Shown one piece after another: positions 1 through 64,000 of a stretch of DNA of 64,000 bases. The position numbers and the translations under genes are program-made. The notes under the pieces are model-generated. The model was not told the origin of the DNA, made no database searches, and worked only from the letters and a program-made list of their open reading frames with translations. The stretch's first letter is position 1; each line of letters begins with the position of its first letter. The stretch is from Bacteroidota bacterium (GTDB lineage Bacteria > Bacteroidota > Bacteroidia > Bacteroidales > FEN-979), in assembly GCA_026391805.1 (NCBI GenBank), contig JAPLDJ010000018.1, positions 1-64,000 of the forward strand, given 5' to 3'.

Positions 1-145
1 ACTGCAGCCTGAGCCTTGGTATTCTCTGATAACTGAATTTTTGATTACCTCTGAATATCTATGATATTCATGATGGGCAGGCAAGAAATTTTCTCTCATC
101 TTTCATAGGTTTTGGTGTAAACCTATTTTAGGACAAGTCAAATAA

Positions 146-168
146 GAGCGGCATTTATAATGCCGCTC
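146..168. terminator. Perfect 10-bp stem hairpin
   Basis: Arms at 146-155 and 159-168 are exact reverse complements with a 3-nt loop (stem sequence gagcggcatt). It lies beyond the end of the Omp28-like gene and may be a second terminator or end a gene lying left of the window. There is no long T tract on either side, so its role is uncertain. Positions 1-145 hold no open frame or motif I recognise. Confidence 0.45.
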
Positions 169-240
169 GGAATTTCGGATACTCAGTAATCATTTCTATC
201 ATTTGCTATTGATTCAGAATTTGAAATCCTGCAAAACAAA

Positions 241-263
241 AAGCGGAATTAAAAATTCCGCTT
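241..263 (-). terminator. Rho-independent terminator of the Omp28-like gene
   Basis: A perfect 10-bp stem (aagcggaatt at 241-250 against 254-263) with an AAA loop. Read on the minus strand it is followed by TTTGTTTTGC, a U-rich tail. It lies about 50 nt past the stop codon of the minus-strand gene that ends at 312. A further imperfect hairpin (286-298 against 300-312) sits directly at that stop codon. Confidence 0.6.
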
Positions 264-311
264 AGCAATAGGAATTGATGTAAAAAACCCACTCCCATAA
301 TGGGGGTGAGT

Positions 312-1181
312 TTATTGAATGACTTTTCTTCTGATAACCTGCAAGATCTCCCTTGTATCTGATTTGGAAACGAAGGCAAGTATCCAGCAATTCTTTGCTG
401 TCCAGTTGGCATCAAGGGTAATAGCGAATTTCCCCATGTAGGTTAAAGAAGGATCGACCGTGCCGGTGAGGACCTCGCCATAATTGCCGTTTACAGAGCC
501 TCTGAGTACATCCATAAAGATGTAGTTGTGAATATCGGGCGTCGTACCGACGGCGGGATTGTTATTCTTCTGACCGCCGATCAGGCTGTCTTCCACAACA
601 CATACCGTTATATTGTAAGATCCTGCGATGGCGCTCCTGAATTGCGAATAGATGACAGAGTTAACGATCCTTGTATTGGTATCATAAGCATTGGTCATGG
701 TCATGACAAGTTCCGGTGTCTGTGTCAGGGCAATCTCCACATCATTGCTCCAGACATCCTTTGAAAGAACAACTGTACCGTCGAAAGCCCTGCGGTCGAC
801 CATGCCCTGGGGATTGATGCTGTTTATCCCGAAATCCACGTTCCATGCTTCGCCGGCAGCCGTCCTGTAATCGGCTGTATATTCACCGGTACCCGGCAGC
901 GCCTGGTATCCGGCATGAACTGATAAAACGATCAGGTTCCCTTCATGGGATGCTTCGAGGTTATGCGCTATTATCGCAGCTTCCGGGCAGTTGACGCATT
1001 TATGCCCGGTGTAATCTTCCAGTAAAACCCTTTTGACAACCGCAACCGTATCCAGGTCCATGACGGTATCGATGATGTTTCCGTGCCTGGCGGTGGCATA
1101 CGGGGTCTTTATCTTATCACAGGAAGAGAGCAGAAATATTACGGAAACCAGGACAAGAAGGACTGATCTGGTGCTGTTCAT
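312..1181 (-). CDS. Omp28-related outer membrane lipoprotein
   Basis: About 289 residues. The chosen start (MNSTRSVLL) gives a lipoprotein signal with lipobox LSSC; a start seven codons upstream (1202) is equally open. After the signal the protein has the Omp28-type segment VLLEDYTGHKCVNCPEAA, which resembles a thioredoxin-like CxxC region, followed by a conserved core (NPQGMVDRR, a WSNDVE segment) and a beta-rich C-terminal half. Omp28-related proteins are surface lipoproteins of Bacteroidota with no established biochemical role. It is followed by strong hairpins. The DUF6029 gene lies 61 bp upstream on the same strand, so co-transcription is possible. Confidence 0.85.
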   Translation of the reverse strand: MNSTRSVLLVLVSVIFLLSSCDKIKTPYATARHGNIIDTVMDLDTVAVVKRVLLEDYTGHKCVNCPEAAIIAHNLEASHEGNLIVLSVHAGYQALPGTGEYTADYRTAAGEAWNVDFGINSINPQGMVDRRAFDGTVVLSKDVWSNDVEIALTQTPELVMTMTNAYDTNTRIVNSVIYSQFRSAIAGSYNITVCVVEDSLIGGQKNNNPAVGTTPDIHNYIFMDVLRGSVNGNYGEVLTGTVDPSLTYMGKFAITLDANWTAKNCWILAFVSKSDTREILQVIRRKVIQ

Positions 1182-1242
1182 GTATATCGTGTTTTTGACC
1201 ATTGGTAATTACCTGTTAAAATCCTTATTACAATTCGGGGCA

Positions 1243-2952
1243 TTAGAAACTGCTTGTAACGGTCAGCGTAAATCCGCTGGCGGCGGGGACATACCGGCAG
1301 ACGCCACCCACGCAGAGTATGCCTTCCCGCTGACGTCCGTAGGAAAGAAACACCCTCGAGGTGTTGTAGGTGTAACCGGCGCTGACCAGGAAATAATGAA
1401 TCTGCAGATCCGGATCGTCATTTCCGTAGTTCCACTGATCCTGAACGGAGAAGAACCACTTGGGTGCGATGGTGAATTCCAGCAATCCTGCAGCCCAGTT
1501 GCCTTTGTCCTGCTTTGTCCATAATCCCTGGACCTCTCCCCGGAGCGAAAATTTATCGGTCATGTTGTAAGTGATATCCGCAATGCCGATATTGGAATAG
1601 ATCAACCCGTATTCATTAAGATGTCCTTCAACAATATCCTTGTTATAGGTCTGGTTCAGGTAGGTGAAGATCCCCTTCCAGCGTTTGCTGAATTTCTTGT
1701 CGACTTCAAAGTTGAAATCCTGGTAATAGACATCCTTGCCCGGGGTGAAGAAATTTGTCTTGTAACCCAGTGTGCCGCTCTGGTTCATGTTGATGCCGTC
1801 AAGGCTGTCCCTCGAAAGCGAATTCACCTGTGAATAATTCAACGCAAGGGTCAGTCCCGACTTCCCTCCGAGTTTGGAATGCTTCGGGATCGTATAAGTG
1901 ACTGTACCCGACATGCCCCATTCGCCGTTGGGCTGCGTTGCATAGGGATACATGGCTGCAAGCGCATAGGTGTGCTGCTTGGTGATGGACGGCAGGTAAT
2001 TGATGTCGAGCTGGTTGTTGGTGACAAGGCGGTTGGATTTGTAGCCCATGTTGTCGATGATCTTGGAAGAAACATAGACCCCGAGCCCTTTCTGGGAATA
2101 AGATATCGTTGTATAAACTCCATTGCCGTCTTTGTAGATATACTTGTTCAGTGAGGTCGGGTCATTGATCTTATGGGCATATTCCGAATTCAGATTAAAC
2201 CCGCCGATGTTAAGATTGACCCTGCCGCCATAGGTGGAAACGTTTTCAGGAAGCTTCAGTGTATAGATCATGGTGTCGATCAGCAGGTCGGTGGTCTTCC
2301 CTTTCTGGTAATCGCTGACGAAGCTTCCGCCGAAGGAGAGTTTTGTCCTGGCATCTTTAAGGCTGCTGAAAAGATCATTGAGGTAAATATCAATGTCGCC
2401 TCCCTTGACAATTCCACGGTTGTTATTGGAATAGACTTCCCAGTAATTCCGCTGTACGCCCCATACGCCTTTAAAAGTAAGACCGTCCACCGGTGAAAAT
2501 TTTACCCGGAGTCCGCGCAGTGAATTATCAAACCCCAGTGTCCATTCCTGCCAGGTGCGAAGTGTCATTCCGTTACCGAATTGCTCATAGAAATTTCCTG
2601 CCGTGATATCAAGCTTGTCATTCTTATAGTTGACAAACCAGTAAGGAACTCCATATCCCTCATATTTTGCATCGTAGCCGACGAGGGGAGGAAGGTAAGC
2701 CTCGAAACGCATCCCTGCGGTGAAATTCTTGAAAGAATAATTGATCTCCGTAAACCCGTTCATGCGCGTAAGATGGCCATCCAGCGATGAATCTGTAATG
2801 TTCATTTTCGGATCTTTGACATAATACTGGGCATCCGCCTGGAAACTGCCGCTCAGCTGGCTTCCCTGATTGGCATTTTGTGCGCCTGAATAGGAAGGAA
2901 TAAGCCAGTACGCCAGCAGGAGGGTTGGAAAAAGAGTGTAAATTTTTTTCAA
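1243..2952 (-). CDS. DUF6029-family outer membrane beta-barrel-like protein
   Basis: 569 residues with a Sec signal peptide (about 1-24, ending SGAQ). The rest is rich in aromatic, alternating beta-strand segments and resembles the Bacteroidota DUF6029 family; the stretch GNFYEQFGNGMTLRTWQEW and the following LRGLRVKFSP are typical. The C-terminus ends in an aromatic (TVTSSF), as expected for an outer-membrane barrel. The neighbouring Omp28-like lipoprotein is in the same orientation, and pairs of this kind are common, so a joint envelope role is inferred. Substrate and function are unknown. Confidence 0.75.
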   Translation of the reverse strand: MKKIYTLFPTLLLAYWLIPSYSGAQNANQGSQLSGSFQADAQYYVKDPKMNITDSSLDGHLTRMNGFTEINYSFKNFTAGMRFEAYLPPLVGYDAKYEGYGVPYWFVNYKNDKLDITAGNFYEQFGNGMTLRTWQEWTLGFDNSLRGLRVKFSPVDGLTFKGVWGVQRNYWEVYSNNNRGIVKGGDIDIYLNDLFSSLKDARTKLSFGGSFVSDYQKGKTTDLLIDTMIYTLKLPENVSTYGGRVNLNIGGFNLNSEYAHKINDPTSLNKYIYKDGNGVYTTISYSQKGLGVYVSSKIIDNMGYKSNRLVTNNQLDINYLPSITKQHTYALAAMYPYATQPNGEWGMSGTVTYTIPKHSKLGGKSGLTLALNYSQVNSLSRDSLDGINMNQSGTLGYKTNFFTPGKDVYYQDFNFEVDKKFSKRWKGIFTYLNQTYNKDIVEGHLNEYGLIYSNIGIADITYNMTDKFSLRGEVQGLWTKQDKGNWAAGLLEFTIAPKWFFSVQDQWNYGNDDPDLQIHYFLVSAGYTYNTSRVFLSYGRQREGILCVGGVCRYVPAASGFTLTVTSSF

Positions 2953-3057
2953 AGCATGAAAGATTTTATGTTGAAGGATTGATTTACGATTTTTTCGCTT
3001 TTCGCTACAAAAATGTCACACCTGCGGTGTTCAATGGTATTTTTAATTTTTTCTTTG

Positions 3058-3085
3058 TCATTGCGAGGAGCGTAGCGACGAAGCA
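3058..3085. repeat. Dispersed REP-like repeat (GCGAGGAGCGTAGCGACGAAGCA type)
   Basis: A short intergenic sequence, ttgcgaggagcgtagcgacg at its core, between the TlpA-like gene and the DUF6029 gene. A related decayed form (CATTGTGAGGCCGCCGCAGGCGACCGAA, and GCGAGTCCCGATTTCATCGGGACGAAGCA) occurs at about 45973-46070. Such elements are commonly scattered in bacterial intergenic DNA. Confidence 0.55.
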
Positions 3086-3098
3086 ACGCTTTTCGGTT

Positions 3099-3623
3099 TT
3101 ATTTGATCTCCTCACCATTTTTTACCTTCCGGATAATGTTGATCAGATCTTTTTCTGAGCCTTCCGAGAAGGAAGTGTGCTGCCAGACGATCTCACGTTT
3201 GCCGTTAAGGACAAAAGTATGAGGAATGGGTCCTACACTCATGGCCCTCTTGAAATCCCCGTTCTGATCAAGTAATACAACGTAATCCCAACCTTTGCCA
3301 TTTGCGAGGGGCCCTACCTGTGAAGAAGAGCGTGCATCATCGATGGCAATGGCGTAAAGCTTTACACCGGTCTCTTCCTGCCAGTCACCGTAAATATCTG
3401 CAATGGTGGTAAGTTCCTTGATGCAGGGCTTGCACCAGGAGGCCCAGAAGCTGATGACGATGGGCTTCCCGTCATTTTCGATCTTTGAGGTGCTGAACGG
3501 ATTTCCTTTTACATCTTTGATGTCAACAGTGGGCAATGGACGCGATTTGGAGATCACCATTTCCTGGGAAAATGTAAACGTAGAGATCAATGCAAGGGAG
3601 AAGAACAGGATTAATTTTTTCAT
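3099..3623 (-). CDS. TlpA-like thioredoxin-fold protein, exported
   Basis: 174 residues from MKKLILFFS, chosen because it opens a signal peptide (cleavage near TFSQ); the open frame runs further upstream into manA but that part is not protein-like. The mature part has the TlpA/ResA pattern: ISFWASWCKPCIKEL with the CxxC redox pair, then the cis-Pro segment GPIPHTFVLNGKREIVW. Family members are periplasmic thiol-disulfide oxidoreductases used in cytochrome c maturation or disulfide exchange; the partner here is unknown. A TAnnTTTG box lies 35 nt upstream at 3659-3666. Confidence 0.88.
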   Translation of the reverse strand: MKKLILFFSLALISTFTFSQEMVISKSRPLPTVDIKDVKGNPFSTSKIENDGKPIVISFWASWCKPCIKELTTIADIYGDWQEETGVKLYAIAIDDARSSSQVGPLANGKGWDYVVLLDQNGDFKRAMSVGPIPHTFVLNGKREIVWQHTSFSEGSEKDLINIIRKVKNGEEIK

Positions 3624-3658
3624 AGGAAGAGGATAAAAGAAGTTAATGTATTTCGTGA

Positions 3659-3666
3659 CAAAAATA
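3659..3666 (-). promoter_or_regulatory. -7 box TATTTTTG for the thioredoxin gene
   Basis: Exact match to the Bacteroidota TAnnTTTG element on the minus strand, 35 nt upstream of the start at 3623. Confidence 0.5.
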
Positions 3667-3673
3667 AACATTT

Positions 3674-4654
3674 TCAGGATATAAAAACCTCGAGGATCGT
3701 GCATTCTTCGGTTGGTGAAAGCACGATCTGCTGCGTTACGGCAGGGATCAGAAGGGTCTCCCCTTTCCCGAGGTGATCGGCGGAGGAGGCGCATTCAAAC
3801 CGTGTCTTTCCTTCAACGCAGACATAGATCACAAACGAATCCAGCTCGGAATAGTCCTTCCGGAGAGGCTTGTCAAAGTTCAGGATCCGGGTTGTAAAAT
3901 GTGGAGTATCTACAAGTGATATCGTTTTGTTCAGTTGCCTGCGGTAAGGTGTTCTTGCTGACTGGGGTCCGTCAAAGTCAATGGCCTCAAGCGCCAGTTC
4001 CTTGTGTAGCTCGCGGCTTTTACCCTTTTCATCTACCCGGTCCCAGTCGTAGACCCGGTATGTTGTATCAGATGTCTGCTGGATCTCGGCGAGAAGGATG
4101 CCGGGACCGAGTGCGTGGATCCGTCCGGCCGGGATGTTAAAAACATCTCCCCTTTCCGGTTTTTCAATGTTCAGGATATCCTTAAGCTTCTTTTGTTCAA
4201 GAAAATCAAGGTAGGTTTTTGCATCTGTTTTCCGGCTGAAGCCGCTGATGATCTCTGCACCCGGCGCCGCATCAAGGATGTACCACATCTCGGATTTGCC
4301 GTTCCCGATGCCCCGCCTGGCAGCAAGCGCATCGTCGGGATGGACCTGGATGGAGAGGTAATCATTCGAATCGATGAATTTGACCAGGATGGGAAATTCA
4401 CTCCCGAACCGCTCAAAGGTTGCTTCCCCCACAAGGTCTTCCATGTAAATCTCAACCAGCTCATTCAGCTCATTTCCCTTCAGGAATCCGTTCCTCACCC
4501 TGGTTTCAGATCCGGGTACGCCCGACAACACCCAGGCCTCGCCGCAGTTTGGCAAGGGGGAAAAATCCATACCGAGGACCGTCTTCATCCGCTCTCCGCC
4601 CCAGATCTTTTCCAGGAACCGGGGCTTGAATTTCAATGGATAGAGTTCATTCAT
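3674..4654 (-). CDS. manA: Mannose-6-phosphate isomerase, class I
   Basis: 326 residues, the normal short-form class I length. ManA interconverts mannose-6-phosphate and fructose-6-phosphate in the cytoplasm and feeds glycan precursor synthesis. The N-terminal motif FLEKIWGGERM and the metal-binding core SIQVHPDDALA (His in QVHPDD), GKSEMWYIL (Glu) and IPAGRIHALGPG (His) are all present. A second cupin-like part (ETLLIPAVTQQ) closes the protein. A -7 box lies at 4711-4718. The divergent LOG gene starts 92 bp away. Confidence 0.93.
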   Translation of the reverse strand: MNELYPLKFKPRFLEKIWGGERMKTVLGMDFSPLPNCGEAWVLSGVPGSETRVRNGFLKGNELNELVEIYMEDLVGEATFERFGSEFPILVKFIDSNDYLSIQVHPDDALAARRGIGNGKSEMWYILDAAPGAEIISGFSRKTDAKTYLDFLEQKKLKDILNIEKPERGDVFNIPAGRIHALGPGILLAEIQQTSDTTYRVYDWDRVDEKGKSRELHKELALEAIDFDGPQSARTPYRRQLNKTISLVDTPHFTTRILNFDKPLRKDYSELDSFVIYVCVEGKTRFECASSADHLGKGETLLIPAVTQQIVLSPTEECTILEVFIS

Positions 4655-4710
4655 GGCAATTTTGCGGAAGCGTTTTAATGAATTCTGATTACATTTGACC
4701 AGAGAAACTG

Positions 4711-4718
4711 CAAAAGTA
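4711..4718 (-). promoter_or_regulatory. -7 box TACTTTTG for manA
   Basis: Exact TAnnTTTG match on the minus strand, 56 nt upstream of the manA start. Confidence 0.5.
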
Positions 4719-4746
4719 AAGATTTAACAAATGTCATTCCATTCTG

Positions 4747-5340
4747 ATGATTAAAACAGTTTGTGTTTTCTGTGGCTCCAGCACGGGAGGTGATAAGTTA
4801 TATGCCGAAAGGGCTGAAAAACTGGCCCGTTTCTTCCTCAGGCAGGAGATCACGCTTGTTTATGGTGGTGCAAATATTGGATTGATGCGGGTTCTGGCGG
4901 ATACGATGCTGAAAGGGGGCGGAAAGGTGATCGGGGTCATGCCGAAGAACCTGGTTCACCGGGAAGTGGCGCATCTTGATCTTACGGAGATGCACATTGT
5001 GGGCGACATGCAGGAACGCAAAGCGAAGATGTCGGAGCTTTCCGACGGGTTTATGACGCTGCCCGGGGCCTTCGGAACATTTGACGAGCTTTTCGAGATG
5101 CTGACCTGGAACCAGCTGCACATCATTGAAAAACCCGTTGGGATTCTCAACATAGGTGGTTTCTTTGACCCGATGCTGGCGATGCTCGATAGGGCGGTGG
5201 AGGAAAAATTTCTCCGCCCCGAACACAGGGGAATGCTGATGGTGGAGGACGATGAAGATCTCCTGCTGCAGCGGATGAATGATTACAAGCCTGTTGTTGC
5301 AGAGAAGTGGATCGAGCGGCTGAAGCAGGGAAAGATTTAG
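4747..5340 (+). CDS. LOG-family phosphoribohydrolase (TIGR00730)
   Basis: 197 residues, matching the family length. LOG proteins release the base from (modified) nucleoside 5'-monophosphates; in bacteria they are often annotated as cytokinin riboside 5'-monophosphate phosphoribohydrolase. Visible motifs: FCGSS near the N-terminus, YGGANIGLM, the catalytic-Arg region MQERKAKM, and the phosphate-binding loop LPGAFGTFDELFE with the catalytic Glu. The usual loop is PGGxGTxxE, so the second Gly is Ala here, a mild deviation. It is monocistronic in appearance, and a palindromic repeat follows the stop codon. Confidence 0.9.
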   Translation: MIKTVCVFCGSSTGGDKLYAERAEKLARFFLRQEITLVYGGANIGLMRVLADTMLKGGGKVIGVMPKNLVHREVAHLDLTEMHIVGDMQERKAKMSELSDGFMTLPGAFGTFDELFEMLTWNQLHIIEKPVGILNIGGFFDPMLAMLDRAVEEKFLRPEHRGMLMVEDDEDLLLQRMNDYKPVVAEKWIERLKQGKI

Positions 5341-5350
5341 AAATAAGATG

Positions 5351-5446
5351 TTTCACGCAAAGAACGCAAAGAAAATCGCAAAGGTCGCGAAGGATGACAA
5401 TGCTACTTTGCGTTCTCCGCGGATCCTTTGCGGCCTCTGCGTGAAA
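5351..5446. repeat. Palindromic TTTCACGCAAAG element, copy A
   Basis: About 96 bp. It starts tttcacgcaaagaacgcaaa, ends ctttgcggcctctgcgtgaaa and forms a long imperfect inverted repeat built of CGCAAAGR units. Related copies lie at 14837-14940 and 19681-19787, with a diverged one at 60034-60137. No coding capacity is evident. It fills the gap between the LOG gene and the kinase gene. Confidence 0.75.
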
Positions 5447-5466
5447 GAAAAGCAATATAAAAGAAA

Positions 5467-6027
5467 ATGATCATCATTGGCATCACCGGAACGCTGGGCG
5501 CTGGCAAAGGAACAATCGTTGATTACCTTGTTGGCGAAAAAGGCTTTGTTCACTATTCTGTCAGGACCTACCTGCTGGAAAAGATCAGGGAACTCGGAAT
5601 GGCTGAAAACCGTGACAGCATGTTCACCCTCGCCAATGAGCTCCGGTCCGCCCATGGCCCTTCCTATGTCACCGATCAGCTTTACCTGAGGGCCCTGGAT
5701 TCGGGAAAGGATTGTGTGATCGAAAGCATCCGCACACCCGGCGAAATTGAATCCCTCAGGGCTAAAGGCCATTTTTTCCTGCTGGCTGCCGACGCCGATC
5801 CGCTGATCCGCTACCGCAGGATCCTTCTCCGCCAGTCGGAAACCGACCTTGTTTCGTGGGAAACCTTTACCGAAAACGAAGCGCGCGAGATGAGCACCAC
5901 CGATCCGAACAAGCAGAACCTCCGGAAGTGCATTGAAATGGCTGATTTCATCCTCCTGAACAACGGCACAAAAAAAGACCTGATCCTGCAGGTGGATACC
6001 GTGCTGGACCAGGTCCTTAAGGGTTGA
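5467..6027 (+). CDS. P-loop kinase, dephospho-CoA kinase/adenylate kinase-like (AAA family ATPase)
   Basis: 186 residues. A Walker A motif is seen at the very N-terminus (GTLGAGKGT, about residues 8-16). HYSVRTYLLEKIRE and DSMFTLANELRSAHGPSYV follow, then a Walker B-like hydrophobic strand and VIESIRTPGEIESLR. The C-terminal half has the LID-like arginine region (RYRRILLRQSETD) and DPNKQNLRKCIEMAD. This is the nucleotide-kinase-like family often called dephospho-CoA kinase-like, but it is not CoaE itself and its substrate is unknown. The start is the only ATG near a purine-rich leader (aaaagaaa). Confidence 0.8.
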   Translation: MIIIGITGTLGAGKGTIVDYLVGEKGFVHYSVRTYLLEKIRELGMAENRDSMFTLANELRSAHGPSYVTDQLYLRALDSGKDCVIESIRTPGEIESLRAKGHFFLLAADADPLIRYRRILLRQSETDLVSWETFTENEAREMSTTDPNKQNLRKCIEMADFILLNNGTKKDLILQVDTVLDQVLKG

Positions 6028-6043
6028 GATCAACCCCGCTCAG

Positions 6044-9000
6044 CTATTTGCTGATCACGAGGCGGCGAACGATCAACTCATCATTGATCTTCACCTTCAC
6101 AAGGTAAGTCCCCTGTGGTGAATTTGCCAGGTTGAATTCATAATCGCTTTCACCTTTGCACTGTCTTGAAATCAAAACCTTCCCGGTAAGGTCAAGGATG
6201 GTGATCTCGTCGATCTTCCCGGAGATGCCCGGAACGACGCGGAACAAGCCATTGGCGGGATTCGGTATGATCTGGATTGAATTGGCTGTATGATCAGCGA
6301 TCCCGACCAAACCATCCTGTACAACATTCACCACGACAGGCGTGATCCCTGCAACCATGACCGTGATATTTGCAGTCCGGATGGCAGTTGTCGGATTTGC
6401 ATCGTAGTTTGCAACAATGGTTCCGTTGCCGCTCCCTGAAGAGGTCGGCACACACCAGGTCTGGTCGCTGGTTACGTTCCAGGTGGAGTTGGAAGTTACG
6501 TTGAAATTGGTCGATCCGGCCACGTATGACACAGCCTGGGTCGGTGGTGTAACGTTCAGCGTCGGTACTGCACCTGCCTGAGTCACTGTAGATGACTGGG
6601 AAGGCAGTCCTGATGAACTGACCGTTATGGTAGCGATCCTGATCGTTGTCGAGGTATTTTCGTCGTAAGTTGCAGTAAGTGGACCGGAACCTGATCCGCC
6701 CGACGGAACCGTGCACCAGGGTGCATCGGATACAGCCGTCCAGGTTGAAGCGGTCGTGGTAACGGTGAAATTGGTAGTGCCTGCAGGAGGAGTTACATTC
6801 TGGTTCGACGGTGAAAGTGTCAGTGAATTGGCAGTTCCGGCCTGCGTGACAGTGACAGTAACCGGCGTCACACCGGGTGCGGTCACCGTTATCGTCGCAA
6901 TACGCGTCGAGGTCGTGGGGTTGTCAGTATAGTCAGCATTGATGGTACCGTTACCGGAACTGGAGGGAGGTGTAACTGTACACCAGGTCTGGTTGCTGGA
7001 GGTGGACCACGATGTGTTCGAAGCTACCGAGAATGTCGTTGTTCCATTAGTTGCAGGAACATTCTGGTTCGGTGGAGTGACCGAGAGAAATGGTGTGGCA
7101 CCGTCCTGGGTTACTGTTACGGTGACCGGAGGTATTCCAACGACAGTTACAGTAATGGTCGCAACCCGTGATGTGGTTGTGGTATTCTCAGTATAGGTTG
7201 CCACGATCGTGCCGTTGCCGGTACCGGATGGGGTAACCGTACACCAGGTCTGGTTGCTTACAGACGTCCAGCTGCTGTTGGAGGTAACCGTGAAGTTTAC
7301 AGAACCTGCAGGTGATGCGGGTACATTCTGGTTGGGCGGAGTTACTGTGAGCGTGGGGGTAGCGCCTGCCTGCGTCACGGTGACAACTACTGCCGGGATT
7401 CCTGCAACCGTCGTCGTGATGTTCGCAACACGGGAGGTGGTCAATGCATTCACCGTATAGTTGGCTACAATGGTGCCGTTCCCGGTTCCGGACGGGGTGA
7501 CGGTACACCAGGTCTGGTCGCTGACAACGGTCCATGAAGAATTTGAGGTAACCGTGAAGTTAGTCGATCCTGCAGGTGTTGCAGGAACATTCTGGTTAGC
7601 CGGTGTAACGGTCAGTGTCGGTGTCGCACCGGCCTGGGTAACGGTTACAACCACAGCGGGTATCCCGGCCACGGTCGTCGTGATGTTCGCAACACGTGAA
7701 GTGGTCAGTGCATTTACCGTATAATTGGCCACAATGGTGCCGTTTCCGGTTCCGGACGGGGTGACGGTGCACCAGGTCTGGTCGCTTACCACAGTCCATG
7801 AAGAATTTGATGTGACGGTAAAGTTCGTCGATCCCGCAGGTGTTGCAGGAACATTCTGGTTGGCCGGGGTAACGGTCAGCGTTGGTGTTGCTCCTGCCTG
7901 TGTAACCGTAACGACAACCGGGGTGAGCCCGATCACGGTTACCGTTATGTTGGCCACGCGTGATGTGGTATTTGGATTTATTGCATAGTTGGCTACAATG
8001 GTTCCATTACCGGTTCCGGACGGGGTTACGGTGCACCAGGCCTGGTTGCTTACTGCTGTCCAGGCTGAATTTGAGGTGACCGTGAAGTTGGTCGCTCCGG
8101 CAGGTGTTGCAGGAACATTCTGGTTGGCCGGTGTAACGGTGAGTGTCGGTCCGCCAATTGTTCCTGTGATCTGGATGTCATCGATGCAGACTCCGTATCC
8201 ATAACGTGCATCGCCTTCGAACGCCACCTGGAATTCAGCGGAGGTGGTTGTCAGGTTGATGGTCCTTTGTGTCCAGGTGGCAACATTGGCGGTATAGGAT
8301 TGCAACTGAACCCATGGTCCGGTGAGACTGGTCCTGTAATAGATGATCAGCCGGTCCTGGTCGCCCGTCCAGACCTGCATGTAATGCCAGAAGGTCAGCA
8401 CGACATTGGTATACCCGGTCAGGTTCATGACCGGTGTGATTAGTTTGTTGGTGTTGGTAGCAGCAGTGGCATCCTCCAGGCAGGCATTACGGGCACCAGT
8501 GTGCGCAGCAGCAGGATTCGACCCGCCATTACCTGCAATATATTGCCATGCCGGATTTGCGTTCTCTTCCGACCAGCATGCTGGTGTGGAAGCCGATGCT
8601 TCAAAGCCTTCGGTAAAGGGTAAGGTGTTGATAACACCGCATGTTGTTGTGAAGGTAAGGTCGCTGCCGTAAACTGTTCCGCCTCCGTTTGTCGCATATG
8701 CACGGTGGTGGTACGTTGTATTGGCCGACAGGCCCGTCAGGGAACTGGTAAAAGATCCTGTCCCCGTACCATCGGTAGTATGGCTTCCTGTGACGATTGG
8801 ATTTGCCGTGGTGGCCCAGCAGGTCCCCTTGGCTGTTACAGATGAACCGCCATCTGTTGTAACGTTGCCGCCTGCAGTTGCCGTGTTTTGGGTGATGGCT
8901 GAGGCGGCTGTTGTGGTAACAATCGCCTGGCCGGGTATAAAGGTCATATCCAGACCCAGGGCATTTCCATCGCTGTTGGTGGCATTGATCCTGTAATGAT

Positions 9001-10801
9001 AGGTAACTCCGGTTGTAAGGCCGGAAATCGCCGCAGATACAGGGACATCGCCTGTTCCGGCTCCGGCCGACGCAGTTGTCGTTACCTGTCCGTAGGAGGT
9101 AGTTGTGCCCCAGTCAAAATGGTAAGTGGTTGCAAACCCGCTTGGGTTAACAGTCCCGTTGAGCGTACCGCCGGTTGCCGTAACGGCTGTTGCGGCGGTT
9201 GTGACAACTACCGGCACGTTTGACCAGCGGAATTCTGCGATCCTGGTCTTCCAGCCGGTAGCAGACGTGGTGGACAGGTACTCGCTGGTAAACCAGTATG
9301 TGGCTTTGGCTACCGGGTCGCAGCTCAGCGCGCTGTAGTCGCCCCAGCGTGCGGCAGTACCGGTTTGCGACCCGCCGCCGACGATGATTCCCCTTTCAGC
9401 GATGGTCATCGTGTTAAGGGCGTCGTTCTTCTTGCGGCCGCAATAGCGGATACCCGGGTATCTTGTGCCTGCGTTTGAGATTGAATATCCAAGGGCCATG
9501 TTGCCGCTCGAATCCATGGCGACGCTCCCCATCCAGCGCCAGTTGGTGTTGTCGGGCACATAGGTGCTTTGCTGGTAGATCGACCATGCGCCGGTTGTTT
9601 TCCGCAATTCGTACCAACGGATGCCTGTAAAGCCTGTGGCGTTCGGGTTATCTACCGTATGGTTGCAGACCATTGCCTTGTGGTCGCCAAAGCTCCTGTA
9701 CTGGAGCCGGTACATCATGCGGTCGTTGAGCAGGTCCAGCTTCACCGTTGTTCCCGGCTGTCCGGCTCCTGCATTGTTCGTTGTGAAGGCATTGACCGGG
9801 AGTGAAAGGAAGTTGGTGAAGGTCGAGTTTGCGGTTGTGACCCAGTCGACATGGAATTCATAGATGCCGAGGTGGTCATTGGCAGCGCCATCGTACATGT
9901 AAAGGAAATAATTCGGTGTTCCTGCAGCGGGGAAAGGACCGTCGCAGTCGGAAGGAAGCCAGCCGAAAGCTTCATCACTTGAAGGTTTCGTGAAAGAGAT
10001 CATCGCTGTGGAGGCGCTGCCGGCCAGCATCAATGTACGGTTGTAAGCAACGGCGCCGCAGCCTGCATAGTTGAATGTGCTGGCGGTAAAGTAATGCGTC
10101 GACATGTAATAGGCATCCTGCCAGATCCCGAACTTGGGATAATCGGGCATGTTGGTGAACGTATATTCGTAACGGTTCCATGATCCGGTAGGATCAGGAG
10201 TCGCCGATATGGCAATCATCTGGTAATAAGGTCCTGCCGGATAGTTTGGCAGTGAAAACTGCGAGAACAGCCAGCGGTCGGCCTGGTCATCATAAAGTAC
10301 GACAGCATCACCATCATTTGAATTATTGGGCATTCCTGTAAAAACAGAACTGTTGGCAAGGGGGCCTAACAGTAATGTTCCGGTTTTACTGTAAATGGAA
10401 TAGTGGCAATTGACCACCTGGAAATAATGGTTCGGGCCAACATCACCATGGGTATCCGGAGGATAATATCCCTCGGTATTGGTATTCCCGTCGAAATTTA
10501 CAATGGTTGTGTCCTGGATGCTCTGACCGTTCATGATCTGAACGTACGGGTCACCGAAGGAAGGCATATTCGAATTGTTCACCGGCGGTTTGCGCCTGAC
10601 ATTGAACATGTTCTTTACAATTCCGTCTTTCCAGGAAGTTTCGGCATGCTTGGGAAGGTTTTTCACCATATCCCGCAGGGGAGGCGAAACATCAAAATAG
10701 ACAGGAGTCTGAACAACGGGCCCGACAATATCATTGTTCTGCCCAAATACAAAATTAATGCTGAGGTACAGCATTACCATAAGAAGGAAACCTTTTCTCA
10801 T
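6044..10801 (-). CDS. Giant T9SS type A cargo protein with seven BACON repeats
   Basis: 1585 residues. Order: signal peptide (about 1-20, ending VFGQ); a large N-terminal domain (about 90-520, with GYYPPDTHGDVGPNHYFQ), perhaps a propeller; two fibronectin-like segments (about 530-720, TTAATAVTATGGTLNGTVNP); a MAM/choice-of-anchor-like domain (about 725-885, LPFTEGFE...PACW to CIDDIQITG); seven tandem units of about 88 residues with the BACON pattern (TPxNQNV...W...DQTWCTVTPSG); and a T9SS type A sorting domain (IIPNPANGLFRV...GTYLVKV, last 75 residues). Such proteins are exported through SprA and anchored to the cell surface. The N-terminal domain is unassigned. A -7 box lies at 10880-10887. 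Confidence 0.9.
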   Translation of the reverse strand: MRKGFLLMVMLYLSINFVFGQNNDIVGPVVQTPVYFDVSPPLRDMVKNLPKHAETSWKDGIVKNMFNVRRKPPVNNSNMPSFGDPYVQIMNGQSIQDTTIVNFDGNTNTEGYYPPDTHGDVGPNHYFQVVNCHYSIYSKTGTLLLGPLANSSVFTGMPNNSNDGDAVVLYDDQADRWLFSQFSLPNYPAGPYYQMIAISATPDPTGSWNRYEYTFTNMPDYPKFGIWQDAYYMSTHYFTASTFNYAGCGAVAYNRTLMLAGSASTAMISFTKPSSDEAFGWLPSDCDGPFPAAGTPNYFLYMYDGAANDHLGIYEFHVDWVTTANSTFTNFLSLPVNAFTTNNAGAGQPGTTVKLDLLNDRMMYRLQYRSFGDHKAMVCNHTVDNPNATGFTGIRWYELRKTTGAWSIYQQSTYVPDNTNWRWMGSVAMDSSGNMALGYSISNAGTRYPGIRYCGRKKNDALNTMTIAERGIIVGGGSQTGTAARWGDYSALSCDPVAKATYWFTSEYLSTTSATGWKTRIAEFRWSNVPVVVTTAATAVTATGGTLNGTVNPSGFATTYHFDWGTTTSYGQVTTTASAGAGTGDVPVSAAISGLTTGVTYHYRINATNSDGNALGLDMTFIPGQAIVTTTAASAITQNTATAGGNVTTDGGSSVTAKGTCWATTANPIVTGSHTTDGTGTGSFTSSLTGLSANTTYHHRAYATNGGGTVYGSDLTFTTTCGVINTLPFTEGFEASASTPACWSEENANPAWQYIAGNGGSNPAAAHTGARNACLEDATAATNTNKLITPVMNLTGYTNVVLTFWHYMQVWTGDQDRLIIYYRTSLTGPWVQLQSYTANVATWTQRTINLTTTSAEFQVAFEGDARYGYGVCIDDIQITGTIGGPTLTVTPANQNVPATPAGATNFTVTSNSAWTAVSNQAWCTVTPSGTGNGTIVANYAINPNTTSRVANITVTVIGLTPVVVTVTQAGATPTLTVTPANQNVPATPAGSTNFTVTSNSSWTVVSDQTWCTVTPSGTGNGTIVANYTVNALTTSRVANITTTVAGIPAVVVTVTQAGATPTLTVTPANQNVPATPAGSTNFTVTSNSSWTVVSDQTWCTVTPSGTGNGTIVANYTVNALTTSRVANITTTVAGIPAVVVTVTQAGATPTLTVTPPNQNVPASPAGSVNFTVTSNSSWTSVSNQTWCTVTPSGTGNGTIVATYTENTTTTSRVATITVTVVGIPPVTVTVTQDGATPFLSVTPPNQNVPATNGTTTFSVASNTSWSTSSNQTWCTVTPPSSSGNGTINADYTDNPTTSTRIATITVTAPGVTPVTVTVTQAGTANSLTLSPSNQNVTPPAGTTNFTVTTTASTWTAVSDAPWCTVPSGGSGSGPLTATYDENTSTTIRIATITVSSSGLPSQSSTVTQAGAVPTLNVTPPTQAVSYVAGSTNFNVTSNSTWNVTSDQTWCVPTSSGSGNGTIVANYDANPTTAIRTANITVMVAGITPVVVNVVQDGLVGIADHTANSIQIIPNPANGLFRVVPGISGKIDEITILDLTGKVLISRQCKGESDYEFNLANSPQGTYLVKVKINDELIVRRLVISK
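6305..8155 (-). repeat. Seven tandem 264-bp coding repeats (BACON units)
   Basis: Inside the giant cargo gene. Seven units follow each other with a period of about 264 bp. Units 2 and 3, counted from the protein N-terminus, have identical amino-acid sequence, and the DNA of the two copies (roughly 7461-7724 and 7725-7988) differs at only scattered positions over most of its length. The outer units are increasingly diverged. This is the signature of recent tandem duplication or gene conversion in the middle of the array. Confidence 0.88.
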
Positions 10802-10879
10802 AAATTTCAGGGATTTGTTGATGTGATCTGATTAAGGATGGAAAATCAAATTTTTGATAATATGAAATTATATCCGGTG

Positions 10880-10887
10880 CAAAAGTA
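10880..10887 (-). promoter_or_regulatory. -7 box TACTTTTG for the giant cargo gene
   Basis: Exact TAnnTTTG match on the minus strand, 78 nt upstream of the start at 10801, implying a leader of about 70 nt. Confidence 0.45.
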
Positions 10888-10967
10888 AAAAAAAAATCGA
10901 ATATAAATGATGACATATTATTTTTTTAATTAGGATTTTGAAGATTCCCTATTTGCCGTCAATTGTG

Positions 10968-10975
10968 TATTTTTG
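10968..10975 (+). promoter_or_regulatory. -7 box TATTTTTG for the dCMP deaminase gene
   Basis: Exact TAnnTTTG match ending 19 nt before the ATG at 10995. A TTTG lies 12-13 bp further upstream, closer than the usual -33 spacing, so the -33 element is unclear. Confidence 0.5.
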
Positions 10976-10994
10976 TCCTTGTTAACTTTAGCAG

Positions 10995-11486
10995 ATGGAA
11001 AAAGAAGAAAACAAACGCCCAACCTGGGATGAATATTTCATGGAAGTGGCCGGTACCGTTGCCAAAAGGGCCAGCTGTGACCGCGGCCGGAGCGGCTGTG
11101 TGATCGCCCGCGACAGGCAGATCCTGGTAACAGGGTATGTTGGGTCGCCGAGAGGATTGCCCCATTGCGACGAGGTCGGCCACCTGATGAAGTCGGTTCA
11201 GCACGAGGACGGGCGTATCTCGCAACACTGCATGCGGACGGTTCATGCCGAACAGAATGCCATCTGCCAGGCGGCCCGGCTCGGCATTCCCTTGCAGGGA
11301 AGCACCCTTTACTGCCGCATGACCCCCTGCCGCACCTGTGCCATGCTGATCATCAACTGCGGGATCGAGAAGGTGGTCTGTGAACGGAAATACCACGACG
11401 GGAAGGAATCCGAGGAGATGTTCCTGCAGGCCGGCATTTCCCTGGAATTTGTTCATGACGAAATCCAGGAATACGAGCGGCAGTAA
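10995..11486 (+). CDS. dCMP deaminase (zinc-dependent cytidine/deoxycytidylate deaminase)
   Basis: 163 residues. It converts dCMP to dUMP to supply thymidylate synthesis in the cytoplasm. The zinc site is complete: VHAEQNAI (zinc His and catalytic Glu) and TPCRTCAM (two zinc Cys in PCxxC). The N-terminal RPTWDEYFMEVA and KRASCDRGRSGCVIARD are the usual dCMP deaminase opening. It is transcribed alone from the -7 box at 10968-10975 and is followed by a lipoprotein gene 79 bp downstream. Confidence 0.92.
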   Translation: MEKEENKRPTWDEYFMEVAGTVAKRASCDRGRSGCVIARDRQILVTGYVGSPRGLPHCDEVGHLMKSVQHEDGRISQHCMRTVHAEQNAICQAARLGIPLQGSTLYCRMTPCRTCAMLIINCGIEKVVCERKYHDGKESEEMFLQAGISLEFVHDEIQEYERQ

Positions 11487-11565
11487 GTATGATAATTTCT
11501 TTTTAAATTCAATTTTTATAAGACCAGACAACCCGATATTAATAACCGATAAATCGTCTGTCCCA

Positions 11566-12888
11566 ATGAAAAAATTAGCTGTTATTCTCCTCTGTTCGAT
11601 CCTTGCTGTCATCACTGCCAGCTGTAAAAAAGAAAATAATTCCTCCGGGGGTGGCCCTGTTCCGATTGTTTATTCGGATAAAATTGTGCTGTCCGATCTT
11701 CAGGCCGGCAATGATTCCGTCGTGATGAACTGGTCGAAACTGAGCAACCCGAAATTCATCCGGTACTTGATCGTCCGGAGGAATTACAAATCCGCAAATC
11801 CGAACACATACTCTTATAACGAAGTCATTGATGACATATCCGATGCTTCAACCGAAAGGTATGTAGACTATTCACCGCCCCTAGCAACCTACCAGGAATA
11901 CCAGGAGATCGGGGTTGTGCAGGACACCGGATCCTATTACAATTATTCCTATGTTTACAGCAACGTCGTACCTTACGAACGACCTGAACTTAAACAATTC
12001 TACTTCAATATAAAGGATGTATTGCCTGACGTTCCCAATCACCGGTGTTATGTCATCGGTGCGGACAGCGGTAAGATCAACATCCTGGATTATCATTCAA
12101 GGGCCATTACGAAAGAAATCATTACCAATGCAACACTTGGTTTCAGCGCGCTTGGGGACTTCAATGGGGTGCAGGAACTCTATGTGCCGCGTAATGACGG
12201 GTGGTTATACATATACAATGCGAACACTCTTGACAAGATTGATCAGATCAGAGCAGGGGTCAAATGCAATTCTGTAGTCTATAACAATGGCAAACTATTT
12301 ATTGCCGTCGATACAGGATATTACGATTATGCTGTGAGGGTTTATGACCGTTCATCCAAGGCATTGATAACACATACCGGAATTGCAGAGGGACCCCAGT
12401 ATATCGCATTGGTGCCGGGTAGTAATACGAAGCTCTTCGGGATCAGCAGCTACTATCTGTTTTCCTTTGAATATGATGCCAATGGACATTATATCAGCTG
12501 GAATGATGTAAATTACAACTCCAGTTACTCGTGGATGTGTTTCGAGGTATTTCCCAATGGTCAGGGTTTTATCACGTCGACAACCGGTTCAATTTATTCC
12601 GGTTCAATGACCCTCGTCCAGAATCTTCCGTATGGTAATTACCAGTATTCCTCTTTTACATTCAATTCTCCCTTTACCAGCATTTTTACCGGCTGTTCCA
12701 ACTATAAGAACATTGTTGAATATTCCTATCCCGGATACTCCGAAAAGAAGACCTATAAATGCATCGGATATCCATCCGCAATTTTTATTGATGGCACCAA
12801 CCTGATCTCCCTGAGCAGTGTATATAGCTACTCATACTATGGTACCCCGGAACAGTTTTACATCGAAACGGTGCCGCTGAGCAAATAG
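11566..12888 (+). CDS. Hypothetical lipoprotein, possible beta-propeller
   Basis: 440 residues from MKKLAVILL, which opens a lipoprotein signal with lipobox ITASC; the frame is open further upstream but overlaps the deaminase. An N-terminal fibronectin-like segment (DKIVLSDLQAGNDSVVMNWSKL...YLIVRR) is followed by repeated short beta motifs (IDQIRAGVKCNSVVYNNGKLFIAVD) that suggest a propeller. The protein is very rich in Tyr and Ser. It is probably an outer-membrane lipoprotein of unknown function. It converges with the isoaspartyl peptidase gene, with three bases between the two stops. Confidence 0.7.
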   Translation: MKKLAVILLCSILAVITASCKKENNSSGGGPVPIVYSDKIVLSDLQAGNDSVVMNWSKLSNPKFIRYLIVRRNYKSANPNTYSYNEVIDDISDASTERYVDYSPPLATYQEYQEIGVVQDTGSYYNYSYVYSNVVPYERPELKQFYFNIKDVLPDVPNHRCYVIGADSGKINILDYHSRAITKEIITNATLGFSALGDFNGVQELYVPRNDGWLYIYNANTLDKIDQIRAGVKCNSVVYNNGKLFIAVDTGYYDYAVRVYDRSSKALITHTGIAEGPQYIALVPGSNTKLFGISSYYLFSFEYDANGHYISWNDVNYNSSYSWMCFEVFPNGQGFITSTTGSIYSGSMTLVQNLPYGNYQYSSFTFNSPFTSIFTGCSNYKNIVEYSYPGYSEKKTYKCIGYPSAIFIDGTNLISLSSVYSYSYYGTPEQFYIETVPLSK

Positions 12889-12891
12889 GAA

Positions 12892-13998
12892 TCAGTCGGG
12901 ATAAATGTTCACAATGGCTTTCCCGCCGGAACGGATCGTTCCGCGAAACATCGCTTTGGTGTTGAACGGTAGGGTGATGTTCCCGTTTTTGTCAACGCCG
13001 ATAAGGCCTCCGTCGGCGCCCTGCGATTTGAGCTTCTGATCCACAACCAGGTGTGCTGCAGCGTCGAGCGAAAGCCCTTTGTATTCCATGAGCGCGCTGA
13101 TGTCATACGCCACCACATTCCGGATGAAAAACTCGCCATGACCGGTAGCAGAAATTGCGCATGTTGCGTTGTTGGCATAGGTCCCGGCTCCGATAATCGG
13201 GGAATCGCCGATCCGTCCCTTCATCTTGTTGGTCATACCGCCGGTGGAAGTACCTGCCGCCAGGTTGCCGTAAGCGTCAAGCGCTACAGCGCCGACGGTT
13301 CCATGCTTTGGATTTTCCTCTGCTTTTCCTTTCATCTCCTGCTGATGGACCTTCTCGTATTCATCCCATCGTTTTTTTGTATAGAAATAGGATGGCTTCA
13401 CGATCTCCAGTCCTTGTTCCTTTGCAAATTTTTCAGCACCACCGTCGATCAGCATCACATGCTTTGATTTTTCCATCACGGCGCGGGCGGCGGTGATCGG
13501 GTTTTTGATTGTTGATACCCCTGCAACCGCTCCGGCTTTCAATGTTTTTCCATCCATGATGGAAGCATCGAGTTCATTTTTTCCTTCTTCAGTGAAAACC
13601 GCTCCCTTGCCGGCATTGAACAGCGGCGAATCTTCCATCATCCGGATGCAGGTCTCCACGGCATCAAGGCTGGTGCCGCCTTTTGACAGAACCTCTTTAC
13701 CGGCTTCGAGCACTTCCTGTAGCTTATCGGTATACTGTTTTTCCAGGTCGGCCGGCATGCCTCCTTTGCCGGGCCCGCCGGCGCCGCCGTGAATTACCAA
13801 GACCCAAGTCGGTCTTGTGGAAGATGGAGAATGGAGGATGGAAGATGAATCATTATTCTGACCTGATGCTGGGTTAAGAAAAGATAAGAGTACCAGGCAG
13901 ATCAGATAAAACGTGATCTGAGTGACGCGAAAAGCGAAAAGCGAAACGCGAAAAGCGAAACGGCTATCATTTCCGATAAAAAAAATAGTTCTTTTCAT
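12892..13998 (-). CDS. Isoaspartyl peptidase/L-asparaginase, Ntn-hydrolase family
   Basis: 368 residues. Plant-type asparaginase/beta-aspartyl peptidase, which hydrolyses isoaspartyl dipeptides and asparagine. It is made as a precursor and cleaved before the catalytic Thr. Visible: VIHGGAGG at the start of the catalytic domain (about residue 68), HGTVGAVALD with the G-T cleavage site, GTSTGGMTNKMKGRIGDSPIIGAGTYANN (substrate-binding loop) and the GHGEFFIR segment. A hydrophobic segment ending PASGQ indicates export. Two N-terminal stretches (about residues 11-26 and 50-62) are encoded by dispersed repeats (see findings). One base separates its start from the stop of the TauE/SafE gene. Confidence 0.9.
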   Translation of the reverse strand: MKRTIFFIGNDSRFAFRVSLFAFRVTQITFYLICLVLLSFLNPASGQNNDSSSILHSPSSTRPTWVLVIHGGAGGPGKGGMPADLEKQYTDKLQEVLEAGKEVLSKGGTSLDAVETCIRMMEDSPLFNAGKGAVFTEEGKNELDASIMDGKTLKAGAVAGVSTIKNPITAARAVMEKSKHVMLIDGGAEKFAKEQGLEIVKPSYFYTKKRWDEYEKVHQQEMKGKAEENPKHGTVGAVALDAYGNLAAGTSTGGMTNKMKGRIGDSPIIGAGTYANNATCAISATGHGEFFIRNVVAYDISALMEYKGLSLDAAAHLVVDQKLKSQGADGGLIGVDKNGNITLPFNTKAMFRGTIRSGGKAIVNIYPD

Positions 13999-13999
13999 C

Positions 14000-14782
14000 T
14001 TAAATAATTTTTTTAAAAAACTCCGTAAAGTTCACCAGTCCGCTGACCTGCAGGATCGTCAGGATCACAGAGAGCAGGATGATGGCGCGGATAAAACCTG
14101 CCCCTTTTTTAACGGCAAGGTAAGAGGCGATCAGGGCGCCGATGATGCTCCCGGCAGAGAGAATCAGTCCATAAAGGTAGTTGACCTGCCCGTTGAGAAT
14201 GAAAACGAGGAGGGCAAAGATGGCATAGAAGAAAACGATCAGGTTCTTTACGGCATTGGCTTTTACCAGGTCATACCCGACGCCGAGCATCAGCGACATC
14301 AGTAAAAAATACCCTACGCCCACCTGGATGAATCCGCCATAGAAACCGACGGCAAAAAAGATCAGGAACTGCCACCAGCGCAACGGCTTTTTCAGTACCT
14401 GGGGATTTTCCTTCATCCATTTATCGGGTTTGTAAAAGAGAAAGAACAGCATCATCACCATGGCCACGCACATGGCAGCCTCGATGATTTTTTCGTTTAC
14501 ATCCACTGCAACAATAGCCCCAAGGACCGACCCGATGGTGGCAGGAATCCCCAGCCAAACCGGCTTCATGGAATCGAACATCTTCTGCCTGGTAAAGCTG
14601 CTGACGGATGAAAAGGTCTGGAAGAAGATGCTGATCCGGTTCGTCCCGTTGGCAATGCTTGCCGGCAATCCCAAAAGAATAAGCAGTGAAAGACTGATCA
14701 CCGATCCCCCGCCGGACAAGGTATTGATGAACCCGACAAAGATCCCGGCAACGACGATGACGATGATTTCAACAACGGACAT
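14000..14782 (-). CDS. Sulfite exporter TauE/SafE family membrane protein
   Basis: 260 residues, with roughly eight hydrophobic segments in the two-halves arrangement of the TSUP family. The first half carries the typical GxxxGFINTLSGGGSVISLSLLI opening; the second half carries GGFIQVGVGYFLL. Members move sulfite, sulfonates or other small organic anions across the inner membrane, and the substrate cannot be read from the sequence. It lies between the amino-acid permease (31 bp upstream) and the isoaspartyl peptidase (1 bp downstream), so the three are probably one transcript. Confidence 0.88.
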   Translation of the reverse strand: MSVVEIIVIVVAGIFVGFINTLSGGGSVISLSLLILLGLPASIANGTNRISIFFQTFSSVSSFTRQKMFDSMKPVWLGIPATIGSVLGAIVAVDVNEKIIEAAMCVAMVMMLFFLFYKPDKWMKENPQVLKKPLRWWQFLIFFAVGFYGGFIQVGVGYFLLMSLMLGVGYDLVKANAVKNLIVFFYAIFALLVFILNGQVNYLYGLILSAGSIIGALIASYLAVKKGAGFIRAIILLSVILTILQVSGLVNFTEFFKKII

Positions 14783-14813
14783 ATTCCTTATTTCAAAAAG
14801 GTTTTGTTATTCA

Positions 14814-16811
<1,998 letters not shown>

Positions 16812-16885
16812 CAGGCTTTTTGTTTCTGTAAATGTATTAAGTTTTTTAAACCTGAAAGTCGTAATTTCGCGGAAAAATCAGGAAG

Positions 16886-17500
16886 ATGAAGATTGCAATT
16901 TTCGGAGCGAGCGGACGCACAGGAATCCTTACTGTTTACCAGGCCCTCGACAAAGGTCACCAGGTGACGGCCTTTGCACGGAAGCCCAACTCAGTAACCA
17001 TTCAGCATAAGAACCTCAGGATCATCCAGGGGGACATCCTCGAATATGAAAAAGTAAAACAGGCCGTTGAAGGGCAGGAGGCCGTGATCAGCGCACTGGG
17101 CGTCGAATCAAGAAAGCCCACTACCATGCTTTCCGAAGGAACGAAAAACATCCTCCGGGCCATGGAAGAGCTGAAGGTTCCGAGGTTCATCTGCATGTCT
17201 TCTGCCGGCATCCTTGGGAATGATTCGGGATTTCTGTTCGGGAAGATCATCATGCCGCTTTTTCTCCGCGAAGTCTTTAAAGACAAGGTCAGGCAGATGG
17301 AAGTCATTCAGAAGAGTAAGGCAGATTGGGTGATCCTACGTCCGACCGGACTCACAGATGCCCCGAAAACGGGAAAATACAAGATCACAGATGGCCCACC
17401 CGCTTCCTGGAAGATCCCGCGGGCCGATGTGGCCGATTTCATGCTGAAGCTTACCACTGATAAACAATACGACGGGCAGATGCCGGCCATAGCAAGTTAA
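16886..17500 (+). CDS. NAD(P)-binding Rossmann protein (NmrA/biliverdin reductase B-like atypical SDR)
   Basis: 204 residues. The N-terminal nucleotide-binding motif GASGRTG (residues 8-14) and the following DILEYEKVKQAVEGQEAVISALG are typical of atypical short-chain dehydrogenases of the NmrA/BVR-B group. WVILRPTGLTD is the conserved loop in the second half. These proteins bind NADPH and act as reductases or redox-sensing regulators; the substrate is unknown. A near-consensus -7 box (TAATTTCG) lies at 16862-16869. The downstream T9SS cargo gene starts 25 bp after the stop. Confidence 0.85.
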   Translation: MKIAIFGASGRTGILTVYQALDKGHQVTAFARKPNSVTIQHKNLRIIQGDILEYEKVKQAVEGQEAVISALGVESRKPTTMLSEGTKNILRAMEELKVPRFICMSSAGILGNDSGFLFGKIIMPLFLREVFKDKVRQMEVIQKSKADWVILRPTGLTDAPKTGKYKITDGPPASWKIPRADVADFMLKLTTDKQYDGQMPAIAS

Positions 17501-17524
17501 AACCCGGCCGGTAAAACATCATCC

Positions 17525-19639
17525 ATGCAGCGGCTCCTCCTGACAGCATTTTTTCTGATGACCTTCCTGGGTTCTTATTCCCAGCCGGGAAAATCTCCTT
17601 TGAATTCAACCGATTTCATTATTCCCGATACGGTCTGTGTGGATGAGCCGTTTCAGATCCAAAACATTTCCCAGGGCACAACCACCTATTACTGGTCTTT
17701 CTGCAGCGGCGACGCCGGTACCACTCCGCTCGGGTTTGTAACCTCAACTACGGGTGCAGTTTATTCACAGCCCGTTTTTGCTTCTCTGGTGGAGGATAAC
17801 GGCAAGCTCTTTTCGTTTGTGACCAACGGGGGCAGCGGAGCCATTATCCGGAACGAATACCAGGCAAATCTCCTGGCACCCCCGGTTTCATCGGTAAACC
17901 TGGGAACTTTTGGCGTTCTCAATAACAATGTCAGAGGGCTCCAGGTCAGAAAAGAGGCAGGAAAATGGTACGGTTTTGTCGCGGATGAAAACCTGATCAT
18001 GCGGCTTGATTTCGGGACGTCGCTCATGAATACTCCCACGTACGGCCTCTATCCAAGCCTTATTGACACGATCAACCAGATGAACGGACTGACCATGCTG
18101 TATGACGGAACACAATGGATCGGTTTCTGCACCAATACCCTGGGAAACTCGGTCACCCGGCTGGTATGGATCAACGGCCTTTCGAAAACGCCTGCTGCCC
18201 TAAACCTTGGCAACAAGGGAGGAATGAACGTGCCCTGGCAATGTGCGGTCATGAAGCAGGATACGAACTGGTATGTGCTTGTGGCCAATGAAGGAAACAA
18301 CACCATAACCCGTCTCAGCTTCGGGAATTCCCTGTTGAACACCCCCACCGGGACCAACCTCGGAAATGTGGGAAGCCTTGATCAGAATGAAGGGATCCTT
18401 CTGACGCGCGACTGTGAAGCGCTGAACGGTTTTTCCCTGAATCATTCAGACGGATTCACGCCCCTTGTCAGGCTGAATCTCCCGGGCGATATTTCCGGAC
18501 CTGTCACCGGAGTGTCGATGGGTAACATCGGCTCACTCGATCTGCCAGCAACCTTTTCTGAACTTGTCAGGCTGGGCGATACGCTTTATACCCTGGTCAC
18601 CAATACGGGCAGTTCGAGCCTTTCACTCCTCTATTTCCCAAGTTGTTCTGATGCATCTATCCCTTCTTCAACGCTCAGAACACCGCCGGCAATCAGTTAT
18701 TCGACCCCGGGAGAATACAACATCACGCTGGTTACCGATGAAGGGCTGCCGACACAGCAGAATGTCTGCAAAAGGATCACGGTGATGCCGCCCATCACGG
18801 TGAATGCAGGAAACGACACGCTGGTCTGTTCAGGAAAGCTGATGACACTGGATGCAGGCCCCGGGTTCGTTCATTATGACTGGAGCACAGGCGACACCAC
18901 GCAGACCACACAAACGAAAAAGCCCGGCACATACTGGGTTCATGTGACCAACCGGTGGAACTGCGAAGCCTCCGACACGGTGACCATCAGCCAGCTACCT
19001 GCGGTCTTCATTGCCCTTGACACGGCCATCTGCTACGGGGCTACTTACTTTATCGGCGGTGCATTCCAGTCCGTTTCCGGAACTTACTTTGATACACTTC
19101 AGACAGCCGATGGCTGCGACAGCGTCAGGATAACCGCACTTACCGTCAAGGATGAGATACCGGTCGGCCTGGGCAGTGACCGGATCATCTGCCCCGGAGA
19201 GACGATCACCCTGCATGCCACTTATTCAATTGCTACTTATCTGTGGCAGGATGCAAGTACCGATTCCACGCTGACTGTCACTGAGCCCGGTAATTATTGG
19301 GTACATGTTACCTATGATCTGTGCACGGTGGGTGATACGGTAGTTATAAATGAGTGTCCTGCCGAACTCATCTTTCCTTCGGCTTTTACTCCGAACGGGG
19401 ACGGATTAAATGATTTCTTCCGGCCCAGAGGAATCAGCATTGCAAAGTTTCACCTGATGATTTTCGACCGCTGGGGCCAGATGCTGTTTCAGACCGACGA
19501 CATGGAACGGGGCTGGGATGGGGCAGCAGCAGGAGTCATATGCCCGGCCGGTACCTACACCTATACAGCCACATACGAAGGCAATGACAACCCGGGGCAA
19601 ACAAAAAAATTAAAGGGAAGTTTTGTGCTGGTCAGATAA
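17525..19639 (+). CDS. T9SS type B (gliding-motility CHU_C) cargo protein
   Basis: 704 residues. Signal peptide (about 1-20, ending GSYSQ), a PKD-like opening (DEPFQIQNISQGTTTYYWSF), a propeller-like middle of repeated units (TPTGTNLGNVGSLDQNEG) up to about 385, then two Ig/PKD-like modules with the phrase VNAGNDTLVCSGKLMTLDAG and its relative GSDRIICPGETITLHA. It ends with the type B sorting domain: FPSAFTPNGDGLNDFF, FHLMIFDRWGQMLF, GWDG and GTYTYTATYEG. Such proteins leave through the T9SS and stay on the surface or are secreted. It shares its GPDQIICxGDSITLDAG-type module with the partial protein at 60229. Confidence 0.9.
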   Translation: MQRLLLTAFFLMTFLGSYSQPGKSPLNSTDFIIPDTVCVDEPFQIQNISQGTTTYYWSFCSGDAGTTPLGFVTSTTGAVYSQPVFASLVEDNGKLFSFVTNGGSGAIIRNEYQANLLAPPVSSVNLGTFGVLNNNVRGLQVRKEAGKWYGFVADENLIMRLDFGTSLMNTPTYGLYPSLIDTINQMNGLTMLYDGTQWIGFCTNTLGNSVTRLVWINGLSKTPAALNLGNKGGMNVPWQCAVMKQDTNWYVLVANEGNNTITRLSFGNSLLNTPTGTNLGNVGSLDQNEGILLTRDCEALNGFSLNHSDGFTPLVRLNLPGDISGPVTGVSMGNIGSLDLPATFSELVRLGDTLYTLVTNTGSSSLSLLYFPSCSDASIPSSTLRTPPAISYSTPGEYNITLVTDEGLPTQQNVCKRITVMPPITVNAGNDTLVCSGKLMTLDAGPGFVHYDWSTGDTTQTTQTKKPGTYWVHVTNRWNCEASDTVTISQLPAVFIALDTAICYGATYFIGGAFQSVSGTYFDTLQTADGCDSVRITALTVKDEIPVGLGSDRIICPGETITLHATYSIATYLWQDASTDSTLTVTEPGNYWVHVTYDLCTVGDTVVINECPAELIFPSAFTPNGDGLNDFFRPRGISIAKFHLMIFDRWGQMLFQTDDMERGWDGAAAGVICPAGTYTYTATYEGNDNPGQTKKLKGSFVLVR

Positions 19640-19680
19640 AGTATGCACCTCAACCCTTGTGAGGTTGTCTCATAAGATAA

Positions 19681-19787
19681 TTTCACGCAGAGAACGCAAA
19701 GAAAAACGCAAAGGACGCAAAATGAAATTTCTGATTAACAAATTCTTTGCGATCTTAGCGACATCTCTTTGCGGCCTTTGCGTGAAA
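19681..19787. repeat. Palindromic TTTCACGCAAAG element, copy C
   Basis: About 107 bp in the gap between the T9SS type B gene and dxs. Left end tttcacgcagagaacgcaaa, right end ctttgcggcctttgcgtgaaa. Same family as the copies at 5351 and 14837. Confidence 0.77.
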
Positions 19788-19835
19788 CATTTTAAGGCTT
19801 TTGAGACATCCTGAGCAGGGGATGAGGTGAAATAG

Positions 19836-21731
19836 TTAAAGTATCTTTTTCAGCGCAGTCACAATCCCTTCAACATCATAACCACATTCGTGATGAAGTT
19901 CCGGAATTGTTCCCTGTTCAACAAACCGGTCAGGAATTCCAAGTTTTTTAATCCTCGCCTGGTAGCCGTTTTCAGCCATGAAATCCACCACGGAGGAACC
20001 GAGACCGCCGATTACGGTTCCGTCTTCCACGGTCACGATCCGTTTAAATTTTTTGAAGATTTCATGCAGAAGTTCCTGATCCAGGGGTTTAAGGAATAGC
20101 ATGTCATAATGGGCAACTGAAGATCCCTGTTTTTCAAGTTCCAGGCAGGCTTGGAGCGCATCGTTTCCCACATGACCGATCGAGATGACCGCAGCATCTT
20201 TTCCGTCCTTTATTATCCGCCCTTTCCCGACAGGAAGTTCACGCAAAGGAGTTTTCCATTCCGGCATGACGCCCCTGCCCCTCGGGTATCGGATGGTGAA
20301 AGGCCCTTTATTTTCAAGCTGGGCCGTATACATCAGGTTTCGCAGATCTTCCTCGTTCATGGGTGCCGAAACGGTCATGTTCGGGATGCAACTCAGGTAG
20401 GCAAAATCGAAGGAACCATGGTGTGTGGCACCGTCTTCGCCCACAAGTCCGCCGCGGTCGAGACAGAAGACGACATTCAGCTTCTGCAGCGCCACGTCGT
20501 GGATGATCTGGTCGTATGCACGTTGCAGAAAGGATGAATATATGTTGCAGAACGGCACCATGCCCGAGGCTGCAAGTCCGGCGGAGAAGGTCACCGCATG
20601 CTGTTCAGCGATCCCTACGTCAAAGGTACGGTCGGGCATCTTATTCATCATAATGTTGAGGGAACAGCCGGTCGACATGGCTGGTGTGATCCCGACGATT
20701 TTCGGGTTCTTTTCGGCCAGTTCAATAATGGTGCGGCCAAAAACCGTTTGATATTTGGGTGGCTGGTTGTGGCACTTATCTTCCCGGATCTCGCCGGTCT
20801 TTTTATCAAAAACCCCGGGAGCATGGTAAACGGTTTGCTCCTTTTCGGCGCGTTCGTATCCTTTCCCCTTCACCGTGACAACATGAAGGAGCTTGGGTCC
20901 GCGTAGTTGTTTCATGTCATCGAGCAGCTTCACAAGACGGATGACATCGTGTCCGTCGACCGGTCCGAAATACCTGAAATTAAAGGCTTCGAAGAGATTG
21001 CTGCGATTGAGAAGCGTTAATTTCAGTGCATTCCCGATCTGCTTCACGACCGCCCTGGAATTCTTGCCGTATTTCGTTCCGCCGCCGAGCATCAGCCAGA
21101 TCTTGTCACGGATCTTGTTATAGGTCCGGGATGTGACGATATCGGCAAGGTAATCCTTGATGGCGCCGACATTTTTATCGATGGCAATTCCGTTATCATT
21201 AAGGATGACGAGCAGGTTCGCATTCGAGACACCGGCATTGTTCATCGCCTCCATGGCCATACCGCCGGAGATGGCGCCGTCGCCGATAATGGCCACATGA
21301 TGCCGGTCGGGTTCATGGTTGAGGTTGGCGGCAACGCCCATTCCCAGGGCAGCAGAAACAGAAGTTGAGGAATGACCTGTTCCGAAGGCATCATATTCGC
21401 TTTCCGACATCCGCGGGAAACCGCTGATACCATTGTACATCCGGTTGGTATGAAAAATATCTTTCCGGCCTGTGATGATCTTATGGGTATAAGCCTGGTG
21501 ACCGACATCCCAGATCACCTTATCGAAGGGGGTGTTGAAAACATAATGAAGGGCTACCGTAAGTTCCACCGTGCCAAGGCTGGCGCCGAGGTGTCCCGGG
21601 TTGGCGGAGATAACATCGATGATGAACTGCCGGATCTCGTTGCAAAGCCTGGGAAGATCTTCGACCTTCAGTTTCCGGAGGTCGGAAGGGTCGTTAACCC
21701 CGGCAAGCAGTTCTCCAATCTTTGCAGTCAT
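19836..21731 (-). CDS. dxs: 1-deoxy-D-xylulose-5-phosphate synthase
   Basis: 631 residues, full length. It condenses pyruvate and glyceraldehyde-3-phosphate to DXP with thiamine diphosphate, the first step of the MEP isoprenoid pathway. Motifs seen: HLGASLGTVELTVALHYVF, DVGHQAYTHKIITGR, the TPP motif GDGAISGGMAMEAMNNAG...LNDN, then FRYFGPVDGHD, and in the transketolase pyrimidine domain DVGIAEQHAVTFSAGLA with DRGGLVGEDGATHHG. It lies 69 bp after the MIP18-family gene, both on the minus strand. Confidence 0.95.
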   Translation of the reverse strand: MTAKIGELLAGVNDPSDLRKLKVEDLPRLCNEIRQFIIDVISANPGHLGASLGTVELTVALHYVFNTPFDKVIWDVGHQAYTHKIITGRKDIFHTNRMYNGISGFPRMSESEYDAFGTGHSSTSVSAALGMGVAANLNHEPDRHHVAIIGDGAISGGMAMEAMNNAGVSNANLLVILNDNGIAIDKNVGAIKDYLADIVTSRTYNKIRDKIWLMLGGGTKYGKNSRAVVKQIGNALKLTLLNRSNLFEAFNFRYFGPVDGHDVIRLVKLLDDMKQLRGPKLLHVVTVKGKGYERAEKEQTVYHAPGVFDKKTGEIREDKCHNQPPKYQTVFGRTIIELAEKNPKIVGITPAMSTGCSLNIMMNKMPDRTFDVGIAEQHAVTFSAGLAASGMVPFCNIYSSFLQRAYDQIIHDVALQKLNVVFCLDRGGLVGEDGATHHGSFDFAYLSCIPNMTVSAPMNEEDLRNLMYTAQLENKGPFTIRYPRGRGVMPEWKTPLRELPVGKGRIIKDGKDAAVISIGHVGNDALQACLELEKQGSSVAHYDMLFLKPLDQELLHEIFKKFKRIVTVEDGTVIGGLGSSVVDFMAENGYQARIKKLGIPDRFVEQGTIPELHHECGYDVEGIVTALKKIL

Positions 21732-21800
21732 CTCAGAATAGTATCACGACGGTAATTTCAGTCTTAAATCAACGGCTTCGGAAGCTGAAAATTGCACTCA

Positions 21801-22118
21801 TCAAAGCAATCCGAGCTCTAAAAGTGCGGCTTCAGAGATCATCTCTTTGTCCCAGGGTGGTTCAAAGGTCAGTTCCACCTTTACATCCTTCACTCCGTCC
21901 ACGCTTTTCACCTCATCGTGCACATTTCCGGGCATGTCTTCCGCAACCGGGCAGTTCGGTGTGGTCAGCGTCATTTTTATATAAACATTCGACTCACTGT
22001 CGATCTTCAGCTCGTAAATCAATCCGAGGTCATATATGTTGACTGGGATCTCAGGATCATGGACACGCCGGAGCGCATCGATGACCTTTCCTTCCAGTAT
22101 TTTATCAATATGTGTCAT
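21801..22118 (-). CDS. MIP18/DUF59-family iron-sulfur assembly protein
   Basis: 105 residues. PaaD-like/DUF59 domain: ALRRVHDPEIPVNIYDLGLIYEL near the N-terminus, MTLTTPNCPVAEDMPG with the conserved Cys, and VELTFEPPWDKEMISEAALLELG at the end. Members help deliver Fe-S clusters and are often associated with SUF systems; here the gene lies about 12 kb from the suf operon, between typA and dxs. It has its own -7 box at 22146-22153, so it can be expressed apart from typA, which ends 76 bp upstream. Confidence 0.9.
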   Translation of the reverse strand: MTHIDKILEGKVIDALRRVHDPEIPVNIYDLGLIYELKIDSESNVYIKMTLTTPNCPVAEDMPGNVHDEVKSVDGVKDVKVELTFEPPWDKEMISEAALLELGLL

Positions 22119-22145
22119 ACAAATTCCGTTATTAAACCGGAACTA

Positions 22146-22153
22146 CAAAGTTA
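22146..22153 (-). promoter_or_regulatory. -7 box TAACTTTG for the DUF59 gene
   Basis: Exact TAnnTTTG match on the minus strand, 27 nt upstream of the start at 22118. Confidence 0.5.
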
Positions 22154-22193
22154 AAAAATTTCCATCAGAGCTTCGCTATTCTCCGGGAGAGAA

Positions 22194-23999
22194 TCAGTTT
22201 GCTTTTTTACTTCTTTTACGTTCCGTTTCATCAAGAATGATCTTGCGCAGGCGGATCGATTTCGGGGTTACTTCCACATATTCATCGCCCTGGATGTATT
22301 CCATTGCCTCTTCCAGTGAGAATTTTATTGCGGGGACGATCACGGCCTTGTCATCAGAGCCGGACGCGCGGACATTACTCAGCTTTTTTGTTTTTGTAAG
22401 GTTGATGGCCATGTCGTCGCTGCGGGTACTTTCGCCGACCACCTGTCCGGCATAAATGTTCTCCCCTGGTTCAACAAAGAATTTTCCACGGTCCTGGAGC
22501 TTGTCGATCGAATAGGTAATGGCGGTGCCGGTTTCCATGGCGATCAGGGAACCGTTGTTCCGGCTGGCCATGTCACCCTTCCAGGGAGCATACTCCTTGA
22601 AACGATGAGCGATGACGGCTTCTCCCTCGGTGGCTGTAAGGACAGGATTGCGGAGGCCGATCAGGCCGCGGGCCGGGATATCGAACTCCAGAATGGCACG
22701 GTCTCTTTTTGTTTCAAGTTTGACGAGGTCTCCCCTCCTTCTGCTTACGATCTCGATCACTTTCCCGGAAAATGCCTCCGGTACTGCAACGCGCAAATGT
22801 TCGATGGGTTCATGGATCTTGTCATCAACCACCTTGGTGAGCACATTCGGCTGACCAAGCTGGAATTCATAGCCTTCGCGGCGCATGGTTTCCACGAGGA
22901 TGGCCAGGTGAAGAATGCCCCTTCCGAAGACCTGGAAACGCTCGGGAGAATCTGTCTCCTCCACCCTCAGGGCAAGGTTCTTTTCCATCTCGTGGAACAG
23001 CCGCTCCCGGATGTGGCGGGAGGTCACAAATGTTCCCTCTTTTCCTGAAAACGGTGAGTTATTGATGGTGAAAAGCATGCTCATGGTAGGCTCATCCACG
23101 CTGATCGGCTTCATCCCTTCCGGATTTTCAGCATCCGCAAGGGTATCCCCGATGTCAAAGTTCTCAGGCCCGAGCACGGCACAGATCTCGCCGGCGGTGA
23201 TTTCGGTCTTTATTTTTTCCTTACCCAGTCCCTCAAACAGGTACAATTCCTTGACGACTGATTTTACAATGGTTCCGTCGTTCTTTACGAGCGATACCTG
23301 CTGGCCTGCCTTGATCGATCCGCGGGAGATGCGTCCGACAGCGATGCGTCCGACATAGGATGAATAATCCAGCGAGCTGATCTGCAACTGAAGCGTTCCC
23401 GGCTCGCTGACCGGTGGCGGAATGTGATCGATGATCGTATCCAGCAGGTAAGTTACATCTGTGGTAGGCACGTTCCAGTCGGCCGACATCCACCCCTGTT
23501 TCGAGGAGCCGTAAACCGTAGGGAAATTAAGCTGATCTTCGCTGGCGTCGAGGCTGAACATCAGTTCAAAAACAGCTTCGTGAACTTCATCCGGCGAACA
23601 ATTGGGTTTATCTACTTTATTAATAACGACGATTGGCTTTTTACCCAGCTCCAGCGCTTTCTGAAGAACAAAACGGGTTTGCGGCATCGGTCCCTCAAAG
23701 GCATCCACGACAAGCAAAACGCCGTCGGCCATGTTCAGCACCCTTTCCACCTCCCCGCCGAAATCGGAGTGGCCGGGGGTGTCGATGATATTGATCTTAT
23801 ATCCTTTATAACGGACTGAAACATTCTTTGCAAGGATGGTGATACCGCGTTCACGCTCAAGGTCATTGGAATCAAGGATAAGGTCGCGAACTACCTGGTT
23901 ATCACGAAAAAGCTTTACCTGGTAAAGGATCCGGTCGACCAAAGTTGTTTTCCCGTGATCGACATGGGCAATGATGGCAATATTTCTGATATTCTGCAC
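22194..23999 (-). CDS. typA: Translational GTPase TypA/BipA
   Basis: 601 residues, full length. Ribosome-associated GTPase involved in stress adaptation and large-subunit assembly. The G domain shows [15 protein letters not shown] (G1), [12 protein letters not shown] (G2 region), [16 protein letters not shown] (G3) and NKVDKP (G4). Domain II and the EF-G-like domains follow ([29 protein letters not shown]), with the TypA-specific C-terminal region ([18 protein letters not shown]). A -7 box lies at 24038-24045. Confidence 0.96.
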
Positions 24000-24037
24000 G
24001 TAACGAATTTAAAAGGTCTGTTTTTTGAAATTGGCTG

Positions 24038-24045
24038 CAAAGGTA
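24038..24045 (-). promoter_or_regulatory. -7 box TACCTTTG for typA
   Basis: Exact TAnnTTTG match on the minus strand, 38 nt upstream of the typA start. Confidence 0.5.
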
Positions 24046-24069
24046 CTCCGAAAAATGGCACGCACAGCA

Positions 24070-24190
24070 AAAATAGCGAGGTGGCGAAAGAAGAAATAGC
24101 GAATTATAAACCTGTTGGTTAGCAGGCGCGCGTTTCCTATACGCATGCCGAGGAAAGTAGCGAAAAGCGAAATAGTGAAGTAGCGAAAAC
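24070..24190. repeat. Simple repeat region of AGCGAAA units
   Basis: Repeated units such as aatagcgaggtggcgaaaga and gtagcgaaaagcgaaatag fill the gap between typA and the DUF5615 gene. The same AGCGAAAAGCGAAA unit appears at 13921-13968 inside the isoaspartyl peptidase gene and, inverted, at about 2993-3007. No gene is visible here. Confidence 0.5.
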
Positions 24191-24276
24191 AATGCGAATG
24201 AGATTTTTCTCGACTCGCCAGCTTTTTTTATTACTCGAAGATTCCTCGAAGAAGACTTTTATCCCGCGAACATATA

Positions 24277-24618
24277 TTAATCGAGTTCTAGACAACCTAG
24301 CTGGCGGTACTCGGGATTTTCAATAAATTCGTTAATGACACTCTGGTTCTCAGTGAGAATGTGTATCAAATTATCAGTAGAAGTATTTCCGAATCTTAGC
24401 CAAATTACTTTTGGAGGTATCCCGAGTAAAAGGGTGAGATCATAGAAATCTGAATCAAAGGTTACAATAGTATAACCTTCTCTCTTAGCATATTCCCAGA
24501 TTTCTCTATCGGTCGAATTCTCTAAGTGTAATTCCCTTACTTGTTTAGCCAAAGGGTAAAGATCTTGTAAGCCCCTGACTACCCTATATGAAATATTTTG
24601 ATCAAATAACAGTTTCAT
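24277..24618 (-). CDS. DUF5615 PIN-like protein (putative toxin)
   Basis: 113 residues. PIN-like acidic residues are seen in LLFDQNIS near the N-terminus and TIVTFDSDFYDL in the middle, followed by the family phrase VIWLRFGNTSTDNLI. DUF5615 proteins are PIN-fold relatives usually encoded right after a DUF433 gene, and the pair is thought to act as a toxin-antitoxin module with this protein as the nuclease. Its ATG overlaps the stop codon of the DUF433 gene (TGATG arrangement), so translation is coupled. Toxicity is inferred from family context only. Confidence 0.85.
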   Translation of the reverse strand: MKLLFDQNISYRVVRGLQDLYPLAKQVRELHLENSTDREIWEYAKREGYTIVTFDSDFYDLTLLLGIPPKVIWLRFGNTSTDNLIHILTENQSVINEFIENPEYRQLGCLELD

Positions 24619-24836
24619 CAGGCCACACGCAGTTTGTGCTCTCTGTCAGCTGCAAATGCAAGACATGCCTTGATATCTTCAATCTTTAATTCAGGATAAT
24701 CCTTAATAATCTGTTCGTTTGTCATGCCCGATGCTAACCAGTTTAAGACATCATAAACTGCTACGCGTGTTCCTTTAATGCAAGGTTTTCCAAATCTGAT
24801 ACTTGGATTAATTTCTATCCTGTCAGAATATCTCAT
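24618..24836 (-). CDS. DUF433 protein (putative antitoxin)
   Basis: 72 residues. Typical DUF433 pattern: INPSIRFGKPCIKGTRVAVYDVLNWLASGMTNEQIIKDYPEL, a small winged-helix-like DNA-binding fold. It is the upstream partner of the DUF5615 PIN-like gene and probably its antitoxin and autoregulator. A -7 box lies 17 nt upstream at 24854-24861. Confidence 0.87.
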   Translation of the reverse strand: MRYSDRIEINPSIRFGKPCIKGTRVAVYDVLNWLASGMTNEQIIKDYPELKIEDIKACLAFAADREHKLRVA

Positions 24837-24853
24837 TTCAAATAAAATTTTAT

Positions 24854-24861
24854 CAAAGATA
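24854..24861 (-). promoter_or_regulatory. -7 box TATCTTTG for the DUF433/DUF5615 pair
   Basis: Exact TAnnTTTG match on the minus strand, 17 nt upstream of the DUF433 start. Confidence 0.55.
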
Positions 24862-24886
24862 CGAAATATTTAGGATTTAAGATAGC

Positions 24887-24914
24887 AAAAAAAGGCCGCA
24901 CGATGTGTGCGGCC
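24887..24914 (-). terminator. Rho-independent terminator of the lipoprotein gene
   Basis: Perfect 8-bp GC-rich stem (ggccgcac at 24894-24901 against 24907-24914) with a 5-nt loop. On the minus strand it is followed by seven T residues. It lies 27 nt past the stop codon at 24942. Confidence 0.82.
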
Positions 24915-24941
24915 CTGAACAGGTAAAGAAAAAGAAGTATT

Positions 24942-25898
24942 TTAAAGCGGGAGGAAGAAGGTCCCGGAATTTCCGTTTACAACCCAGTCAACCCTGTAAC
25001 GTGCCGGGCAATCACCGTTGGTGATGAGGTTGTTGTTGATGTCGTAACCGAAGGTAATCGTCAGTGATTTTGAATCTGACGGGATCTGGTGAATGATAAT
25101 CCCTGCGCAGGGAGCCCAGTTGCAGGCCATCTTGTGAACGACCGACTGGGTGATCTGGGTGTAGAAATTTTCACCGGCGCGGGTAAGTCCCCAGGTTTCG
25201 AGGTTGTCGTAGCCGTCGGCCGAGCCAAAGCCGTCGGTGGTCATGACGAGGGTGTAATTCGACAGCTGACCTGTGAAGATGTGCTGGCGGGCAATGTTCC
25301 ATACACGGGTTGTATTGTCGTCGGTGAAGGTAGCACTGACAGATCCCCAAATCTTGTGGGTGATCGAGGTAACGTTCATCGTGCTGTCAAGTTCCCAAAG
25401 GTAATGTCCGCTGACATTCTGGTAATGCTTTATTCCGTTCAGGATGATGGTTTTTCCGTTCGACAACTTGGTAATGCTGAAATTATTCGTAGTGATTAAC
25501 ACTGTGGTGCCCGGATCTCCCCAGGGTTCATTATATTTCTTCTTGATCAGGATGTGACCTGTGCGGAGATGTTGCTCGGGACAATCCTTGCCATGGTACT
25601 CGATATCTACAGTAATACTGTCATTTATTATGCCACCGACTGTTACTGTCGTGTTGCAGGGTCCGCCGCCCATTTGTCCGGATTTGAGCGAGGAAGCTGA
25701 ATTCAGAACGGAGTTGGCATCGTTGACAACCTGGTCGACAGCATTCATGACATTGTTATTGTCATTGGTCAGTTGCTGCATCGATTCAGTGTTGGTCGTG
25801 CCTTTTTCGGTGGTCTTGTCTTTTGAACAGCCTGCGAGGATCAGTGCCATCACGGCGATCATGATAAAAGCGAAGGTGAACAGATTTTTCGTTTTCAT
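24942..25898 (-). CDS. Hypothetical lipoprotein
   Basis: 318 residues. Signal with lipobox LILAGC, then a low-complexity Asn/Thr-rich linker (about 30-75), then a beta-rich domain. Conserved-looking points are GPCNTTVTVGG, IEYHGKDCPEQHLRTGHI, and a C-terminal WAPCAGIIIHQIPSDSKSLTITFGYD...CPARYRVDWVVNG; four Cys may form disulfides. I do not recognise the family. It is probably an outer-membrane-anchored protein. It ends at a strong terminator and starts 92 bp after the DUF4249 gene ends, so it may be the last gene of the TonB-receptor transcript or independent. Confidence 0.7.
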   Translation of the reverse strand: MKTKNLFTFAFIMIAVMALILAGCSKDKTTEKGTTNTESMQQLTNDNNNVMNAVDQVVNDANSVLNSASSLKSGQMGGGPCNTTVTVGGIINDSITVDIEYHGKDCPEQHLRTGHILIKKKYNEPWGDPGTTVLITTNNFSITKLSNGKTIILNGIKHYQNVSGHYLWELDSTMNVTSITHKIWGSVSATFTDDNTTRVWNIARQHIFTGQLSNYTLVMTTDGFGSADGYDNLETWGLTRAGENFYTQITQSVVHKMACNWAPCAGIIIHQIPSDSKSLTITFGYDINNNLITNGDCPARYRVDWVVNGNSGTFFLPL

Positions 25899-25990
25899 GG
25901 TTTTTGGTTTTAAGGTTTCTGTTTGAGGATTTGCTTTTGAATATTATACACGGTCAACCTGGTTTACCCTGATGCCGTTTGAAAATTTTT

Positions 25991-26812
25991 TTATTGCGGC
26001 ACGGTTTGGGAGATGGAATAGACCCCGCAGGCGGCAAAATAACCGATGGCGCCCCTGCTCAGGTTGGTAGGGACATTGGCCGGAACAGAGTTGAACAGCC
26101 CACCCTGCCATTGCGTCTCCAGCAGCAGTTCACGTATAAACTCAGCATGCTCCGGCGTCAGGGAATACCTTCGTTCATTGATGACCGTTCCGGCAGGAAA
26201 GGTGATCTTTTCCATCTGAGGGGCAAAGATTTCGCTGACATCAAGGGTCGACAATGTATAAAAGAGAAGCCGTTTCTTTGTTGTACTGGTATCTGAATTT
26301 TCATAACCTGTTACATTCGACCAGTCGAGAAGCACCTCCCACATCGCCGGGGGCTCAGTGCTGAATGAGCTGGCCACCCATGAGATGTGATACAGGTTGT
26401 CGTCGTCATCCGGCAAATAGACCAGGAAATTAAACGATGTTGGTGTCGTCATGGCAGCCTTAGCTGTGATGACCTGCTCCTTGTATGATATAAACAAGGT
26501 ATAATGATTTCCTTCATGTGCGGCGAACGGATGGATGGATCTGTAGATCCCTGATCCGGCCGGCTGTTCAGTAAAATTAAACACCGAGTCCTCATCAGAG
26601 ATAAGAATGTTTGCGCCTGTAACAGGATCAGGCCTGGCATTCAGTTCTGTTACAGGGTAAGAAAGCGTCACCGTCTGGATCTTGTTTTCACTGGTAATGA
26701 TCCCGTCAACGACGATCTGGCTGCTTTGCTGGCTCTTCAACGGCCAGTCGACCGTTTTCTCGCAGCCGGCGAACAGGATCAGAAGAACGATATAACAAAA
26801 CAGCTTCCTCAT
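25991..26812 (-). CDS. DUF4249 lipoprotein, partner of the TonB receptor
   Basis: 273 residues. Lipobox LFAGC, then IVVDGIITSENKIQTVTLSYP and a VTGANILISDEDSVFNFTE segment, typical of DUF4249. Family members are encoded next to TonB-dependent receptors in Bacteroidota and are thought to sit on the outer face like SusD-type lids; no ligand is known. Its start codon overlaps the end of the receptor gene, so the two are translationally coupled. Confidence 0.86.
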   Translation of the reverse strand: MRKLFCYIVLLILFAGCEKTVDWPLKSQQSSQIVVDGIITSENKIQTVTLSYPVTELNARPDPVTGANILISDEDSVFNFTEQPAGSGIYRSIHPFAAHEGNHYTLFISYKEQVITAKAAMTTPTSFNFLVYLPDDDDNLYHISWVASSFSTEPPAMWEVLLDWSNVTGYENSDTSTTKKRLLFYTLSTLDVSEIFAPQMEKITFPAGTVINERRYSLTPEHAEFIRELLLETQWQGGLFNSVPANVPTNLSRGAIGYFAACGVYSISQTVPQ

Positions 26813-29475
26813 CAGAATTTGAATTGATAATTAATGGACGGGATGATGCCTGCAACGGAGATCGTCGTCGGCACCAGTACCGCAGAGCCGCTCATATTCG
26901 CAGGAACCACGATGTTGCCGTTTCCGTCAACGGTCTTGTTAAAATTGACGGAAAACGGGTTCATGTGTCCATACGCATTGTAAAGTGTCAGGATCAGCGA
27001 ATGCTGGTAACGTTGTTCCGGCCTGCTGATCTTCCACTTCACGGCAATGTCGAGACGGTGATAGTCGGGCAGCCGGTCGTTGTTCCTGTCGCCGTATACC
27101 GGTACTGAATATCCGTTGTTATAAAAGAATCCCACCGGTGTCGTGATGGCGCCGCCGGTCAGGTAAAGCCAGTTGGCGGAAAGTTCCCAGTGCTTCCCGG
27201 GAACCCAGGCAAGGTAGATGCAGACATTGTGCGGACGGTCATAAAACGCAGGGTATTCCTGGCTGTCATTTATTTCGGGTGTCTTGACGAAGGTGCGGGA
27301 ATAGGTATAGCCGATCCACCCGGTAAATTTTCCTTCCGGTTTCCTGACCATCAGTTCAAGCCCGTACGCGCGGGCCTGCCCGTTTCGTACCTCGCCCTCC
27401 AGGAGGCGGTTGAATAAAAGGTTGGCATGATTCGCGTAATCAATATGGTCGTGAAACAGGGTATAAAAAAGCTCCGCAGAAAAATTCAGGGTTGTCTTTG
27501 GAACCTGGAGATAATATCCCAGCGAAACCTGGTCGGCTTTCTGCGGTTTGATGTTCGGTCCGCACGGAGCCCAGACCTCCAGCGAAGTAAAGGGGCTCAC
27601 CGAATTGGAAAGGACCTGCAGGAACTGTGTGGTCCTGCTGTAGCTTGCTTTCAGGGATGACCGCTCATTCAGGATGAACCGGATGTTCAGCCGCGGCTCG
27701 GGACTGAAAAAGACGGCATAGGTCGTCATGTTTGAGACCACGGAAGAATCGATGAGGTTATGGTATGCGTCGAAATGGTAGACGGTGGTCGGGCCTATAT
27801 CCTGCCACACCGGCAGCCTGATCCCGTAATTAAGGATGATCCTTTTGCCAACCTTCTGGTCATTGCCAACATAGAAATCATATTCCATGGAATGATAAAG
27901 GGGGATGGGTATGACATTCGGATCCGACTGGTTGTTCGGCAGGCTTACATTCCCCGGGTCCGAATTGTGACTGGTCACCTCAAATCCGGCCCTGATCGTG
28001 TTCTTCGGGTTCAGGTACCATCCGAAATCGGTTTTCAGGGTCAGGTTGGAGATGGCGGAGTTCCAGACATCTTTCTGTTCATTGTCAATGTAAAGATAAT
28101 AGTGATAACGGCTATAGCACAGCGTCGTATTGGAGAACAATTTATTGCTGAAGGCATGGTTCCAGCGGAATGTCCCCGCCATATTGTTCCAGCTCATGCC
28201 CGACGTTGGGTAAGAGGACTCGTTGACCTGGCCTAAGTGATCGTAGCCGTAAAAGAAGGTCAGGTAAAAACGGTTGTTGTTGTTCGCCTTGAAATTCACC
28301 TTGGCGTTCACATCATAAAAGAGGACCGAAAAAGAGTTTGAATAAAGGTGGAGGTTGTTCAGCCAGTTCATGGTCGACACCCTCCCGGAGATGATGAATG
28401 AGCTTCTGTCCTTTACGATCGGGCCTTCCAGGGTCAGTTCAGAGGCATAGGGACCGATGTTTCCTGAAAAGCCGAAACGCTTGAGGTTCCCGTTTTTCGC
28501 CTTGATATCGATCACGGATGAAAGCCTGCCGCCATAACGTGCAGGGAAATCACCCTTGAAGACCGTCATCTCGTTGATGGCATCAGGCGCAAGCACCGAA
28601 AAGAATCCGAAAAGGTGAGAGGGATTGTAGATCGGCGCCTCGTCGATCAGGATCAGGTTCTGGTCGCTGTTACCGCCGCGGACATAAAACAGCCCGGAAC
28701 CGTCGCCGTACGACTTGATCCCCGGAACGGCCTGCAGCGATTTGATGATGTCAAGATCCCCTGCAAAACCGGGCAATTGCGACAATGTTTTTGCAGAAAA
28801 GCGGAACTCACTGAGGGAACTTTTCTGGATCTCCTCCTTCCTGTTCTTTGCCTGGATCTCCACTTCCCTGATCGGAAGGGACGTTCCTTCCATCTCCACG
28901 ATCGCCTCCTCATCTTGCTGAAGATCGATCGTCTTTACATAATCCTTATACCCCACATAGGAATAAACAACTTGGTAGGTTTTCGCAGGCAGCGTCAGCG
29001 AATAAAATCCGTATCCGTTGGTGGTGGTCCCGGAATGGTTTTCACGGGTATACACGTTTGCGCCGATCAGGACCTCCCCGGTGGCCTTGTCTTTCAGGTA
29101 ACCGCTGATGGTATGTTTTGCCGCAGGCCGATTGGGTTCAGCAGGTTTTCCCGCAGTTTCATCATGAACGGCTTTCAGCACGACCTGGTTTTCAAGGACA
29201 AAATAGTTGATCCCGTTTTTTTTCAGCGCCAGGTCCAGGATCTCGCGGATGCTTATGTCTCTTGCCTTCAGGGTAATCTTCCGGTCGAGGGGAAGGCTCT
29301 GCGGGTTGTAGGAAAAGAAGATCTTTCCCTCCTCTCCTATTTTACGGATCACCTCGCCCAGTGGCTGGTTTTTTACGACAATGGTGATCTTTTTATCAAG
29401 ATCCTGCGAAAAAGAAAAAACGGAAAAAAAAAGAAAGCAGATAAAGAAAAGGGCTATGAGTTTCCTGTTTTCCAA
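26812..29475 (-). CDS. TonB-dependent receptor with N-terminal STN signalling domain
   Basis: 887 residues. Signal peptide (1-23); STN domain (about 24-105: VVKNQPLGEVIRKIGEEGKIFFSYN); carboxypeptidase-regulatory-like domain (about 123-210: ISGYLKDKATGEVLIGANVY); plug (about 225-330: LPGFAGDLDIIKSLQAVPGIKSYGDGSGLFYVRGG); then a barrel of about 560 residues ending YQFKF. It imports an unknown ligand with TonB energy. The STN domain signals to a FecR anti-sigma factor, which is encoded 17 bp upstream, preceded by an ECF sigma gene. It is therefore the sensor of a complete cell-surface signalling system. Confidence 0.92.
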   Translation of the reverse strand: MENRKLIALFFICFLFFSVFSFSQDLDKKITIVVKNQPLGEVIRKIGEEGKIFFSYNPQSLPLDRKITLKARDISIREILDLALKKNGINYFVLENQVVLKAVHDETAGKPAEPNRPAAKHTISGYLKDKATGEVLIGANVYTRENHSGTTTNGYGFYSLTLPAKTYQVVYSYVGYKDYVKTIDLQQDEEAIVEMEGTSLPIREVEIQAKNRKEEIQKSSLSEFRFSAKTLSQLPGFAGDLDIIKSLQAVPGIKSYGDGSGLFYVRGGNSDQNLILIDEAPIYNPSHLFGFFSVLAPDAINEMTVFKGDFPARYGGRLSSVIDIKAKNGNLKRFGFSGNIGPYASELTLEGPIVKDRSSFIISGRVSTMNWLNNLHLYSNSFSVLFYDVNAKVNFKANNNNRFYLTFFYGYDHLGQVNESSYPTSGMSWNNMAGTFRWNHAFSNKLFSNTTLCYSRYHYYLYIDNEQKDVWNSAISNLTLKTDFGWYLNPKNTIRAGFEVTSHNSDPGNVSLPNNQSDPNVIPIPLYHSMEYDFYVGNDQKVGKRIILNYGIRLPVWQDIGPTTVYHFDAYHNLIDSSVVSNMTTYAVFFSPEPRLNIRFILNERSSLKASYSRTTQFLQVLSNSVSPFTSLEVWAPCGPNIKPQKADQVSLGYYLQVPKTTLNFSAELFYTLFHDHIDYANHANLLFNRLLEGEVRNGQARAYGLELMVRKPEGKFTGWIGYTYSRTFVKTPEINDSQEYPAFYDRPHNVCIYLAWVPGKHWELSANWLYLTGGAITTPVGFFYNNGYSVPVYGDRNNDRLPDYHRLDIAVKWKISRPEQRYQHSLILTLYNAYGHMNPFSVNFNKTVDGNGNIVVPANMSGSAVLVPTTISVAGIIPSINYQFKF

Positions 29476-29492
29476 TGAATCCGGGATATGGA

Positions 29493-30557
29493 TTAATTAC
29501 ATGCGGCGCCTGAAAGTTCCGTCCAGGATCCGTGGTTTGTGACCTTCAGATCAAGCGTGGCCCGGATAACATTCAGGATCGACTCCACCGATTGGTTATC
29601 AAAGGTAGCAGTAATCAGGCAATTTGAAACAGCAGGCGTTGAAATTTTCAGGTTGGCACGATAAACCTTGTTCAGGTCGGCAACGACCTTTGCCAGCGGC
29701 TCATGGTTGTAGATGAACCGTTTGGTCATCCACGACCGGTAATTCTGATCCGTATTAATGTCTTTTTCGATCTTCGGCTGATCCAGCGACACCTCTGCCT
29801 TCTCGCCAGGCGCCAGGAAGATCTTCTCCCCCGGACGGTCATCATAATAAACCGCAACCGAGCCGCTGTTCAGAATCACCTCCATCTTCCCGTTTTCAGC
29901 ATTCGTATTCACATAGAACGTCGTTCCCAGTACTTCAACCCTGACCTTATCCCTTGTTATGATGAAAGGGCGATGATCATCATGTTTCACTTCGAACCAG
30001 GCTTCACCATTGAGTTTTACGTTCCGTTTGTCGCCTTTGAAGGAAGAAGTGTATTCAAGCGTCGCACCAGAATTCAATGTAACCGCAGAGCCGTCGGGAA
30101 GTTTTCCTTCCAGGATCGTTTCAGCAGCGGTCAGTTGCCTGGTCTCGGTACGAATAAGGTAACGGTAGATCAGGAATGATGGTACAGCCAGCAGCAGGAT
30201 CACGGCGGCGAGGCGGAGAACCTGCTGGTACCTTGTTAGTAAGCGGGTCGATCCGGTATCTGGGATGTGGGATGTGGGATTTGGGACATTAAGCTTCCGT
30301 GATTCGTGTTCCGTGCTCCGTGCCTCGTGCTCCGTGATCCGTGCTTCCATCTCCTTCCATGCCATATCCACATCAACAGAATCCTCCACCCTGGCCTGCT
30401 CCATCTGCAGCCAAACCTTCCGGTAATCGTCAAAGATCTTCTGGTGTTCCGGATCCGCCTTCAGCCATTCGGCCAGGAAGATCAAATCATCCCCGGAAGC
30501 TTCCCCTGCAAGGTACCTCGTGATCAGATCGATGTGATATGTTGACTGGTTTTCCAT
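29493..30557 (-). CDS. FecR-family anti-sigma factor
   Basis: 354 residues. N-terminal anti-sigma region (1-60: YLAGEASGDDLIFLAEWLKADPEHQKIFDDYRKVW), one membrane segment (about 115-133), then the periplasmic FecR domain (LPDGSAVTLNSGATLEYTSSF, GEAWFEVKHDDHRPFIITRDKVRVEVLGTTFYV) and a DUF4974-like C-terminal domain (IYNHEPLAKVVADLNKVY). It holds the sigma factor encoded upstream and releases it when the TonB receptor binds ligand. The linker before the membrane segment (about residues 71-103) is encoded by simple repeats (see findings). The start is 140 bp after the sigma gene. Confidence 0.9.
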   Translation of the reverse strand: MENQSTYHIDLITRYLAGEASGDDLIFLAEWLKADPEHQKIFDDYRKVWLQMEQARVEDSVDVDMAWKEMEARITEHEARSTEHESRKLNVPNPTSHIPDTGSTRLLTRYQQVLRLAAVILLLAVPSFLIYRYLIRTETRQLTAAETILEGKLPDGSAVTLNSGATLEYTSSFKGDKRNVKLNGEAWFEVKHDDHRPFIITRDKVRVEVLGTTFYVNTNAENGKMEVILNSGSVAVYYDDRPGEKIFLAPGEKAEVSLDQPKIEKDINTDQNYRSWMTKRFIYNHEPLAKVVADLNKVYRANLKISTPAVSNCLITATFDNQSVESILNVIRATLDLKVTNHGSWTELSGAACN

Positions 30558-30622
30558 AGTTATACCGACAATATTACACGCAAGTCTGCTTTTACCCTGA
30601 TGTCAAACTGAACTTTTTTTTA

Positions 30623-30697
30623 AGTCATATGACATACGACATAAGTCATACGTAAGTTTCTAATCCTTATGTCTTATGACGTATGACGTATGTCCTA
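30623..30697. repeat. Inverted repeat of GACATACGACATAAG / CTTATGACGTATG units
   Basis: Left half tcatatgacatacgacataag and right half cttatgacgtatgacgtatg are approximate reverse complements separated by about 15 bp, in the gap between the sigma and fecR genes. The same unit occurs inside the permease gene at 14998-15045. Confidence 0.6.
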
Positions 30698-31285
30698 TCA
30701 CCAATGCCCAAGTATAAATATCATTATTATCGTTAAATATTCCGCCAGCCGTGCCCGCATGTGCTGCAACGCCTTCGACATCTGGGTTTCCACTGTTTTT
30801 ACCGAGATCGCCAGGCGGTCGGCGATTTCCTGGTATTTAAGATTCTCGTTCCGGTTCAGGACAAAGATCTCGCGGCATTTTTCCGGCAGCTCCCCGATCG
30901 CATCGCTGATCTTTTCTTTTATCTCCGTTTCGATCAGTTTGTCAGACTGATGGTAGATCTGTTCCGAAAGCAATCCTTCGGCCTCAAGGATATCGGTATT
31001 GAATTTTTTATTGTCGCGCAGGTGGTTCAGGCATTTATTCCGAACGGAGGTGCTGAGGTATGTTTTTACCGGTTTGGAAAGATCGATGCTATCCCGTTTC
31101 TCCCAGAGACTGATGAATGACTCCTGGGTGATTTCCCGCGCCGTATCAACATCCTTTGTAAACCGCAGCGCAAAGAAACAGAGTCCCCTGAATTCACTGC
31201 GAAAGAGTGATTCAAAGGTGGCTTTGTCGAGCGTGCGGATTATATTGAGGTTCTTTTCTTCCAGGTTGATTTGATCTACAAGAAT
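30698..31285 (-). CDS. ECF RNA polymerase sigma factor (sigma-70 family), without a standard start codon
   Basis: About 195 residues as drawn. Region 2 is complete (TFESLFRSEFRGLCFFALRF, then AREITQESFISLWEKRD), a linker follows, and region 4 has IGELPEKCREIFVLNRNENLKYQEIADRLAISVKTVETQMSKALQHMR. It is the regulator partner of the FecR and TonB-STN genes. The frame is open from the stop at 30698 to about 31420, but no ATG, GTG or TTG lies before region 2; the only standard-type start (TTG at 30973) would delete region 2. Possible starts are ATT at 31285, CTG at 31264 or ATA at 31243, the last preceded by a purine-rich GGAAGAAAAGAACC. The start is therefore uncertain, while the coding region is well supported. 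Confidence 0.82.
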   Translation of the reverse strand: MLVDQINLEEKNLNIIRTLDKATFESLFRSEFRGLCFFALRFTKDVDTAREITQESFISLWEKRDSIDLSKPVKTYLSTSVRNKCLNHLRDNKKFNTDILEAEGLLSEQIYHQSDKLIETEIKEKISDAIGELPEKCREIFVLNRNENLKYQEIADRLAISVKTVETQMSKALQHMRARLAEYLTIIMIFILGHW

Positions 31286-31519
31286 TACGCGTAAAAGTAC
31301 TTTTTGTTTTTTGGAAATGAAAAAAATTCCATCAGAATTGATCTTCAGAAATTTCTGAAGTACCTTTGGCGGAAAATAAGTAGATTCGCAGATTAATCTG
31401 TCTGTCTTTGAATTAGCTTACAGGCAACTTTATTCTGAATCGTGCATCTTTAGTAAACCGGGTATTCAGTGACAGTTATCTGAACGGAATCCGGCCTTTG
31501 AAATTTAAACAAGCATTCC

Positions 31520-31936
31520 ATGAAAAAAATCATCGCTGTTCTCTTCATTTCCCTTGTCTCCTGTGCCATGGCATTCAGCCAGCATCCGCAGAAGAGCAGT
31601 ACCAACACTCCCGCGACTGAAGACTTCAGCATCTTCCAGTCGCAGTTCTTCTCCGACAGTGTTTTCCAGGTTGCGCGGATCAAGTTTCCATTGGAATTCA
31701 TCAAGCCTGATGCCTACCCGAAGCCCATCCAGCAGGCCGACTGGCAATTTACCGGTCATCTCTACTGGAATAAGACCAATCCGTCCGACATACATTTTAA
31801 GCTGGTTGATGTTTATCCCGGAGCCACGAATACCATCGTGAATGGCCGGCTGGATAACGGGAATTATGAGAAATATTATTTCGACCTCCTAAACGGCAAA
31901 TGGTTCCTGGTAAAGCTGGAGATCCCGGATTTATAG
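31520..31936 (+). CDS. Small secreted protein, DUF4348-like
   Basis: 138 residues with a signal peptide (ending MAFSQ). The mature part has FSIFQSQFFSDSVFQVARIKFPLEFI, then a Trp-rich segment (QADWQFTGHLYWNK) and WFLVKLEIPDL at the end. This resembles the DUF4348 family of small exported Bacteroidota proteins; the match is from memory of the pattern and is tentative. A TACCTTTG box lies far upstream (31361-31368). The 234 bp between it and the sigma gene hold nothing else I recognise. Confidence 0.65.
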   Translation: MKKIIAVLFISLVSCAMAFSQHPQKSSTNTPATEDFSIFQSQFFSDSVFQVARIKFPLEFIKPDAYPKPIQQADWQFTGHLYWNKTNPSDIHFKLVDVYPGATNTIVNGRLDNGNYEKYYFDLLNGKWFLVKLEIPDL

Positions 31937-31947
31937 TCCCTGTCTTT

Positions 31948-32817
31948 TCAGATATCTTCTTCTTTCAGGCGCGTGCTCAGGTCTTTCACTGAGGTGAGGC
32001 TTTCCATCAATCCCGGCAGGTATTCCGTTGAGGCGATGAAGGTCCAGATGTAGGCCACGATGGCATAGATCTTACCCGTTGAGAAATTATCCACATCCAC
32101 ACAGATAAAGAGCACCACGATGAAGATGATCATCAGCAGCACCTTGATGACCGCGTAATCGATGGAGTTCCATTTTGCGATCTTATGCTGCGGAGGGACC
32201 ATGCTGTTATAGTACTGGTGAATTTTTGCCGTACTCTTTTCTTCAACCAGGTGGTACAGATCTTCACGGGTATCATGGATATCCTTCTGGAGCGTGAGGA
32301 CATTTTTCCGGTAGATGTTATTGATCCAGACGACCGGGAAGATAACGGCAAAGGCCACGGCAGCGATCCGCCAGTCATAGAAGAAAAGGGCGATTACGCC
32401 TCCCCCGGTGGCAAAGAACTGCCAGCTGACTTCGGGTAGCCGGTCCTTGAAGAATACGATGTATTCCCTCGCCAGTTCAGCCCTTGCCAGGATCTTTGAA
32501 ACCGGATATCCCCTTTTTTTGGAATTCACGATCACGCGGGTTGCAATATCTGCATACATCTTCGAATAAACACGGCCACTGTAAAGCCGGCTCAGAGTGC
32601 CGCCCAGAACATTTAAAAGGTAGATCAGTATCCAGATGATCAGCGGAGACATAAAGCCGACGGATACCTCCTTGTCGGTAAAATGATCGATCAGGGCATC
32701 CAGCAGAACGCCGAAGAAAGTGGGTTCAATGATCCAGGCAATGTTCTCGATCAGCACAAAAAAGAGAACAATCGCAATGCTGAATTTGAATTGCTTGAGT
32801 ATCTGCGTAAAGGTCAT
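31948..32817 (-). CDS. ABC-transporter-type six-transmembrane domain protein without ATPase
   Basis: 289 residues. It looks like the membrane half of an ABC exporter: six hydrophobic segments (for example IAIVLFFVLIENIAWII, MSPLIIWILIYLLNVLGG, VIALFFYDWRIAAVAFAVIFPVVWI, VLLMIIFIVVLFICV) with the intracellular-loop phrase ITRREDLYHLVEEKSTAKI-like part (TREDLYHLVEEKSTAK). The protein ends before any Walker A domain and no ATPase gene is adjacent. It may pair with a distant ATPase or serve another role. A -7 box lies at 32838-32845, divergent from the next gene. Confidence 0.78.
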   Translation of the reverse strand: MTFTQILKQFKFSIAIVLFFVLIENIAWIIEPTFFGVLLDALIDHFTDKEVSVGFMSPLIIWILIYLLNVLGGTLSRLYSGRVYSKMYADIATRVIVNSKKRGYPVSKILARAELAREYIVFFKDRLPEVSWQFFATGGGVIALFFYDWRIAAVAFAVIFPVVWINNIYRKNVLTLQKDIHDTREDLYHLVEEKSTAKIHQYYNSMVPPQHKIAKWNSIDYAVIKVLLMIIFIVVLFICVDVDNFSTGKIYAIVAYIWTFIASTEYLPGLMESLTSVKDLSTRLKEEDI

Positions 32818-32837
32818 GGAAGTGAAAAATGAGAATA

Positions 32838-32845
32838 CAAAGTTA
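32838..32845 (-). promoter_or_regulatory. -7 box TAACTTTG for the ABC six-TM gene
   Basis: Exact TAnnTTTG match on the minus strand, 20 nt upstream of the start at 32817. Confidence 0.5.
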
Positions 32846-32885
32846 TCAAATTAATACGAAGGTGGTAAGTTCGATGCATTTGAGT

Positions 32886-32893
32886 TATCTTTG
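32886..32893 (+). promoter_or_regulatory. -7 box TATCTTTG directly in front of the duplicated-domain lipoprotein gene
   Basis: Exact TAnnTTTG match ending only 4 nt before the ATG at 32898. If used, transcription would start at or next to the ATG, giving a leaderless message. Confidence 0.5.
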
Positions 32894-32897
32894 ATCT

Positions 32898-33752
32898 ATG
32901 AAATTCAGGTACTTTCTTTTAATCAGTCTGCTCTTTTCTTTCCTTTCCAGCTGCAAGGAAAAGGATAGCATTCCGGGCATCTATCGTTATTACTGGGGTA
33001 AGAAGAATGGGTATGATGTCTGGATTGTCGACGGTTATAAGGTCCGGCAAAAGATCTACAATTCCTTTCTTTATGGCGGGAATGAACAGCGTTACCCGTT
33101 CAATCCGAAAGGAGAAATATGGATCGACAATGCCCTTTCCTGCGAAGAGTTCGAGATGACCCTGATCCATGAGCTGAACGAACGCCATCTGATGGCAAAG
33201 TTCGGCTGGACCTACCAGAATGCACATGATTCGTCTCTCCGGCTGGAGGTGAAGACGCGCCGGCAGTACGAATCGATCTGCAGGGCCCATGAGGCATCGC
33301 TCGGCAAAGAAGCGGTAACGGATCATGATAATATCAAAGAGATAAAAGACATTCCCGACAGCATCCGGTTGCAGAATATATACCGTCTGCCTGTAGGATT
33401 GCGGGACGGGATCATGGTCTGGATCGTGGACGGATACCTCGTCCGGAAAAACATTTACCCCGATTTCGGCTTCAGTGGAAATGATCTTTCCTGTCATTTT
33501 ATTCCTGCAAAAGAAATATGGATCGACGGACAGATCTCCTGCGAGGAGACCGAATATTCGATCGGGATCGAGCTGATGGAACGGGCGGAAATGGTAAAAG
33601 GAAAATCATACAGCGACGCGTACGAGGATGCAGTGACGGAAAGTAAAAAACTGAGGGATAAGATGGCTTTCCGCATCGCGGATCATCCGCCGCTCGTTCT
33701 GACAGATACAATTACAAGGGACAAAGGAATCATTGATAAAAATGAGGAATGA
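32898..33752 (+). CDS. Lipoprotein with two copies of an unassigned ~95-residue domain
   Basis: 284 residues. Lipobox FLSSC (Cys19). Two related domains: residues about 27-122 and 159-254, offset by 133. Both have IYR, VWIVDGYxVR (41-50 and 174-183), an aromatic/Gly loop, EIWIDxxxSCEE (73-84 and 206-217) and a helix with HELNERH (91-97) or IELMERA (224-230), then a conserved Tyr-x-x-A-H/Y helix. The first copy keeps HExxER; the second has lost the His. The motif resembles, but does not match, zinc peptidase HExxH. I do not recognise a named family. The gene stands alone and converges with sufE. Confidence 0.75.
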   Translation: MKFRYFLLISLLFSFLSSCKEKDSIPGIYRYYWGKKNGYDVWIVDGYKVRQKIYNSFLYGGNEQRYPFNPKGEIWIDNALSCEEFEMTLIHELNERHLMAKFGWTYQNAHDSSLRLEVKTRRQYESICRAHEASLGKEAVTDHDNIKEIKDIPDSIRLQNIYRLPVGLRDGIMVWIVDGYLVRKNIYPDFGFSGNDLSCHFIPAKEIWIDGQISCEETEYSIGIELMERAEMVKGKSYSDAYEDAVTESKKLRDKMAFRIADHPPLVLTDTITRDKGIIDKNEE

Positions 33753-33757
33753 GGCTC

Positions 33758-34177
33758 TTAGCCCCTGCTTTTAAACGCCAACGCGTACAATTTCATTTGC
33801 TTGATCATCGAAGTAAGCCCGTTGGAACGGGTCGGGGAAAGATGCTCCCGCAGCCCGATCTGATCGATGAAATCCATGTCGGCATCAAGGATCTCATCCG
33901 GGGAATGACCGGATAATACGCGGATCAGCAGGTTCACGATCCCCTTTGTGATGATGGCATCACTGTCGGCGCTGAAGTATACCACGCCTTCGAGGTATTT
34001 TGCATTCAGCCATACCTTCGACTGGCATCCGCTGATCACAAACTGATCGGTTTTGTATTGTTCGTCGATCACCGGAAGGGATCTCCCCATCTCGATGAGG
34101 TAATTATACTTATCCATCCAGTCCTCGAAGAGCGAAAATTCAGCGACGACCTGTTCCTGTACTTCAGCGATTGTCAT
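33758..34177 (-). CDS. sufE: Cysteine desulfurization protein SufE
   Basis: 139 residues. SufE takes persulfide sulfur from SufS and passes it to the SufBCD scaffold. The acceptor Cys is in VISGCQSKVWL, and the fold-typical GHSPDEILDADMDFIDQIGLREHLSPTRSNGL follows. Last gene of the suf operon, 14 bp after sufS. Confidence 0.93.
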   Translation of the reverse strand: MTIAEVQEQVVAEFSLFEDWMDKYNYLIEMGRSLPVIDEQYKTDQFVISGCQSKVWLNAKYLEGVVYFSADSDAIITKGIVNLLIRVLSGHSPDEILDADMDFIDQIGLREHLSPTRSNGLTSMIKQMKLYALAFKSRG

Positions 34178-34191
34178 AGCAAGGGAGTAAA

Positions 34192-35415
34192 TTATCCAAA
34201 CATCTGTTTTACCTTCAGAATGGCTTCAACCATCAGGTCGATCTCTTCAGTAGTATTGTAGAATGCGAACGAAGCCCTGACGGTGGCCGGGATCTTATAC
34301 CATTCCAGCAGCGGCATGGCACAATGATGACCTGTCCGGACCGCAATACCCATTTTGTCGATGATGACGCCGGCATCGTAAGGATGAATGCTGCCGATCA
34401 GGAAGGAGATGAGGCTGGTCTTTTCCTTTGCCGTCCCGATGATACGGATATCACCCATGGCTGTCAGTTTCTCTGTCGCATAATCCAGGAGCTCCTTTTC
34501 ATATACGGCGATATTTTCCATACCGAGTTCCTGAATGTAGCTGATAGCTACCCTTAGTCCATAAACACCCTCTACATTCGGTGTTCCGGCTTCAAATTTA
34601 AATGGAAGGTCGTTGAATGTGGTTCCGCTGAGATGAACCTCTTTTATCATCTCCCCGCCCGACTGGTAAGGCGGCATGGCATCCAGGTATTTCTCCTTCC
34701 CATAAAGAACGCCGATGCCCATCGGTGCGTACATCTTATGCCCGGAGAAGCAGTAGAAATCGCAGTCGAGATCCTTCACATCCGCGCCCAGGTGCGAGAT
34801 CGATTGCGCACCATCCACAAGAACCGGGATCCCGAAGGTATGGGCATGCTGAATGATCTCCTTCACCGGGTTGATCGTCCCGAGCACATTGGAAACATGC
34901 GTGATTGCAATGATCTTTGTCCGTTCATTCACCATTCCCCTGAAGGCATTCATGTCCAGTTCCCCTGACTCAACGATCGGGATGATCCTGAGCTTTGCTC
35001 CCCGTTCCTGGCACATCAGCTGCCACGGGACAAAATTCGAATGATGCTCCATCACCGAGACGATCACTTCATCGCCCGGATTTACATATTGTTTTCCGTA
35101 GGAAGATGCAACAAGGTTGATCGACTCAGTGGTACCCCTGGTGAAGATGATCTCCTGGGAGGAGGCGGCATTGATGAATTGCCGGATCTGTTTCCGCGTA
35201 TCTTCATATACCTCTGTAGCCCGTTGGCTCAGGTAATGAACGCCCCGGTGGATGTTGCAGTTGTCGGTCTCATAGTACCCGCTGATCGCCCTGATGACCT
35301 GCACCGGTTTCTGCGTCGACGCAGCATTGTCAAAATAAACCAGCGGTCTTCCATATACTGTCTGATTCAGTATTGGAAAATCCTTCCGGATCAAATCGAC
35401 GGGGAAGTTGGTCAT
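34192..35415 (-). CDS. sufS: Cysteine desulfurase SufS
   Basis: 407 residues. PLP enzyme that removes sulfur from cysteine. Visible: YLDNAAST-type opening (VYFDNAASTQKP), FTRGTTESINLVA, VLVDGAQSISH, the PLP lysine in DFYCFSGHKMYAPMGIGVLYG, and the sulfur-carrying Cys in VRTGHHCAMPLLEW. It follows sufD after a 150-bp spacer filled by repeats and precedes sufE. Confidence 0.95.
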   Translation of the reverse strand: MTNFPVDLIRKDFPILNQTVYGRPLVYFDNAASTQKPVQVIRAISGYYETDNCNIHRGVHYLSQRATEVYEDTRKQIRQFINAASSQEIIFTRGTTESINLVASSYGKQYVNPGDEVIVSVMEHHSNFVPWQLMCQERGAKLRIIPIVESGELDMNAFRGMVNERTKIIAITHVSNVLGTINPVKEIIQHAHTFGIPVLVDGAQSISHLGADVKDLDCDFYCFSGHKMYAPMGIGVLYGKEKYLDAMPPYQSGGEMIKEVHLSGTTFNDLPFKFEAGTPNVEGVYGLRVAISYIQELGMENIAVYEKELLDYATEKLTAMGDIRIIGTAKEKTSLISFLIGSIHPYDAGVIIDKMGIAVRTGHHCAMPLLEWYKIPATVRASFAFYNTTEEIDLMVEAILKVKQMFG

Positions 35416-35453
35416 AAGTTATTCGATTTTGATTTTTAGCTTGTAGCTTTTTA

Positions 35454-35570
35454 TTTCACCACAGATTACACAGATTATCACAGATTTGATCACAGAAAAT
35501 AATATGAATATCTATCTTCTATACTCTATCCTCTATCCTCTATTCTCAGACCTCTGACCTCCGCCTCAGA
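35454..35570. repeat. CACAGATT and CTCTATCCTCTATTCTC repeats between sufD and sufS
   Basis: Units caccacagattacacagatt and cctctatcctctattctcag followed by gacctctgacctcc. Related to the copies at 37830, 41971, 45913 and 46114. They occupy nearly all of the sufD-sufS spacer. Confidence 0.6.
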
Positions 35571-36975
35571 TCTTCGAAATATCAATATCAAACTCCATCG
35601 GGTGTTCCGGCGTGCTGCAATGGAGAACGCACTGTTCGCAAATCTGCAGCTCTCCCTGGAGCCGTTTCTTGATCATGTCCTCGATGCGGTGACGCAGTTC
35701 GGGAATGGCGATCTTTCCGACGATCTCATTGGCAAAGGCAAACATCAGGAGCATGCGGGCGCTTTCGGGTCCGATGCCGCGCTGCATCAGGTAAAACATC
35801 GCTTCGGTGTCAAGCTGGCCGGTGGTTGATCCGTGGCTGCATTTGACATCATCCGCATATATTTCGAGGAACGGCTTGGAATTCACTTTGGCCGTATCGG
35901 TTAATAGGATGTTGCGGTTGCTCTGGTAGGCGTTGGTCTTCTGTGCATCCTTTCGTACCAGCACATGGCCGTTGAACACACCGCTGGCATTTTCATCCAG
36001 GATGCCTTTGAACATCTCCTTGCTTATGCATCCGGGTGCAAGATGATCGACAAATACGTGGTTGTCGATGTGCTGCTTGCGGTCCATCAGGTAAAGCCCG
36101 TGAATATTGGCAGTACCGTCCGGTCCGTTAAAAAGCACATTGGTGTTGTTCCTCAGCATTCCTCCGTTCAGGGTGATGAAGGTGGAGGCGAGTTCGGCCC
36201 CTTTCTCCAGCTGGAAATCAGTATTGCTGATCAGCGTCGAGTTGTTGTTCAGGTTCTGGAGCTTGTAATGATCAAGGAAAGCTCCTTCATCCAGGTGAAC
36301 CTCGGTGACAATGTTTGAAAAGCTGGCCTGGTGGTTATAGGAGTCATCGCAGTGGACCAGAGACAGGCGGGCATTCTTCCCCAGCAGGATCAGGTTACGG
36401 GACTGGAGAAACAGGTTCTCATCGTGGTGGATAACATTGATCAGCTGGATCGGTTTTGGGCTGTGAACGCCATCCGGTACATAAATGAAAATTCCATCCT
36501 GGGCAAAGGCCGTGTTCAGGTCGGTTAGGCTGTTTTTGCCGGTGATGGCATATCGGCCAAAATGTTTTTCGATGAGTTCAGGATAGGCTTTGAACGCTTC
36601 GGCCAGGCTGCCGAGGATCATCCCGTTCCCAAGTTTTATCAGCGGGACATCCTTCGAAACGTACCACCCGTTCAGCTGTCCGATGATGGCCGTATCGAGG
36701 TGCGGAATGTTGCATCGGAAAACCTCCTGAACATCCATTCCGGGCAGCGGCTCAAAATAATAATCATACGGTTTCCCCAGCCACTCTTTCAGATCGGTAT
36801 TTTTCCAGGCTTCCAGCTTAGTGGTCGGGAATCCCAGTCCCGCAAAAGACTCAAATGCCGTGTCCCGCAACCGGGTAACCATTGTCGGATCATTTTTGAC
36901 GATCACCTCCCGGTTCTTCTCAAAAAGCCCGGTCATCCTTTCTTTTGTGATGATCTCTTTGACGTCGCTTATCAT
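35566..36975 (-). CDS. sufD: Fe-S cluster assembly scaffold protein SufD
   Basis: 469 residues from MISDVKEII; the frame is open upstream but that part overlaps sufC. Right-handed beta-helix scaffold subunit that pairs with SufB and the ATPase SufC. Visible: GFPTTKLEAWKNTDLKEW, GVHSPKPIQLINVIH, NVLFNGPDGTANIHGLYLMDRKQHIDNHVFVDH, KCSHGSTTGQLDTEAMFYLMQRGI (helix-end motif with the conserved His) and LRHRIEDMIKKRL. Start lies 25 bp after the sufC stop. Confidence 0.94.
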   Translation of the reverse strand: MISDVKEIITKERMTGLFEKNREVIVKNDPTMVTRLRDTAFESFAGLGFPTTKLEAWKNTDLKEWLGKPYDYYFEPLPGMDVQEVFRCNIPHLDTAIIGQLNGWYVSKDVPLIKLGNGMILGSLAEAFKAYPELIEKHFGRYAITGKNSLTDLNTAFAQDGIFIYVPDGVHSPKPIQLINVIHHDENLFLQSRNLILLGKNARLSLVHCDDSYNHQASFSNIVTEVHLDEGAFLDHYKLQNLNNNSTLISNTDFQLEKGAELASTFITLNGGMLRNNTNVLFNGPDGTANIHGLYLMDRKQHIDNHVFVDHLAPGCISKEMFKGILDENASGVFNGHVLVRKDAQKTNAYQSNRNILLTDTAKVNSKPFLEIYADDVKCSHGSTTGQLDTEAMFYLMQRGIGPESARMLLMFAFANEIVGKIAIPELRHRIEDMIKKRLQGELQICEQCVLHCSTPEHPMEFDIDISKI

Positions 36976-37000
36976 CTTTCTATCCTTTATCCGGAATGAT

Positions 37001-37753
37001 CTATTCAAATTCTTTCTTGATCCAGTCGTATCCCTTTTCTTCCAGTTCAAGGGCAAGTTCTTTCTTGCCCGACTTGACGATCTTTCCCTGGAAGAGGACA
37101 TGAACATAATCAGGTACAATGTAATCGAGAAGACGCTGGTAATGTGTAATTACAACGAAAGCATTTTCTTTTGTGCGGAGTTTGTTCACGCCGTTGGCGA
37201 CGATCCGCAGGGCGTCGATATCGAGCCCGGAATCGGTTTCGTCGAGGATCGCCAGCGTAGGCTCCAGCATGGCCATCTGGAAGATCTCGTTCTTTTTCTT
37301 TTCACCGCCCGAAAAACCTTCATTCACCGAACGGTTGGTAAGATTTGACTGAATTTCGACCAGCCGTTTGTTTTCCTCCATCAGCTTCAGGAATTCGATG
37401 GCGGCAATGGGATCGAGTCCGCGGTATTTTCGTATTTCATTTACGGCCGTCCGCATAAAATTGGTGATGCTTACTCCGGGAATTTCCACAGGATACTGGA
37501 ACCCCATGAAGATCCCTTCCCGTGCCCTGTCTTCGACCGGAAGTTTGAGAAGGTTCTTTCCCTTGTATGTGATCTCCCCTTCGGTCACGTCGAATACTTC
37601 ACGTCCGGCAATCACCGACGCCAAGGTACTTTTACCGGTCCCGTTCGGACCCATTATGGCATGGACTTCTCCTTTATTGACCTCAAGGTTGATGCCCTTC
37701 AGGATCTCTTTCCCCTTGATTGAAGCGTGAAGGTTTTTTATTGATAACAGCAT
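37001..37753 (-). CDS. sufC: Fe-S cluster assembly ATPase SufC
   Basis: 250 residues. ABC-type ATPase driving the SufBCD complex. Walker A GPNGTGKSTL, Q-loop region GFQYPVEIPGV, ABC signature SGGEKKKNE, Walker B LAILDETDSGLD and the switch His (VVITHYQRLLDYI) are all present. It lies between the interrupted sufB (upstream, with a repeat-filled spacer of 159 bp) and sufD. Confidence 0.96.
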   Translation of the reverse strand: MLLSIKNLHASIKGKEILKGINLEVNKGEVHAIMGPNGTGKSTLASVIAGREVFDVTEGEITYKGKNLLKLPVEDRAREGIFMGFQYPVEIPGVSITNFMRTAVNEIRKYRGLDPIAAIEFLKLMEENKRLVEIQSNLTNRSVNEGFSGGEKKKNEIFQMAMLEPTLAILDETDSGLDIDALRIVANGVNKLRTKENAFVVITHYQRLLDYIVPDYVHVLFQGKIVKSGKKELALELEEKGYDWIKKEFE

Positions 37754-37763
37754 TCTGTTTACG

Positions 37764-37900
37764 GTTTACGGTTTACGATTTATTTCGTGTTTTTCGTGTC
37801 TTCTTCGTGGATTTTCGTGTAATAATTCATTTACCACAGATTTCACAGATTACACAGATTTTCTTTTTGTCACTCTGTCACTTTGTTACTTTGTCACTTG
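37764..37900. repeat. Long direct repeat (TTTATTTCGTGTTTTTCGTG ... CACAGATT ... TTACTTTGTCACT), copy 1
   Basis: Occupies the sufB-sufC spacer. Its core at about 37779-37862 matches 41918-42000 almost base for base, and the flanking gtttacggtttacg and ttactttgtcact parts are also related. Both copies lie immediately in front of a minus-strand start codon. Confidence 0.75.
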
Positions 37901-37912
37901 TCATCTATTCAA

Positions 37913-39361
37913 TTACCCCACACTTCCTTCCAAGCTGATTGATAAAAGCTTCTGCGCTTCGACGGCGAATTCCATCGGAAGCTGTTTGAGTACCTCTTTG
38001 GCATAGCCGTTTACAATAAGCCCAATGGCGCTTTCCATGTCGATGCCTCGCTGCTGACAATAGAAAAGCTGGTCTTCCGAGATTTTGGAAGTCGTTGCTT
38101 CATGTTCCACAATGGAAGATTTGTTTTCCACCTGGATGTACGGGAAGGTATGTGCACCGCATTTATCGCCCAGCAAAAGTGAATCGCACTGCGAATAATT
38201 CCGTGAATTCACCGCGTTCTTCGAGATCCTGACCAGTCCGCGGTAGCTGTTCTGGCCATGCCCGGCCGAGATCCCCTTGGAGATGATCGTGCTGCGTGTA
38301 TTCTTGCCGAGGTGCTGCATCTTGGTGCCGGTATCGGCCTGCTGCATGTTGTTGGTAACGGCGACAGAATAGAATTCGCCCACCGAATTGTCGCCAAGCA
38401 GGATGCAGCTGGGTTATTTCCAGGTGATGGCGGAACCGGTCTCCACCTGTGTCCAGGAGATCTTGGAATTGCTTCCCTTGCAGATTCCCCGCTTGGTTAC
38501 AAAGTTAAAGATCCCGCCTTCGCCTTTCTTATTTCCGGGGTACCAGTTCTGCACGGTGGAATATTTCACTTCGGCATCTTTCATGGCCACGATCTCCACG
38601 ATGGCGGCATGAAGCTGGTTCTCGTCGCGCTGCGGGGCCGTACACCCTTCCATGTAACTCACATATGCGCCTTCCTCCGCAACGATGAGCGTCCGTTCAA
38701 ACTGACCGGTATTGGCGGCATTGATCCTGAAATAGGTGGAGAGCTCTACCGGGCAGCGTACTCCTTTCGGAATATAGCAGAAGGATCCGTCGGTGAACAC
38801 CGCTGAATTCAGGGCTGCAAAATAGTTATCGGTATAAGGCACTACCGATCCCATGTATTGTTTTACAAGATCGGGATGCTTTTGAACGGCATCGCTGAAC
38901 GAGCAGAAGATGATACCGTGTTTTGAAAGGGTTTCAGTGAAGGTGGTCTTGACCGAAACACTGTCGATGACAGCATCCACGGCAACGCCTGAAAGTTTTT
39001 TCTGCTCTTCAAGTGAGATCCCCAGCTTGGTAAAGGTATCCCGCAACTCCGGATCAACCTCGTCGAGGCTGGTTAGTTCTTTTTTCTTTTTCGGTGCTGC
39101 ATAAAAGATGATATCCTGGAAATTGATCTCGGGAATATTCAGATGAGCCCACTTGGGCATCTTCATGGTAAGCCAGTGGCGATAAGCCTTCAGGCGGAAT
39201 TCAAGGAGGAATTCAGGTTCGTTTTTTTTGGCGGAAATGAAACGAATGATATCTTCATTCAGCCCTTTCGGGGCCATATCCATATCGATGTTTGTGACGA
39301 ACCCGTATTTATATTCACCCTGGGTAAACTCATTCAGTACTTTATTGGATTCGGATTCCAT
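37913..39361 (-). pseudogene. sufB: sufB with one in-frame TAA stop codon
   Basis: First gene of the sufBCDSE operon. Residues 1-315 are a normal SufB N-terminal part ([55 protein letters not shown], then [13 protein letters not shown]). The next codon, at 38416-38414, is TAA; without any frame change the family sequence resumes as PSCILLGD, then [52 protein letters not shown] and [24 protein letters not shown] to 37913. SufB has Tyr here (WKYPSC), so one base (TAC or TAT to TAA) explains it. The part after the stop holds the Cys and His/Glu region known to be needed for cluster building. It may be a real nonsense mutation, a sequence error or readthrough. Confidence 0.93.
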
Positions 39362-39430
39362 TGAAAATCAATTTAGAACAAATCTAAACACACATCGTAC
39401 CTCTTGGTAAAACTGCATTTTACGGTGACA

Positions 39431-39438
39431 CAAAGGTA
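39431..39438 (-). promoter_or_regulatory. -7 box TACCTTTG for the suf operon
   Basis: Exact TAnnTTTG match on the minus strand, 69 nt upstream of the sufB start. The intact promoter suggests the operon is still transcribed. Confidence 0.5.
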
Positions 39439-39570
39439 CGAATAATCCGTGGATGCAGGTTTTTCCCAGACTATTTTGAAGAAAAAGTGATGATCGGGGT
39501 ATTACCTTTTGATAGTTAAAACGATTAAGGGATACCTTGAGTGTTGAGGAGTAAAGGAAAATTACCAGGA

Positions 39571-40152
39571 ATGACACTATTTCAAAATAAATACCGTATT
39601 GAGACGACGCGGCTAAAGGGATGGGATTATTCAAAACCCGGTGCATATTTTATCACCATCGTAACAAAAAACCGTGAATGGTTATTTGGTAATATTGTGG
39701 TTAATGAAATGATGCTGAACGATGCCGGAAACATTGCACAACAATCGTATTTGGATATACCCAATCATTTTCCAAACGTGAAATTGGATGCATTTATCAT
39801 TATGCCCAATCACGTTCACGGAATTATTTTTATTACCGAAAATCATGTAGACGCGCAAAATTTTGCGCCTCTATCGATTACAATCCCCGTTCCCGCAATG
39901 GCAGAGACGCAAAATTTTGCGTCTCTGCCATATAAAAACCAATTCGGTCCGCAATCCAAAAATTTGGCATCCATTGTCCGGGGTTTTAAAATTGGCGTGA
40001 CAAAATGGTTTCGGGAAAATAATAACCAAAATTCCATCTGGCAACCACGATTCCACGATCACATTATACGGAATGATGAATCATTACAAAGAATCCGTGA
40101 TTATATTGAAAACAATCCGAAAGCCTGGAACAAGGGTACATTCTTCCGTTAA
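39571..40152 (+). CDS. REP-associated tyrosine transposase (IS200-like Y1 HUH family)
   Basis: 193 residues from ATG at 39571; an in-frame GTG at 39541 would add ten. Y1-transposase signs: YFITIVTKNREWLFG, FIIMPNHVHGIIFI with the HUH (HVH) motif, and LASIVRGFKIGVTKWFRE before IWQPRFHDHIIRNDESLQRIRDYIENNPKAW, the family C-terminus. The metal-binding and Tyr-helix regions look intact. RAYTs cut single-stranded REP palindromes and are usually domesticated. The linker between the HUH motif and the Tyr helix holds two palindromic DNA units, read as QNFAPL and QNFASL. No flanking terminal inverted repeats were seen. Confidence 0.88.
   Translation: MTLFQNKYRIETTRLKGWDYSKPGAYFITIVTKNREWLFGNIVVNEMMLNDAGNIAQQSYLDIPNHFPNVKLDAFIIMPNHVHGIIFITENHVDAQNFAPLSITIPVPAMAETQNFASLPYKNQFGPQSKNLASIVRGFKIGVTKWFRENNNQNSIWQPRFHDHIIRNDESLQRIRDYIENNPKAWNKGTFFR
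39853..39868. repeat. 16-bp perfect palindrome inside the RAYT gene, unit 1
   Basis: The sequence gcgcaaaattttgcgc is its own reverse complement and shares the core gcaaaattttgc with the longer palindrome 54 bp downstream. The pair is in frame, 18 codons apart. Confidence 0.85.
39898..39931. repeat. 34-bp perfect palindrome inside the RAYT gene, unit 2
   Basis: Each base from 39898 to 39914 pairs with its partner from 39931 back to 39915, around the centre gcaaaattttgc with arms gcagagac/gtctctgc. It is a REP-like cruciform-forming unit within coding sequence. Confidence 0.9.
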
Positions 40153-40202
40153 TCGGGAATCATTATAACCAAAAAAACCCCGACCTTTGCAAAAAAACAG
40201 CC

Positions 40203-41294
40203 ATGTTCACGAAGAAAGACCGGCCCCTGGGGGATGAAAAACAAAAGCGAACCGAATTATCCGAACTGGGTGAATTCGGGCTTATCGATCGTCTGACCCG
40301 GGACATCGTTCCGAAGCACAGCAGCACGGTAAAAGGCGTCGGCGATGATGCTGCGGTGATCGATACCGGCGGCAGGATGCTCCTGCTGTCGACCGATCTT
40401 CTCATCGAAGGTGTTCATTTCGACCTCACCTATATGCCGCTGAAACACCTTGGATACAAAGCTGCGATCGTTAATATTTCGGACATTGCCGCCATGAACG
40501 GCATCCCGAAGCAGATGACCGTTTCCATTGCCGTCTCGAACCGTTTTTCACTGGAAGCCATGGAGGAGTTCTACAAAGGGATCCGGCTGGCCTGCAGTCA
40601 ATATAATGTTGATCTTGTTGGAGGAGATACCAGTTCCAGCGTTACCGGCCTGATGATCTCCGTTACCATTACAGGCGAAGCTGATAAGGAAGAGATCGTT
40701 TACCGCTCGGGTGCAAAGGCCGGAGACCTGATCTGCGTGACCGGAGACCTGGGCGGCGCCTATGCAGGGTTGTTGCTGCTTGAACGCGAAAAACAGGTTT
40801 ACAAAGTCAACCCTGAAATGCAGCCGGAACTTACCGGTTATGATTATGTTCTTGCCCGGCAGTTGAAACCCGAAGCCCGCACCGACATCCGGAACCTGCT
40901 GAAGGGAATCGCTGTGCTGCCGACCTCGATGATCGATATTTCCGACGGACTGGCTTCAGAAACACTTCACCTTTGCAAAGATTCCGGAACCGGCTGCCGG
41001 ATCTATGAAGAAAAGATCCCCATCGACCCGGATACGCAGAAACTGGCCCTTGAATTCAACATGATTCCCACAGTTTGTGCCCTTAGCGGTGGGGAAGACT
41101 ATGAACTGCTTTTCACCATCAGGCAGGATGATTTTGAAAAGATCCGTGATATTTCAGGGATTTCCGTCATCGGTCATATGACCGTTCCCTCCGAAGGGAA
41201 ACTTCTCATCACCCCCGACGGGAAAGAAGTCCAGCTAACAGCACAGGGCTGGGACGGGTTTAAGAACGCTTCAGCTACTCCAGATCCGCGGTAG
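40203..41294 (+). CDS. thiL: Thiamine-monophosphate kinase
   Basis: 363 residues. It phosphorylates TMP to the cofactor TPP in the cytoplasm. Visible: ELGEFGLIDRLTRD, GVGDDAAVID, LLSTDLLIEGVHFDL, NISDIAAMNGIPKQMTVSIA, VGGDTSSS (metal and nucleotide sites), TGDLGGAYAGLLLLER and ALSGGEDYELLFT. TPP is needed by dxs in this window among others. The last 20 bp overlap the end of the convergent cysteine hydrolase gene. Confidence 0.94.
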   Translation: MFTKKDRPLGDEKQKRTELSELGEFGLIDRLTRDIVPKHSSTVKGVGDDAAVIDTGGRMLLLSTDLLIEGVHFDLTYMPLKHLGYKAAIVNISDIAAMNGIPKQMTVSIAVSNRFSLEAMEEFYKGIRLACSQYNVDLVGGDTSSSVTGLMISVTITGEADKEEIVYRSGAKAGDLICVTGDLGGAYAGLLLLEREKQVYKVNPEMQPELTGYDYVLARQLKPEARTDIRNLLKGIAVLPTSMIDISDGLASETLHLCKDSGTGCRIYEEKIPIDPDTQKLALEFNMIPTVCALSGGEDYELLFTIRQDDFEKIRDISGISVIGHMTVPSEGKLLITPDGKEVQLTAQGWDGFKNASATPDPR

Positions 41295-41892
41295 TGACTA
41301 TCGTTGCATAATAGCCGTCGAGGGTTGCCAGGGTCGAGGCCTGGACGTCAATGGCAAAGACAGTCCGGCGACCATACATCAGGTTGCGGGTTGCACAGGC
41401 ATCTTCCACAACAATGCATTTGTAGCCAAGATCATAAGCGGCGCGCGTAGTTCCTTCCACGCACATCTGGGTTTGCATGCCGCATATCACGAGGCGTTTG
41501 ATCTTCATCGTCGTAAGATAATTCTGCAGGTCGGTCCCGTTAAAGCTGTTCGCATCCCGTTTCGTGATCAGTTTTTCTCCGGGCAATGGTGTCACATTCT
41601 TGTGGATCGGTGTACCTCCGCCATGCTGCACATGGATCACCTCAAGACCCTGGCTCCTGAACAGTTTCAGCAACGCAGCCGCTTTTTCGCTCGCAGCTTC
41701 CGGATTCACCAGCGGCACCCTTCCGCCGGGAAAATAGAAATCCTGGATATCGATGAGGATCAATGCCGTCGGGATTGTATCCACTCTGACCTTTATTTTT
41801 GGCTTTGGCTGCTGAGCGAAAACATTTCCAATGCCCAGCAGAAAGAACAAGATTAGCAGGTTGATCTGAACGAATTTTATGGACTTTATCAT
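41275..41892 (-). CDS. Exported isochorismatase-family cysteine hydrolase
   Basis: 205 residues with an N-terminal hydrophobic signal (ending VFAQQ), unusual because most relatives are cytoplasmic. Hydrolase motifs: ALILIDIQDFYFPGG (catalytic Asp), GEKLITKRDANSFNGTDLQNYL (catalytic Lys region) and RLVICGMQTQMCVEGTTRAAYDLGYKCIVVEDACAT (catalytic Cys). The substrate is unknown; relatives act on isochorismate, nicotinamide or small amides. A long direct repeat sits directly upstream of the start. Confidence 0.87.
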   Translation of the reverse strand: MIKSIKFVQINLLILFFLLGIGNVFAQQPKPKIKVRVDTIPTALILIDIQDFYFPGGRVPLVNPEAASEKAAALLKLFRSQGLEVIHVQHGGGTPIHKNVTPLPGEKLITKRDANSFNGTDLQNYLTTMKIKRLVICGMQTQMCVEGTTRAAYDLGYKCIVVEDACATRNLMYGRRTVFAIDVQASTLATLDGYYATIVTTADLE

Positions 41893-42025
41893 GCGATTTG
41901 CGATTTACTATTTATAATTTATTTCGTGTTTTTCGTGTCTTCTTCGTGGGTTTTCGTGTACTATTTTTTTACCACAGATTTCACAGATTACACAGAATTT
42001 TTTACTCTGTTACTTTGTCACTTTC
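41893..42025. repeat. Long direct repeat (TTTATTTCGTGTTTTTCGTG ... CACAGATT), copy 2
   Basis: Same orientation and order as copy 1 at 37764-37900: tttacg/ttacta-like part, tttatttcgtgtttttcgtg, cttcttcgtgg, ttttcgtgta, accacagatttcacagatta, ttactttgtcactt. It separates the cysteine hydrolase start from the YncE-like gene end. Confidence 0.75.
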
Positions 42026-43016
42026 CCACAACAATCAGCTGAAACGAATCAGGTTTGTATTCCTTCTTGACATCATCAAATTCCGCTGTTATTGTATAAA
42101 TGTTCTGGCTTGAGTAGTTGCATGAGATGGTTCGTGCCCCGCGTTTTGTGACCAGTGTTTGAGCTTTCGTGTAACGGTCGGGGGCATTCTGGTGGATCAC
42201 GGTGATGGTGCCTTCCCCGTTGCTGGTAAAGATATCATTTTGTGCCGGCATGAAGGTGACACCGTCGCAATGCATCCCGATCGGAAGGGTGGCTACGACT
42301 TCGCCGGAGCTGATGTTCAGCACGGTAAGTTCGTTCGTACCGCTGCAGCCGGAGAACAGGAGGTTGTTCTGCTTATCCAGTGCAAGTCCGGTGGGCTCTT
42401 TGTCGGGACCGATGGGATACATGCCAATGATCTGGAGGGATTTTGCATCGATCCGTGCAATGAACCCGATGTTCTCAAGGTTCACATAGATGTTTCCGCT
42501 AATATCGGTAACTGCAAATTCCGGGTTTCCGCGAAGTTTGACAGTTGCCACTACCGAATCGTTTTCCGCCTTGATCACCGTTACGCTGTTGCCCCTTGCA
42601 TTGAAGGCAAAGACCTGCTGCGAAAAAGGATCGTACAGGATCGCATCAGGGTTTCTCCCGGCAGGGATCTTCCCCAGTATCCGGTAGCTTTTCAGATCAA
42701 AAACGATCACCGAATCGATCTTCCCGGCCGAAATAAAGCCCTTGTTGAATTCATGGGCCAGCGCGATCCCGTGCACGCCAGGGGTATTGGGGATAACCCC
42801 GACCTGCTTTCCTGATTTGAGATCGATCACCTGCACACAGGTACTGTGCGAGAGAAAGATCCTCATCGAGGCATTGTCGACTGTCAGGTAATCCCAGCCA
42901 CCGTTTCCGGAAACCGGAATGATCTGCTTTATCTTATATTCGCCTGATCCATTCTGTGCAAACAGTCCGCATGAAATTAACAGGATAACTGCGGCGAGGT
43001 AATATTTCATTTTCAT
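42018..43016 (-). CDS. Exported YncE-family beta-propeller protein
   Basis: About 332 residues from MKMKYYLAA; an upstream start (43034) and MKYYL (43010) are alternatives. Signal peptide ends LFAQN. The body has seven or so YncE/40-residue repeats with phrases such as VIDLKSGKQVGVIPNTPGVHGIALAHE, DLKSYRILGKIPAGRNPDAILYDP and LNISSGEVVATLPIGMHCDGVTFMPAQ. Such propellers are periplasmic or surface ligand- or DNA-binding proteins; no specific function can be read. The -10 region is not clear. Confidence 0.82.
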   Translation of the reverse strand: MKMKYYLAAVILLISCGLFAQNGSGEYKIKQIIPVSGNGGWDYLTVDNASMRIFLSHSTCVQVIDLKSGKQVGVIPNTPGVHGIALAHEFNKGFISAGKIDSVIVFDLKSYRILGKIPAGRNPDAILYDPFSQQVFAFNARGNSVTVIKAENDSVVATVKLRGNPEFAVTDISGNIYVNLENIGFIARIDAKSLQIIGMYPIGPDKEPTGLALDKQNNLLFSGCSGTNELTVLNISSGEVVATLPIGMHCDGVTFMPAQNDIFTSNGEGTITVIHQNAPDRYTKAQTLVTKRGARTISCNYSSQNIYTITAEFDDVKKEYKPDSFQLIVVGK

Positions 43017-43140
43017 CTTTTTTCTTTTCTGCAAAATTGGTGAAAATTTCGACCAGACGAACAGAACCTGAGAAAGAATCTATGTAGCCGGGTCCCGCAA
43101 CCGTCAGAAACGGGAATGAGATCCGGCCGGAAGTTTTAAG

Positions 43141-43148
43141 TAACTTTG
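43141..43148 (+). promoter_or_regulatory. -7 box TAACTTTG for uvrC
   Basis: Exact TAnnTTTG match ending 33 nt before the chosen uvrC ATG. Confidence 0.5.
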
Positions 43149-43181
43149 TTGCTGGCTTTTTCTTTGAAGATCACGGCAAGA

Positions 43182-45002
43182 ATGTCCCATTCGCTCAACA
43201 AATATTTTTCACACCTGGAACCCATTGTCAGGAGCCTGCCCCAGAAACCGGGCGTTTACCAGTACTTTGACGACCGCAACAAGATCATCTATGTCGGGAA
43301 AGCGAAGAATCTTAAGAAAAGGGTCAGCTCCTATTTCAGCAAGATCAATTCGGTGAGCGGAAAGGTCCAGATGCTGGTAAGGAAGATCGCCGATATCAAA
43401 TACATCGTGGTGGACACGGAACAGGATGCCTTGCTCCTTGAAAACAACCTGATCAAAAAATACCGTCCCCATTATAATGTTGCCCTGAAGGATGACAAGA
43501 CGTTTCCCTGGATCTGTATTAAAAATGAACCTTTCCCGCGTGTTTTTTCAACGCGGCATGTGATCCGGGACGGGTCGGTCTATTTCGGTCCCTATGCCAA
43601 CGTCAGGCTGATGAATACGCTGATGGACCTTTCCCGCCGGCTCTACCCGCTCAGGAACTGCAACCTCAACCTCACGGAGAAAAACATTAAGGCAGGGAAG
43701 TTCAGGGTCTGCCTCGAATATCATCTCGGGAACTGCAAGGGTCCCTGCGAAGGACACCAGGACCTGGCGGATTATGATCTTTCCATCAATTCCATCAAGG
43801 AGATCATCAAGGGGAACCTTCAGGCCGTCAACCGCCAGCTGAAAGAGCTTATGATGGAGTATGCGGGGAAGCTGGAATTTGAAAAAGCCCACCTGATCAA
43901 GGAGAAGCTGGAATTGCTGGATAAATTCCAGAGTAAATCCACGGTCGTGAATCCGTCGATCAACAACGTCGACGTGTTTTCGATCCTTTCGGATGTAACC
44001 ACCGCGTATGTCAATTTTATGAAGGTGATGAACGGTGCCATCATCCAGGTGCATACCATCGAGCTGGTCAAAAAACTGGATGAAAGCCCCGAAGAACTGC
44101 TGTCGATCGCCGTCACCGACATCCGCCAGCGGTTTGAAAGCCAGGCGCCGGAGATCATTCTTCCGTTCCTGATCGACTATGAGGTCCCGGGAGTGACATT
44201 TACCATTCCGAAGATCGGCGATAAAAAGAAACTGCTTGAGCTGTCGGAACGGAATGTGAAATATTATCAGCTTGAGAAGGAAAAACAAAAGGATCTGGTG
44301 GATCCCGAGCACCGTTCAAACCGGATCCTGGCGCAGATGACCAAAGACCTGCGGATGACCGAACCTCCCGTACACATTGAATGCTTTGACAATTCGAACA
44401 TCCAGGGGGCGTACCCGGTAGCGTCGATGGTTTGTTTTAAAAACACAAAACCGGATAAAAGCGAATACCGCCATTTCAACATCAAAACCGTTGAAGGGCC
44501 CAACGATTTTGCCTCGATGGAAGAGATCATTTACCGGCGCTACAAACGGCTGATGGATGAAAATTCCGGCCTGCCCCAGCTGGTCGTGGTGGACGGCGGA
44601 AAAGGCCAGCTCAGCGCAGCAATGAAGAGCATCGATAAGCTGGGACTTCACGGAAAAATGACCGTGATCGGGATCGCCAAAAAACTGGAAGAGATCTATT
44701 ATCCCAACGATCCGCTGCCGCTCTACCTGGATAAAAAATCAGAAACGCTGCGGATCATCCAGCAGATGCGTGATGAAGCACACCGGTTCGGCATCACTCA
44801 TCACCGCAGGAAACGTGAAAAGGGAACGATCACCGCCCAGATGACCCAGATCGAAGGCATCGGGTATTCAACCAACCAGGTCCTGCTCCGTAAATTCAAA
44901 TCGGTGAAAAACATAAAGCTGGCCACGCTGGCAGAACTGCAGGAGACGATCGGGAAATCAAAAGGCAATGTGGTGTACAGCCATTTTCACCCGGAAGAAT
45001 AG
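43182..45002 (+). CDS. uvrC: UvrABC excinuclease subunit C
   Basis: 606 residues from MSHSLNKYF; the open frame starts 12 codons earlier, but those overlap the likely leader downstream of the -7 box. It makes both incisions in nucleotide excision repair. N-terminal GIY-YIG nuclease (PQKPGVYQYFDDRNKIIYVGKAKNLKKRVSSYF), conserved Cys cluster (CRVCLEYHLGNCKGPCEGH-like part FRVCLEYHLGNCKGPC), UVR helix (LEFEKAHLIKEKLELL), RNase H-like endonuclease domain (IECFDNSNIQGAYPVASMVCF, VVVDGGKGQLSAA) and C-terminal helix-hairpin-helix (IEGIGYSTNQVLLRKFKSVKNI). Confidence 0.95.
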   Translation: MSHSLNKYFSHLEPIVRSLPQKPGVYQYFDDRNKIIYVGKAKNLKKRVSSYFSKINSVSGKVQMLVRKIADIKYIVVDTEQDALLLENNLIKKYRPHYNVALKDDKTFPWICIKNEPFPRVFSTRHVIRDGSVYFGPYANVRLMNTLMDLSRRLYPLRNCNLNLTEKNIKAGKFRVCLEYHLGNCKGPCEGHQDLADYDLSINSIKEIIKGNLQAVNRQLKELMMEYAGKLEFEKAHLIKEKLELLDKFQSKSTVVNPSINNVDVFSILSDVTTAYVNFMKVMNGAIIQVHTIELVKKLDESPEELLSIAVTDIRQRFESQAPEIILPFLIDYEVPGVTFTIPKIGDKKKLLELSERNVKYYQLEKEKQKDLVDPEHRSNRILAQMTKDLRMTEPPVHIECFDNSNIQGAYPVASMVCFKNTKPDKSEYRHFNIKTVEGPNDFASMEEIIYRRYKRLMDENSGLPQLVVVDGGKGQLSAAMKSIDKLGLHGKMTVIGIAKKLEEIYYPNDPLPLYLDKKSETLRIIQQMRDEAHRFGITHHRRKREKGTITAQMTQIEGIGYSTNQVLLRKFKSVKNIKLATLAELQETIGKSKGNVVYSHFHPEE

Positions 45003-45030
45003 TGAAAGGTGAACAGTGAGCAGTGAACGG

Positions 45031-45429
45031 TTAAGATCGTTCTTTTCTTCTTTCCAATAGGATGAAAATCCACCAACCTAAAAAGCATCCCGCAACATTG
45101 GCAATAAAGTCGTAGATCGATGCCACGCGGCCGGTGACTAATTCTGTCCGTTGGAGCATTTCTGTTATTCCTCCGAGGAAAATGCCGGTGTTCAGTGCGA
45201 TGGTCAACGCATGACTGCGAAAAAAAAGACTTTCCTCCTGCAGGTTGAACCCACGAAGCAGAAGGATGATCAGCACCGCAAAAAGGAAAAGATGGACCAA
45301 CTTGTCCGGACTGAAAAGATCAAGGAAAGTCGGAACCTGTGGGATTACATTCCCCGGGATGCACGTCAGAACAAAAATGAGAATGATCCAAAGTATTCCC
45401 CAAAGGTTGCGGGTAAGGAAGTTTTTCAC
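45031..45429 (-). CDS. VanZ-family membrane protein
   Basis: 132 residues, GTG start overlapping the gcvH stop (GTGA), so the two are coupled. Four hydrophobic segments and the VanZ-like points DKLVHLFLFAVL and EMLQRTELVTGRVASIYDFIANVAGCFLGW. VanZ-like proteins give low-level teicoplanin resistance in enterococci, but in Bacteroidota the gene next to gcvH/sprA has no proven role. Confidence 0.85.
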   Translation of the reverse strand: MKNFLTRNLWGILWIILIFVLTCIPGNVIPQVPTFLDLFSPDKLVHLFLFAVLIILLLRGFNLQEESLFFRSHALTIALNTGIFLGGITEMLQRTELVTGRVASIYDFIANVAGCFLGWWIFILLERRKERS

Positions 45430-45806
45430 CCCTGTATCAGCTTCCCGTAATCTGCTGCAGAAAGCAACTGGTTAACCTCATCAGGATTGGTGATCTTGAT
45501 ACGGACAACCCAGCCTGCATCATACGGATCCTGGTTGAGGGTTTCGGGTTTTGAGGTCAGTGCGTCATTGAAGGCAAGAACCTCCCCGCCCACCGGCATG
45601 AACATGTCGGAGACCGTTTTTACGGCTTCGATGGTTCCGAAGGATTCGCCTTTCTGCAGGATCTCCCCTACCGTCTCAACTTCAATGAAAACAATATCGC
45701 CCAGTTCATGCTGTGCATAATCGCTGATGCCAACAAGGGCTTCGTTACCTTCTACTTTCAGCCATTCATGGTCTTTTGTGTACTTTAAATTTTCGGGAAC
45801 TTTCAT
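45426..45806 (-). CDS. gcvH: Glycine cleavage system H protein
   Basis: 126 residues. It carries the lipoyl arm between the P, T and L proteins of glycine cleavage. Visible: KYTKDHEWLKVEGNEALVGISDYAQHELGDIVFIE, then GTIEAVKTVSDMFMPVGGEV with the lipoylated Lys (EAVK; the usual following residue is Ala, here Thr), and WVVRIKITNPDEVNQLL. The order ruvA-sprA-gcvH-vanZ is a conserved neighbourhood in Bacteroidota. Confidence 0.95.
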   Translation of the reverse strand: MKVPENLKYTKDHEWLKVEGNEALVGISDYAQHELGDIVFIEVETVGEILQKGESFGTIEAVKTVSDMFMPVGGEVLAFNDALTSKPETLNQDPYDAGWVVRIKITNPDEVNQLLSAADYGKLIQG

Positions 45807-45834
45807 ACAGATCGGGTTTTTTTTATATGATTTT

Positions 45835-45842
45835 CAAATATA
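45835..45842 (-). promoter_or_regulatory. -7 box TATATTTG for gcvH
   Basis: Exact TAnnTTTG match on the minus strand, 28 nt upstream of the gcvH start. Confidence 0.5.
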
Positions 45843-45887
45843 AGGTTTTTTGCAAACCTGGAATATCTTTTGTCAATACTTTTCTAT

Positions 45888-46215
45888 TTTCCATCCTCCA
45901 TTCTCCGACCTCTTTTTTCACCACAGATTGACACAGATTCTCACAGATTAGTCACAGATTTTTCATCCTCATTGTCATTGTGAGGCCGCCGCAGGCGACC
46001 GAAACAATCTCCTTCATTCTTACAACTCAGCGTTGTCCTTGCGAGTCCCGATTTCATCGGGACGAAGCACCCCCCATTTTCCAGCCTCCATCCTCCATTC
46101 TCCGACCTCTTTTTTCACCACAGATTGACACAGATTTTCACAGATTAGTCACAGATTTTCCATCCTCCATCTTCCATTCTCCGACCTCTGACCTCCGTCC
46201 TCCGACCTCGGATTC
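45888..46215. repeat. Duplicated CCTCCATTCTCCGACCTC + CACAGATT repeat block
   Basis: An 85-90-bp unit (ccatcctccattctccgacc, then tcttttttcaccacagattg, acacagatt, cacagattagtcacagattt) occurs twice in direct orientation at about 45890-45970 and 46083-46165, nearly identical. A third partial copy of the CCTCC/CCGACCTC part follows at 46165-46210. Between the two copies lies a decayed GCGAGTCCCGATTTCATCGGGACGAAG repeat with a short perfect inverted part (cccgat/atcggg). This 420-bp gap between gcvH and sprA holds no gene. Confidence 0.75.
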
Positions 46216-46229
46216 AATTATCACAATTG

Positions 46230-49200
46230 CTACTGCGACAGCGTAAACCTCAGCGTAATCCCTCCCTTCGTATTCGACGTCCTGTACTGGTTCGACACAT
46301 AGGGTTGATTGATGACCTTATCGAAATAGAAGCGGATGTTGAACCGCTGGTTAAGGTTATAATCGGCTGTAAAGTTGATGGAGGTAACCTGCTGGCCTGT
46401 GGAGACCTGGTTGATGGCTTCATCGATCCTGCGCAGGTAGGTTTTATTGCGCCGCACAGAGAAATCGGCTTTGAGGTTAAGATCACTCGAATATTTGCTC
46501 TTCTTTCCGGCCAGTCCGAGCGAAATAAAAGAAAGCTTGATATTCTTGAACCTGTAACCCAGTCCGATGACATATTCGTTGCTGAAGATCTCCGTAAGCT
46601 GGTTATTGACAAAGCTGAAGGAAAGGTTACGTCCCCGCTTCCATTCGATGGAAGTGAGAAGGCTGTTCACCCATCCCATGTCGAACTTGATCATGGGGCT
46701 GAATTGTTCAGTAACCGAGATCACGCTGATCTGATCTTTGGGGATGTAATTCCCTGCATTGTCGAGTTGTACAGGATGACTGTCAATTTCCTTGTACTGG
46801 ATGTTCGAAGTAAATGATCCCACCGAATAGGTCGACTGGTAGGCATGCGAGATCGTGAAGGTCCGCAGGATTTTTTTCACTGCCCTGATCTTGGTCAGTC
46901 CGTCGTAAGTAATTCTCCAGTTCGGCAACGGGATGCTCGGAAATGCCCCGAGTCCAACCTTGGAAGGATCTCTCCCCGTATACGCTGCCAGGAAAGCAGT
47001 ATTCAGCACCTCCTGGTCGGTTGCGGTATACCCTGTCGGGAAACCGGTTGAGTCGGTTCCTTTTGACCATGGATTCTGCGCTGCATATCGCTGGGCGATC
47101 AAAAGCCGGGATTCCTTCATTTTTTCAAAGACCGGTGAGATGTTATCACCGCCGGTTTTCGCAAAGCTGGTCCCGATGACGATGTACGACATGGTGAAGG
47201 TTCCGTTGTCCATGGGTGAAAACGAACTGAATCCTCCCAGGGAATCAACATATTTGTAGTATTCCTGGTGAGACTTGGTATAGGTACGGATGGCGTTGAT
47301 CTCGATCTTCAGGTCAGGCAAAGGTTCGAGGGATGCCGTCATGGTCATGTTGTCGTTGTACTTGTTCGCATAAGGCTGCACCAGCAAGGAATCCCGGGTA
47401 AACCACATTCCTCCCCGCTGGCGGATGTCCTTCTGGCTGCCGAATACGTACCCGAGGCCCGGGGCATTCAATGTCCAGTTATTACCCAATGTGTTTGGCT
47501 TCGGGACAAACCCGGGGATCAAGGTGCCATTGCCCTGGGTATAATTGATCCCGACGCTCCGCACCATCATCAGGATGCGCACGGTTCCGTCGAGGAGAAA
47601 TTTACCGAAGTTGAATTTTGGATTCAGCTTGTTCAGACTGTCAATCTTTGCCTGTGTTTTATCCCCTTTTATGTTTTTGCTGGACTGGCTTTGATTCTTT
47701 TTGGCTGCGGTTGAACTGGCCTGGTTGAGTTTTTTCAGGTAGGAATTCTTGTTGTAAAGCGTAATAAAGTTCAGTCTTCCGTTGATAACCGTGGTGTTCG
47801 AATTCTCGATGGTATTTCCGAGACGTTGCTGCAGTGAGACAGGGCTGGCCGTCCAGTGGTAGTTTGCCTGGTAGCCGGCTGTCACCGTGATCCAGTCCAT
47901 GTAAGGGATCTTGGGTATCGGGATGTCATAGGTGCCTGAAAACTGCTGATTATAGTTGTTCATGGTTCCGAAGGAGAAGATCTGATCCCACACCTGCTGC
48001 CTGCTCGAATGGTCGATGGCCCCGGGAGGCTCATTGATATAAGCATTGGCATTGGCAATGAGTGAGAATTTAAGCGATTTTGAAAAATCGTATTTCAGAT
48101 CATATACCCTTGACCAGTCCCATTTCTTGATGTAATATGTTTCCATCGGGATGATGGCCGTGCTCTTGTTCCTGAACTTCCGCTGTTCAAACTCCCGGTT
48201 CATATCCGTCCTGAAGGAGAAAGAACGCGGCAGGTAGTATAAGTTAAAATCGGAGATGATCTTCCATGCTTTGTGACGGCTTAAGAACTTTACTTTTGCC
48301 AGCGGGGTGATGTTTTTCGGGACAGCGGCGTAGTTGTACCCGATTCCTCCGGTATACTTTTTCTGCAGGTCGTATTCGATGTCGGGATTCCGCTGGAAAA
48401 GTTCCGAATAGGCATAGCTGACGTTGAAGTTTTCGATGTCGTAAACCTTTGCCTTCTTGTCGCCAACGCGGTCCTTCCTGACATTCATCAGGTTGAAATT
48501 CCTTCGTTGTGTATACTCTTCGGATGTGGCGCGCACCGAATCTTTCTGGGCCTTTGTTTCAAAGGTACTCAGGTTCTCTGAAAAGAGGATATCCGGGTTG
48601 AGGGGATCGTACTTCGGCGTGCTTTTTATCATTGAATAGTCAAAATGCATGGGGATGCGGATGCCGGATTTCTCCGGGAAGAATTTCCCAAGTTCAAGGT
48701 CTGTATCGAACCCGAAGCCGGTGGTTGTTTTCAACGCCCGCTGTGTCTGTTTTTCTTCGATGGTCCCGAACCCGCTGCTGTAATATTCGCCGTTCAACTG
48801 GATCCGGCCAAGGTCGGCAAGGTCGGCTGCAACCCGTGCAGTGGCGGCCCATCCGCCCTGTTTGTTGAAATCGGTCAGCCGCAATTCATCCACCCAGATC
48901 TCCGCACATTTTGCCTGGCCGTCATCATTCGTCGACTGGCTGTTCTTTTTCGGGTTCCGGATCCCGATCATGATGGATTTTACATCGCTGATGGAGGGAG
49001 ATCCGATGACCGTGATATGGTTATTCCCGTCGTTCTCAACATAGGGTGTGGAGGAGGTGATGTTATTCCCGGCCCTTCGCATCGCCACGTTCCTGTCCTC
49101 TTTGGTCTGCACCAACCGGTCCAGGTCGACGTTAAATGCATTGGATTCGGGCCATATTCCATCGGGGTTGGTTGTTCCGGTGCCCCACGGGGTAAACGTC

Positions 49201-52200
49201 AGCGGGATTTCATATTCATAATAGTTCTGGGTAAAGTCAGAACCTACACGCATGAAGATCGTCAGGTCGCCGTTTTTGATGCTCTGGCTCTGGATCGATT
49301 GCTCGGCATGAACAAACATCTGCAACCGTTTGAACTGGCGGAAATCGAATTCGCAGGTTTTGAAAGCGGCACGTGCATCCCCGTCAATCAGGTTACAGAC
49401 CTTCAGGACCATGGATTGCTCGTTGAGTTGCTGCTGGTTGGTCGATCCCCAGTTTGTCTCACGGGTGATCCCCGGAGGCATCACGTAAGGAATGGGTTGT
49501 TTGCTTCCGTTTTCTTCAATGCTGACCGTAGCGACGTCGAAGGTCGTCTGGTTTTCGTTGTTATCAGGGATATACTCTCCCGGCTGCAGCAGGTCGTAGT
49601 CATATTTTCTCCATTCCCCACGGGAGAGTTCCAGGGTTGCAAAGCGGCACACGATGTTTTTGCTGAATCCCTTGAAGAACATGCGGAGGAAACGGATGGA
49701 GGTAAAGCCCTGCATGTTTCCTACGGTTTTATCCGGTTGACGAATCGGGATCTTGAACTGGTACCACTTTACGTTTCCCCGCTGACCATCAGCCAGCGGT
49801 ATATCGATTGCACGGTACACATTCGTGATGTAATTCTGACCCGGCTTCATTTTGTCGGGACTCAGGTGGACGACATACTGGTAATATCGTTCGGCTTCAC
49901 TCAGGGTGTTGTCATGATTGATATCCTCAACATTCGGGAGGGTGGTCGACATGGTCGGATATTTTTCCGGCGAATTATCGGCTGCCGGTGAGTTGCCTTC
50001 CACCCCCGTATATTGCTTATACCGTTCAAGAACGCTTGAATACTGGGATTCATTGTCATAATCGGTTCCCCTGAAATAATGAAAATCATCGGCCGAGGCG
50101 TCCTGAAGCGCAAGCTGATAAGCACTTGAATTCACGCCATATACGGTAGCAATTTTTTGCAGGTAGGTCGTATCAAAGAACAGCCGTTCGTCATTATCGC
50201 TCAGTCCGTCGTATCCGACATCCTGGTACTGGCGGGAACCCGGTGAATTATCAAAGGCATCCACCAGCGACTGTACCGAAGGAACCCTGCCCCAGATGGT
50301 GGTATCAACATTGATCACCGTGCCGGTGGCGGGCAATCCGTTCTCATAGGATTTTCTTCCATCCCGCAGAATATCTTCGGAAATATCCCCCAGGTTGAAA
50401 TAGAGGTCACCGGAAATGGTCGAATCACTCGTAAAGGGATCCATCATCCAGAATTCAATGTACTGGATGTTGGTGGCATCAAAATCGCTTGTCTCTACCT
50501 TCCGCATCATACCTCCCCAGCGGGTTTCAGGCATTTGCAGGGTCCCGTCATTGGCGAGTCCCTTCGAAAAGGAAGTCGGTCTCACATCATAATTGTAGGG
50601 TCCCCGGTCGGCGGGATAATAGGCCAGGTTCAGAACGGCAAGGTTTACAGGAATACCGTTCAGGGGCTGTTTGTTCGGAAAAACTTCAGTCTCCCAAACC
50701 TGCCTGACCTCATTTTTTGAAAGTTCCGTATTGGTTACATTGGGTGGAATGAGGTTCTGGTTCTTGTCATAAAACAAGGGGTCGATGATGTACCAGGACA
50801 ATTTTGCACGGTTAAAGCCATAGGTCAGTCCGGTTCCGGATGCAGCCTCGGGGAACATCGAAAGGGATGTTTGTCCCTGTGGCGTGCTGGAAAGAAACCA
50901 GGTTCCGGTATTCTTGAGATCAATGGTGGAGCGGGCTCCTTCGAAATCGTCGATGTAAGAGGTCCCGGCACTCCCGATGGATTTGGAATGACCCGGGATG
51001 AACTGGGCGAATTCAGCGTCGACCGCCACCCTTGAAACCGCCTTGGTATGGATGAGGGGCAGCGCGTCAACTATCCTGGTGATGAGCCTTGAATCGGTGC
51101 GGTACATCAGGTTGATCCCCCACATGGTATTGGAGATCGGTTCATCGCCGTAATTGACTTTCTCCGTCAGCGGCCGTTCATTCAGGTTGAGTACGGTACC
51201 TCCGATGACGAAATCCTTGTTGACCTTGTAATCCAGGTGAGCCCCGATCAGCCGCTTGGTCTGGATATTGAACATCTGGGTGCTTTCCAGCGAGATGTTG
51301 ATCGGTGTCCCGGAATTGAGGATCCCTTCATTGATGATACGTACCCTTCCAAGGGTATAATCAACGGTATAATCAACGTTCTCCTGCAGCTGAACTCCGC
51401 CTGCCGTCACCCTTACGGAGCCTTGCGGAACATTCAGCGCATTCAGCGATATTTCGGATCCGGTCGAGGATTTGAAGAATCCGTCCAGGAGAAATTTATT
51501 CTTGTCGGGATATTGCTTCGCCATGGTCCGGGTGACCGTGTAAAGAGAGTCGAAGCAATATTTACTGGCCAGTTCCAGCGATTGCTTGGGATTCATCGGA
51601 TCATAGATGGAATCCCGCAGATCCTGTCCGAAAGGCTCAAGAACCGTAAAGAAGATCCTTCCGTTGGAGGCCTGTACGGTTCCGCCCTGGGTGGCTGCTG
51701 CATCGATAAAATCGAACATCCCGTCGGAGGGAGGATTCATCTGCTGGTTCAGGTTGTCGAAATTCAGAACCCGTAACAGGGGTACGCCGCTGATCCTTCC
51801 TTCGGTAATGTATGCCGTGGGAACGCCGTTCTTGTTTCCTGAATAGAGGATGTTCAGGTTGAAATCCGTGTTCTGAACCTGGTAGGCACCCAATGAGTAG
51901 ACATTTTTCATCATCAGGTTCCACATGGGGATCCGGGTGTTCAGCGCCGTGCTTTTCAGCAGTTTTATGATCAGGCAGCTGGGTGAGTTGATCCCCTGGT
52001 TCGAAAATTCACCGACCTGGTATACCGTTGTATCTCCTACAACCTGGTACTGGTAAGCCACACCAAGCACCTGGTCGGAGTTCAGCGTCGTGTTCAGCGA
52101 AATGAAACCCAGCTTTGAGTTAAATGAAAATTCTGATGGAAGAAGTTTACGCGCACTCTCCACCTTTTCAAAATCCTGGCCTGCCGTCAGTCCGAACGTA

Positions 52201-53480
52201 CGGGTCAGGTAATCGCTGACTTTGTTAATGTTCCTGACGTTGGCGGTATCGGCCGGTGTGGGCATGATCACATGCAGAAGATCATTTGAATAATTTGAAG
52301 GAAATGTTTTACCGGGAGTGCCATGGAACACCATCTTGTTGTAAGGATTATTTTCTCCGAGATCCATAAACGCCACGATGTTGCGGTTATCCGTAACAGC
52401 AGCGCCTATGTTGGTCACCCAGACTTCCACCCTGAGAATGTTGATGCTCGATGAGACCACCGGGAGGGTCTTGAGGGCGGGCTTAAAGTTGTCGCGGAAT
52501 TTCTGTGCAACAAAGAAGTGGCGGTATTCTTCGTACTCATCGGCACGGATCGAGAACTTCGTGGTTTGTGCATTGCCCTGAACGGTAATGTTCTTGGTTT
52601 CACTTTTCTGCTGGGAATAGAGGGCGGTCAGGGTGAGCCTTCCGAACCGAAGCTTCGTCTTGATCCCGAAAAGGTTCTCGGTCCCGCGGATCAGGGTGCT
52701 GTTCAGCGGCAGGTTGACATCCCCTCCTTCGATCAGCTGGATGATGTCATCTTCCTTGCCTTCGTATTTCAGCTTTAATTTATTTTCAAATTCAAAGGTC
52801 GCCTCGGTATTGTAGTTGACCTTGAATTCGATCTTGTCGCCGATCTTGGCGAGCACGTTCATCTGGATCTTCTCGTTGAAATCGAAGTTGGTCTGCCTCC
52901 GCTGATGGGTATTCAGCATCGGGTCATCACGCCGGTTCGAAACGATCCCGAAGGTGATCTCGGCCGATCCTTGCGGGCGGATATCCACCGTGTTATTTCC
53001 GAAAATGGTCTCAAATACCTTGCCCCCGATGTGCAGTTTGGGAATAACTCCCTTGTTGTTATCAATACTGGCCGCTTCCGCACGCTCTTTCCAGTACCGT
53101 TTCAGCATCTGCTGGCTGTCCTCCGACTGGTACTCCTCAAAACTCATCGTTTGGGGCACCCGGTAGGTTATGTTCCCGATCTTGTAGATCCTGTAATACT
53201 GATGGGTCACCGGGTCGTATTCCACGACAGTGTTGACGTTGGAAGGATCTTTGAGGTAAAGTCCGTTTGAACCGGAGGATCCCGGCGGAGCATTCTGGTC
53301 ATTGAAAGGATACCGCAGCTTGATGGTATCGCCTTTCGGCAAACTGTCGGGCGGGGCGCCGGCCAGCAGGAAGGGATCATCCCGGTAATCTCCGTGAAGG
53401 GAAAAAGCGTAAGAAGCCCCCGGGAAGACAGCGAAAAGGAAGACGAAAAAGTACCCTAGGATGTAATTGTTAATTCTCAC
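46230..53480 (-). CDS. sprA: T9SS outer-membrane translocon SprA (Sov)
   Basis: 2416 residues, the expected size for SprA. Signal peptide (1-25, ending SYAF), then LRYPFNDQNAPPGSSGSNGLYLKDPSNV and two long SprA-type repeats of outer-membrane strands and lids. Typical phrases: PQGSAEITFGIVSNRRDDP, EDDIIQLIEGGDVNLPLNSTLI, GSAGTSYIDDFEGARSTIDL, AEIWVDELRLTDFNKQGGWAATARV, SISLARFG-type barrel end (RTSNTKGGITLRFTLSQ). SprA is the giant beta-barrel through which T9SS cargo crosses the outer membrane and is needed for gliding in gliding species. The cargo genes at 6044, 17525, 54336 and perhaps 60229 fit this role. ruvA is directly upstream on the same strand. Confidence 0.96.
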   Translation of the reverse strand: MRINNYILGYFFVFLFAVFPGASYAFSLHGDYRDDPFLLAGAPPDSLPKGDTIKLRYPFNDQNAPPGSSGSNGLYLKDPSNVNTVVEYDPVTHQYYRIYKIGNITYRVPQTMSFEEYQSEDSQQMLKRYWKERAEAASIDNNKGVIPKLHIGGKVFETIFGNNTVDIRPQGSAEITFGIVSNRRDDPMLNTHQRRQTNFDFNEKIQMNVLAKIGDKIEFKVNYNTEATFEFENKLKLKYEGKEDDIIQLIEGGDVNLPLNSTLIRGTENLFGIKTKLRFGRLTLTALYSQQKSETKNITVQGNAQTTKFSIRADEYEEYRHFFVAQKFRDNFKPALKTLPVVSSSINILRVEVWVTNIGAAVTDNRNIVAFMDLGENNPYNKMVFHGTPGKTFPSNYSNDLLHVIMPTPADTANVRNINKVSDYLTRTFGLTAGQDFEKVESARKLLPSEFSFNSKLGFISLNTTLNSDQVLGVAYQYQVVGDTTVYQVGEFSNQGINSPSCLIIKLLKSTALNTRIPMWNLMMKNVYSLGAYQVQNTDFNLNILYSGNKNGVPTAYITEGRISGVPLLRVLNFDNLNQQMNPPSDGMFDFIDAAATQGGTVQASNGRIFFTVLEPFGQDLRDSIYDPMNPKQSLELASKYCFDSLYTVTRTMAKQYPDKNKFLLDGFFKSSTGSEISLNALNVPQGSVRVTAGGVQLQENVDYTVDYTLGRVRIINEGILNSGTPINISLESTQMFNIQTKRLIGAHLDYKVNKDFVIGGTVLNLNERPLTEKVNYGDEPISNTMWGINLMYRTDSRLITRIVDALPLIHTKAVSRVAVDAEFAQFIPGHSKSIGSAGTSYIDDFEGARSTIDLKNTGTWFLSSTPQGQTSLSMFPEAASGTGLTYGFNRAKLSWYIIDPLFYDKNQNLIPPNVTNTELSKNEVRQVWETEVFPNKQPLNGIPVNLAVLNLAYYPADRGPYNYDVRPTSFSKGLANDGTLQMPETRWGGMMRKVETSDFDATNIQYIEFWMMDPFTSDSTISGDLYFNLGDISEDILRDGRKSYENGLPATGTVINVDTTIWGRVPSVQSLVDAFDNSPGSRQYQDVGYDGLSDNDERLFFDTTYLQKIATVYGVNSSAYQLALQDASADDFHYFRGTDYDNESQYSSVLERYKQYTGVEGNSPAADNSPEKYPTMSTTLPNVEDINHDNTLSEAERYYQYVVHLSPDKMKPGQNYITNVYRAIDIPLADGQRGNVKWYQFKIPIRQPDKTVGNMQGFTSIRFLRMFFKGFSKNIVCRFATLELSRGEWRKYDYDLLQPGEYIPDNNENQTTFDVATVSIEENGSKQPIPYVMPPGITRETNWGSTNQQQLNEQSMVLKVCNLIDGDARAAFKTCEFDFRQFKRLQMFVHAEQSIQSQSIKNGDLTIFMRVGSDFTQNYYEYEIPLTFTPWGTGTTNPDGIWPESNAFNVDLDRLVQTKEDRNVAMRRAGNNITSSTPYVENDGNNHITVIGSPSISDVKSIMIGIRNPKKNSQSTNDDGQAKCAEIWVDELRLTDFNKQGGWAATARVAADLADLGRIQLNGEYYSSGFGTIEEKQTQRALKTTTGFGFDTDLELGKFFPEKSGIRIPMHFDYSMIKSTPKYDPLNPDILFSENLSTFETKAQKDSVRATSEEYTQRRNFNLMNVRKDRVGDKKAKVYDIENFNVSYAYSELFQRNPDIEYDLQKKYTGGIGYNYAAVPKNITPLAKVKFLSRHKAWKIISDFNLYYLPRSFSFRTDMNREFEQRKFRNKSTAIIPMETYYIKKWDWSRVYDLKYDFSKSLKFSLIANANAYINEPPGAIDHSSRQQVWDQIFSFGTMNNYNQQFSGTYDIPIPKIPYMDWITVTAGYQANYHWTASPVSLQQRLGNTIENSNTTVINGRLNFITLYNKNSYLKKLNQASSTAAKKNQSQSSKNIKGDKTQAKIDSLNKLNPKFNFGKFLLDGTVRILMMVRSVGINYTQGNGTLIPGFVPKPNTLGNNWTLNAPGLGYVFGSQKDIRQRGGMWFTRDSLLVQPYANKYNDNMTMTASLEPLPDLKIEINAIRTYTKSHQEYYKYVDSLGGFSSFSPMDNGTFTMSYIVIGTSFAKTGGDNISPVFEKMKESRLLIAQRYAAQNPWSKGTDSTGFPTGYTATDQEVLNTAFLAAYTGRDPSKVGLGAFPSIPLPNWRITYDGLTKIRAVKKILRTFTISHAYQSTYSVGSFTSNIQYKEIDSHPVQLDNAGNYIPKDQISVISVTEQFSPMIKFDMGWVNSLLTSIEWKRGRNLSFSFVNNQLTEIFSNEYVIGLGYRFKNIKLSFISLGLAGKKSKYSSDLNLKADFSVRRNKTYLRRIDEAINQVSTGQQVTSINFTADYNLNQRFNIRFYFDKVINQPYVSNQYRTSNTKGGITLRFTLSQ

Positions 53481-53541
53481 TCAATCCCGTATTCTTTGTT
53501 GTTGAATTGGAGGAAAAACTGAATCAGGACATGCTGCCGTT

Positions 53542-54126
53542 TTATAAAATTTTCAACGCATGCCTGATCAATTGTTCCACCGGTAAAGCCGAGCCTTCTT
53601 TCTCGATAACTTTAGTCAGTGCCTTCTCAGCCATCATTTTTGAAAAGCCGAGAATTATCAATCCTGATAACGCTTCTTCTTTCTTCGTATTGTATCCGCC
53701 GGGCAATTTTTCATACGGGATTAAGTCTTTCGAAAGTTTATCCTTCAGGTCGATGATCAGCCGCTGGGCAGTTTTCGAACCGATGCCCTTGATGCTTTGC
53801 AGCAATGGTGCATTCCCCTGGACAATGGCCTGGGCAACTTCCGAAGGATGGACGGATGAAAGGATCATCCGTGCAGTATTCGGCCCGACGCCGGAAACGC
53901 TGATCAGGTGCCGGAAAAGTTCCCGTTCCTCGGCATCCGCAAATCCGTAAAGCATCATGGCATCTTCACGCACCACGAGGTGAGTAAACAACATGCAGTT
54001 CTCCTCTTCCTTGAGCTGGGAATAGGTATGCAGCGAAATGTTCAGCAGGTACCCAATTCCATTCGCTTCAATCACCGCATAAGCGGGATTCCGTTCAGTC
54101 AGTCTTCCTTTGATGAATTCGTACAT
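53542..54126 (-). CDS. ruvA: Holliday junction branch migration protein RuvA
   Basis: 194 residues. It binds four-way junctions and loads RuvB. OB-fold domain (MYEFIKGRLTERNPAYAVIEANGIGYLLNIS), two helix-hairpin-helix motifs (LISVSGVGPNTARMILSS and LQSIKGIGSKTAQRLIIDLKDKL) and the RuvB-contacting C-terminal domain (EALSGLIILGFSKMMAEKALTKV). A -7 box lies at 54162-54169. Confidence 0.95.
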   Translation of the reverse strand: MYEFIKGRLTERNPAYAVIEANGIGYLLNISLHTYSQLKEEENCMLFTHLVVREDAMMLYGFADAEERELFRHLISVSGVGPNTARMILSSVHPSEVAQAIVQGNAPLLQSIKGIGSKTAQRLIIDLKDKLSKDLIPYEKLPGGYNTKKEEALSGLIILGFSKMMAEKALTKVIEKEGSALPVEQLIRHALKIL

Positions 54127-54161
54127 TTTAAGGTAATATTTTTTCAGCCTTGTTTATAAGG

Positions 54162-54169
54162 CAAAAGTA
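54162..54169 (-). promoter_or_regulatory. -7 box TACTTTTG for ruvA
   Basis: Exact TAnnTTTG match on the minus strand, 35 nt upstream of the ruvA start; it may also serve sprA downstream (62 bp between the genes). Confidence 0.5.
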
Positions 54170-54235
54170 AGAATTTTCAGGTTAGATAATGAAATGATAT
54201 GGAGGACGTAAATAGGGGTGGTTAACCCATATGAA

Positions 54236-54312
54236 ACTGGTGAATTGGCGAACTTGCGAATTGGTGAGCATTATTTTACTCGCCAGTTCACCAGATCACG
54301 AGTTCACCAATT
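54236..54312. repeat. Imperfect inverted repeat of GGTGAATTGGCGAAC units
   Basis: Left part actggtgaattggcgaactt, then gcgaattggtgag; right part ctcgccagttcaccagatca, then cgagttcaccaatt. The two parts are approximate reverse complements around an AT-rich centre. Located between the giant cargo gene end and ruvA; it could also act as a terminator for the cargo gene. Confidence 0.5.
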
Positions 54313-54335
54313 AATATAACTCGTCAGCTCGTCAA

Positions 54336-57300
54336 CTACTTATTGACAACAATCTTCTTTACCACCTGGTTAAGGCTGTTTTCAAAGATCACAGTGTAAA
54401 CCCCGTTCGGTACCGGCCTTAGGTCGATCACTTTGCTTGTTGAACTGTTCAATTCCACGTTCTTCTCTTCCCAGATCTTTACACCGATGTTGTTGAACAC
54501 GCTGATGGTGTATGTTTCAGATGAAGTTCCGGAGAAGGTGACGGTGAACTTTCCGTCGTTGGGCACCGGGTATATTTTTATTGATGATGATGTATGATTA
54601 TCGATCCCAACTACAAGGATCCAGTGATTTGATGTATCCGAAGAACAACCGTTAAGTGTTACTATTGTCCAGTATACACCTTGTCCTGTCAGGGATGCGT
54701 CATAGGTCTGCGCAGTAGCACCAGGGATGGGTACTCCCGTTCCGGACCAGGTAGCGGAATAATACCACTGGTTTCCTAATGGTGCGCTGCTGTAAAGCAT
54801 GTAACCTATATTGGTGACTACGGGAGTGGGCGGAATCGGGTTTACCGTAACATTGAAGTCAGGTGATGCTGCCCCGCTTCCGCAGGCGTTGGTGCCGAAA
54901 ACACGGATGATCCCTGAAACGGCAGCTGCAGTGAAATCAACAGTGATAGTGTTTGCAACAGCGCTGACCATGGTAACCCCGATGGGCAGTGTCCATGTAT
55001 AGCCGGTAGCTCCTGTAACGGGCGGGACAGAATAAAGCACTCCCGTCTCACCCTCGCAGACCGAAGCAGGACCTGAGATGGTCCCCGCCGCAGCAGGAAG
55101 AGCCGTAACTGTAACGGCAAATGGGGCAGAAGTGGTTCCGTTCCCGCACATGTTGTTGCCATATACGGTGATGTTCCCGTTGGATGCATTGGCCGCATAA
55201 TTCACCGTGATGGTATTTGTGCCTGCCCCGGAAGCCATGGCTGCACCTGCGGGAAGTGTCCATATATAAGTGACTGCACCTGTGATGACAGGCGTGGAAT
55301 AAGCAACTCCGTTAGCTCCTCCGCAAACTGCAGCCGTACCGGTGATGGAACCGGCAGAACCCGGAAGCGGGTTAACCGTCACGTTGAACTGTGTCGGAGC
55401 GGGAGCCGAACATCCGGAAGGATTGGTGTAGTTCACGCTGATCCATTGTGCACCCGAACCGATCCATGAAACGGTTACAGCATTGGTGCCTGAACCAAAG
55501 TTGATGATGCCACCCGGCGAAATGGTCCAGTTGTACGCGGTCATGCCTGCCTGGGTGGTATAGGTGCAATAACCTGAATTGACACAAAGGCTGTTCGGAC
55601 CGATGATGGTCGGGGTAGCACCGCTGTTAACAGTAACCGGATAGGTCACTGCTGCTGCAGCGGTACACCCGTTGGCATTGGTATAGTTTACAGAAACCGA
55701 TTGTGCACCGGTGTTGTTCCATGTCACGGTGATGGCATTGGTACCGGTGCCGGCTGTTATGGATCCGCCCGCAGAAATGGTCCATGTATACCCTGTCATA
55801 CCAGCCTGGGTTGAATAAATAAGTCCGGGATAATTGCTGCAGGCAGGATTCGGACCGATGATGGTCGGAGCCGGCAATGGATTGACCGTAACATTATAAA
55901 CAGTTGGAGAAATTGCCCAGCATCCGGCAGCCGTCTTGTAGTTGACCGTAACGGTCTTGGCTCCTGTGGTGGACCAGGTAACGGTGATGGCATTGGTTCC
56001 GCCTCCGGCTGTAACTGCACCCCCGGCAGAAACGGTCCAGGTATAGTTGCTCATGCCGGTCTGTGTGGTATAAACGTTCCCGGCGCTGTTCACGCAAACC
56101 GAAGCAGGTCCGGTGATGGTAGGTGTTGCAGGAGAATTCACGCTGACAGCCAGCATGGATGGGGCTCCGTTACCGCACGGTGCCGTCCCGTATACGAACA
56201 TATAACCCGGGGCAGCGTTGTATGCATAGCTTACCGTAATTGTATTGGTTCCTGCTCCGGCCGTAATGGTTCCGCCAATCGGAAGTGTCCATACATAGCC
56301 GGTGGCATTCGGAATGGTTACTGTATAAACATAACCTGATCCGCCCTGGCAGACCTGTGTAGGTCCGGTGATCGGACCTGCTGGACCTGCAACAGGGCAT
56401 CCTGTTGTAAAGGTCATGTCGTTACCGCAGGTGGAGCCGTTTGCATTGGTTCCGCAAACCCTGAAGTGATAGGTTGCTCCGATGGAAAGCCCGATGATAT
56501 TTGAATTTACAAGAGTGGCGGCATTCCCGGTCACAGGACTGGGTACACCGGGAACAGTCGTTCCATAGGTAGTAGTCAATCCATAATCAAAGGTTACCGT
56601 GGTTGAAGCGCAATTTGCGGTGATGGTCCCGTTCAGCGTTGCAACTGTTGGCCCTATGGCAGTTGCAGGCGTAGTCGTTGCATATGGAGCTGCGGCCGCC
56701 GTGGTGAAGGTAAGATCGTTTCCGTATGCAGTGCCGCCTGTATTGGTGGCATACACCCTGTAATGATAAAGCGTACATGGCATCAGCGCGGTAATGATGC
56801 AGGAAACTGATGTAACTGAATTTCCGGTGACAGGAGAAGGTGTTCCTGCAGCCGTATTTCCGTATGTTGTCGTCAAACCATAGTCAAAAAATACGGTCGA
56901 AGAAGAGCCATTTGCGTTGACTGTTCCATTCAGTGTTGCCAGGGTTGCAGTAACCCCGGTAGCTGCAGTGGTAACAACTGTAGGTGGGCTCGAAAGCGTT
57001 ATGAAGGTCAGATCACTTCCGTAAACCGTGACACCGCCGCTGACCCCCTTTGCCCTGAAATGGTAAAGTGTATTGCCGGTAAGACCTGCTGCAGCTCCTG
57101 TGAACCCGGTTACGGTCGTCCCCGTAACCGTTGGCGGAACACCGGCAATGGATGTGCCGTAGTTCGTGGTCAGCCCGTAATCATACCCTGAGGTCACGGT
57201 CGCGTTGCTGGCATTTATTGTTCCGTTCAGGGTGGCTGAAGTACCCAGGATGGCCGTTGCGGCACTGGTGGTCACGATCTGGTTTGCCGAAAATTCGTAT

Positions 57301-58832
57301 GCTCCCATATCCGGTGGATTGGTCCGTCCGGCGCCTGTTATATCAACCGGAACGAGCGCAATGTATACCCCGGTTTTGGCAAGCCCGGCAACCGATGTAT
57401 GAAGATCATTCGACCCGGTAAATACAGGATCAATATTCAGGGAGTTGGCATCCATCCCGGTAGCTGCCTGCCAGTTGGCAAGCGTGGCCTGGTTCGAGCC
57501 CAGGTATCCGATATTCGGATTCACACCATCGTCATAATAATCATTGTAGTTTATGCTCCCGAATACAGTATTTGCAGATGCACAGTAAACGGCAAAGGTC
57601 GTCCCGTTGGATCCGCCGATTAACGTTTGTGAATTCTTGAAAATGTTATCCCTCACATTCAGTCCATTGATACCGGAAAAAATGGAAAGGCAGGCGCTTG
57701 CCCCCGAATTTGCCGAACGGAGCACGGCCCCGGTAAGCCAGATGGAATTGTGGTAAATGCGGATGTTCCCGCCGCTGTTGATATAGATACCTGCCGTGAT
57801 ATTGTCCTGGTTCCCGATCGCCCCGTCCGACTTTATCGTTGTTATCGTATTATTTGAGATCTCGGTAGGTGTTCCTGCTGCCGCACCATAGTAGATCCCA
57901 TAATTCCCGTAACCTCCGGTTCCCGGATAATACCAGTCATGGATCTTGTTTTGAAGGATCCTGGTGTTAGTGACGCCACCCGGCATCCAGATCCCTGCCT
58001 GGGCCGTGTTGGCATTGCCCAGCGGGGCTCCCATGATCTCATTCCCCTGGATCAGGGTGTTATCGGCCTGCCGGAGAAAAATACCCCGGAACTGGATCGC
58101 TTCCGCATCTGTAACGGAACCGATGATATTGTTGAGGATCTGCCCGTTGGTTGCGACGGCGCCGGCAATCCCCTGGAACTGGATGCCGAACCTTGCGCTG
58201 GAAATCGTGTTGTTGCTGATCGTGATGCTGTCGTATGCGCCATTCGTGTTGTCGAGAAAGATGCCATAAGTGTTTTTTGTGATCTGGCTGCTCGCCTTGA
58301 TCTGGCAGTTTTTTATCAGGATGTTGCTGGCAGGCAGCGCTCCGGGATTCATCAGTTCGATCGTATAGGTGTTGGTCGCAGTGCTGGTATTTGCCCATGA
58401 AAGGCTTTTATCGCTCCCGCCGCTGTTTGACCCGTCGATGATGACATACTTCGACCCGTTTATAATCAGGATCGCTGTAGCGGAAGAGCCCGATATAACC
58501 GGCGTTTTCCCGGCACCCGGCTTGATCGTAACGGTGTTGGTAAAACTCACTCCGGCAACTGTTCCTATTGTGATCGGAAATGTCTCGGATGGATAAGTAT
58601 TATCCATCAGGACAAATGTAACAGGGCAGGAAACACCCCTGGAATTCAGATCCGCGATGGCCGCTGTAAGCGTTACATAGATTTGTCCCGCACCAACATT
58701 GTATGAACCGCACAACGTGGGAAGAAGAGGGCTGTAAGCAGCATTTCCTGCAGAAACCGGATTTAGTGTCTGACCTGATACAAAAACGTTGGCCATGAAT
58801 AAGGCCACAGGAAGAAGTAAATATTTTTTCAT
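54336..58832 (-). CDS. Giant T9SS type A cargo protein with beta-helix, fibronectin-like and PKD/Ig-like modules
   Basis: 1498 residues. Signal peptide (1-20, ending FVSGQ). A right-handed beta-helix domain (about 40-515) with repeated NxxI/ILxNxI strands (ILIKNCQIKASSQ, YDSITISNNTISSARFGIQFQG). Three fibronectin-like units (about 520-810, ATLNGTINAN...YDYGLTTNYG). A PKD/Ig-like array (about 820-1400) of the form PxITGPxxVCVNSxGxVYTTQxGMxxYTWTVSAGG. It ends with a T9SS type A signal (IYPVPNDGKFTVTF...GVYTVIFENS...VVNK). The beta-helix suggests polysaccharide binding or cleavage, though no catalytic residues could be assigned. Confidence 0.9.
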   Translation of the reverse strand: MKKYLLLPVALFMANVFVSGQTLNPVSAGNAAYSPLLPTLCGSYNVGAGQIYVTLTAAIADLNSRGVSCPVTFVLMDNTYPSETFPITIGTVAGVSFTNTVTIKPGAGKTPVISGSSATAILIINGSKYVIIDGSNSGGSDKSLSWANTSTATNTYTIELMNPGALPASNILIKNCQIKASSQITKNTYGIFLDNTNGAYDSITISNNTISSARFGIQFQGIAGAVATNGQILNNIIGSVTDAEAIQFRGIFLRQADNTLIQGNEIMGAPLGNANTAQAGIWMPGGVTNTRILQNKIHDWYYPGTGGYGNYGIYYGAAAGTPTEISNNTITTIKSDGAIGNQDNITAGIYINSGGNIRIYHNSIWLTGAVLRSANSGASACLSIFSGINGLNVRDNIFKNSQTLIGGSNGTTFAVYCASANTVFGSINYNDYYDDGVNPNIGYLGSNQATLANWQAATGMDANSLNIDPVFTGSNDLHTSVAGLAKTGVYIALVPVDITGAGRTNPPDMGAYEFSANQIVTTSAATAILGTSATLNGTINASNATVTSGYDYGLTTNYGTSIAGVPPTVTGTTVTGFTGAAAGLTGNTLYHFRAKGVSGGVTVYGSDLTFITLSSPPTVVTTAATGVTATLATLNGTVNANGSSSTVFFDYGLTTTYGNTAAGTPSPVTGNSVTSVSCIITALMPCTLYHYRVYATNTGGTAYGNDLTFTTAAAAPYATTTPATAIGPTVATLNGTITANCASTTVTFDYGLTTTYGTTVPGVPSPVTGNAATLVNSNIIGLSIGATYHFRVCGTNANGSTCGNDMTFTTGCPVAGPAGPITGPTQVCQGGSGYVYTVTIPNATGYVWTLPIGGTITAGAGTNTITVSYAYNAAPGYMFVYGTAPCGNGAPSMLAVSVNSPATPTITGPASVCVNSAGNVYTTQTGMSNYTWTVSAGGAVTAGGGTNAITVTWSTTGAKTVTVNYKTAAGCWAISPTVYNVTVNPLPAPTIIGPNPACSNYPGLIYSTQAGMTGYTWTISAGGSITAGTGTNAITVTWNNTGAQSVSVNYTNANGCTAAAAVTYPVTVNSGATPTIIGPNSLCVNSGYCTYTTQAGMTAYNWTISPGGIINFGSGTNAVTVSWIGSGAQWISVNYTNPSGCSAPAPTQFNVTVNPLPGSAGSITGTAAVCGGANGVAYSTPVITGAVTYIWTLPAGAAMASGAGTNTITVNYAANASNGNITVYGNNMCGNGTTSAPFAVTVTALPAAAGTISGPASVCEGETGVLYSVPPVTGATGYTWTLPIGVTMVSAVANTITVDFTAAAVSGIIRVFGTNACGSGAASPDFNVTVNPIPPTPVVTNIGYMLYSSAPLGNQWYYSATWSGTGVPIPGATAQTYDASLTGQGVYWTIVTLNGCSSDTSNHWILVVGIDNHTSSSIKIYPVPNDGKFTVTFSGTSSETYTISVFNNIGVKIWEEKNVELNSSTSKVIDLRPVPNGVYTVIFENSLNQVVKKIVVNK

Positions 58833-59008
58833 GATTCAGGAGATTATATTTCGAGTAGAAAAATAAATTGAAAAAGGTATTTATTGTGATATATCGAAAT
58901 CTTCCCGGCTTGAATAAGGAGGAAATAAGAATTTCAAACTTCCCTGTCAAAGATATTCATTTATAACGTATCTGTCAATATAAATAGAGCAGAAATTGAT
59001 AATATATT

Positions 59009-59144
59009 TACTGGCTGTCGCGCATCCACCTCACATGGTCCTTATAAGGCCTGGGTGCATGCTATGAATGATTTTGATCCGAGCGTGGCGATGTATCCTT
59101 CGCTCAGGTCGAATGCGTTTGGGGTGAGGTGTTTGAAAGATTAA
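59009..59144 (+). pseudogene. Degraded C-terminal fragment of a FISUMP (Fibrobacter succinogenes major paralogous) domain
   Basis: Reading tgt at 59018 in frame to the TAA at 59142-59144 gives a family-like tail: ASTSHGPYKAWVHAMNDFDP, then LRSNAFGVRCLKD. The ending xxFxVRCxKD and the central AWxxxM pattern are typical of FISUMP/SUMF1-like domains. Just upstream, YW is out of frame with the rest, so the piece is frameshifted, and no start or body exists. The remaining sequence from 58833 to 59008 is AT-rich, contains the upstream region of the giant cargo gene and shows no gene. Confidence 0.6.
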
Positions 59145-59148
59145 TTCG

Positions 59149-59156
59149 TATCTTTG
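59149..59156 (+). promoter_or_regulatory. -7 box TATCTTTG for the MNT/HEPN pair
   Basis: Exact TAnnTTTG match ending 14 nt before the ATG at 59171. Confidence 0.55.
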
Positions 59157-59170
59157 CTTTAAAAATTCCC

Positions 59171-59506
59171 ATGAACGGTGTCTTGAATAATATTGAATCC
59201 GACGTTAATATTATTTCCATAAGGAATACCGTCAAAGAATTGATCCCCGGTGCAGAGGTCTTTCTGTTTGGTTCCCGTGCGAGAGGCATGGATCAGGAAA
59301 CCAGTGATTATGATCTGCTCATTGTTGTTGATCATTCGATCAGTCATACAGACCGCCTGCTGATCCAATCAAAAGTAAGGAAGAAATTAGCCGCTCAGAA
59401 CATACTCTCTGATGTGATCGTTCAATCTCAATCAGATATTGAAATAAAAAAAGGTCTCACCGGTCATATCGTCAGAAACGCTTTTCTGGAAGGAGTAAAG
59501 TTATGA
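59171..59506 (+). CDS. MNT-type nucleotidyltransferase (putative antitoxin)
   Basis: 111 residues from MNGVLNNIE; the upstream open frame overlaps the degraded fragment. The nucleotidyltransferase signature GSRARGMDQETSDYDLLIVV (GS...DxD) is intact, so the enzyme is probably active. In MntA/HepT pairs such proteins AMPylate and neutralise the HEPN toxin. It overlaps the HEPN gene by 4 bp (ATGA). Confidence 0.87.
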   Translation: MNGVLNNIESDVNIISIRNTVKELIPGAEVFLFGSRARGMDQETSDYDLLIVVDHSISHTDRLLIQSKVRKKLAAQNILSDVIVQSQSDIEIKKGLTGHIVRNAFLEGVKL

Positions 59507-59892
59507 GTGATGAAATGAAAGCATTTGTGAGACAATGGATCACAAAAGCCGAAGAGGACCTTATGGTGGCAAACCAGCTGATGAAAATAGAATACCCTCC
59601 GAAAGGCACAATAGGATTTCATTACCAGCAATCGGCTGAAAAATTCCTGAAAGCTTTTTTGCTTTATCATGACGTTGATATACCCAGGACACACAATATT
59701 GAATTCCTTCTTGAAAAAGCAAAGAAGTTTGATCCGGGTTTAGGGGAGATTGATCCCGGAAATCTGACCGATTACGGGGTTGAAGCACGCTATCCGGGTG
59801 ATTTTCTTGAACCGTCACTGAATGAATTATCCACCCTTCTGAATATCGTTGAAGATATAAAAAACATTGTAAGCAGTAGAGTGAAATTTTAA
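59503..59892 (+). CDS. HEPN-domain protein (putative toxin)
   Basis: 129 residues. Four-helix HEPN pattern: WITKAEEDLMVANQLM, FHYQQSAEKFLKAFLLYHDVDIPRTHNIEFLLEKA and YGVEARYPGDF. The RX4-6H RNase motif of HepT toxins is not obvious (only RTH and RYPGDF are seen), so whether it is an active RNase is uncertain. Coupled to the MNT gene by an ATGA overlap; together they look like a toxin-antitoxin pair. The 336 bp after its stop hold a repeat and the leader of the next gene. Confidence 0.87.
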   Translation: MSDEMKAFVRQWITKAEEDLMVANQLMKIEYPPKGTIGFHYQQSAEKFLKAFLLYHDVDIPRTHNIEFLLEKAKKFDPGLGEIDPGNLTDYGVEARYPGDFLEPSLNELSTLLNIVEDIKNIVSSRVKF

Positions 59893-60033
59893 CCCTTCCA
59901 ATAAAATACAGTTGATCATTTCCCGCCAGACAACCCTTTCCAGCCTTCATTGTCTTCCTTATGTTATGGGCTGATGCCCGAGTTATCATATCATGAGCCG
60001 GGGTTGATTAAAAAGAAAAGGCATGCATACTAT

Positions 60034-60137
60034 TTTCCTTTGTGTGCCTTTGTGCGTACTTCGTGACCTTTGTGGTCAATCATTTAAAATTTAACCACGA
60101 AGGCGACAAAGGTCTTCACAAAGGCGAATAAGGACTT
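60034..60137. repeat. Diverged palindromic CTTTGTGTGCC / CACAAAGGCG element, copy D
   Basis: Left part ttcctttgtgtgcctttgtg, centre aaaatttaaccacgaagg, right part aggtcttcacaaaggcgaat. It is an imperfect inverted repeat related in form, though not closely in sequence, to the TTTCACGCAAAG elements. Located between the HEPN gene and the giant gene. Confidence 0.55.
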
Positions 60138-60228
60138 TTCAGTCAACCCCTGATTGAATGTGGCTTTATTTGTACTTTAGTCCGATACTATTGAAATTTC
60201 TTCTACCTTTACACATCATCTATAAGAT

Positions 60229-63200
60229 GTGAAACATCTTTACCTTATCGGATTATTTCTTTCTCTGTCTTTCTTTGGATTTTCACAAGGCGAATTCAAT
60301 ATCTGGCATTTTGGGAATAAAGCAGCGCTGAACTTTAATACGGGATTCCCGGTTTCATTCGGCGGCAGCCAGCTCCAGCATACCGGACCATCTACCAGCA
60401 TCTCCGATTCCCTGGGCAACATCCTCTTCTATTCTGAGGGCTGGAATGTTTATAACCGTAACAACGTTGTCATGCCCAACGGGTCCATTAACGGAGGCGG
60501 ATGTTCAATAAACTATGACCAAATGAACCTGGGAGTTAAGCAGATCAATAATCTGCAGCGATATTATCTGTTTACGGCAGGATGTTACCAACCGGGACCC
60601 AGCAATGCAATTCTCCGTTATTCCGTTGTGGATATGACACTCGGCGGCGGCAACGGAGCCGTGGTGGCGGGAATGAACGGCATTCCCCTTCCGGGAGGTT
60701 ACAGGGCTTATTATTCCGTGACCGGCACCCGTCATCACAACAACCGTGATGCCTGGGTGGTAGTACGTTTAGAGGATACCGACAGCAATTATTATGCTTC
60801 CTACCTGGTCGACCCGGCCGGGCTGAGTTTCGTCCCGGTTTTAAGTAACAGCGGAATCCAGATGTCTACTCCACCGTTTATGACACTCGAGGTATCAAAT
60901 ATGCGGATATCAAAGGATGGCTCAAAGCTGGTGGCAAATTATGATAGCATCGCCGAGGTATGCCAGTTCAACGACGCGACAGGGCAGGTATCCCCTCTAT
61001 TTCATTTCTACCTACCCCTTATTATGGGAGTACCAACAGATGTAAATATGGTCGAATTTTCACTCGATTCAAAGCTTCTTTATGTTTCAGGCCGGTCCAG
61101 GTGGGCGCCCGTGCATGGATTTCTTTACCAGTATGACGTTACGAAAACGGATTCGGCGCAATTTGTCCAAAGCTGCGTGCTGCTGGATTCCATCAGCGGC
61201 GGTATGGGTCATGCTCTCCAGATGGCGCCGGACTGGAAGATCTATGTGTCGAATCCCATGATTAATGATACGTTAAGCGTAATCAACAATCCCTCCGTCC
61301 TGGGCATTGGATGCAATTTTCAGAAAGGCGTTGTCGACGTGAAGTCATTTGACGGGGGTACGGGTTTCCCGCAATTCATCGAACGGTATTATGCCGTTAT
61401 TAATGATTCCGGATATTGCCAGAACCAGCCGTTTCATTTTACGCCTGCCATCTGGCCTCCCGCCGACAGCATCCATTGGGATTTCGGTGATCCGGCTTCA
61501 GGGGTAAACAACATTTCCAACATCCAAAATCCATTTCATACATACCATGCATCAGGTCCTTTCTCGGTTCATCTTTTTGTAAGGCACAATGACAACCGCA
61601 TCGATTCCACAACGAAAACCATTCTTGTCGCTTATGCTCCGCAACCCTTGCTTGGGCCTGATCAGATTATCTGCAACGGAGATTCCATCACGCTCGATGC
61701 CGGTCTCTTTGGCGGAGCTACCTACCAATGGGCAAATCTGACCTTAGGACAGTACAATATCGGAAACGGCCAGACCTATAAGACCAATGTCCCGGACACA
61801 TATATGGTGTCGGTAACTGATTACGACGGTTGTACCGGAATGGATACGATCAGGCTGTATCCGCCGCCGCATGTGACAAACGATCCTCTTTTCAAGACGA
61901 TCTGCTCAGGAGAATCAACAGCCATTCCATTGACGTCGGATGTCCCGGGAACCAATTTCCACTGGACAGCAAGCCTCACATCAGGAACCGTCACAGGTTT
62001 CAGCGCTGATTCAGGACTTTTCATTAACCAGGTTTTGATCAATCCAACCGCCTCTCCCGGAATTGTCAATTATCACATTACCCCGAAAACAGGAAATTGC
62101 AATGGAATTCCTTCAGATTTTTCAGTCACGGTAAATCCTATTGATACCGTGAAAGTCTCTATTTCCGCATCTGTGAATAATATTTGTGCAGGGACCTCTG
62201 TCACCTTTACTGCAACCCCGGCAAATCCCGGGTTAACGCCCACTTATCATTGGAAAGTCAACGGGGTCAATTCAGGCACGAATTCAACGTCGTTCACTTA
62301 TACACCATTGAACAATGATGTTGTGACCTGTGAGCTGACCTCCTCGAATACGGTTTGCACTTTTAACAATCCTGCTACGAGTAACCAGGTATTAATGGTT
62401 GTTAATAGTATATTGGTTGTGAGCGTTTCTGTTTCGGCTTCAGCAAATAATATCTGTGCCGGTACATCGGTCACATTTACCGCAACACCAGCCAACGGAG
62501 GTTTAACACCTTCATACCAGTGGAAAGTAAACGGAGGCAATGCTGGCACCAACAACCCGAACTATACCTACGTTCCTGCGAATGGCGACCTTGTCACCTG
62601 CACACTCACATCCTCTGAACCCTGTACATCCGGCAATCCAGCAACCAGCATACAGTATCCGGTATCCGTTAACCCGAACCAGCCTGTCAGCATCACAATT
62701 TCTGCTTCTTCCAATCCCTTCTGCCAGGGATCAACCGTGACCTTCACTGCTGTACCCACAAACGGCGGTTCAGCACCTGTGTATCAATGGAAGGTAAACG
62801 GTGCTAATGCCGGGATCAACAGTTCAACATTGTCCTATATCCCCAATAATGGTGATATTGTCACTTGTAATGTGAATTCAAATGTTTCCTGTCCCACAGG
62901 CAATCCGGCCAGTTCGAACACCATCACGATGGTACAGAACAACAGCATTCCGGTCAGTGTTTCAATTGCCTCATCCTCGAACCCGGTCTGTGCCGGAATA
63001 TCTGTAACATTTACAGCAGCACCAACCAACGGAGGAACAACTCCATCGTATCAATGGAAAGTGAACGGAAGCAATGCCGGAACCAACAGCCCGGTTTATA
63101 CCTATGTCCCAGCCAATGGGGACCTCGTCACCTGCACGCTTACCTCGAATGTCGCATGTGCAGGCGGGAACCCGGCCACATCCAATTCGGTGACCATGAC

Positions 63201-64000
63201 TGTCAACCCGAACCTGCCGGTCAGCCTCTCCGTGTCAGCATCCGCCAACCCGGTTTGTGCCGGAACGATAGTGACTTTCACAGCAATTCCGGTTAATGGC
63301 GGATCATCTCCTTCTTACCAATGGTACATCAACAGCAATCCGGTCGGAACGAATAATCTGGTCTGTTCTTATATTCCGATTAACGGAGATCTTGTCAGTT
63401 GCACATTGACCTCTTCTGCAATTTGCGCCACAAACAATCCAGCAACCAGCATCCAGTATCCAGTAACTGTTAATCCGAATATGCCGGTCAGCGTTACCAT
63501 TACAGCTTCGGCAAATCCGATCTGTTCAGGAGTTGCAGTAACTTTCACAGCCAGCCCGACCAATGGAGGATCAGCTCCGTCATATCAGTGGAAAGTCAAC
63601 GGAACGAATGCCGGCACAAACTTATCAACCTACACATACAATCCTGCGTCTGGAGACCAGGTGCAATGCATTATAGCCTCAAACATTTTTTGTCCGACCG
63701 GCAATCCGGCCATCTCCAATACGATCACAATGATTGTTGCTTCACCGCCTGTTGTGACCCTCACATCGTGCTTTGATACCATAACTATGCTCATTGCAAA
63801 ACCTATCAAACTCAGGGGTGGGATCCCGCTTGGTGGTACCTATTCAGGGGCAGGAGTAAATTCCTTGACCAATATTTTCACGCCATCACTGGCTGGTGCA
63901 GGCACACATACAATCACGTACACCTACACGAACGCATCCCTTTGCACTGCTGCAAAGACAAGAACAATCACTGTTCTGTCAACGCCGGCATTCACTTGCG
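60229..64000 (+). CDS. Giant secreted repeat protein, 3' end beyond the window
   Basis: At least 1257 residues with no stop before the window end. GTG start followed by a signal peptide (KHLYLIGLFLSLSFFGFSQG). Residues about 20-400 form a propeller-like domain (FNIWHFGNKAALNFNTGFP, LGNILFYSEGWNVYNRN), then a PKD domain (about 405-465: WDFGDPASG...NPFHTYHASGPFSVHL), an Ig/PKD module (GPDQIICNGDSITLDAG) and a second one (about 555-640). Six 89-residue Ig-like repeats follow (nt 62149-63750). A C-terminal T9SS signal is expected outside the window; the module shared with the 17525 gene makes a type B signal likely. An ATG directly before is followed by a stop, so GTG is the only close start. Confidence 0.85.
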   Translation, partial: MKHLYLIGLFLSLSFFGFSQGEFNIWHFGNKAALNFNTGFPVSFGGSQLQHTGPSTSISDSLGNILFYSEGWNVYNRNNVVMPNGSINGGGCSINYDQMNLGVKQINNLQRYYLFTAGCYQPGPSNAILRYSVVDMTLGGGNGAVVAGMNGIPLPGGYRAYYSVTGTRHHNNRDAWVVVRLEDTDSNYYASYLVDPAGLSFVPVLSNSGIQMSTPPFMTLEVSNMRISKDGSKLVANYDSIAEVCQFNDATGQVSPLFHFYLPLIMGVPTDVNMVEFSLDSKLLYVSGRSRWAPVHGFLYQYDVTKTDSAQFVQSCVLLDSISGGMGHALQMAPDWKIYVSNPMINDTLSVINNPSVLGIGCNFQKGVVDVKSFDGGTGFPQFIERYYAVINDSGYCQNQPFHFTPAIWPPADSIHWDFGDPASGVNNISNIQNPFHTYHASGPFSVHLFVRHNDNRIDSTTKTILVAYAPQPLLGPDQIICNGDSITLDAGLFGGATYQWANLTLGQYNIGNGQTYKTNVPDTYMVSVTDYDGCTGMDTIRLYPPPHVTNDPLFKTICSGESTAIPLTSDVPGTNFHWTASLTSGTVTGFSADSGLFINQVLINPTASPGIVNYHITPKTGNCNGIPSDFSVTVNPIDTVKVSISASVNNICAGTSVTFTATPANPGLTPTYHWKVNGVNSGTNSTSFTYTPLNNDVVTCELTSSNTVCTFNNPATSNQVLMVVNSILVVSVSVSASANNICAGTSVTFTATPANGGLTPSYQWKVNGGNAGTNNPNYTYVPANGDLVTCTLTSSEPCTSGNPATSIQYPVSVNPNQPVSITISASSNPFCQGSTVTFTAVPTNGGSAPVYQWKVNGANAGINSSTLSYIPNNGDIVTCNVNSNVSCPTGNPASSNTITMVQNNSIPVSVSIASSSNPVCAGISVTFTAAPTNGGTTPSYQWKVNGSNAGTNSPVYTYVPANGDLVTCTLTSNVACAGGNPATSNSVTMTVNPNLPVSLSVSASANPVCAGTIVTFTAIPVNGGSSPSYQWYINSNPVGTNNLVCSYIPINGDLVSCTLTSSAICATNNPATSIQYPVTVNPNMPVSVTITASANPICSGVAVTFTASPTNGGSAPSYQWKVNGTNAGTNLSTYTYNPASGDQVQCIIASNIFCPTGNPAISNTITMIVASPPVVTLTSCFDTITMLIAKPIKLRGGIPLGGTYSGAGVNSLTNIFTPSLAGAGTHTITYTYTNASLCTAAKTRTITVLSTPAFTC
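62149..63750 (+). repeat. Six tandem 267-bp coding repeats (Ig-like units)
   Basis: Units begin at 62149, 62416, 62683, 62950, 63217 and 63484, exactly 267 bp apart. Each encodes the pattern VSVxxSASxNPxCAGxSVTFTA, PTYQWKVNG, AGTN, Y.P.NGDxVTC, NPATSN. Cys pairs suggest one disulfide per unit. The copies are similar but not identical, unlike the BACON array. Confidence 0.9.

Follow-up and report, generated by a model that had tools for sequence, protein, structure and literature searches.

The window analysed here, the whole stretch of 64,000 nt, carries an ordinary SUF operon, and we consider it most probable (about 85%) that the nonsense codon in its sufB gene stems from one substitution that is not fixed. 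Such a substitution would be either an error in the consensus or a minority or very recent allele. We lean slightly toward an error of sequencing or assembly, to which we give roughly even odds, with a minority or very recent allele a real though somewhat less probable possibility. On the minus strand, the frame that opens with the ATG at 39361 translates as SufB up to a TAA at codon 316 (38416–38414; ...SAITWK in front of the stop, PSCILLGDN... behind it), then runs on free of stops to codon 482, where the terminal TAA follows (37915–37913; Table 1). With X written at codon 316, the translation matched two profiles over their whole length, NCBIfam NF008773 with 896.5 bits (cut-off 717) and TIGR01980 with 635.9 bits (cut-off 346.4), and in the genome copy the SufBD match includes 1 TAA, as does the SufB alignment over codons 1–482. 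Measured against SufB as defined by these two profiles, the window copy differs by this one in-frame TAA, which interrupts an otherwise continuous reading frame. It resembles the SufB subunit of the SufBC2D complex (PDB 5awf, chain A), to which it aligns over 16–482 with key residues on both sides of the stop, as well as in the gene order sufBCDSE. The preliminary description of this DNA, which had reported an in-frame TAA in an otherwise complete sufB and a remaining coding sequence without damage, is confirmed on both counts, as the genome copy reads the same and no further stop or frame change was found.

Table 1. Features of the suf operon and of the interrupted sufB gene (positions in the window)
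Feature	Position	Strand	Remark
sufB frame including terminal TAA	37913..39361	-	482 codons before the terminator, one of them the internal TAA; NF008773, TIGR01980
Internal TAA, sufB codon 316	38414..38416	-	Codes for Tyr in the 109 other rows of the comparison
N-terminal piece, 315 codons	38417..39361	-	Cys240 retained, cluster site gone
Piece behind the stop	37916..38413	-	Cys392, His420, Glu421, C-terminal domain; constraint unrelaxed
GTG-start ORF, 156 aa, from the mechanical ORF list	37913..38383	-	Candidate second half of a two-piece SufB
sufC	37001..37753	-	No stop or frame change
sufD	35566..36975	-	No stop or frame change (35569–36972 tested, without first codon and stop)
sufS	34192..35415	-	No stop or frame change
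sufE	33758..34177	-	No stop or frame change

The other genes of the operon, sufCDSE, had been described as undamaged as well, and profile and tblastn comparisons indeed revealed 0 stops or frame changes in them. Directly upstream of sufB, on the opposite strand, lies an ORF (39541–40152, +) that we take to be REP-associated (Y1-type) transposase-like; the palindrome GGCAGAGACGCAAAATTTTGCGTCTCTGCC is situated within its frame. By eye, the suf intergenic segments 37754–37912 and 35416–35565 contain similar short repeats rich in A+T (TGACAAAG..., AATCTGTG...).

The 111 SufB locus rows carry TAT (63), TAC (46) or TAA (2) at codon 316. Both TAA rows represent the window's own genome, which is duplicated in the set, as are some other records under different locus ids; Tyr occupies the position in 109/109 of the other rows. 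The four congeners have TAT, TAC, TAC and TAT here, so that the stop may descend from either Tyr codon by a single transversion. The notion that one substitution turned the family's Tyr codon into a stop is thereby substantiated. Conservation of the stop, as would be looked for at a programmed readthrough site, was seen in 0/109 of the other rows. The scan of genome contigs for relatives covered the best 80 loci, with protein identities of at most 89%, and may omit records of the same or a very near genome; it yielded no other genome of the species, the congeners having only 80–85% DNA identity. A DNA pattern spanning codon 316 gave 0 matches in viral contigs.

According to PMC5571166, Cys254 of E. 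coli SufB is the acceptor of the sulfur delivered by SufE, Cys405 and Glu434 together with His360 of SufD are the likely site where new clusters arise, and the C-terminal helical domain of SufB binds SufC. In the alignment to 5awf, codons 240, 392, 420 and 421 of the window gene correspond to Cys254, Cys405, His433 and Glu434, such that the equivalents of Cys254 (38644–38642), Cys405 (38188–38186) and Glu434 (38101–38099) are all present in the full frame. Judged by this correspondence, a 315-residue product would keep the Cys254 equivalent but lose those of Cys405, His433 and Glu434. That truncation removes the Cys and His/Glu residues of the cluster site, as initially proposed, is borne out by the location of codons 392, 420 and 421, all 3' of the stop.

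Whether the organism could dispense with SufB depends on the rest of its genome (3.89 Mb in 28 contigs, 98.34% complete), which we infer to be a metagenome assembly from the number of contigs and from the fact that 73 of the 80 listed relatives are labelled as MAGs. In the whole assembly, PF01458 (SufBD) matched sufB and sufD only, and a second SufB-like protein is thus absent from the matches; scaffolds of the SMS type are likewise expected to belong to the SufBD family (one of the aligned relatives, MJ0034 of M. jannaschii, is named as a SufBD-family protein). PF01592 (NifU_N) gave 0 matches in the genome, the same search being positive in 12/14 control genomes, and this domain is lacking in 42/43 genomes of the family, our own included. 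Suf is hence the sole Fe-S scaffold system found in the genome, in agreement with its presumed role as the main one, while the idea that another Fe-S system had taken over is not supported: neither a second intact sufB nor iscU/nifU came to light anywhere in the assembly. Fe-S clusters are evidently needed, since the genome contains 36 radical-SAM places, none of them with an internal stop. With clusters needed and no substitute at hand, we infer that fixation of a SufB loss would kill the cells or come close to it, and that an intact allele is accordingly present in them.

The exception among the family genomes, G020, deserves a remark of its own. It has the only NifU_N match of the 43 genomes (L159 9548–9904), next to ORFs that appear Mrp-like and NifX-like by eye, and on its contig QYQJ01000157.1 (L042 333–3985) sufD splits into two frames near residue 368. 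G+C content is 45% for L159 and 52% for L042. The Suf operon of this genome may be in real decay, or the assembly may be rich in errors.

We also asked how the two parts of sufB have evolved, counting as private changes those codons at which the four congeners agree and the window sufB differs. Behind the stop there were 10 synonymous and 1 nonsynonymous changes, in front of it 12 and 5. Full neutrality of the part behind the stop is incompatible with these counts (P = 1.3e-5), and the neutral share of the branch comes out below about 15%, a rough bound that takes the congeners' 35:8 as the constraint and is affected by synonymous sites near saturation (dS 1.2–1.7 where computable; L007 gave no dS value). 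Compared with the congeners' own 35:8, the part behind the stop showed no difference (P = 0.67). A slight, unexplained excess of nonsynonymous changes was observed in the part preceding the stop (5/17 versus 8/81 in the congeners; P = 0.046). The hallmarks of a pseudogene, relaxed constraint or further lesions, were thus not found behind the stop, where the ratio is 10:1 and no second stop or frame change occurs. Going by these codon changes, selection acted on the part behind the stop until very recently, or still acts on it.

Among the alternatives to a non-fixed change, the one that survives best is a recent and fixed loss of SufB, its function being replaced by a second SufB, a scaffold of the ISC, NIF or MIS type, an SMS system or supply from outside; we regard it as improbable. 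The stop does remove the Cys405 and Glu434 equivalents, and the nonsynonymous excess in front of it could be read as weakened selection, although such an excess is absent behind the stop. A loss confined to the final ~15% of the branch would not show in the counts of private changes, and the bound on neutral time leaves room for SufB having truly been lost not long ago on a long branch. Against this, the required replacement did not show up, neither as a second SufBD protein nor as a NifU_N domain (at 98.34% completeness, a missed gene is conceivable but unlikely), sufCDSE are undamaged, and Fe-S enzymes are still encoded, with all radical-SAM places free of stops.

Slightly less probable still is readthrough of the TAA, by way of a suppressor tRNA, a recoding element or leaky termination, which would give rise to full-length SufB from the sequence as it is. 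Unrelaxed constraint behind the stop would be in line with this, and so, at first sight, would be the finding that the 100 nt directly 3' of the TAA fold better than shuffled sequences (z -3.06 and -3.23). However, a 100-nt window placed across the stop shows no structure (z +1.07), and the Tyr-bearing congener L004 folds equally well behind codon 316 (z -3.03); for the other 28 relatives, 27 values were above -1.3 and that of L010 was -2.23. Within the suf operon itself, 4/276 windows reached z <= -3, the lowest being located at the sufS start (35302–35401, minus strand; z -5.2 over 100 nt), and windows starting just before or behind the stop were not among the 12 lowest. A readthrough element behind the stop was therefore rejected, as the stop-spanning window lacks structure and the Tyr congener as well as stop-free operon windows fold alike; no stimulating RNA structure peculiar to the gene with the stop emerged, with L004 equal and operon windows at equal or lower z.

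Rfam searches yielded 38 tRNA hits, 37 of which were typed by ARAGORN, run on loci covering all 38, and a stop anticodon was present in none of the 37, a set that is incomplete in containing no Glu tRNA, so that a suppressor outside it is conceivable. The lack of, for example, tRNA-Glu in a genome 98.34% complete is an observation in its own right; some tRNA genes probably reside in unassembled rRNA operons. The remaining hit (L147 8160–8218) comprises only the 3' part of a tRNA; we read its anticodon loop by eye as UAC (Val), and it may be a scar left behind by an element that had integrated. Further to the disadvantage of readthrough, TAA ends 71/172 of the coding-scored segments, and the stop is not shared by any of the 109 other locus rows. 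Stop-codon readthrough, one of the options originally considered, thus finds no support in stop conservation, in a specific RNA element or in a stop anticodon among the 37 typed tRNAs.

A two-piece SufB, with residues 1–315 made from the normal start, the remainder produced by re-initiation at the in-frame GTG at 38383, and the two halves associating non-covalently, appears hardly credible: the 156-aa ORF behind the stop does still match the SufB profiles, but the split is again without counterpart in the 109 other rows, the GTG start is only a mechanical candidate, and positions 38413–38384 would be lost from inside the beta-helix core (domain named after PMC5571166). Taken as a whole, the view that the TAA is fixed and that cells express their sole Fe-S scaffold gene across it, be it by a Tyr-inserting suppressor, by stem-aided readthrough or as two associating pieces, strikes us as very unlikely. 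Were the stop to prove fixed and decoded, expression of an essential bacterial gene would proceed through an in-frame UAA. This would be genuinely surprising, but the evidence points elsewhere.

If the base is simply wrong, or the allele a rare one, it is relevant how frequent internal stops are in this genome. When the window and 16 further stretches (356,194 bases, 9.2% of the genome) were scanned by codon usage, the sufB stop, with coding signal continuing uninterrupted to either side, ranked first of 19 internal-stop candidates and thereby exceeds what chance would give. Twelve of the other 18 were shadows inside longer ORFs (>=268 codons) in another frame and the remaining 6 were gene junctions as read by eye, leaving no other clear internal stop in the 356 kb. 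We also sought frame changes in two 20-kb congener blocks, where every ORF match with at least 55% identity aligned in one piece. Stop-bearing rows were confined to two sufB rows, one 275-aa congener protein that extends a single residue beyond the normal end in the window (stop at position 274/275), and three short rows that lie antisense to the suf genes and represent shadow frames; among true genes of these blocks, only sufB has a stop well inside. Since TAA is in use as a terminator, it is not reassigned. Genome-wide recoding or a generally bad assembly was consequently rejected, no other lesion having been found in the stretches examined. As internal stops are this rare here, only a single isolated error can be invoked, not a high error rate.

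To place the stop in a wider context, 334 genomes of the order were searched, of which 320 had a SufB match (96/100 plus 224/234 further ones; at least 8 of the 320 partial). One of the searches matched 281/295 genomes, and new genomes outside its listed rows were searched again. A single internal sufB stop occurs in 3/320 genomes, each time at a different codon: besides the window's genome, these are G020, with TGA at codon 439 (Gly in the window protein), and G191 (L160 8114–9559), with TAA at codon 373, a Tyr position, where tblastn showed no stops in the accompanying sufC, sufD, sufS and sufE. The different codons argue against a programmed site and fit sporadic errors or alleles. Like the window gene, both of these sufB copies have a single stop in an otherwise full-length gene; they differ from it in the codon affected and, for G020, in the additional sufD frame change. 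No stop was present among the rows listed for the controls GroEL (145/149 genomes matched) and GyrB (142/144 matched, best row for 139). The difference between SufB and these controls is not significant (P = 0.25; P = 0.50 without the index case), a weak test in that the controls comprise about 149 genomes within which the index case is the only SufB stop, and these numbers do not show sufB to be specially prone to stops.

The sufB stop is, on our reading, an event of an ordinary kind. Among strain pseudogenes of Chlamydia pecorum, described in PMC4137089, stops likewise arose from a single base; as far as the available text goes, sufB of that species lies in an SNP-rich region and the nonsense genes named are others. 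The window sufB deviates from such point-nonsense pseudogenes, as portrayed there, in having no second lesion, no relaxed constraint and apparently no substitute. A natural nonsense codon in sufB was not found among the listed titles and abstract beginnings of one open-access library, which is not proof of absence.

In favor of a non-fixed change, the invariant Tyr (109/109), the missing substitute scaffold, the need for clusters, the 10:1 constraint behind the stop and the sporadic stops in other sufB copies can be put forward. Speaking against it are the rarity of internal stops, which were missing from the rows listed for GroEL and GyrB and were not clearly seen anywhere else in the 356 kb scanned, and the nonsynonymous excess in front of the stop (P = 0.046). 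Of the four explanations first entertained for the stop, assembly error and strain polymorphism have thus held up, whereas a takeover by another Fe-S system and readthrough have not. The base at codon 316 would then be wrong in the consensus or belong to an allele that is in the minority in the population or arose very recently. In the living organism, sufB is very probably whole and would give rise to a normal 482-residue SufB that acts as scaffold together with SufC and SufD. If the stop is indeed an error or a minority allele, it calls for caution, as automatic annotation would call the organism sufB-deficient or the gene a pseudogene.
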